From: Arenicellales bacterium
GTDB taxonomy: Bacteria; Pseudomonadota; Gammaproteobacteria; BMS3Bbin11
Assembly: GCA_029287915.1 (NCBI GenBank)
Contig: JARFQE010000067.1
Span: forward strand, 1 to 34,007
Reading direction: 5' to 3'
DNA length: 34,007 nt
Under the pieces are notes generated by a model, which was given only the letters and a program-made list of their open reading frames with translations, ran no database searches and was not told where the DNA came from. A program made the position numbers and the translations under genes. The stretch's first letter is position 1. Each line of letters begins with the position of its first letter. Shown here piece by piece: positions 1 through 34,007 of the stretch.

Positions 1-172
1 GTCTACCTTGTCCCGAATTGTCACAGTAGGCAATGTAAAAATGACACGCAATAAAGGTCGACTGAATATGGCTGCTGTGCTGAATACCTATCATTATCTT
101 GATGAAGCTGAACTTGCGCAAAAAGCAAAGGCTGACAAGAAAAAGAAGAAAAAGTCGAGGGCACGCCGATGA
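1..172 (+). CDS. pilO: PilO, type IV pilus inner-membrane assembly protein (3' end only)
   Basis: Only the last 56 codons are present (frame from base 2, TGA at 170-172). The visible peptide includes SRIVTVGNVKMTRNKGRLNM and the downstream segment AAVLNTYHYLDEAEL, which I recognise as the C-terminus of PilO. PilO is a bitopic inner-membrane protein that pairs with PilN and links the cytoplasmic PilM to the lipoprotein PilP and the secretin PilQ. The tail ends in a strongly basic Lys/Arg stretch. The stop overlaps the pilP start (ATGA), as usual in pilMNOPQ operons and consistent with translational coupling. The start lies outside the window. Confidence 0.88.
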   Translation, partial: STLSRIVTVGNVKMTRNKGRLNMAAVLNTYHYLDEAELAQKAKADKKKKKKSRARR

Positions 173-690
173 TCAGAAAGTTCAGTCTTATAGGTCCGCT
201 ATTGCTGGTACTGCTGGTCACCGGCTGTCAGCAGAAGGAGAAGGAAAACCTGTCTCAGTTTGTTGCGGATGCCGGCAAAATGAAAGCAAAGGAAATCGAA
301 CCACTACCGAATATAAAACCCGTGGAAGTTTTTGCCTACAGTGCACAGGAGTTTGCGGAGCCGTTCAACGTAGAAAACCTGAAACCGAAACAAGTAGTTT
401 CTGCTCGCTCTGGAGTAGGGCCTGATACAAATCGACGGCGTGAACCTCTGGAGAACTATCCTCTTGATTCGCTGACTATGGTTGGGACTTTATTTCGGGA
501 TAATGAGCGTCGTGTGGTAATAAAGACACCAGAAGGTGCTGTGCAAACTGCAGTAGTTGGCAATTATATTGGTCAGAATTACGGCAAAATAGAAGCCATA
601 GACGAAAACGAAATTGTAGTAAAAGAGCAGGTATTAAACTCAGCCGGAACTTGGGTTGGGCGTGATGCAAGCATTAAAGTAGCCCAATAA
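169..690 (+). CDS. pilP: PilP, type IV pilus assembly lipoprotein
   Basis: A 173-residue protein with a lipoprotein signal: a hydrophobic core at residues 7-17 and lipobox LVTGC, with Cys20 as the lipidated residue. After a low-complexity linker, the C-terminal half (about residues 95-170: the LTMVGTLF segment, then GNYIGQNYGKIEAIDENEIV) is the small beta-domain typical of PilP. PilP sits on the inner-membrane face of the periplasm, bridging PilN/PilO to the N0 domain of PilQ. The ATG overlaps the pilO stop and pilQ follows after a short gap, so the operon order O-P-Q is intact. Length is normal for the family. Confidence 0.93.
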   Translation: MIRKFSLIGPLLLVLLVTGCQQKEKENLSQFVADAGKMKAKEIEPLPNIKPVEVFAYSAQEFAEPFNVENLKPKQVVSARSGVGPDTNRRREPLENYPLDSLTMVGTLFRDNERRVVIKTPEGAVQTAVVGNYIGQNYGKIEAIDENEIVVKEQVLNSAGTWVGRDASIKVAQ

Positions 691-715
691 GTTGATACTT
701 TAAGAGAGTTTGGCA

Positions 716-3358
716 ATGAAAATGACATCGCAAATGAAACATAAAATTCAAATCGGCACTGTTAACATAATTACAGGTCTTCTACTGACATCTGTCGTAG
801 AAGCAGCAGAACTTACATCCTTACAGTGGAAGTCTTCACTCGGTGAAGATGCAGTAATTGCGGCTGTCGATGACAAAGTGCAGGTAAAGACATCAGAACT
901 TGATGGTGGAAAACGTCTCCGTGTAAGTTTTCCTGCAACGGATATGAATCCGGATCTAAACTCTCTACAGGGAAAAGGACTGGTAAAATCTGTTGAACCA
1001 TCCAAGGAAGGTAATGTTGTACACATTGATCTTGTTACCAGTGTCCCTGCGCATATGAGTGTAATATCAGTGCCGGGTGGCTACCGTATCAGTACCGAGC
1101 CTGCTGTCAGTGCGGCACCAATAGCCAAATCAGCTCCTACGGTTATTCCACTGGCAATGACATCGGCTGTGAGCGCAGCCGAAACTGCAACAGCTGAACC
1201 TGTAAAAGTAGTACCTGCTAGCGAGTCAGTGGCGAGCGGAAATATGATCAAACAGATCACTTACGGCAGAATTAGTGGTGGGCGTGTCCAGGTCAATATT
1301 GAAATGAACGCACGGCCCGATGAACCGGCCACTTTTGTAACAAAAAATCCGTCCAGAATAGCAATGGATTTTTTCAACACGAGTAACGGTCTTGGCAAAA
1401 ATACATTAACGGCGAGTGAAGGCGTTTTGCACAGTATAAATGCTGTAGAAGTGGCTGACCGTACCAGAGTGATTTTGAACCTTGCACGAAGTGCTTCATA
1501 CCAGAGTGAAATATCAGATAGCGGAATAACCCTGATTCTGGATCCTGGTGCAGTAACTACGGCATCTACATCGGCGCCGAAGCAGATGAAATTTTCTAGT
1601 GGTGTCGGCGACAAGCCTCACCGAATTGAAAGCATTGACTTTAGACGGGGTCCTCAGGGTGAAGGAAATATAACAATCAATCTGTCTGATCCTGAGGTTG
1701 GCATTGATATAGATGATGAGAAAGGTCAGGTTATCATCGATTTTACCAAAACAGCTATACATGAGGATCTGGAGCGCCGTCTTGATGTGCTTGATTTTGC
1801 CACACCGATTCAGACCATAGATACTTTCAGAGAAGGCAAAGGTACTAGAATGGTTATTACTGCCATTGGGAAATATGACCAAATTGCCTATCAGACAGGG
1901 AATACATTTACTGTCAGTGTGCGCCCTCTAACTGAGTCTGAGGAGAAAGAGAAGGATGAGTTTGGCTACTCTGGAGAACGTCTATCCCTTAATTTTCAGA
2001 AAATTGATGTCCGCTCTGCACTACAGGTGATAGCAGATTTTACTGGTCTCAACATAGTAACCAGTGATACTGTAAAAGGAAGCCTGACCTTGCGACTTCA
2101 GGATGTGCCATGGGACCAGGCTCTGGACCTGATATTAAAGACTAAGGGTCTTGCCAAGCGTGAGAAAGGCAACGTGGTCTGGGTTGCACCAGCAGTAGAA
2201 ATTGCAAAACGTGAGAAGGCTGAGCTGGAAGCACTGAAGAAAACCCGTGATCTGGAACCCCTCATATCGGAGTTGATAGAGGTTAATTATGCAAATGCGA
2301 GCCAACTTGCCAGACTGTTGAAATCTATTAAGGCTGTTGAAGGTCCTTTTACTCAAAACACGCAGGGTAACCCGTTTTCATCGATCTCAGTGAGCGAAGT
2401 TCCAACAGAATCAAACAGCCTGTTATCAGAGCGCGGTAATGTAACGGTTGATACACGTACGAATACCTTGCTTATTCAGGATACTCCATCGAAAGTCCGC
2501 GAGGTTAAAAAGCTTATAGAGAGGCTTGATCAGCCAGTAAAGCAGGTTCTGATAGAAACACGGATCGTCGAGGCGAGAGATGGTTATAGCCGCACCCTGG
2601 GTGTCCGTCTCGGCATGCAAAATCTGAATACCGATTTTAATCTTGGTAACAGTGACAATTCAGCCGGTGTCGGTATTACATCAGGTTCACTGGAAGGCGT
2701 ATCAGATTTCAGTCAGTCCTTCGCTGAGGGTGATGATATAAATATCACTGGTGATGCCCTGAATGTTGATCTTGGATCCGCCGGCCTAGGCAATTTCCTC
2801 GCAGGTTCAATCGGCTTTACCCTGGCGAAGCTTGCCGAAGGCTATGGGCAGGTGCTTTCAGTTGAACTGACTGCCCTGCAGGCGGAAGGTAAAGGTAAGC
2901 TGATTTCAAGTCCACGCCTGATTACGGCAAACAATAAAGAAGCTCATATTGAACAGGGTCAGGAGCGTATTTTTACAACTAATGTGCTCGGTGTGGGTAG
3001 CGTAGTCACCAAGAAAGCAGTCCTTGGGCTGACGGTAACACCTCATATCACACCCGATAACCGTATCATCATGGATGTCTTCATTACCAAAGATAGTTTT
3101 GTATCGCCGACTGAACCAACCATCGATACCAAGGAAATCGAAACACAGATTCTGCTTGATCATGGTGAGACGGCCGTAATCGGTGGTATATTCCAGCAAC
3201 AAATTGGTGAAGATGTGACGAAAATACCGTTGCTGGGTGACCTGCCTGTGTTAGGTACGCTCTTCCGCAATAAGTCAATTACAGACCAAAAGTCAGAGCT
3301 ATTAATATTCCTGACACCAAAAATAATTACGCCATCATTTGGCCTCCTTGATAGTTGA
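716..3358 (+). CDS. pilQ: PilQ, type IV pilus outer-membrane secretin
   Basis: An 880-residue secretin forming the outer-membrane channel for the type IV pilus. I chose the ATG at 716 because an AGAGAG ribosome site (703-708) lies 7 bases upstream; an in-frame TTG at 710 would sit on top of that site. The signal peptide ends near residue 31 (VEAA/E). AMIN-type beta domains follow at about 35-125, 185-285 and 300-400, and probably bind peptidoglycan. A secretin/TonB N-terminal (STN) domain lies at about 420-490, a secretin-N repeat at about 520-620 and the secretin core at about 700-875, ending in the family-typical segment KSELLIFLTPKII. It is the last gene of the pil operon, closed by the terminator at 3392-3424. 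Confidence 0.95.
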   Translation: MKMTSQMKHKIQIGTVNIITGLLLTSVVEAAELTSLQWKSSLGEDAVIAAVDDKVQVKTSELDGGKRLRVSFPATDMNPDLNSLQGKGLVKSVEPSKEGNVVHIDLVTSVPAHMSVISVPGGYRISTEPAVSAAPIAKSAPTVIPLAMTSAVSAAETATAEPVKVVPASESVASGNMIKQITYGRISGGRVQVNIEMNARPDEPATFVTKNPSRIAMDFFNTSNGLGKNTLTASEGVLHSINAVEVADRTRVILNLARSASYQSEISDSGITLILDPGAVTTASTSAPKQMKFSSGVGDKPHRIESIDFRRGPQGEGNITINLSDPEVGIDIDDEKGQVIIDFTKTAIHEDLERRLDVLDFATPIQTIDTFREGKGTRMVITAIGKYDQIAYQTGNTFTVSVRPLTESEEKEKDEFGYSGERLSLNFQKIDVRSALQVIADFTGLNIVTSDTVKGSLTLRLQDVPWDQALDLILKTKGLAKREKGNVVWVAPAVEIAKREKAELEALKKTRDLEPLISELIEVNYANASQLARLLKSIKAVEGPFTQNTQGNPFSSISVSEVPTESNSLLSERGNVTVDTRTNTLLIQDTPSKVREVKKLIERLDQPVKQVLIETRIVEARDGYSRTLGVRLGMQNLNTDFNLGNSDNSAGVGITSGSLEGVSDFSQSFAEGDDINITGDALNVDLGSAGLGNFLAGSIGFTLAKLAEGYGQVLSVELTALQAEGKGKLISSPRLITANNKEAHIEQGQERIFTTNVLGVGSVVTKKAVLGLTVTPHITPDNRIIMDVFITKDSFVSPTEPTIDTKEIETQILLDHGETAVIGGIFQQQIGEDVTKIPLLGDLPVLGTLFRNKSITDQKSELLIFLTPKIITPSFGLLDS

Positions 3359-3391
3359 TATTTTCTGTCTAAACTGGCATAGATAGCAGCC

Positions 3392-3424
3392 ACACCGTGA
3401 TCTTCGGATCACGGTGTTTTTTTT
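3392..3424 (+). terminator. Strong intrinsic terminator after pilQ
   Basis: A perfect 11-bp inverted repeat (ACACCGTGATC, 3392-3402, paired with 3407-3417) is closed by a TTCG tetraloop and runs directly into eight T residues (3417-3424). It starts 33 bases after the pilQ stop, so it should end the pilus transcript and separate it from aroK. Confidence 0.93.
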
Positions 3425-3492
3425 GTCTATTTACCATCCTTTTCGGGTTATTATGAAAATTTCGAAATCGGAAAAATCAAAAGTAATCAATA

Positions 3493-4014
3493 ATGTCTGA
3501 AAATATTTTTCTTGTCGGTCCTATGGGGGTTGGAAAGACGACCATAGGTTCTCATCTCGCGCGAATGTTAAAGTATGATTTTGTCGACTCGGATACAGAA
3601 ATTGAAAAGCGTACTGGGGCATCAATCAGTCTGATTTTTGATATAGAAGGAGAAGAAGGCTTTCGCAAGCGCGAAGCTCAAATGATCGACGAATTGACGC
3701 AAAGGCGTCATATAGTCTTATCTACTGGCGGTGGTTCAGTACTTGATGAGACGTCCAGGCAGAACCTGCGCAGTAAGGGTTATGTCGTCTATCTGAAAGC
3801 TTCGGTGGACATACTTTATGAAAGACTAAAAAAGAGCCGCAATCGTCCATTGATGGAAACCGATGATAAGAAGCAAGTTATTGAGGACCTGTTAGCTGAA
3901 CGTGAACCGCTCTATCTAGCTGTAGCAGATATCACTATTACTACTGATGGGCGATCAGCACAGGATGTTGCACGAGAAATCTATCAACAACATGAAAAAC
4001 ATATTAATCCATAA
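3493..4014 (+). CDS. aroK: Shikimate kinase
   Basis: A 173-residue kinase of the AroK family. It phosphorylates the 3-hydroxyl of shikimate with ATP, the fifth step of chorismate synthesis, in the cytosol. The Walker A loop is GPMGVGKT (residues 9-16). Asp34 in DSD and Arg58 are the expected shikimate-binding residues, GGG (79-81) is the second substrate loop, and SRNRPLM is the lid region. Length matches E. coli AroK. It begins a new transcription unit after the pilQ terminator and is followed 19 bases later by aroB, the classical pilQ-aroK-aroB order of gammaproteobacteria. No strong Shine-Dalgarno is visible before the ATG. Confidence 0.96.
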   Translation: MSENIFLVGPMGVGKTTIGSHLARMLKYDFVDSDTEIEKRTGASISLIFDIEGEEGFRKREAQMIDELTQRRHIVLSTGGGSVLDETSRQNLRSKGYVVYLKASVDILYERLKKSRNRPLMETDDKKQVIEDLLAEREPLYLAVADITITTDGRSAQDVAREIYQQHEKHINP

Positions 4015-4033
4015 TTCATGAATATTTGCAGAT

Positions 4034-5116
4034 ATGTCAGTCCTTAATGTAGAACTCGGGGAGAGATCCTATCCTATTCATATTGCACAGGGCTTGCTGG
4101 GAAATGCTGAGTTGATCAAGTCTTTCATTAAGGGTCAGCAGGTCATGGTTGTCAGTAATGAGACAGTAGCTCCTCTTTATCTTGATATACTTTTACAGTC
4201 TCTTTCTGGTCTTCAGGTTTATACACACATATTGCCTGATGGAGAGGAATACAAGAACCTTGAAGTTCTTGATGGTATTTTCGACGCCCTGTTGAAAGTC
4301 CCCTGCGACAGGCAAACTACAATGATTGCGCTGGGTGGTGGTGTGGTTGGAGATATTACCGGTTTTGCAGCAGCCTGTTATCAGCGCGGTGTGCCTTTTG
4401 TTCAGATTCCAACAACATTGCTGGCACAGGTGGATTCCTCCGTTGGAGGTAAGACCGCTGTCAACCACCCGCGTGGAAAAAACATGATCGGTGCATTTTA
4501 CCAGCCACGTTGCGTAATCGCAGATATCACAACATTGAATACTCTTGACGACAGGCAGCTTTCTGCCGGGCTGGCGGAAGTTATCAAATATGGTCTGATC
4601 AGAGATCTGAATTTCTTCATCTGGCTGGAAAAGAATATTGATCGCTTGCGTCAGAGAGAGCCACAACTGCTTGCAGAAGCCATTCTACGATCATGTGCAA
4701 ATAAAGCTGAGGTCGTTGCCGAGGATGAACTCGAAGGAGGGGCCAGGGCACTACTCAACCTCGGGCATACCTTTGGTCACGCAATAGAAGCCGGCATGGG
4801 ATATGGCAAATGGCTACATGGTGAAGCTGTGGCAATAGGGATGTTGATGGCTGCTGATCTGTCCCGTCGTTCAGGCTGGATTAACCGCCAAGACGTTGAC
4901 AGGATTGCTGTGTTGCTTGAGCATGCAGGTTTACCTGTAGAGCCACCGACTGAGCTCGATGTCGAGCGCTATCTGCAGTTAATGATGGTTGATAAAAAGG
5001 TGAAAGATGGGAGAATCCGCCTGGTACTACTGAAAGAAATTGGCAAAGCCTTCGTCAGTGATGATTATGACGCCGATTTATTAAGGCAAACTCTGGCAAG
5101 CCGCTCACTTTTTTAA
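4034..5116 (+). CDS. aroB: 3-dehydroquinate synthase
   Basis: A 360-residue, NAD- and metal-dependent enzyme that converts DAHP to 3-dehydroquinate, the second step of the shikimate pathway. The nucleotide-binding segment [13 protein letters not shown] is at about residues 99-111, followed by [20 protein letters not shown]. The expected metal ligands are present: Glu182 (AEVIKYG), His245 (LGHTFGHA) and His262 ([10 protein letters not shown]). Length and motif spacing match E. coli AroB. It sits 19 bases after aroK and 14 bases before dgt, so the genes are probably co-transcribed. Confidence 0.96.
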
Positions 5117-5130
5117 TAGAGCTTGAGACT

Positions 5131-6279
5131 ATGCAAAAGCTGGCGCCCTATAGTGCAAATTGTGAACACAGCAAGGGGAGGCAATATGCAGAAGACTCAC
5201 CCTCATACCGATCTGAATATCAGCGTGATCGTGACCGTATAGTTCACTCGACAGCATTCAGGCGTCTTGAATACAAGACTCAGGTCTTTGTCAATCACGA
5301 AGGTGACTTGTTTCGCACCCGCCTTACGCATTCGATTGAAGTGGCCCAGATTGCTCGATCGATTGCACGTGAACTGGGTCTCAATGAGGATCTGACTGAA
5401 GCAATCTCACTGGCTCATGATCTTGGTCATACACCCTTCGGGCATAGTGGCCAGGATGCCTTGAATGCCTGTATGAAAGATTATGGGGGATTCGAGCATA
5501 ATCTGCAGTCACTTCGCGTCGTTGATGTTCTGGAGCAACGCTATGCTGAATTTACAGGTATCAATCTTACCTTTGAGACTAGGGAAGGCATACTAAAACA
5601 TTGTGCAGTAAAAAAGGCTAGAGAACTGGGTGATGTAGGTCAACGGTTTATTGAGGGGAAGCAGGCCGGTCTGGAGGCGCAGCTTGCAAATCTTGCTGAC
5701 AGCATCGCTTATAATAATCATGATGTAGATGATGGCCTGCGAGGTGGGCTGATCACAGTAGATCAGCTGCGCGAAACAAAATTGTTTTCTAAACACTGCG
5801 AAACAGTAAGAAAGATGTATCCTCAACTGGATGGCCGGCGCTTGATTAATGAAACGGTGCGCAGAATGATCAATCATCTAGTCATTGATCTAATTGAAAA
5901 CAGTACTAGCCGTTTACATGATTCTGGTGTAAGAAACATTGATGAAGTCAGGAACTATCACGAGCCTCTATTAGTTCACAGCGATGAAGTTGCAAAAGAA
6001 TCGCTGGAGTTGAAACAGTTTCTTCGCCATAACCTTTATCAGCATTATCGCGTTTTACGAATGAGTAAAAAAGCAGAGCGTGTTATCAGTAAAATGTTTC
6101 ATGCCTTTATGAATGACTATCGCATATTGCCCACCCAATATCACGATATGTCAGCGGAAATGGCCAGCCACTCTGAGAGTAGTCTGGCCAGAGTCGTTGC
6201 AGACTACATTGCCGGGATGACTGACCGGTTTGCGATTAACGAATATCGCCGTCTGTTCGAGCCCGGTGAACTCACCTGA
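5131..6279 (+). CDS. dgt: dGTP triphosphohydrolase-like HD-domain protein
   Basis: A 382-residue HD-superfamily protein of the short dGTPase-like type; E. coli Dgt is about 505 residues. The family hydrolyses deoxynucleoside triphosphates to deoxynucleosides plus triphosphate and so limits dNTP pools. The N-terminal segment [20 protein letters not shown] is diagnostic. The metal site is His67 (RLTHSIEV), His96-Asp97 ([12 protein letters not shown]) and a later Asp in [15 protein letters not shown]. The C-terminal helical half ([13 protein letters not shown]) also fits. Substrate preference (dGTP or any dNTP) cannot be read from the sequence. It lies 14 bases downstream of aroB and 10 bases upstream of sthA. 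Confidence 0.9.
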
Positions 6280-6289
6280 TTATTAACTG

Positions 6290-7690
6290 ATGGCCGAACC
6301 CATGCATTATGATGTCATTGTGGTAGGTAGTGGCCCCGGTGGTGAAGGTGCTGCGATGAAACTTGCAAAAAGTGGTTGCCGGGTTGCATTAATAGAAAGA
6401 GAGCAAAGAACAGGCGGTAGCAGCACTCATTGCGGAACAATTCCCAGCAAGGTACTGCGTCACTCGATACAGATGCTCGCTGACTACCGCCGGAATCCTT
6501 TGTTCAAAGGAGTGACTGAACATATCAGGCCTGATTATGCTGCTTTCCTGCACAATGTTGATAGAGTGATTGAACAGCAGGTATCTCAATTAAACCGCTA
6601 TTGCGAGCGCAATCACATAACTATATATCATGGCCATGCGAGCTTTGTTGATGCTTTTCGTATCCAGCTACGTTCAAACACGTCAGACGGGGAAACACTG
6701 AGCGCAGATTATTTTGTTATTGCTTCTGGTTCTCGCCCATACCATCCTCCAGACATTGACTTTGCCCATCCTCGTATCCATGATAGCACAAGCATCCTGC
6801 AGCTCAATGCAACACCGAATTCTCTGACAATCTATGGCGCAGGGGTTATTGGATGCGAGTATGCTTCCATATTCTGTAATCTTGACTGTAAGGTGAATCT
6901 GGTCAATACCAGAGACAGGCTGTTATCTTTTCTTGATGATGAAATCACTGATGCCCTAAGTTATTATTTACGAGAACAGGGTACAGTGATACGACATAAT
7001 GAGGAGTACGACAGCGTAGAGGTAAAGGATGATGGTGTGATTCTTCACTGTCGTTCTGGAAAAAAAATTAAAACCGATCTGCTGTTATGGGCGAATGGCC
7101 GGACAGGCAACAGTGATCATATGGGGCTTGACCAGATTGGGATAGAGACTGATAACCGGGGCTGTATACAGGTTAATGAGTTTTACCAGACTAGTTGTTT
7201 AAATATTTTTGCCATCGGTGATGTTATTGGAGCGCCGGGTCTGGCCAGCGCCAGTTATGATCAGGGGAGGTATGTAGGTGCGCGTATTGCTGAGCCGGAT
7301 GTTGATTGGGAGCTGGACAGGGAATTTCCAACCGGCATTTACACTAGCCCGGAGATCAGCTCACTGGGGAGAACCGAGCGTGAATTGACTACTGAAGGAG
7401 TTCCATATGAGGTTGGTCTGGCAAATTTCAGTTCTATCGCCAGGGCGCAGATCGCAGGACACACCGTTGGTATGCTAAAACTGCTGTTTCACCGCGAAAC
7501 ACTGCAGCTACTTGGAATCCATTGTTTTGGTGAACGTGCTTCAGAGATAATCCATATCGGGCAGGCGGTGATGAGCCAGCAAGGTAGGGCAAACAGTATT
7601 CGCTATTTTACTGAGACGACATTTAACTATCCCACTATGGCGGAAGCATATCGTGTTGCTGCCTTGAACGGCTTGAATAGAAATTTCTAG
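6290..7690 (+). CDS. sthA: Soluble pyridine nucleotide transhydrogenase
   Basis: A 466-residue flavoprotein, the same length as E. coli SthA (UdhA) and colinear with it throughout. It exchanges hydride between NADPH and NAD+ in the cytosol, usually to drain excess NADPH. The FAD loop [12 protein letters not shown] is at residues 11-22, the second dinucleotide fold [14 protein letters not shown] at about 183-196, and the C-terminus [18 protein letters not shown] is family-specific. The position of the usual disulfide differs: the motif reads [13 protein letters not shown], so residue 45 (Cys in E. coli SthA) is Ser and the second redox position is Thr, as in other SthA. There is no clear Shine-Dalgarno; the start sits 10 bases after the dgt stop. 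Confidence 0.94.
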
Positions 7691-7716
7691 ATACCAGAAA
7701 AAGGGAGACAAAAATA

Positions 7717-8304
7717 ATGAGCGGTGGAATGATATTTTTTGTAGTTATAGTGGCAGTAATAGTTTACGGTATTGCTCTATATAATAAACTGGTCGGTCTG
7801 CGCAATGGAGTTAAAAATAGTTTCTCGCAGATTGATGTTCAACTGACACGTCGCCATGACCTCATCCCTGCATTAATCGAGTCGGTCAAGGGTTACATGA
7901 AACACGAGCGCGAGACCCTTGAAGCGGTAGTTGCAGCAAGAACTGCAGCCGTCAACGGGTTACAGGCCGCTGCCGCTGACCCTGGCAACGCACAGGCAAT
8001 TGCAGAATTATCCGGTGCCGAGCAGGTTCTGAGCGGGGCTCTTGGCCGCCTGTTTGCTTTATCTGAATCTTATCCTGAACTCAAGGCCAATGAGAATATG
8101 CGAGATTTTCAGGAACAGCTGACGACTACCGAGAATAAAGTTTCATTTGCCAGGCAGGCATTTAATGATGCTGTAATGAGCTATAACAATAGCATTGAGA
8201 TGTTTCCCAGCTCTCTAATTGCGGGCTGGTTCCATTTCATGCCAAGCGCTTTCCTGGAAATTGAATCAGAAACAAAACGTGAAATGCCGGCAGTGAAATT
8301 CTGA
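7717..8304 (+). CDS. lemA: LemA family membrane-anchored protein
   Basis: A 195-residue protein with one N-terminal membrane segment (about residues 4-21) followed by a soluble helical coiled domain. The hallmark QIDVQLTRRHDLIPALIESV is at about 39-58, and the central FSQID/NENMRDFQEQL segments also match LemA. LemA proteins have no established biochemical activity. They often accompany M48 or TPM-domain proteins, as here, where an M48 protease follows 34 bases downstream. A good ribosome site (AAGGGAGA) precedes the ATG. The pair probably works together in the envelope, which is inference from gene order. Confidence 0.9.
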   Translation: MSGGMIFFVVIVAVIVYGIALYNKLVGLRNGVKNSFSQIDVQLTRRHDLIPALIESVKGYMKHERETLEAVVAARTAAVNGLQAAAADPGNAQAIAELSGAEQVLSGALGRLFALSESYPELKANENMRDFQEQLTTTENKVSFARQAFNDAVMSYNNSIEMFPSSLIAGWFHFMPSAFLEIESETKREMPAVKF

Positions 8305-8338
8305 TTTACATCTCTTGTATTAGCCTTCCTGTATACCA

Positions 8339-10291
8339 ATGAACTTTTTTCAGCACCAGGAGTATGCGCGGTCGAAGACTCGCTGGCTATTGTTCGTCTA
8401 TTTTCTTGCTGTTATAGCTATAGTTATCGCACTGGATGCGATTTTCTTAGTAGTCAAGTATTTTACAAAAAGTGAATACTCACATACCTTAGTCTTCCCT
8501 ACTGATATAAAAGGCGTAATAGAGGCTGATGCAAATTCCCTGTTGCTGTTCTCGCTAGGCATTATTGTCTTTATCGGTCTTGCCAGCCTGTTTCGAATGA
8601 TGACCTTGCATGGCGGTGGTGGCAAGGTTGCTTCTGCACTGGGCGGCACAGTAGTCGAGGCTAATCACCCGGATCGTAGCGTCCGTAGACTGGTGAATAT
8701 TGTTGAAGAAATGGCGGTTGCATCAGGGCTTCCTGTACCACAGGTGTATGTACTGGAACAGGAATCCGGGATAAATGCATTTGCCGCCGGTCATCAACCT
8801 GAGGATGCTGCTGTAGCAGTGACCAGGGGGGCACTGGAAGTTTTTAATCGAGATGAGTTGCAGGGTGTGCTCGGACATGAATTCAGCCATATTTTAAATG
8901 GTGATATGCGGATGAACATGCGCCTGCTTGGTCCCCTCTTTGGAATCTCATTGATTGGAATGATGGGTAATATACTATTGCGTAGCACTGCTCGTTCAAA
9001 AGCACGTTCCAGCAGGCAGTCATCAGGAGGAGCATTATTAGTACTGTTTCTGGGTGCTGGTCTCACTATTATTGGTTACATAGGTCAGCTAGCGGGTCGT
9101 ATGATCAAAGCTGCGATCTCTCGTCAACGAGAGTATCTGGCCGATGCCTCTGCAGTCCAGTTTACGCGAAATAAGGATGGTATAGGTGGTGCACTAAAAA
9201 AAATTGCAGCATGGCAACATGGTTCAGTACTTGCAGACCCAGGAACAGAGGAAGTCAGTCATATGCTTTTTGCCAATGGAATGCAGAAACAATTCAGCAG
9301 CCTTTTGGCTACCCATCCACCGATAGAAAATCGTCTGCAACGAATGGGAATTCGTTTTGATCAGCAGGAACTGGCTAAACTTGCAGTAAAAATAAAGCAG
9401 TTCAGCACTAATGCTTCGCAGCAAAGATCATCTGCAATAGATGAAGGTATGCAAGAACATTTTGTGGACCATAGCGTTTCTGGTTTCGCCAATGAGTATG
9501 AAGATAGTTTTAATGATGAATCCCTGACATCGGCCCGCATTTTGCTTAATGATATCCCGGATAAAATCCGTGTTGAGGCGGAATCTGACAAAACCGTACG
9601 TGAGGTAATACTTGCACTGTTGCTGAATAGTGAGAGCGAAATCAAAGAACAGCAACTGAAAGTCATTCGTAGTGCTGGAGCGGGTATAAACCTACCTCGT
9701 GTCATTGAGGTCAGGCAGCAACTGGATGACCTGTCACAGAACCTTAGATTACCAATACTCGACCTGGGTTTCCCGGCAGTCAGGCATATGACAAGACAAA
9801 CACGGTGGGATTTCTATAATCTGGTTGAACGTTTGATTCTCCTTGATGGCCAGGTTAACAGTTTTGAATATATGCTTTCCCGTTTACTATTGCAGATGCT
9901 GGAAGAAAATCGTAATCCGGATTCTTCCAGTGGTAAAAAACAAATAAAACTTCATCGTCTGCAGTACCATTTGCGTACATTATTTTCTGTCGTCGCAATA
10001 TTCGGTCATGACAATGAACAGCACGCGATCCGGGCATATATTGCAGGAATGGACAATTTGTTCGGTAGTCAGCAATGGCCAGAATATTATCTGCCTGTTG
10101 ACTGGGTAGCACATTTTGATGCCGCGCTGTCGACTTTAGATAGAGTGCGCCCGCTGATCAAGGAGGAAATCATCAATAGTCTGATGGTCGTTATCGGCTT
10201 TGATCATGATTATCGCATTGAGGAGTACGAAATGCTCAGGGTCATATCAGCACTACTGCATTGCCCGATGCCATTAGTCCTGCGGACATAA
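8339..10291 (+). CDS. M48-family integral membrane zinc metalloprotease
   Basis: A 650-residue M48 peptidase. Membrane helices lie at about residues 17-42 and 66-86, with another pair flanking the catalytic region (196-215 and 232-250). The zinc site is HEFSH (His180, Glu181, His184), with the third ligand Glu265 in SRQREYLADA, the standard HtpX/Ste24 arrangement. The protease part ends near residue 340 (LLATHPPIENRLQRMG). A further ~300 residues form a mostly helical extension with no motif I can name, roughly doubling the size of an HtpX-type enzyme. It is paired with lemA upstream. The substrate is unknown; HtpX relatives degrade damaged membrane proteins. No Shine-Dalgarno is obvious. Confidence 0.88.
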   Translation: MNFFQHQEYARSKTRWLLFVYFLAVIAIVIALDAIFLVVKYFTKSEYSHTLVFPTDIKGVIEADANSLLLFSLGIIVFIGLASLFRMMTLHGGGGKVASALGGTVVEANHPDRSVRRLVNIVEEMAVASGLPVPQVYVLEQESGINAFAAGHQPEDAAVAVTRGALEVFNRDELQGVLGHEFSHILNGDMRMNMRLLGPLFGISLIGMMGNILLRSTARSKARSSRQSSGGALLVLFLGAGLTIIGYIGQLAGRMIKAAISRQREYLADASAVQFTRNKDGIGGALKKIAAWQHGSVLADPGTEEVSHMLFANGMQKQFSSLLATHPPIENRLQRMGIRFDQQELAKLAVKIKQFSTNASQQRSSAIDEGMQEHFVDHSVSGFANEYEDSFNDESLTSARILLNDIPDKIRVEAESDKTVREVILALLLNSESEIKEQQLKVIRSAGAGINLPRVIEVRQQLDDLSQNLRLPILDLGFPAVRHMTRQTRWDFYNLVERLILLDGQVNSFEYMLSRLLLQMLEENRNPDSSSGKKQIKLHRLQYHLRTLFSVVAIFGHDNEQHAIRAYIAGMDNLFGSQQWPEYYLPVDWVAHFDAALSTLDRVRPLIKEEIINSLMVVIGFDHDYRIEEYEMLRVISALLHCPMPLVLRT

Positions 10292-10349
10292 ATGCCAACC
10301 TCAGGTAGGTAATCAGCTTTATGTAAAGGTTACAAGGCCTGGGCAGCTG

Positions 10350-10379
10350 TGGGCACTTAGTTCCTGTATCTGGTATTAT
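10350..10379 (+). promoter_or_regulatory. Possible extended -10 promoter for the DUF2782 gene
   Basis: An extended -10 element, TGGTATTAT (10371-10379), stands about 34 bases before the DUF2782 start codon. The best -35 candidate is TGGGCA (10350-10355), 18 bases upstream and matching 4 of 6 consensus positions. It lies in the 121-base gap after the M48 gene and suggests that the next genes have their own transcript. Confidence 0.35.
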
Positions 10380-10412
10380 GCCGGCTCGGATTTTGACGAA
10401 AAAGAAAAGAAA

Positions 10413-10775
10413 ATGAGAGAAATTAAAGTGACAGTTGTCCCAGCAACAATGATACTGGGGCTGATCATTTTCAGCTTTTCTGCTGCTCAGACAGGAGAGC
10501 CGGATACAGGCAATAGACAAGCCTTCAGTTCAAAAGATGTGGATCCTGCATTGATTGAAGACGGTCTTGAGCCTGAGATCAATATCCAGCAGTTCGACAA
10601 CCGTGAAGTTCAGGAATACAGTGTCAACGATCGCGTTTATATGGTCAAGATTACTCCAAGTGTTGGATCGCCATATTATCTGGTTGATCCTGATGGAACA
10701 GGGGAAATGGAATACAAGCGAGATACTGTGGGTCTTGAAGTAAATCCTCCGCAATGGACACTTTTTCGCTGGTAA
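10413..10775 (+). CDS. DUF2782 family exported protein
   Basis: A 120-residue protein with an N-terminal hydrophobic signal (about residues 7-25, likely cleavage after SFSAA). The conserved C-terminal block reads YSVNDRVYMVKITPSVGSPY, then YLVDPDGTGEMEYKR, and ends PPQWTLFRW, which I recognise as DUF2782, a family of uncharacterised small exported proteins in gammaproteobacteria. An acidic linker lies between the two parts. No function is known. The start has only a weak A/G-rich ribosome site. The next gene, a solute-binding protein, begins 56 bases downstream. Confidence 0.75.
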   Translation: MREIKVTVVPATMILGLIIFSFSAAQTGEPDTGNRQAFSSKDVDPALIEDGLEPEINIQQFDNREVQEYSVNDRVYMVKITPSVGSPYYLVDPDGTGEMEYKRDTVGLEVNPPQWTLFRW

Positions 10776-10831
10776 CTTTGTTTTTGCGAAATTGTTTTTT
10801 ATATATAACCAAACAGGAGTTTATCGTCGTT

Positions 10832-11854
10832 ATGAAACAAAACAATATCCCGCTTATCGCATTATTGTTAGCCGCTTTGATGATAAATATCGACGCCTAT
10901 GCATCCACCCTGGAGCAGGTGAAAAAACATGGAGCTGTGCGATGCGGTATCAACGAGAATCTGCCTGGATTCTCTGTCAAAGATAGCACGGGACAGTGGA
11001 GCGGGCTTGATGTTGATATCTGCCGTGCAGTAGCCGCTGCGGTATTCGCTGATGCTTCAAAGGTCGAATATATTCCAGTATCTGCAGCTGATAGATTTAC
11101 GTCACTTTCGTCCGGAAAGTTCGATATTCTTTCACGAAACACCACCTGGAATATGTCACGCGATACTGGCAAGAATATAACATTTGTTGGTGTGAACTAT
11201 TATGATGGCCAGGGCTTTATGGTACCGAAGAAATTAGCTATTCGTAGCGCACTTGAGTTGAATGGTTCAACGATATGCGCGGAAAAGGCAACAACCCATA
11301 TCGAAAACCTGAAGGATTATTTTTTACTAAACCGGATGAAATACCAGTTAAAGTCATTTGATACTGCACAACAAGCACTAATAGCCTATGAAGAAGGGCA
11401 GTGTGAAGTCATGACGTCAGATCAGTCTACACTATATTCTTTGCGAACTCAGTTGAAAAAACCGGGGCAATCGAAGGTATTGCCGGAAGTTATTTCCAAA
11501 GAACCTTTGGGACCAGCTGTTGCAGTTGGAAATGCAGGCTGGTCAAAGATAGTTCGATGGAGTCTTTTTGTTATGCTTGATGCTGAAGAAGCAGGCATCT
11601 CAGCAGGCAATGTAGATCAAGTTCGCCAGGTGTCGCGTGTACCAGCAATACGACGCCTTCTGGGGCTGGATAAGAATACAGGTGCCAGCCTTGGTTTGCA
11701 GAAGGACTGGGCTTACAACATTATCAAACAGGTAGGAAACTATGCCGACTCGTTTGATCGCAATGTTGGTAAGCATTCAGACCTGAAGGTGAAGCGTGGC
11801 CTGAACGCGTTGTGGCGTGATGGCGGTTTACATTACGCACCGCCAATTGATTAA
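10832..11854 (+). CDS. Amino-acid ABC transporter periplasmic binding protein (family 3)
   Basis: A 340-residue solute-binding protein of the general/polar amino acid type (AapJ/BztA-like). I chose the ATG at 10832 because it gives a clean signal peptide (cleavage after IDAYA) and follows AGGAG at 10815-10819; the frame is open further upstream. Family signatures are GLDVDICRAVAAAVF, the DILSRNTTWNMSRDTG segment and VNYYDGQGFMV. The usual ligand-loop motif QTGTT is replaced by EKATT near residue 155, so the ligand may differ from that of AapJ. No permease or ATPase genes lie next to it, so it must use components encoded elsewhere or serve another role such as sensing. Confidence 0.88.
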   Translation: MKQNNIPLIALLLAALMINIDAYASTLEQVKKHGAVRCGINENLPGFSVKDSTGQWSGLDVDICRAVAAAVFADASKVEYIPVSAADRFTSLSSGKFDILSRNTTWNMSRDTGKNITFVGVNYYDGQGFMVPKKLAIRSALELNGSTICAEKATTHIENLKDYFLLNRMKYQLKSFDTAQQALIAYEEGQCEVMTSDQSTLYSLRTQLKKPGQSKVLPEVISKEPLGPAVAVGNAGWSKIVRWSLFVMLDAEEAGISAGNVDQVRQVSRVPAIRRLLGLDKNTGASLGLQKDWAYNIIKQVGNYADSFDRNVGKHSDLKVKRGLNALWRDGGLHYAPPID

Positions 11855-11982
11855 ATTCTGTACTGGCCTGCACCCGAAAATTCTGCACATTGAATGTGAA
11901 AAACTAATATAGAAAAACTGCTGCTGAGACTAAAAAAACACTGCCCTTTAAATAAAGGAATCCTCTACTGAGTAAAAATTAA

Positions 11983-12177
11983 TCAGGAAGTCTCACAGGT
12001 CATATCTTGCCCGCAACATTGCGGTGATTTTATTTTCCCATGACCGTTTGGACATTCAGAAATCTGCACCTCGCTACCATCGTCGAGTTTCAGTATGCCG
12101 TTTACCAGTGGCGCATCACACTCACCGCAAGTGGCATTTACACTCATACCGCATATATTGCATTTATAAGTTGCCAT
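11983..12177 (-). CDS. Small Cys-rich putative zinc-ribbon protein
   Basis: A 64-residue protein with nine cysteines: C6xxC9, C17xxC20, C42 with H46 (CPNGH), the pair C54-C55 in PQCCGQDM, and C61. The two CxxC knuckles suggest one zinc ribbon, and the later Cys/His set could form a second metal site. I recognise no named family, and function is unknown. The ATG is preceded by AAGGA at good spacing. It reads in the same direction as hemE, 149 bases upstream, but that gap has a small hairpin (12215-12235) and may be a transcript boundary. It converges on the binding-protein gene. Confidence 0.72.
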   Translation of the reverse strand: MATYKCNICGMSVNATCGECDAPLVNGILKLDDGSEVQISECPNGHGKIKSPQCCGQDMTCETS

Positions 12178-12326
12178 AATGTCGTCCTTATGTGTTTTTA
12201 TGTTTGAAGATAGTCACTCAATATATCAGTGAGTGGTTTGACTGTCTATTTTGATTATCTGTTATTTTGAGATATTGATATAAACTTTTAGCTAGCGCCA
12301 AAATCGAATTATAAAAACAATAAGTT

Positions 12327-13391
12327 TTACTGATGGTAAGGACGGCTCAATGTGTGCACAGCCTCGATCAAAACTGCAGCATGGTCAGGGTTAACTTCGG
12401 GATGTATGCCATGCCCCAGGTTGAATACATGGCCATTTCCTGCACCGAAACTGTCCAGCACTTTTGCCACCTGTTGACGAATCTGGTCTGGAGAAGCATA
12501 GAGTACACAGGGATCGATATTGCCCTGCAGGGCAACACGGTCACCGACACGTGAACGTGCATCAGATAAATCGGTTGTCCAATCAAGACCTAAAGCATCA
12601 CAGCCGCTGTCAGCCATCTCTTCCAGCCATTGCCCGCCACCCTTTGTAAACAGTACCACAGGTACATGAACCGTTGATTTACTGGCTTTTAAATTTTCAA
12701 CTATCCGAGTCATATAGGAAAGAGAGAATTCTCTATAACTGGACGGTGATAGCGATCCGCCCCAGGTATCAAAAATCATGACAGTCTGTACGCCGGATTC
12801 TATTTGTGCGGCGAGATAAATACTTACACTGTCTGCTAGAGTAACAAGCATCCTGTGCAGAAGGTCCGGTCGATTGTACATCATTGCCTTGATACGAGAA
12901 AAAGTCTTGCTACTTCCTCCCTCAACCATGTAAGTAGCAAGTGTCCATGGACTACCTGAAAAGCCGATTAGTGGCACGCGCCCATTCAGCTCGCGGGATA
13001 TCAGCGAGACGGCATCGGTGACATAGCGTAAGTCAGTGTAGGGATCGGGAACCATGAGACGGGTAATATCATCTTCATCGGTAACCGGGTGTTGAAAGCG
13101 AGGACCTTCTCCTTCTTCGAAGTACAGACCTAGTCCCATAGCATCCGGTATTGTCAGGATGTCGGAGAATAGAATAGCGGCATCAAGCGGGAATCTGTCC
13201 AGTGGCTGCAGAGTGACCTCACAGGCGAGCTCAGGGTTCTGGCAAAGATTCATGAAATTACCAGCCTTTCTGCGGGTCTCACGATACTCAGGTAGATACC
13301 GGCCAGCCTGTCGCATCATCCAAACTGGTGTAACATCAACCGCTTCGCGTCGTAGAGCCCGCAATAAGCGGTCGTTTTTGAGTGTTGGCAT
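12327..13391 (-). CDS. hemE: Uroporphyrinogen decarboxylase
   Basis: A 354-residue cytosolic enzyme that removes four carboxylates from uroporphyrinogen III to give coproporphyrinogen III in heme synthesis. The N-terminal signature [16 protein letters not shown] is at residues 22-37, with the substrate-binding arginines, and the essential Asp77 is in [14 protein letters not shown]. The [17 protein letters not shown] segment and the C-terminal [12 protein letters not shown] are also typical. Length matches E. coli HemE. It starts 13 bases after gltD on the same strand, completing the gltB-gltD-hemE order seen in Pseudomonas-type genomes, so it is probably expressed with them. Confidence 0.96.
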
Positions 13392-13404
13392 AATGATCTG
13401 AATT

Positions 13405-14847
13405 CTAGCGTGGCAAGTCGCTGGATCCCATCAGATATTCATCGACGGCTCTAGCAGCCTGGCGTCCTTCACGGATGGCCCACACCACCAGAGACTGACC
13501 ACGTCGCATGTCACCGGCAGAGAATACGCCGTCGACGGAAGTACTGTAGTCAGCAGTATTGGCTTTGACGTTGCCGCGATCATCTTTTTGCAGACTGAGT
13601 TCTTCGATCATTCCCTGATGGACAGGGTGTACAAAACCCATGGCGAGCAAGACCAGGTCTGCCTTGACTTCGAATTCCGAGCCCTTGAGTTCTGCCATCT
13701 GCCACTGGCCATTATCATCCTGCATCCATTCGACCTCGATACAATCAATGGCTGTCAGTTGACCATTTTCACCCTTGAAACGTTTTGTCGCGACACTCCA
13801 CATGCGCTCACAGCCTTCTTCCTGGGAAGTCGAGGTGCGAAGTTTATTAGGCCAGTTTGGCCAGGTCAGTGCCTTATTTTCTTTCTCGGGTGGTTTGGGC
13901 AAAATCTCCAGCTGTGTGATAGATCTTGCTCCCTGCCGGTTGGATGTCCCAATACAGTCAGATCCGGTGTCGCCACCACCGATGACCACGACATCAAGGT
14001 CAGTAGCAACAATTGCCTGGTCCTCCGGTATATGGTCACCAGCGACACGCCGGTTGGACTGTTCAAGGAAGTCCATCGCGAAATGGACACCGTCTAGTTC
14101 ACGACCGTCGATAGCAAGATCACGCGGCTGTTCCGAGCCCCCGGTCAGGACAACAGCATCATATTTCTCGAGTACTTCAGTGGCCGATATATCCTTACCC
14201 ACCTGAATGTTCGTTCTGAAATCAACACCTTCGGCAAGCATCTGGCTCATGCGTCTATCTATCAGCGATTTACTCAGTTTGAAATCGGGAATGCCGTAGC
14301 GCATCAGGCCGCCGATCCGGTCATTTTTTTCAAACAGAGTGACCTCATGACCAACGCGTGCCAGTTGCTGGGAACAGGCCAGGCCAGCAGGGCCAGAACC
14401 GACGACCGCTACACGTTTGCCAGTTATGTGTTTAGTAATCTGGGGTTTGATCCAACCCTGTTTCCATGCCTCATCGACGATCGCGCATTCAATCGTCTTG
14501 ATCGTGACCGGGTTGTCGTCGATATTCAGCGTGCACGCCGCTTCGCAGGGTGCAGGGCAGATGCGGCCGGTAAATTCAGGAAAGTTATTTGTTGAATGCA
14601 GTACCTCTATGGCAGATTTCATGTCGCCTTTATAAACGAGGTCGTTCCAGTCCGGGATGATGTTGTTGACTGGACAGCCCTGGTGGCAGAATGGAATACC
14701 ACAGTCCATGCAACGGGCTCCCTGCTGTCCAAGCACATGCTGTTCCAGTGGAATGACAAACTCTTCAAACTTGACGACACGATCGGCAACGGCAGCATAG
14801 GTGCGATCCTGCCGCTGGAATTCCATGAATCCTGTTGGTTTTCCCAT
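13405..14847 (-). CDS. gltD: Glutamate synthase (NADPH) small subunit
   Basis: A 480-residue beta subunit of bacterial glutamate synthase. It takes electrons from NADPH through FAD and iron-sulfur clusters and passes them to GltB. N-terminal cysteines in [13 protein letters not shown] (C46, C49, C54, C58) and in CPAPCEAAC (C97, C101, C105) bind the 4Fe-4S clusters. The FAD loop VGSGPAG is at about 149-155 and the NADPH fold [13 protein letters not shown] at about 290-302. The C-terminal [19 protein letters not shown] segment closes the FAD site. It lies 15 bases downstream of gltB. Length is normal. Confidence 0.96.
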
Positions 14848-14862
14848 TATATTTTTCTCCCC

Positions 14863-17800
14863 TTATGCCGTCTGCTGTTGATGCTGCTGTTCACTGGCTT
14901 CCTGCAGTGCACGACGGTATTCAACAGGCATTACCTTAACGAATCTGGGCAGGTATTCTGACCAGTTATCAAGGATCTCACGGGCACGATTACTGTTCGT
15001 ATAGTGCAGGTGCTGTTTGATCAGCTGGTGGAGCCTGATGGCATCGAATCGGGTCATATCATGGCTGACATCCACGCGGCCATGGGTTTCCATGTCGCCG
15101 CCCTGGTGATCGAGGGCTTCGAGCGCTTCATCCTCTTCAGGGATAGGTTCGAGTTCGACCTGGGCCAGGTTGCAGCGGCTCTCAAAAGTGCCATCGCCGT
15201 TCAATACATAGGCGATATCACCACTCATGCCGGCAGCAAAATTTCTTCCTGTTGGGCCGAGTACGACCACGATACCACCGGTCATGTATTCGCAGCCATG
15301 ATCACCGACAGCTTCGACCACGGCGGTAGCACCGGAGTTTCTCACCGCGAAACGCTCTCCTGCTACACCGCTGAAATAGCACTCACCGGTGATCGCGCCA
15401 TAGAGGACGGTATTGCCGACAATAATATTTTCTTCGGCCTTGATTGATGACTCTGCCGGTGGATAGATAATGATCCGCCCACCGCTCAGGCCCTTGCCAA
15501 CATAGTCGTTGCCATCACCGGCAAGTTGGATCGTGATACCATGTGCCAGGAATGCACCGAGACTCTGGCCCGCGGTTCCTCTGGCCTTGATATAGATGCT
15601 GTCATCGGGCAGGCCGTCGAACCCATATTTTTTCGCCAGTTTACCGGACAGCATGGTTCCAAAGCTACGGTTGTAATTATGGATATCTGTTTCGATCGTG
15701 ACACATTCGCCATTACTGAGGGCAGGTTCAGCCTGCTTGATTAGCTGTTGATCAATGATGCTTTCAAGACCGTGTTCCTGGCCGATGGTATTGTAGATAT
15801 CCTCCGGCGAATCTGCTGCGGGCTTCTGTAGCAGCCGGGAGTAGTCGAGACCATGGGCTTTCCAGTGATCGATCGCCTTGCGCATATCAAGACGGTCCAT
15901 CTGGCCGATCATCTCATCGAATTTTCGGAATCCCATCTGTGACATGAGCTGCCTGATTTCTTCGGCGACGAAGAAGAAGTAATTGACCACATGCTCGGGT
16001 TTACCGGTGAAGCGTTTGCGCAGTTCGGGGTCCTGCGTGGCAACACCAACCGGGCAGGTATTCAGATGGCATTTACGCATCATGATACAGCCTTCGACGA
16101 TCAGAGGTGCCGTCGCAAAGCCAAATTCATCGGCACCCAGCAGGGCACCGATAACTACGTCACGGCCAGTACGCATGCCACCATCGACCTGTACGGCTAT
16201 GCGGCTGCGCAGTCCATTCATCACCAGAGTCTGGTGGGTTTCAGCCAGGCCGATTTCCCAGGGGCTGCCTGCATGCTTGATCGAGGTCAGCGGGCTGGCA
16301 CCGGTCCCACCATCATAGCCGGCAATGGTAACGTGGTCGGCATGCGCCTTGGAAACGCCGGCTGCTACCGTGCCGACACCAACTTCGGATACCAGTTTGA
16401 CGCTGATACGAGCATCTGGATTGACATTCTTCAGGTCGAAAATCAGCTGTGCCAGGTCCTCGATCGAGTAAATGTCATGGTGCGGTGGCGGTGATATCAG
16501 TCCGACACCCGGTGTCGAATGACGCACACGGGCGATCTCGGCGTTTACTTTGTGTCCCGGCAGCTGTCCACCCTCGCCAGGCTTGGCGCCCTGGGCCATT
16601 TTGATCTGAATATCGTCGGCGTTGACCAGGTACTCGGTTGTTACACCGAACCTGCCGGAGGCGACCTGCTTGATGGCGGAACGGGCTGAATCACCGTTTT
16701 CCATGGTCTTGAAGCGGCTGCTTGCCTCGCCGCCTTCACCGGTATTCGATTTGCCACCGATGCGGTTCATCGCTATGGCGAGCGTCGAATGTGCCTCGTA
16801 GGATATCGAACCGAAGGACATTGCACCGGTTGCAAAACGTTTAACGATATCACTGGCCGGTTCAACTTCACCCAGTGGAACTGGATCTTTATTTAGCTTG
16901 ATTTCAAATAGACCGCGTAACGTTTTCAGCTCCTCGTTCTGGCTATTGACCAGCTGGCTGAACTGTTCGAATGTTCCGGCATCATTTGCGCGTGTCGCAT
17001 GCTGAAGCTTTGATATGGTATCCGGTGTCCACATGTGACTTTCGCCACGCAGTCGGAAAGCATAATCACCGCCGACATCGAGATGTTTTCGGTAGATTTC
17101 TTTTCCCCCAAAAGCGTTTTTATGCCATTCAACAGCAGAATGCGCAATCGCATTCAGGTCAGCGCCCTCGATAGTAGTAGCGGTGCCGGTAAAGTAGCGC
17201 TCCACAAAACTGGATGCCAGGCCCACCGCATCAAAAATCTGTGCACCGCAGTATGACTGGTAGGTCGATATACCCATTTTCGACATGACTTTTTTGAGGC
17301 CTTTGCCCAGTGCCTTGATATAGCGCGAGCGCGCTTCCCTGTATTCAACACCATCCAGCTGGTCAGGGGCCATGCTACGCAGTGTCTCGAAGGCGAGGTA
17401 TGGGTTGATCGCTTCTGCACCATAGCCTGCAAGAGTTGCGAAATGATGCACCTCAAGTGCGCCACCGGTCTCAACGACCAGTCCGGCGCTGGTGCGCAGA
17501 CCAGTCCGGATTAGGTGATGATGTACAGCCGAGGTCGCCAGCAGCGCCGGAATGGCAATATAGTCGGCATTAACTTTACGATCCGAGAGGATCAGGATGT
17601 TATTTCCAGCCTTGACCGAATCTTCTGCTTTTTTACATAAATCGGTAAGTGCATTTTCCATCCCTTCCGCACCGATTCCTGCGGGATAGCAGATATCCAG
17701 TGTCACGGTCCTGAAGTGTCCTTCACTGGCGTCGGCCACATTCCTGATAGCTTCAAGGTCGGTATTGGTCAAGATAGGTTGACTCACTTCCAGTCGCATA

Positions 17801-19488
17801 TGTGAGCCAGCGTCGTCAAAGCCGAGCAGATTCGGGCGAGGCCCGACCAGTGATACTAGTGACATCACCAGTTCTTCGCGTATTGGGTCAATCGGCGGAT
17901 TGGTTACCTGGGCAAAATTCTGTTTGAAGAAATTGGACAGATGTTTGGCACGGTTTGAAAGTACAGCCGGAGGATTGTCGGCACCCATCGATCCGGTGGC
18001 TTCCTGGCCAGTGACAGCCATCGGCTTGAGCAGGAACTTGACATCCTCCTGCGTATAGCCAAATGCCTGTTGTCGATCGAGCAGCGTGTCATGATCTGGT
18101 TCCATCGGGCTGATACCGCTGTTGAGTTTTTCCACTTCCAGCTGGGTTTTATCCAGCCACTCCTGGTAGGGGTGGCAGTCACTCAATTCGGCCTTCAGTT
18201 CCTGATCATCAATGATACGCCCGAGTTCGAGGTCTATAAGAAACATTTTTCCGGGCTGCAGGCGCCATTTTTTGACAATCCTTTCTTCAGGGATGTCCAG
18301 TACGCCCATTTCGGAGGCCATCAGCACCAGATTGTCATCCGTAATCAGGTAGCGGGCCGGACGTAGCCCATTACGGTCAAGCGTTGCACCGATCTGGCGA
18401 CCATCGGTAAAGGCGACCGCCGCCGGTCCATCCCAGGGCTCCATCAGTGCCGCATGATACTCGTAAAAGGCACGCCGCTTTTCGTCCATCAGCGGATTGC
18501 CGGACCAGGCTTCAGGTATCAGCATCATCATTGCGTGTGACATTGAGTAGCCGCCGAGGTAAAGCAGCTCGACCGCGTTGTCAAAGCAGGCCGTGTCTGA
18601 CCGGCCTTCTGAGATCAGCGGCCAGATTTTTTCGAGGTCATCTCCAAAGAGATCGGAGGCCATACTATAGCGACGTGCCGCCATCCAGTTGACGTTGCCG
18701 CGTACCGTATTGATTTCGCCATTATGCGCGATCATACGGAATGGCTGTGCCAGGTCCCAGGTCGGGAAGGTATTGGTTGAGAAGCGCTGGTGAACGAGTG
18801 CCAGAGCGCTTTTCATTTTCTCGTTGTTGAGGTCTTTATAGTATGTACCAACCTGGCCAGCCAGCAGCATCCCTTTATACAGCAGGGTGCGGGAAGACAT
18901 CGAGGAGATGTAAAATGCGTTGCCGCCAGGTAATCCCGCTGAATGGATGTGGTGTTCCACCTGTTTGCGAATAATGAAAAGCTTGCGCTCGAAAGCGTCC
19001 TGATCTGTACAGTTCTCACCTTTTTCGATGAACACCTGGTGAATAACCGGTTCAGACGGAAGCACTGAATAGCCCAGGCCGCTATTGTCTACGGGCACTT
19101 CACGCCATCCAAGCACGACCTGTCCTTCTTCCCCAATGAAATTTTCCAGTGCAGTTATACAGGTCGCGGCTGTGGTACTGTCCTGCGGCAGGAATACCAT
19201 GCCGACCGCGTATTCGCCGAGAGCTGGCAGGGTGATATCGATTTCTCCACTGACGGCACGCAAAAATTCATCCGGGGTCTGCATCAGGATGCCGGCGCCA
19301 TCACCCGCAAGTTTGTCAGCACCCACCGCGCCGCGATGCGTCAGGTTGCGCAGGATTTCCAGGCCCTGTTGAATAATTCGATGACTTTTACGACCAGAAA
19401 TGTCCGCAACGAACCCGACGCCGCAGCTGTCGTGTTCATTTCGAGGGTCATAAAGCCCCTGGCGGGGTGGCAAGCTGCCTTGATACAT
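14863..19488 (-). CDS. gltB: Glutamate synthase large subunit
   Basis: A 1541-residue alpha subunit that makes two glutamates from glutamine and 2-oxoglutarate. Domains in order: a class II glutamine amidotransferase beginning at Cys22 (HDSCGVGF), which becomes N-terminal after removal of a 21-residue propeptide; a central linker domain; the FMN-binding synthase barrel; and the C-terminal beta-helix. The 3Fe-4S cysteines are C1134, C1140 and C1145 in [12 protein letters not shown], with the same 6/5 spacing as E. coli. The start follows AGAGG at good spacing. Its third codon positions are visibly richer in G/C than those of neighbouring genes, perhaps reflecting high expression. First gene of gltB-gltD-hemE. 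Confidence 0.97.
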
Positions 19489-19863
19489 GTCTAACCTCTG
19501 TTTTGTTTCTTCTCTTTAAGGCAATAATTAAAAGAGCCCGTTAATGTATGCTCGATGGATATTTTCAGGGCAGGCGGGTTAAGATCTTTTAACAACTTCC
19601 TGATAATGACTCCATCTAGCAAACAGCCGACGAACGATATCGAAGATAGCGTATTTTTTCCAGTTTTTTACAAGATTTTTGGGTCCCAGTCATTAATACC
19701 CTTGATAATTGTGTAAGCTTGGAAGTGCGATGGCCATCCTGCAAGCAAGGTGTTTATTTCAGCTTCTTGCAATCTGCCATGTTTTGGTGTTTTATCGCGC
19801 TCGCGTAACCAGTACAATCGACTGTTTGAAATCTTCTAGTGATGGGGTTTTTGGCGGAAAGCT
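19489..19863. other. Divergent intergenic region between gltB and pntAA
   Basis: These 375 bases separate two divergent operons, so they should hold both promoters and any control of nitrogen assimilation and transhydrogenase. I see no ORF and no RNA gene. One imperfect inverted repeat (TGCAAG at 19740-19745 against CTTGCA at 19766-19771) lies on the pntAA side. I looked for a sigma-54 GG-N10-GC pattern and found none that fits. Candidate sigma-70 hexamers match only 4 of 6 positions, too weak to call. Confidence 0.6.
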
Positions 19864-20973
19864 ATGAAAGTCGGTATTTTAAAGGAAAACCAAAAAGTTG
19901 AAAGTCGTGTTGCGGCTACTCCTGATTCAGTCGGGCGCCTGATCAAGCTGGGGCTTGAAGTTGCAATTGAAAAAGGAGCAGGAGAGTTGTCAGGTTTTCC
20001 TGATGCTGCATTCGAATCTGCTGGTGCCAGCGTTGTCAGTAGCGAGGATATCTGTGCTGCAGATTTTATCTTTAGCATTAATCTGCCATCCTCCTCGGTA
20101 TTAAAAAAACTGAAGTCTGGATCTATGCTGGTGACTCTGCCCGGTCTGTGTGAAGACGATGGCACTTTTAAATCACTGGCAGAAAATAAAGTTGATGTAC
20201 TCGCTCTGGAACGTATACCGAGAATTTCCCGCGCGCAGTCTATGGATGTTTTATCTTCACAGGCTAATATTGGTGGCTATCGGGCTGTGCTTGAAGCTAC
20301 GGTGCAATACAAACGTTTCTTTCCACTGATGATGACCTCGGCAGGCTCGGCCAAACCAGCCCGAGTGGTAATCCTCGGTGTTGGTGTTGCTGGTCTGCAG
20401 GCAATTGCAACGGCGCGTCGACTGGGTGCGCAGGTCTGGGCATACGATGTGCGTCCGGAAACCAGTGAACAGGTAGAGTCACTGGGAGCGAAATTTATCG
20501 AGCTTGATCTTGGTGAAGAAGGCTCGGGCGAGGGCGGTTATGCCAAAGAATTGTCTAATGAAGCAAAAAAAAAGCAGCAGCAGATGCTTTCCAAAGAATT
20601 GCAGAAAGCAGATGTACTCATTTCCACAGCAGCTATTCCCTGTCGTCCAGCACCTCGCCTGATAACCGAAGAAACAGTAAAAGGTATGCGGGAAGGTTCG
20701 GTGATCATTGACATGGCTGCAGCGACTGGTGGAAATTGTGAATTAACTGAGGCTGGCTCAGTCGTCGTCAAGCATGGTGTGCAGATAGTCGGACACACTA
20801 ATTATCCAGCAATGGTAGCAGCAGATGCCAGCAGCTTTTTTGCTCGTAATCTGGTCAATCTGATGGAATTACTGGTAACAAAAGAAGATGACAGGCTGGT
20901 GCAGCCAGACTACATGGAAGACGAGGTAACCCAGGCTGCACTGGTTGTGTATCAGGGTGAAGTGCGTTTTTGA
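19864..20973 (+). CDS. pntAA: Proton-translocating NAD(P) transhydrogenase, alpha subunit part 1
   Basis: A 369-residue soluble NAD(H)-binding domain (domain I) of the membrane transhydrogenase, in the split three-gene form known from Rhodospirillum rubrum rather than the fused PntA of E. coli. It begins MKVGILKENQKVESRVAATP, typical of the alanine dehydrogenase/PNT fold. The Rossmann loop ILGVGVAGLQAIATARRLGA is at about residues 170-189, followed by YDVRPE. The RAQSMDVLSSQANIGGYRAV segment is the conserved interdomain part. The charged mobile loop region is rich in Glu and Lys (about residues 218-240). It heads a three-gene operon; pntAB follows after 73 bases. Confidence 0.95.
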   Translation: MKVGILKENQKVESRVAATPDSVGRLIKLGLEVAIEKGAGELSGFPDAAFESAGASVVSSEDICAADFIFSINLPSSSVLKKLKSGSMLVTLPGLCEDDGTFKSLAENKVDVLALERIPRISRAQSMDVLSSQANIGGYRAVLEATVQYKRFFPLMMTSAGSAKPARVVILGVGVAGLQAIATARRLGAQVWAYDVRPETSEQVESLGAKFIELDLGEEGSGEGGYAKELSNEAKKKQQQMLSKELQKADVLISTAAIPCRPAPRLITEETVKGMREGSVIIDMAAATGGNCELTEAGSVVVKHGVQIVGHTNYPAMVAADASSFFARNLVNLMELLVTKEDDRLVQPDYMEDEVTQAALVVYQGEVRF

Positions 20974-21046
20974 AACTTTTGTTTTGCAGATATAGATTGC
21001 CAGTCCTGTTCCGAACAATAACATTCCCGATAACTGGAGTAATAAT

Positions 21047-21361
21047 ATGACAGAAACTATAACGGCAAGCGGTATGTCACCAGCCGTTGTTGCCTTATTC
21101 ATTTTTGTGCTGGCCTGTTTTATCGGCTATTACGTTATCTGGGGTGTAACGCCTTCGCTGCATACACCATTGATCTCACTGACCAATGCCATCTCCGGCA
21201 TCATTATTGTTGGCGCAATACTGGTTGCCGGCTCTGAAGGAGCAACTTCACTTGAACAAGGCCTGGGTTTTGTCGCAGTGCTACTGGCTTCAATAAATAT
21301 TTTTGGTGGTTTTGCCGTGACCCAGCGCATGCTGTCAATGTTTCGCAAGAAAGACAAGTAA
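21047..21361 (+). CDS. pntAB: NAD(P) transhydrogenase, alpha subunit part 2 (membrane)
   Basis: A 104-residue, almost wholly hydrophobic protein with three to four membrane segments (about residues 11-30, 39-59 and 65-86). The conserved [20 protein letters not shown] at about 36-55 identifies the membrane part (domain II) of the transhydrogenase alpha subunit. It helps form the proton channel together with PntB. A good ribosome site (GGAG, 7 bases before ATG) precedes it, and pntB starts 18 bases downstream. The protein ends in a short basic tail (FRKKDK). Length is normal for the split form. Confidence 0.95.
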
Positions 21362-21379
21362 TCAGGAAGAGAAAACAAT

Positions 21380-22768
21380 ATGTTGAATGCCAATACACTA
21401 GCTATCATATATCTGATTTCTGCTTCCCTGTTTATTTTGGGCCTGAAAGGACTGACTCATCCTTCATCGGCAAGACGAGGAAATTACCTTGCCATGATCG
21501 GGATGGTGCTGGCGATTGCAGCCACTTTACTGAATCCCATGGTACATAATTATTCATTGATTTTAGCCGGTGTGGCGATTGGAGCAGTGATTGGTATCCT
21601 GGTTGCTATCAGGATCGATATGAAGGCTATGCCACAGCTTGTGGCCGCCTTTCATAGTCTTGTCGGTCTAACTGCCGTGCTGGTCGCCATAGGCACCTTC
21701 ACCGAACATTCAGCTACTGGCATTATTGATAGTATTATGCTGGTAGAACTCGGTGTTGGCTCTTTCATAGGCGCCGTCACGTTTACCGGTTCATTAATTG
21801 CATTTGGAAAATTACAGGGTATCCTGAGCGGCAACCCGATAGTTTTCAAGGGACAGCATCTATTAAATCTTGTTCTGGGACTGGTGACACTGGCACTGGT
21901 CGTCCAGTTTTCACAGAGTAGCAGCCTCACTAGCTTGTTGCTAATTACCGCAATTGCTCTTGCTCTTGGCTTTCTGTTGATCATCCCAATTGGTGGTGCT
22001 GATATGCCGGTGGTGGTGTCGATGCTGAATTCCTATTCAGGCTGGGCAGCGGCCGCTACCGGGTTCACCTTGCAGAACAATGCATTGATAGTAACAGGTG
22101 CGCTGGTGGGTTTCTCCGGCGCAATTCTATCGTTCATCATGTGCCGTGCAATGAACCGCTCCTTCATCAGTGTCATTCTTGGCGGTTTTGGTGGTTCCGA
22201 TGATGAAGAATCTACTGCTATGCAGGCGGCCAACCAGGGCGTCAAAAGTGCAGCAGTAGAAGACCTTGCCTTCATGATCGAAAATGCCAACAGGCTTATA
22301 GTCGTTCCTGGATACGGCATGGCCGTCGCACAGGCACAGCACGCACTGAAAGAATTGACCGATATCATGGATGAGAAGGGCATAGAAATAAAATTTGCCA
22401 TACATCCCGTCGCGGGCCGCATGCCGGGACATATGAATGTATTACTGGCTGAATCTGACATCCCTTATGATCATGTTGTAGAAATGGATGAAATAAATCC
22501 TGAATTCAGTACCACAGACGTGGCACTGGTTGTCGGGGCCAACGATGTGACTAATCCGGCCGCCAAAACTGATAAATCCAGCCCTATCTACGGCATGCCT
22601 ATCCTTGATGTGGAAAAGGCAAAATACGTCTTCGTCATCAAGCGCAGCATGCGTCCAGGGTATTCAGGAATTGAAAACCTGCTGTACTTCAGGGATAACT
22701 GCTCTATGGTATTTGGTGATGCGAAGGAAGTCTGCGAATCGTTGGTTAATGAGTTGAAGAATGGTTAG
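21380..22768 (+). CDS. pntB: NAD(P) transhydrogenase, beta subunit
   Basis: A 462-residue subunit. The first ~270 residues carry about nine membrane segments (domain II), including FHSLVGLTAVLVAIG. The C-terminal ~180 residues are the NADP(H)-binding domain III, with VVPGYGMAVAQAQHAL at about 307-322, HPVAGRMPGHMNVLLAE and VVGANDVTNPAA. With PntAA and PntAB it forms the inner-membrane enzyme that uses proton flow to drive NADPH formation from NADH. AGGAAGAG precedes the start. It is the last gene of the operon; a small palindrome and a heptad repeat element follow before the convergent gmd. Confidence 0.96.
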   Translation: MLNANTLAIIYLISASLFILGLKGLTHPSSARRGNYLAMIGMVLAIAATLLNPMVHNYSLILAGVAIGAVIGILVAIRIDMKAMPQLVAAFHSLVGLTAVLVAIGTFTEHSATGIIDSIMLVELGVGSFIGAVTFTGSLIAFGKLQGILSGNPIVFKGQHLLNLVLGLVTLALVVQFSQSSSLTSLLLITAIALALGFLLIIPIGGADMPVVVSMLNSYSGWAAAATGFTLQNNALIVTGALVGFSGAILSFIMCRAMNRSFISVILGGFGGSDDEESTAMQAANQGVKSAAVEDLAFMIENANRLIVVPGYGMAVAQAQHALKELTDIMDEKGIEIKFAIHPVAGRMPGHMNVLLAESDIPYDHVVEMDEINPEFSTTDVALVVGANDVTNPAAKTDKSSPIYGMPILDVEKAKYVFVIKRSMRPGYSGIENLLYFRDNCSMVFGDAKEVCESLVNELKNG

Positions 22769-22778
22769 TAGGAATTGC

Positions 22779-22888
22779 AAGTATCAAGTCAGAAGTCTCA
22801 AGGCTAAAACCTGACAATCACTAAACGAGGACTCAGTCCTATTTTCGGCCTTATCCTGGAACTTGCGACTTGAAACTTAACACTTCAT
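22779..22888. repeat. Inverted heptad-phased repeat element between pntB and gmd
   Basis: Four units starting with AAGT (the last is AAGG) stand exactly seven bases apart on the plus strand, at 22779, 22786, 22793 and 22800. On the other side, ACTT recurs every seven bases at 22861, 22868, 22875 and 22882, the same AAGTNNN heptamer on the minus strand. Shifted by one unit, AAGTATCAAGTCAG on the left matches AAGTTTCAAGTCGC of the right arm at 11-12 of 14 positions, so the arms could pair across about 55 bases. The element fills most of the gap between two convergent genes. Confidence 0.7.
22828..22845 (+). terminator. Possible weak terminator for pntB inside the repeat element
   Basis: A perfect palindrome AGGACTCAGTCCT (22828-22840), foldable as a 5-bp stem with a TCA loop, is followed by ATTTT. 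The stem is short and the T-run is only four bases, so this is a weak candidate. It lies midway between the two heptad arms and about 60 bases after the pntB stop. Confidence 0.3.
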
Positions 22889-22891
22889 TTC

Positions 22892-24022
22892 CTATTCGTG
22901 TCTGTCAAATGTTCTGAAGCCGCTTGACTGGCAGAGCGCATCACGTTTGGCTTCTTCAAGATCTGATGTCACCATCTCGGTAACCATTTCTGCGAAAGAA
23001 ATTTTTGGTACCCAGCCAAGCTGTTCGCGTGATTTAGTCGGGTCGCCTAATAGCGTTTCAACTTCACAGGGGCGGTAGTAGCGAGGGTCAACCCGAACAA
23101 TTACTGATCCGATTGCTGGACACTTTCCTGGTAGTTCATCACGTTCTGTATCCAGGTCATCAATAATACCGACTTCATCGACGCCATCACCCTGCCAGCG
23201 CAGAGTGATACCAAGTTCTTTAGCCGACAGGTCGACAAATTCTCTGACCGAATGTTGTTCGCCCGTGGCAATGGCAAAATCTTCCGGTTTATCCTGTTGT
23301 AGTATCAGCCATTGTGCTTCGACATAGTCTTTTGCATGTCCCCAGTCTCGTCTGGCATCCATGTTGCCCAGATACAAACAATCCTGCATTCCTAATGTAA
23401 TCCGAGCCAGCGCGCGTGTGATCTTGCGTGTAACAAAGGTCTCACCGCGTATTGGTGATTCGTGATTGAATAAAATGCCATTACAGGCAAACATGCCATA
23501 GGATTCACGATAATTGACAGTAATCCAGTAGGCATAGAGCTTCGCTACTGCATAAGGTGAACGAGGATAAAACGGGGTGGTTTCATTCTGCGGCGTCTCG
23601 ACAACTTTACCAAACAGTTCTGATGTAGAGGCCTGGTAGAAACGACAGCTTTCCTGCAGGCCCAGCAAACGAATGGCCTCAAGCACACGTAATGACCCGA
23701 GGGCATCAGAATTGGCAGTATATTCAGGCTCCTCAAAGGACACAGCGACGTGACTTTGGGCTGCAAGGTTATAAACCTCGTCCGGCTGAGTCTGCTGGAT
23801 GATACGTACCAGACTACTGGAGTCAGTCATATCTCCATAATGCAGGACAAAGTTCTGTTCGGCTTCATGCGGGTCACGGTAAAGGTGATCGATACGGTCA
23901 GTATTAAAGAGCGAGGTGCGCCGTTTGATGCCATGGACGTTATAGCCTTTGGCGAGCAGGAATTCAGCCAGATAGGCACCGTCCTGGCCGGTAATTCCGG
24001 TAATAAGTGCAGTTTTACTCAT
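22892..24022 (-). CDS. gmd: GDP-mannose 4,6-dehydratase
   Basis: A 376-residue short-chain dehydrogenase-type enzyme that converts GDP-D-mannose to GDP-4-keto-6-deoxy-D-mannose, precursor of GDP-fucose, GDP-rhamnose or GDP-perosamine for surface polysaccharides. The NADP loop [10 protein letters not shown] is at residues 9-18. The catalytic set is Thr133/Glu135 in ASTSELFG and Tyr157-x3-Lys161 in [24 protein letters not shown] is family-specific. Length is close to E. coli Gmd (373). No partner gene (fcl, rmd or per) is adjacent, so the final sugar cannot be inferred. No clear Shine-Dalgarno. It is divergent from nnrS and convergent with pntB. Confidence 0.95.
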
Positions 24023-24096
24023 AATAATTAATTTACGGGGCAGGATAAGTGATTATTGATTGATCTATTCTAACAAATCCATTTAATTCACGCCGC

Positions 24097-24137
24097 ATGA
24101 TAAATATCAATTCGTTTTTTTTTTCGATACGTATACT
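24097..24137 (+). promoter_or_regulatory. FNR/DNR-type box with -10 element upstream of nnrS
   Basis: ATGATAAATATCAA (24097-24110) matches the FNR/ANR/DNR consensus TTGAT-N4-ATCAA at 9 of 10 defined positions. A -10 hexamer TATACT (5 of 6) lies at 24132-24137. With transcription starting near 24144, the box centre falls at about -41, the standard class II activator position. NnrS genes are known to be controlled by FNR-family regulators (NnrR) in Rhodobacter, so the site makes biological sense. The bound regulator is inferred, not seen. Confidence 0.65.
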
Positions 24138-24184
24138 TAAAGAATTTTCAAACAATACATTTTTTACTATGTCGAGATTGCCAT

Positions 24185-25384
24185 ATGCTGATAAATGTGG
24201 ATGACCCGGGCAAAAAGCCGTATCCCGGTATGCCGTTGTTGCAACTGGGCTTTCGACCATTTTTTCTGCTCGCAGGCATCTCTGCCGTATTGTTAATTTT
24301 TATCTGGGGCTGGATTCTTTCAACAGGGGCCTCAGTGACTATCTATAGCTCTATCGACTGGCATGGGCATGAGATGGTCTATGGTTTTGTCGTTGCAGTA
24401 GTGGCAGGATTTCTATTAACAGCAGTGAAAAACTGGACAGGCAGACAGACCGCAAACGGGACAGCATTATTATTCCTGGCATTGCTATGGCTGACGGCCA
24501 GAGTGTTGCCATTTTTACCTGAAGTTTTTCCTTACTGGATACTAGCCACTATTGATTTATCCTTTCTGCCTGTACTGGCAGCGACGCTTTTTCCACTGCT
24601 GATGAAAAGCAGAAATTATCGTAACCTGGTTTTTCCCGCTATCCTGATGATTCTGTTTGCTGCCAATGCGGTTTTTCATCTAGGAGTAATGGGTTTTATT
24701 GAAGATGGGCAACGCTATGCTGTGTATGCTGCTGTCTACATAGTCCTTCTCTTGATAAGCATTATGGGTGGGCGAGTAATACCATTCTTTATCGAACGTG
24801 GTCTGGGCGGTGAGATTCAGTGTAGAACTTATTCCACGATAGAAATAGCCGCAAATGCAGTTCTGCTGTTACTTGGTGCATTGCATACGGCAGGCTTGAT
24901 CGGTATCTATTCAGTTATCGTTGCACTGATCGCTGCTGTGTTGCATTTAGTTCGCCTGGCTGGCTGGTATAGCAATGGGGTCTGGCGAGTGCCTCTATTG
25001 TGGGTTCTGGTATTGGCTTATGGCTGGATTGTAGTCGGCCTGTTTTTACTGGCACTATCAATGGCTGGAATAATTGCAGTTTCACTTGCCCTGCACGCAC
25101 TGACCATAGGCGGCATTGGTCTGATGACAATGGGCATGATGGTGCGAGTTTCCATGGGGCACAGTGGCAGAAAGCTGTTTGCACCGGCACTTATCCCCGC
25201 TGCCTTTGCAGCCCTTAATGTTGCAGTAGTGGTCAGAGTCATTTTACCCATAATGATATCGACACAGAGCTACCCTGCACTGGTGCTGATATCTGCCTTG
25301 ATATGGGTAGTCGTATTTGGGATTTTTGTCTACAAAATGTCTTCCGTTTATCTTTCACCGAGGGTTGATGGACGACCGGGTTAA
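24185..25384 (+). CDS. nnrS: NnrS family heme- and copper-containing membrane protein
   Basis: A 399-residue polytopic inner-membrane protein with about twelve hydrophobic segments. The opening LLQLGFRPFFLLAGI (about residues 19-33) and the DWHGHEMVYGFVVAVVAGFL segment (about 58-77) are diagnostic of NnrS, as is IGLMTMGMMVRVSMGHSGR near residues 318-336, with its conserved histidine. In Rhodobacter the family is linked to denitrification and protects against nitric oxide stress; its exact chemistry is unsettled. No nitrite or nitric oxide reductase gene is nearby, so it may act here in NO defence. An FNR-like promoter lies upstream. The ribosome site is weak. Confidence 0.9.
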   Translation: MLINVDDPGKKPYPGMPLLQLGFRPFFLLAGISAVLLIFIWGWILSTGASVTIYSSIDWHGHEMVYGFVVAVVAGFLLTAVKNWTGRQTANGTALLFLALLWLTARVLPFLPEVFPYWILATIDLSFLPVLAATLFPLLMKSRNYRNLVFPAILMILFAANAVFHLGVMGFIEDGQRYAVYAAVYIVLLLISIMGGRVIPFFIERGLGGEIQCRTYSTIEIAANAVLLLLGALHTAGLIGIYSVIVALIAAVLHLVRLAGWYSNGVWRVPLLWVLVLAYGWIVVGLFLLALSMAGIIAVSLALHALTIGGIGLMTMGMMVRVSMGHSGRKLFAPALIPAAFAALNVAVVVRVILPIMISTQSYPALVLISALIWVVVFGIFVYKMSSVYLSPRVDGRPG

Positions 25385-25728
25385 CTGCTGCCCTGATTCA
25401 GCAGCCCTGCAGGGAAGAGGGTGATAGCTACTACAGAGTTCTTCAGCGAGGATCCAACTCAGACTGATTACTTTTATTATCTATAAATTTATTAGAAAAA
25501 TTCATATTTAATGTTATTGCATAAAGGCAGGAAGACAATGGCATATTATGGTAATTCCATCGCGAAATTTGGCTACTGGAAGCTCAAACCTGTTGTCGGA
25601 TCAATATGTTCTAAACTTACTATAAGTCTGTATTTGTTATATCGACTGGCGATTGTATGGAAATATTACTGGAATTTTTGCGCAAATACAGTTAGCTTAC
25701 TGTTCCGTAACACTTTTCCTGCACATTA
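25385..25728. other. Intergenic region between nnrS and miaB
   Basis: 344 bases. Just after the nnrS stop there is a short inverted repeat (CTGCTG, eight-base loop, CAGCAG, about 25385-25404) without a T-run, so it is not a clear terminator. The middle (about 25465-25510) is very A/T-rich and would suit a promoter, but no well-spaced -35/-10 pair stands out. The last 192 bases carry the possible small ORF listed separately. Confidence 0.6.
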
Positions 25729-25729
25729 A
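25538..25729 (+). CDS. Possible small basic, aromatic-rich ORF overlapping the miaB start
   Basis: A 63-codon frame preceded by AGGAAG three bases before the ATG, with AAAGG a little further up. Its TAA overlaps the miaB ATG (TAATG), an arrangement seen in translationally coupled genes, and miaB itself has no visible Shine-Dalgarno. The peptide is rich in Tyr, Trp, Phe and Lys, with a hydrophobic stretch at about residues 30-45. I recognise no family. It could be a real small membrane peptide, a leader for miaB, or chance. Confidence 0.3.
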
Positions 25730-27147
25730 TGTCTACAACCAGCTTGAAGTCAGCCTCGAATTCCACTGAGGCTAGCAAAACAGGCCAGAAGCTTTTTATC
25801 AAGACTTTTGGCTGTCAAATGAACGAATACGATTCAAAGCGCATGGCTGATCTATTGGCGAGATCGCATGGCATGTCTGTGACTTCGGATCCGGAACTGG
25901 CTGACGTGCTATTGTTAAACACATGTTCCGTACGTGAAAAAGCCCAGGAAAAGGTGTTTTCCCAGCTAGGGCGCTGGAGAGAATGGAAGCTTGAAAATCC
26001 TTCATTACTGATTGGTGTCGGTGGTTGTGTGGCCAGCCAGGAAGGTCAGGACATTCTTGATCGTGCCCCATACGTTGATCTCATATTCGGTCCGCAGACT
26101 TTGCATCGCCTTCCACAATTGATTAATGACTGTCGTAACGAGCATCAAAGTACTATTGATACCAGTTTCCCCGAGATTGAAAAATTTGATGCCTTGCCTG
26201 AACCCAGGGCTGAAGGGCCAACGGCTTTTGTATCTATCATGGAAGGCTGTAGCAAATATTGCAGCTTTTGTGTTGTCCCCTACACTCGTGGTGAAGAATT
26301 CTCGCGTCCCTTTGATGATGTGCTGGCAGAGGTGTTTGCGTTAGCTGAGCAGGGGGTGCGTGAAGTTAATCTGCTGGGCCAAAATGTCAATGCCTATCAG
26401 GGTAGTATGCATGATGGCTCCCTGGCTGATCTCGCGACACTAATTCAATATGTCGCAGAAATTGAGGGAATAGAGCGTATTCGCTTTACTACCTCACACC
26501 CACTGGAGTTCAGCGATGCGTTAATTGATGTTTTTGCCTCCACCCCGCAACTGGTTGATCATTTGCATTTGCCTGTGCAATCCGGTTCTGACCGAATTCT
26601 TTCGTTGATGAAACGTGGTTATACCGCGCGTGACTACCTGAAGATTATTGAAAAGCTTAATCTGGTGCGACCAAATATTAGTTTGTCATCTGACTTTATC
26701 ATTGGATTCCCGGGTGAAACTGAAGCGGATTTTCAGGCCACAATGGAGCTGATCGAAATAATCGGATTCGATCATTCCTTCAGTTTTGTCTACAGTGCAC
26801 GGCCGGGGACTCCTGCTGCAGAGCTTGAGGATTCTGTCCCAATGTCGGTAAAAAAAGAGCGCCTCGCCATACTACAGAATCGTATACTTGAGAATGCAGC
26901 TATCATTAGTCAGGACATGGTAGGTTCAGTTCAGCGCGTCCTGGTACAGGGCGTTTCAAAGAAAAGTGATAGCGAGATGTCCGGACGAACAGAGAATAAT
27001 CGGGTAGTTAATTTTGCTGGTCCAGCCAGGCTAATTGGACAGATGATCGATGTCAGGATTACATCGGCTCTGCCCAATTCCCTGCGTGGTGTAGTGGATG
27101 GTATTGAAATCCCTCGCAGTATACCAATTCAGTGTGTCACTGGATGA
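25729..27147 (+). CDS. miaB: tRNA-2-methylthio-N6-isopentenyladenosine-37 synthase
   Basis: A 472-residue radical-SAM methylthiotransferase that adds a methylthio group to i6A37 in tRNAs reading UNN codons. The N-terminal UPF0004 domain has Cys29 ([13 protein letters not shown]), Cys66 ([10 protein letters not shown]) and Cys100 (GGCVA) for the auxiliary cluster. The radical-SAM cluster is C174-x3-C178-x2-C181 in [18 protein letters not shown]-terminal TRAM domain (about 390-460) binds RNA. The N-terminus is some 20 residues longer than needed before [10 protein letters not shown], and no ribosome site is seen, so the exact start is less certain. It heads the miaB-ybeZ-ybeY-corC-lnt run. Confidence 0.95.
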
Positions 27148-27157
27148 GAGCTTCACA

Positions 27158-28147
27158 ATGAGTGTGTCAGAACCGGTCCATCATTTTTCTCTGCAGTTTG
27201 CCAATAATGAACAGCTAGATAATGAGAAACTGGCCATGCTTTGTGGGCAGTTTAATAAGAATATCAAACAAATAGAGAAATATTTTGATACCCGAATCAT
27301 GCACCGCGGTGGTGATTTCACCGTTTTTGGTAGTAAGACTTTGACCTCCAGGGTAGAGACAGTTATCCAGGATCTCTATGCCCATGCAGCGAAGGGTGAA
27401 GAACTGGATACCGCATCGGTTCATGTAGCACTACAGCATCTGTCACACAATAGCGCTGAAGTTGAACAGGTGATGGTGGTCAGAACCCCGCGCGCTAAGG
27501 TGAGGTTACGCAATCCTCGCCAGCAGGCTTATGCCAGAAACATCATTACTAATGACATCAACTTTGCTATTGGCCCGGCCGGTACAGGCAAGACTTACCT
27601 TGCCGTTGCCTGTGCAGTTGAGGCGCTAGAAAAAGAAGAGATAAGCAAGATAGTCCTGGTACGCCCTGCTGTCGAAGCAGGCGAGAGACTGGGTTTTTTA
27701 CCTGGCGATCTGGAACAGAAGGTCGATCCCTATCTACGTCCTCTGTATGATGCGCTCTATGAAATGCTCGGTTTTGATCGTGTAGACCGACTGCTTGAGC
27801 GCCATATTATCGAGATTGCACCGTTGGCCTATATGCGTGGGCGCACCTTAAACGATGCGATGGCAATACTTGATGAAGCACAGAACACCACAGAAGAGCA
27901 GATGCGGATGTTTCTGACACGTATTGGTTGTGGCTCACGTGCGATTATTACTGGTGATGTTACACAAACTGATCTACCCCGTTCTCAACGTTCCGGTCTA
28001 TCACATGCCATCGAAGTGCTTGGTAAGATACCAGAGATCAAGTTCAACTACTTCAAATCAAGTGATGTGGTCAGGCATCCACTGGTACAGAAGATTGTCG
28101 AGGCCTATCAGCTTAGTGATGTTAAAGAAAATGACAACAGAGACTGA
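27158..28147 (+). CDS. ybeZ: PhoH-like ATPase YbeZ
   Basis: A 329-residue PhoH-family P-loop ATPase, conserved beside YbeY and thought to act with it in rRNA processing and ribosome quality control. The Walker A motif GPAGTGKT is at residues 139-146 and Walker B AILDEAQN at about 236-243; TGDVTQTDLPRSQRSGL follows. I chose the ATG at 27158 because GAGAG (27146-27150) stands 7 bases upstream; an in-frame ATG at 27098 would overlap miaB by 50 bases and has no family support. The first ~110 residues form the usual small N-terminal domain. Its 3' end is 1 base before the preferred ybeY start. Confidence 0.94.
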   Translation: MSVSEPVHHFSLQFANNEQLDNEKLAMLCGQFNKNIKQIEKYFDTRIMHRGGDFTVFGSKTLTSRVETVIQDLYAHAAKGEELDTASVHVALQHLSHNSAEVEQVMVVRTPRAKVRLRNPRQQAYARNIITNDINFAIGPAGTGKTYLAVACAVEALEKEEISKIVLVRPAVEAGERLGFLPGDLEQKVDPYLRPLYDALYEMLGFDRVDRLLERHIIEIAPLAYMRGRTLNDAMAILDEAQNTTEEQMRMFLTRIGCGSRAIITGDVTQTDLPRSQRSGLSHAIEVLGKIPEIKFNYFKSSDVVRHPLVQKIVEAYQLSDVKENDNRD

Positions 28148-28148
28148 A

Positions 28149-28619
28149 ATGTCATTGATGATTAATCTGCAGATAGCTGTTTCCTCTGAACAAATTCCAG
28201 ACAAAAATAAATTTCAGCTTTGGGCAGACGCCGCTGCTGATGCCTGCGCCTGCGGCAACCAGGAGCTGACCATTCGTGTAACTGACATGAATGAAAGTGC
28301 GGAATTAAACAGCCGCTATCGTAACAGGGCAAGTGCTACCAACGTTCTATCATTCCCATTCGAAGACCCACCTGGTGTCGACACCGAAATACTGGGTGAT
28401 CTGGTAATTTGTGCTCCACTGGTTCAGCGTGAAGCTGATGAACAGCACAAATCAGTTGAGGCACACTGGGCACATTTACTTGTACATGGAGTGCTGCATC
28501 TTTGTGGCTATGATCATATCGATGCCGTTCAGGCTGAAGAAATGGAAGCACTGGAAACCAGAATTCTTACTGGACTCGGCTATTCACCACCTTATGACGA
28601 ACAATTGCTACAACAATAA
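28149..28619 (+). CDS. ybeY: Endoribonuclease YbeY
   Basis: A 156-residue metal-dependent RNase that helps mature the 16S rRNA 3' end and clear defective ribosomes. The zinc site is H113-x3-H117-x5-H123 in HGVLHLCGYDH. TNVLSFPFEDPPG and LGDLVIC are conserved and align closely with E. coli YbeY. I chose the ATG at 28149 since it gives the same N-terminal length as E. coli; an ATG at 28131 (overlapping ybeZ by 17 bases) is an alternative. The stop overlaps the corC start (TAATG). Confidence 0.94.
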   Translation: MSLMINLQIAVSSEQIPDKNKFQLWADAAADACACGNQELTIRVTDMNESAELNSRYRNRASATNVLSFPFEDPPGVDTEILGDLVICAPLVQREADEQHKSVEAHWAHLLVHGVLHLCGYDHIDAVQAEEMEALETRILTGLGYSPPYDEQLLQQ

Positions 28620-29491
28620 TGAAGAAAAAACTCAAGAAACCTCGACCTCGTCTGCGTTCCTGGTTATCCAGGCTGGGGCTTTCCCTGCTGGGCATATCCA
28701 TGGAACGCGAAGATATGATAAAGATTCTGCGTAACGCTAGTGAGCGTCATCTCATCGGCCAGGATGCACTTGACATGATAGAGGGTGTTTTTCAGGTATC
28801 GACTATGCAGGTACGGGATATCATGGTGCCGCGATCGCAAATGGTCGTACTCGATAGAGACGTCTCTCCTGAAGATTGTCTGCCGGTGATGAATAAACAT
28901 GGCTACTCACGCTACCCGGTGATAAAAGAAGATCGTGATAATGTTATCGGTATCCTGCTGGCTAAAGATTTATTACGCTATTTTGAAAGCGATCAGCAAC
29001 AACGTTTTGTTTTCAAGGATGTCCTTCGGCAGGCCGTATTCGTACCTGAAAGCAAGCGACTCAATGTTATGCTGTCAGATTTTCGCGCCAATCGTAATCA
29101 TATGGCCATCGTTATGAATGAATATGGCGGAGTGGCCGGACTGGTAACCATCGAAGATGTACTGGAACAGATTGTCGGTGATATTCAGGATGAATTTGAT
29201 TACGATGAAGAAGTCAGCATGATACGAAAAACCGATGATGGATATGTTGTTAAGGCATTAACATCACTGGAAGATTTCAACGAATATTTTGATTGTTCAC
29301 TGCAGCAGGGCGATACGGAAACAATAGGTGGGCTGGTAACTAATGCCTTCTCCTATCTGCCTGAACGAGGTGAATCTGTCGATATTAGTGGCTACCATTT
29401 CACGGTTCTGCATTGTGATTCCAGGCGGATCAATCTGCTCAAATTAACAGTGAATGAAAGCACGGATTCTGCACCGGAAGATAACATATGA
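28619..29491 (+). CDS. corC: CorC/YbeX-type CBS-domain protein
   Basis: A 290-residue soluble protein of the CorC/HlyC family. It has two CBS domains (about residues 68-125 and 134-190, starting VRDIMVPRSQMVVLD and ending IVGDIQDEFD) and a C-terminal CorC_HlyC domain (about 205-280). The membrane DUF21 domain of longer relatives is absent, as in E. coli YbeX. The family is linked to Mg2+/Co2+ efflux together with CorA, and YbeX also to ribosome metabolism with YbeY and YbeZ, which fits this operon. The ATG overlaps the ybeY stop, and its own TGA overlaps the lnt ATG, so translation is likely coupled. Confidence 0.92.
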   Translation: MKKKLKKPRPRLRSWLSRLGLSLLGISMEREDMIKILRNASERHLIGQDALDMIEGVFQVSTMQVRDIMVPRSQMVVLDRDVSPEDCLPVMNKHGYSRYPVIKEDRDNVIGILLAKDLLRYFESDQQQRFVFKDVLRQAVFVPESKRLNVMLSDFRANRNHMAIVMNEYGGVAGLVTIEDVLEQIVGDIQDEFDYDEEVSMIRKTDDGYVVKALTSLEDFNEYFDCSLQQGDTETIGGLVTNAFSYLPERGESVDISGYHFTVLHCDSRRINLLKLTVNESTDSAPEDNI

Positions 29492-31011
29492 TAAACCCAC
29501 GGTGGCAGGATGCCATCGTACTGCTTGCCGGTGCAGGGCTGGTACTGTCCTTTGCTCCATTCGCATACTACCCACTGGCCATAATTTTTACAGCAACCCT
29601 GTTTTACTTCTGGTCTAAAGTCACACCTGCCCGTGCAGCATGGCTGGGGTTTGTTTTCGGACTCGGGCAATTTGGTGCAGGAGCTTCCTGGGTTTATGTT
29701 TCTATCCATGAATTCGGCTTTATGCCCGCGCCAATGGCAGCCTTTCTGGTTTTCCTTTTTGTCGCATATCTTTCACTTTTTCCAGCAATAGCTGGCTGGT
29801 TACAGGCTCGAGTGATGAAGCCGGGAACCTGTCGCCTGATTTTTGCAGCACCTGTCTTGCTGGTATTGATGGAATGGATGCGTGGCTGGTTGATGACCGG
29901 GTTCCCATGGCTAAACCTTGGTTATTCACAGAGCAACAGCCTGTTGATGAACCTGGCGCCGCTGATAGGCGTCTATGGCATGAGTCTTGTTGTCGCAATA
30001 CTGGCTGCTCTGGCAGCCTCAATCATAATTTGGAAGGGAGGCCTCAGCAGACTGCTGGCAATAGCACTGTTTGCTAGTATGTTCTTTATTGGCTGGGCTG
30101 CTGGCATAGTACAATTTGTCGAACCAGCCGGAAAAAAAATTGATATTGCCCTGTTGCAGGGTAATGTCCCTCTTAGCGAAAAATGGAAACCAGGAGCCAG
30201 CCAGCAAATTATTTCTCATTATGTGGCACTTAGTCGAGACGTGGTGAATAGCAGTGCAATCATAGTCTGGCCTGAAGGGGCTGTGCCGGATAGCTGGCAG
30301 CATGTTTCTGACTGGTTAGCAATATCTCTGCCACGAAGACAAAATGGCAGCATGCCGGATTATCTAATTGGTACCATTGACACCATGCCTGGTGGGGAAT
30401 ACTACAATGCCGCAATTTCTATCAGTGATTCAAATACAAAACCGGAAGCAAATGAGATTTATAGAAAACAGCACCTGGTACCATTTGGTGAATTTCTCCC
30501 TTTTAAGCCAATACTCGGTTGGTTGATTGATTACCTGAAAATACCCATGTCAGATTTTTCCAGCTGGCAGGGTGTACAACCAGATATTGAGCTTTCAGGC
30601 TGGCCAGTTTCCGTCAGTATATGCTACGAGGATGCCTTTGGTGAGGAGTTGGCAAAAAATGTCAGTGGAGCAGCGTTCCTTATTAATGTTAGTGAGGATG
30701 CCTGGTTTGGCGATTCTTTGGCACCACATCAACGATTACAGATGGCCCAGATCAGAGCGCGGGAGTCAGGGCGTTACTTCGTCAGGGCGGCCAATACTGG
30801 GATTACGGCTGTGATCAATGAAAAGGGAGAAATCATATCCAGGCTGGAGCAGTTCACCACCGGTGTTCTCAAAGCAAGCGTGGTTCCGATAGAAGGCCAG
30901 ACACCTTATGTGCGCTTTGGCAACAGCCTGTTTCTTGCTTTGCTAATATTTTGGTTTCTACCAGTCCTGTACGTTAGGTTAAAAGGTGGAAAAAGAAGTC
31001 TTAAGTGTTAA
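29488..31011 (+). CDS. lnt: Apolipoprotein N-acyltransferase
   Basis: A 507-residue inner-membrane enzyme that adds the third acyl chain to the N-terminal Cys of lipoproteins. The N-terminal ~205 residues carry the usual membrane helices, including GFPWLNLGYSQ. The periplasmic nitrilase-fold domain (about 217-470) holds the catalytic triad Glu263 (VWPEGAVP), Lys327 (YRKQHLVPFGE) and Cys379 (SICYEDAFGE). A last membrane helix lies at about 478-497. The final codons (RSLKC, stop) lie inside a heptad repeat, so the end of the protein seems to have been shaped by that repeat. It overlaps corC by ATGA. Confidence 0.95.
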   Translation: MINPRWQDAIVLLAGAGLVLSFAPFAYYPLAIIFTATLFYFWSKVTPARAAWLGFVFGLGQFGAGASWVYVSIHEFGFMPAPMAAFLVFLFVAYLSLFPAIAGWLQARVMKPGTCRLIFAAPVLLVLMEWMRGWLMTGFPWLNLGYSQSNSLLMNLAPLIGVYGMSLVVAILAALAASIIIWKGGLSRLLAIALFASMFFIGWAAGIVQFVEPAGKKIDIALLQGNVPLSEKWKPGASQQIISHYVALSRDVVNSSAIIVWPEGAVPDSWQHVSDWLAISLPRRQNGSMPDYLIGTIDTMPGGEYYNAAISISDSNTKPEANEIYRKQHLVPFGEFLPFKPILGWLIDYLKIPMSDFSSWQGVQPDIELSGWPVSVSICYEDAFGEELAKNVSGAAFLINVSEDAWFGDSLAPHQRLQMAQIRARESGRYFVRAANTGITAVINEKGEIISRLEQFTTGVLKASVVPIEGQTPYVRFGNSLFLALLIFWFLPVLYVRLKGGKRSLKC

Positions 31012-31016
31012 GTCGA
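30996..31016 (+). repeat. Three AAGTNNN heptamers at the 3' end of lnt
   Basis: AAGTCTT, AAGTGTT and AAGTCGA follow each other at exactly seven bases. The first two and the next two bases encode the last residues and stop of lnt; the rest is intergenic. The unit is the same as in the element between pntB and gmd, and forms the left arm of the lnt/mgtE gap element, with the AAACTGA array as its right arm. Confidence 0.6.
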
Positions 31017-31100
31017 AAAAAGAACACAGAAGACATGAGAGAAAATTCAAATCACAGGCTTTTGTTTGATTTACAGGAATACAGTTCCACCATATTGTTA

Positions 31101-31160
31101 AAACTGAAAACTGAAAACTGAAAACTGAAAACTGAAAACTGAAAACTGAAAACTGAAAAC
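31101..31160. repeat. Perfect AAACTGA tandem array (8.6 copies)
   Basis: Eight uninterrupted copies of AAACTGA plus AAAC occupy 60 bases between the convergent lnt and mgtE genes and end 7 bases before the mgtE stop codon. Read on the minus strand, the array starts CAAGTTTTCAG, resembling the right arm of the pntB/gmd element. The unit differs by one base from the TAACTGA intergenic repeats described in marine Beggiatoaceae. Perfect identity of the copies suggests recent slippage expansion. Confidence 0.95.
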
Positions 31161-31167
31161 TTGTCTT

Positions 31168-32523
31168 CTACACCAAAAAGATAGCCGCCAGGCCAAGGAA
31201 ACTAACAAAACCAACAACATCCGCAACTGTCGTTAGTGCAACGCCACCTGCCAGTGTAGGATCGATTCCCATACGACTAAGCATTGAAGGCAGTAGTGCA
31301 CCGAACAGGGCGGAGCTGGCCATGGTGATGATCATTGCCACACCTATTATCATCGCCAATGCAGGGTTACCGAACCACAGCAGTGTAACCAGTGTTACCA
31401 CCACAGCCCAGATGATTCCATTGACACTGCCTACCAGTAGCTCTTTAATAAAAACCTTGCGCGCATTTTTGTCAGTGATGGTCCCATTGGAAAGGCCACG
31501 GATAACAACCGTCAGGCTTTGTATGCCTGCATTGCCTCCCATGCTGGCGACAACTGGCATTAGCACAGCAAGGGCAACCAGGCCACTGATGGTTTCCTGA
31601 AATCGACCGATTACTGTTGCTGCGATAAATGCTGTTATCAGGTTAATTCCTAGCCACACTGCGCGACTGCGCGAAGTGTGGATCACAGGGGCAAAGATAT
31701 CCTCTTCTTCATCCAGGCCAGCAGGAGCCATTACCCGGCGATCAGCCTCTTCCTGGATCACATCAACGATATCATCAACCGTGATACGGCCCAGCAGCTG
31801 ATTGTCGTCATCTACGACAGGTGCCGACACCAGATTATAGCGGGCAAATGCCTGCGCAACTTCCTGTTGCGGTTGCTGAACAGAAAAAGTGCGTATATTC
31901 TTATTGGCTATCTCATCGATTCGTTGTGCGTCATCAGCTGTTACCAGGTCAGACAGTAGCAGTGCTCCAACAAGTTTATTATTTCGATCGATGACAAAAA
32001 GTTTGTCTGTGTATTCAGGCAGTTCATTCAGCATGCGCAGATATCGACGCGTTACGGCAACGGTTACGCGCGGCCTGATCGCCACCGCATCGATATCCAT
32101 CAGACCACCTGCAGTATCTTCGGCATGGGATAATACTGCTTTCAGCTGCTCACGCTTTTCACGATCTGCGACATACAGTACTTCAGCGATAACTTCATCG
32201 GGAAGTTCAGGGATCAGGTCAGCTATTTCATCAGTGTCGAGATTATGTACTGCCGCGGCCAGAGAATGCGTATTCATATCGGCCATCAGGCCTTCACGCA
32301 CCCCTTCAGAAAGTTCGACCAGTGTTTCACCACGACGCAAGTTGTCGATATGTGGCCAGATCAGTTCACGATTTTCAGGGGGGATGGATTCCAGCAGACG
32401 AGCAATATCAGCTGGGTGTAGCATCTGTAGATCATCCCTGATCTTTTCAATGCCGGATTCATTCAGCACAGTAACTATATGCTCAATCAGATCTTGCACA
32501 TTGTCTTGGTTTGCTTCAGTCAT
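31168..32523 (-). CDS. mgtE: MgtE-type magnesium channel/transporter
   Basis: A 451-residue Mg2+ channel. The N-terminal MgtE_N helical domain (about residues 20-125, including LHPADIARLLESIPPENREL) and a pair of CBS domains (about 130-255) sense cytosolic Mg2+. Five membrane helices follow from about residue 290 (AVWLGINLITAFIAATVIG). The conserved Asp435 in TTVADVVGF corresponds to the pore aspartate of Thermus MgtE. A ribosome site (GGAG, 5 bases before ATG) supports the start. The stop is next to the AAACTGA array. It reads in the same direction as the enzyme I gene, 281 bases upstream. Confidence 0.95.
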   Translation of the reverse strand: MTEANQDNVQDLIEHIVTVLNESGIEKIRDDLQMLHPADIARLLESIPPENRELIWPHIDNLRRGETLVELSEGVREGLMADMNTHSLAAAVHNLDTDEIADLIPELPDEVIAEVLYVADREKREQLKAVLSHAEDTAGGLMDIDAVAIRPRVTVAVTRRYLRMLNELPEYTDKLFVIDRNNKLVGALLLSDLVTADDAQRIDEIANKNIRTFSVQQPQQEVAQAFARYNLVSAPVVDDDNQLLGRITVDDIVDVIQEEADRRVMAPAGLDEEEDIFAPVIHTSRSRAVWLGINLITAFIAATVIGRFQETISGLVALAVLMPVVASMGGNAGIQSLTVVIRGLSNGTITDKNARKVFIKELLVGSVNGIIWAVVVTLVTLLWFGNPALAMIIGVAMIITMASSALFGALLPSMLSRMGIDPTLAGGVALTTVADVVGFVSFLGLAAIFLV

Positions 32524-32804
32524 TCTGGCTCCACTCAGGATTGGGCGGAGTTTATCAGATAGCGGAGACAGTTACCGTTATAGTAAGCATCCAGTGAAAT
32601 TTTTTTTAACCATACAGTGTAAAGGATTATTGTGAGCGCAAAAATAACAGAGTGATTTCATCTTGCTCTCAGTTTTTTCTGAACTACTCTTTTACCTTCG
32701 CGACTTTGACTGAATTGATATGTTTTTGTTTTTATATATTGATACTTTTTTCTGTATTCTGAAATTCGTTATCCAGCAGAATGTATTTTTTCCTGTAAAA
32801 CCTG
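32524..32804. other. A/T-rich gap between the enzyme I gene and mgtE
   Basis: 281 bases holding the mgtE leader. It is very A/T-rich with several T-runs. I see no ORF, no heptad repeat, no convincing terminator for the enzyme I gene and no riboswitch fold that I can recognise. A 5-base imperfect hairpin (about 32678-32694, CTCAG/CTGA) is too weak to call. Confidence 0.55.
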
Positions 32805-34007
32805 TTAACCATCAATTCCTGACAGCAATTTTCGTGACATTTTTTTTGCTTTTTTTGTATCAAGCTGGCGGATAATGGCTTTTGCTTCGAGTATATTGGC
32901 AGGATCCATGCTGAGATGGCGTAGTCCGAGTCCCAGCAGCACCTCGATCAGTTGCGGATCACCCGCCATTTCACCACAGAGGGTAACTGGAATCTCAGCC
33001 TTGTTGGCAGCACGTACCGTCATTTCGATTAATCGAAGTACCGATGGGTGTAATGGGTTGTACAGATAACTGACCCCGTCATCCACTCGGTCTATAGCCA
33101 GTACATACTGAATCAGGTCATTTGTCCCGATGGAGAAAAAATCAAGATGTGGGGCGAAAAGGTCAGCGGAAACGGCTGCTGCCGGAACCTCTATCATTCC
33201 TCCTATCTGCATCTTTGTATTAAATGGTATGTTCTCGTCACGTAATGCTTTTCGGGTATCCTTGATCAGAGACAACACCTGAAATAGCTCATTCAAACTC
33301 GTCATCATCGGGATCATCATTCGCACACGTCCGTGTGCAGAGGCGCGTAGTATTGCGCGCAACTGCGGTATGAACATGGAGGGACTGCCAAGACTCATTC
33401 GTATTCCCCGCAGACCCAGTGACGGATTCAGTACAGTTTCGTCACTATTGTCAAAATTTTTGTCGGCCCCCAGATCCATTGTACGTATGGTGATGGGTTG
33501 CTTGTTGAAGCGTCTAATAACACGCATATAGGCATTGAAATGCTCATTCTCTGTCGGTAGTTCCTGCCGGTTCAGATAGAGGAATTCAGTTCGAAACAGG
33601 CCAATTCCTGAAGCGCCGACATTCAAGACATGACGTACATCCTTCGGCTGGTCAATATTGGCCAGCAGGCTAATGCGATGTCCATCTATCGTTACTGCTG
33701 GACTTTTTGACAGTGTTTCAAGCTTGCGGGCCTTTTGCAGATTTGCCCTTTTTAGTTTTCGATATGCTGTAAGCGTGTTTTTATCTGGTGCAATGATGAC
33801 GTCACCACGTCGCCCATCAACAATCAGTTTGTCGCCGTGACGAATATACCGGGTCGCCGCGTGCAAGCCCACCACGGCAGGGATACCCAAACTGCGGGCA
33901 AGGATGGCAGAATGTGATATTGGGCCACCAAGGTTGGTCAGTATGCCACGGATGTGTCGTGGTTTCAGTGCAAGAGTGTCGGCAGGTGCCAGGTCACGGG
34001 ATACAAT
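32805..34007 (-). CDS. ptsI: PTS enzyme I (phosphoenolpyruvate-protein phosphotransferase), 5' truncated by window
   Basis: The C-terminal 400 residues of an enzyme I; the frame is open to the window edge and the start lies outside. Visible are the phosphohistidine site in GGPISHSAILARSLGIP (His at residue 32 of the visible part), the PEP-binding TIM barrel with FRTEFLYL and RTMDLGADKN, SIGTNDLIQYVLAIDR, and the active-site Cys in VTLCGEMAGDP. The enzyme transfers phosphate from PEP to HPr. Whether it is PtsI or the GAF-containing PtsP cannot be told without the N-terminus. Proximity to mgtE recalls the regulatory PTS clusters of other gammaproteobacteria (inference). Confidence 0.9.
   Translation of the reverse strand: MVSRDLAPADTLALKPRHIRGILTNLGGPISHSAILARSLGIPAVVGLHAATRYIRHGDKLIVDGRRGDVIIAPDKNTLTAYRKLKRANLQKARKLETLSKSPAVTIDGHRISLLANIDQPKDVRHVLNVGASGIGLFRTEFLYLNRQELPTENEHFNAYMRVIRRFNKQPITIRTMDLGADKNFDNSDETVLNPSLGLRGIRMSLGSPSMFIPQLRAILRASAHGRVRMMIPMMTSLNELFQVLSLIKDTRKALRDENIPFNTKMQIGGMIEVPAAAVSADLFAPHLDFFSIGTNDLIQYVLAIDRVDDGVSYLYNPLHPSVLRLIEMTVRAANKAEIPVTLCGEMAGDPQLIEVLLGLGLRHLSMDPANILEAKAIIRQLDTKKAKKMSRKLLSGIDG

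Follow-up and report, generated by a model that had tools for sequence, protein, structure and literature searches.

Beside the stop codons of genes in an Arenicellales bacterium and its sister species lie intergenic elements in which an AAG anchor returns every seven bases. The left arm of such an element consists of AAGNNNN heptads in a row, and the right arm of complementary NNNNCTT heptads. On the strength of their sequence pattern, these elements are tentatively read here as 3'-end hairpin elements with drifting spacers that may stand in for a terminator or protect the 3' end, a reading judged to fall a little short of an even chance.

Heptad elements in the window

The window, a stretch of 34,007 nucleotides (contig JARFQE010000067.1), was originally described as holding two convergent gaps with plus-oriented heptamers at the left and minus-oriented heptamers at the right. 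Gene names for the flanks of these gaps were taken from NCBIfam. Between pntB (NAD(P) transhydrogenase beta subunit; 21380..22768, plus strand; NF006974 at 560.8 bits, under the cut-off of 689) and gmd (GDP-mannose 4,6-dehydratase; 22892..24022, minus strand; TIGR01472), the layout is found as described. Four plus heptads run from 22779 (AAGTATC AAGTCAG AAGTCTC AAGGCTA; 22779..22806) and four minus heptads run from 22885 (AAGTGTT AAGTTTC AAGTCGC AAGTTCC; 22858..22885). Both arms were read from the sequence and withstood a shuffle test, as four AAGT units in phase, with at most one mismatch, match the window at these two arms only and were found 0 times in 100 dinucleotide shuffles. Three such units occur at 3 places in the window against a shuffle mean of 0.13, and AAAACTGAAAACTG, allowing up to two mismatches, is matched 9 times where 0.33 is expected.

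The second gap is flanked by lnt (apolipoprotein N-acyltransferase; 29488..31011, plus strand; TIGR00546) and mgtE (magnesium transporter; 31168..32523, minus strand; TIGR00400). On the lnt side, the array AAGTCTT-AAGTGTT-AAGTCGA described earlier is present on the plus strand at 30996..31016, with a Tandem Repeats Finder (TRF) period of 7 at 30996-31014, and the lnt stop codon (31009-31011) falls inside it. The interior (31017..31099, no strand assigned) differs between species in the orthologous-gap comparison below. Turning to the mgtE side, minus-strand heptads are indeed present at 31100..31163, but the unit is CAGTTTT (AAAACTG on the plus strand; 8.9 copies with 100% match by TRF at 31100-31161) and not one that begins with AAG throughout. 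Seen from mgtE, the array reads AAGTTTT and then CAGTTTT CAGTTTT and so on, with AAGT in the first unit only, and it is this AAGTTTT end that adjoins the mgtE stop. No second copy of the exact AAAACTG array was found in the window's own genome, and the unit is therefore locus-specific.

In the same shuffle-tested scan, neither heptad signal was found in the third convergent gap (11855-11982) or in the co-directional and divergent gaps of the window, in line with the earlier claim. The original observation is therefore right, because AAGT heptads stand in both gaps, the fourfold pattern has no shuffle matches and the other gaps are empty. A search of the window with Rfam at gathering score gave 0 matches and found no known RNA family. 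The third gap, which ends at 11982, is bounded by an ORF on the minus strand (11983-12180) whose 65 residues include several CxxC pairs and likely form a zinc or iron binding protein.

Period and address in the genus

The DNA analysed comprises 0.73 Mb of the window's genome (G000) and, from two sister species, 1.15 Mb of G001 and 0.32 Mb of G003, with genes called by a codon model. Some of these stretches were picked for holding matches and their densities are thus not unbiased; comparisons of gap classes inside one set of stretches should suffer less from this choice. Among intergenic repeat lags of 4 to 15, only 7 and its multiple 14 are strong in the three genomes. When the gene ends are taken separately, as had been proposed, the lag-7 excess in the first 50 bases past the stop codon reaches z = 7.2, 5.0 and 4.4 at convergent 3' ends and z = 2.7, 9.9 and 3.5 at co-directional 3' ends (G000, G001 and G003, in this order throughout). 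Upstream of starts in co-directional gaps, the excess is weaker (z = 1.9, 3.8 and 3.3), and at divergent 5' ends it is about zero (z = -0.1, 0.1 and 0.8). There is no lag-7 signal in four 50-kb stretches of E. coli K-12 and almost none in 157 kb of a sister genus.

Heptad arrays were found in 28 of 202 convergent, 61 of 808 co-directional and 10 of 227 divergent gaps, with convergent gaps exceeding both divergent (p = 0.0006) and co-directional gaps (p = 0.008). A small subset of G001 contigs, taken blind, shows a trend in the same direction that is not significant. Since co-directional gaps hold arrays at half the rate, it is 3' ends that are preferred and not just convergent gaps. The supposed tie to 3' ends thus holds at the level of genes, for the lag-7 excess at convergent and co-directional 3' ends, but not as a confinement to convergent gaps. 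Likewise, an equal spread over the gap classes, which would have spoken against the prediction, is not what the counts give, yet most convergent gaps are without an array because only 28 of the 202 carry one. One convergent gap of the window's genome (G000:C62:28558-28760) combines a heptad arm, located at its left stop codon, with a normal GC-rich bidirectional terminator (AAAAAAAGCCGCCTGAAAAGGCGGCTTTT).

The depletion of arrays in divergent, promoter-bearing gaps and the many convergent gaps without an element would both suit the main rival explanation, a serious one though less likely than the 3'-end hairpin reading, in which the heptads are neutral minisatellites. These would arise by slippage, have their arms copied by template switching and be tolerated away from promoters, with no function. 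However, the arrays begin close to the stop codon, usually within about 0-25 bases, and not anywhere in the gap.

Polarity and anatomy

Of the arrays at convergent 3' ends, 46 have the outward sense relative to their gene and 4 have the inward sense. When arrays of both senses occur in one gap, of whatever class, the plus array comes first in 34 cases and the minus array in 0. Because this order is always kept, the design amounts to an inverted repeat whose outermost triplet is AAG at the left and CTT at the right, and its two arms are more plausibly halves of that repeat than separate tags, one for each gene end. Between convergent genes, the elements tend to span the gap from stop to stop, and in some co-directional gaps the second arm adjoins the start of the downstream gene. 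Some heptad elements also enclose a further inverted repeat, of 9-base rhythm (ACCACAGAGGACACAGAGG ... CCTCTGTGTCCTCTGTGGT), seen at several loci (G001:C7:54901-55221, G001:C6:51401-51598 and G001:C22:81711-82026). Positions 31024-31044 of the window (gaacacagaagacatgagag) may be a worn copy of it.

Single arms without a detected partner also occur. Together with an anchor that stays constant as its spacers vary, they could point to a tandem series of sites bound by a protein or RNA that recognises AAG at 7-base steps on DNA or nascent RNA, with the hairpin being secondary. This explanation is very unlikely, given that the arms are complementary in sister species, that G001 contains non-AAG heptads with matching arms (ACGGTTT and GAACACT) and that units such as AAGTTGA have no YC step for Rho.

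Orthologous gaps and predicted hairpins

Readable orthologous gaps comprise lnt/mgtE in five sister species and pntB/gmd in four. All of them carry outward heptads beside both stop codons and the units differ, with AAGTTCC/AAGATCC in G001, G002 and G006, eight copies of AAGTTTC in one arm in G005, and GTTTTCAG-type units in both arms of the pntB/gmd gap in G003. The suggestion that the interiors differ is confirmed by this comparison. Persistence was assessed at these two gaps only, both of which were picked for carrying an element in the window, and it argues against neutral minisatellites; in a systematic comparison, syntenic convergent gaps were too few for a persistence rate.

Hairpins were predicted by folding and their z-scores computed against simple shuffles; for most of these gaps the predicted hairpin is strong. 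For lnt/mgtE, the five sister species score -13.4, -4.2, -7.9, -6.1 and -3.2, and the window's own gap has no predicted hairpin (z = -0.3). For pntB/gmd, the window scores -2.5 and the sister species -5.9, -8.6, -2.8 and -7.0. Predicted hairpins are weak in G000 overall. In the window's copy of the lnt/mgtE element, arm matching is lost, or desynchronised, and CAGTTTT units have over-expanded one arm. Perfect expansions on one side only, of which this array is an example, are in keeping with neutral minisatellites, as are units that are common genome-wide and different between species.

Several unit families coexist in G001 (AAGTTCC, AAGGACT, AAGGATT, AAAGGGG, ACGGTTT and GAACACT). Its arrays pair with the other side of their own gap at -26.3 kcal/mol compared with -15.6 kcal/mol for other gaps (p = 1e-4). 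In G003, the arms match no better within a gap than between gaps, and unit sharing across the genome therefore explains part of the arm matching.

Distribution beyond the genus

In a class-wide search, exact AAGTTCC repeats were found almost solely within the genus, and exact AAGTTCCAAGTTCCAAG is found in 5 of 369 gammaproteobacterial genomes, nearly all from this genus. Searching for exact units hid a wider pattern, and the anchors were then searched without their spacers. Runs of AAGNNNN occur in 45 of 398 genomes of the phylum. A layout query of three AAG-heptads, a gap of 8-38 and three CTT-heptads identified inward pairs in 35 of the 369 gammaproteobacterial genomes and in 28 genera, giving 402 matches, many of which are registers of one element. 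The same letters in the reversed layout were found in 2 of 369 genomes with 3 matches. This reversed-layout search is the control for polarity; the backward pattern was set aside because heptad arrays can match it, so that it is not independent. Slippage alone does not give a fixed AAG-left polarity across distant families, which is a further point against neutral minisatellites.

Spacers were compared in a sample of 35 listed places, drawn from 19 genomes of other genera. They agree between arms better than with loci permuted (p = 0.0002), but agreement with the genome's other loci is nearly as good (2.37 of 4 positions versus 2.54 at their own locus). Only 14% of neighbouring units are identical. 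The common part is the AAG anchor and not the unit, bearing in mind that the query itself required anchors; with that same limit, anchors that persist among units so seldom identical are not what neutral minisatellites would lead one to expect. Many inward AAG-heptad pairs are found in other families (85 matches in G131, 54 in G332, 39 in G338, 15 in G119 and 13 in G235). In the control columns, G128 and G254 hold GAANNNN- and TTCNNNN-anchored heptad pairs, and the anchor may therefore differ from AAG in places.

Heptamer repeats between genes have been on record for decades, and no role for them is agreed. The fixed polarity across the 369 genomes and the 3'-end address lead to a concrete and testable hypothesis, and a search based on grammar can find elements where sequence searches fail.

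Relation to terminators and proposed explanation

A canonical terminator-like site is present in 2 of 36 convergent gaps with heptads and in 33 of 124 without them (p = 0.006). This rarity is counted for the 3'-end hairpin reading, as are the heptad period, the polarity, the 3'-end address with arrays that begin beside stop codons, the orthologous persistence, the hairpins of the sister species and the within-gap arm pairing of G001. Counted against it are the lack of a U- or A-tract, the window's lnt/mgtE gap without a hairpin, the weak hairpins of G000, the arm matching in G003, and the elements found close to starts in co-directional gaps and in a small number of divergent ones. Beside the arms, no enrichment of A-tracts or U-tracts was found, nor a U-tract right after the stem, and the elements are therefore not classical intrinsic terminators. 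They resemble bidirectional intrinsic terminators in their place between convergent stop codons, their purine-left/pyrimidine-right polarity and the hairpin predicted in sister species, but the heptad arms are long and AT-rich instead of short GC-rich stems and are not accompanied by a U- or A-tract.

Two other candidates were considered. The idea of a Rho rut site was dropped because AAGTTGA and AAGTTAA units have no YC steps. Cruciform extrusion is not favoured on general grounds of supercoiling, since negative supercoiling concentrates at divergent and not at convergent genes.

According to the 3'-end hairpin reading, the transcript of either gene would fold the two arms into one long hairpin, which could end or protect the message in both directions in the manner of the bidirectional terminator of other gaps. 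Units would change by 7-base slippage, and the two arms could be kept alike by template switching or selection. The position of the element would be retained because a 3'-end structure is useful there. As for their putative function, the elements probably take the place of terminators and serve as 3'-end structures in both directions. Should they work at transcript ends, they would represent a 3'-end signal whose layout is kept while its sequence is free to drift. A wider formulation is possible, albeit with considerable doubt: a gammaproteobacteria-wide class of 3'-end hairpins may be set by a grammar of 7-base AAG/CTT anchor, inward polarity and complementary arms, with spacer dialects by lineage, replacing terminators at some gene ends and keeping its position while the letters turn over.

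Comparison with known repeats

REP/BIME palindromes, which are associated with RAYT transposases, are similar to the heptad elements in being dispersed, extragenic, palindromic and located at gene 3' ends. They differ in that the heptad elements have no conserved core and their units vary between loci and species. The shared features would be expected if the elements were mobile palindromes of a REP or MITE type that a transposase copies around the genome and that come to rest next to stop codons, and Y1 transposase-like genes are present in G001 (10), G003 (8) and G000 (1). This origin is nonetheless unlikely. No Y1_Tnp (RAYT) gene was found in the heptad carriers G005 (91% complete), G002, G004 and G006 (the latter three being incomplete genomes), a fixed core sequence is absent with unit families varying by locus, and the same gaps are occupied in several species. 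Mobilisation by RAYT was rejected as Y1_Tnp genes are not co-distributed with heptads. G001 also has a dispersed palindrome of the type GTAGGTGCGAATTCATTCGCACCTAC in gaps of C5, C12, C16, C22 and C27, and this palindrome and the ten Y1 genes could be an ordinary REP/RAYT pair, apart from the heptads.

Among heptamer repeats, the STRR heptanucleotide repeats of heterocystous cyanobacteria are 7-base tandem units dispersed between genes, for which no inverted layout or 3'-end address is known to be reported. The AAACTGA unit by which the mgtE-side array was originally described is one base from TAACTGA; no TAACTGA array is present in the window, where the units are AAGTNNN and CAGTTTT. Intergenic TAACTGA repeats are known from marine Beggiatoaceae, Cyanobacteria and Bacteroidetes (MacGregor 2015, PMC4679880). 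In the Beggiatoaceae genome, they are direct repeats found mainly just upstream of starts, and roles at the RNA level have been proposed (PMC4679880). Like the present elements, they are abundant intergenic tandem heptamers in a gammaproteobacterium, and some species have mixed heptamers (PMC4679880). The TAACTGA repeats have one fixed unit (PMC4679880), whereas the elements described here have drifting AAG-anchored units in inward pairs at 3' ends. Nor do the latter share the start-codon address, as they prefer 3' ends and give no signal at divergent 5' ends. Heptamer-derived prokaryotic satellites, described more generally, are also dispersed intergenic 7-base tandem units, with neither an inverted layout nor a 3'-end address reported for them in that source (PMC6749651). 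In the open-access literature, full-text searches with unit sequences included, no account of inverted heptads with an AAG anchor at 3' ends was found. The elements extend the known intergenic heptamer repeats, from which they differ in their AAG anchor, their inward pairing and their 3'-end address.
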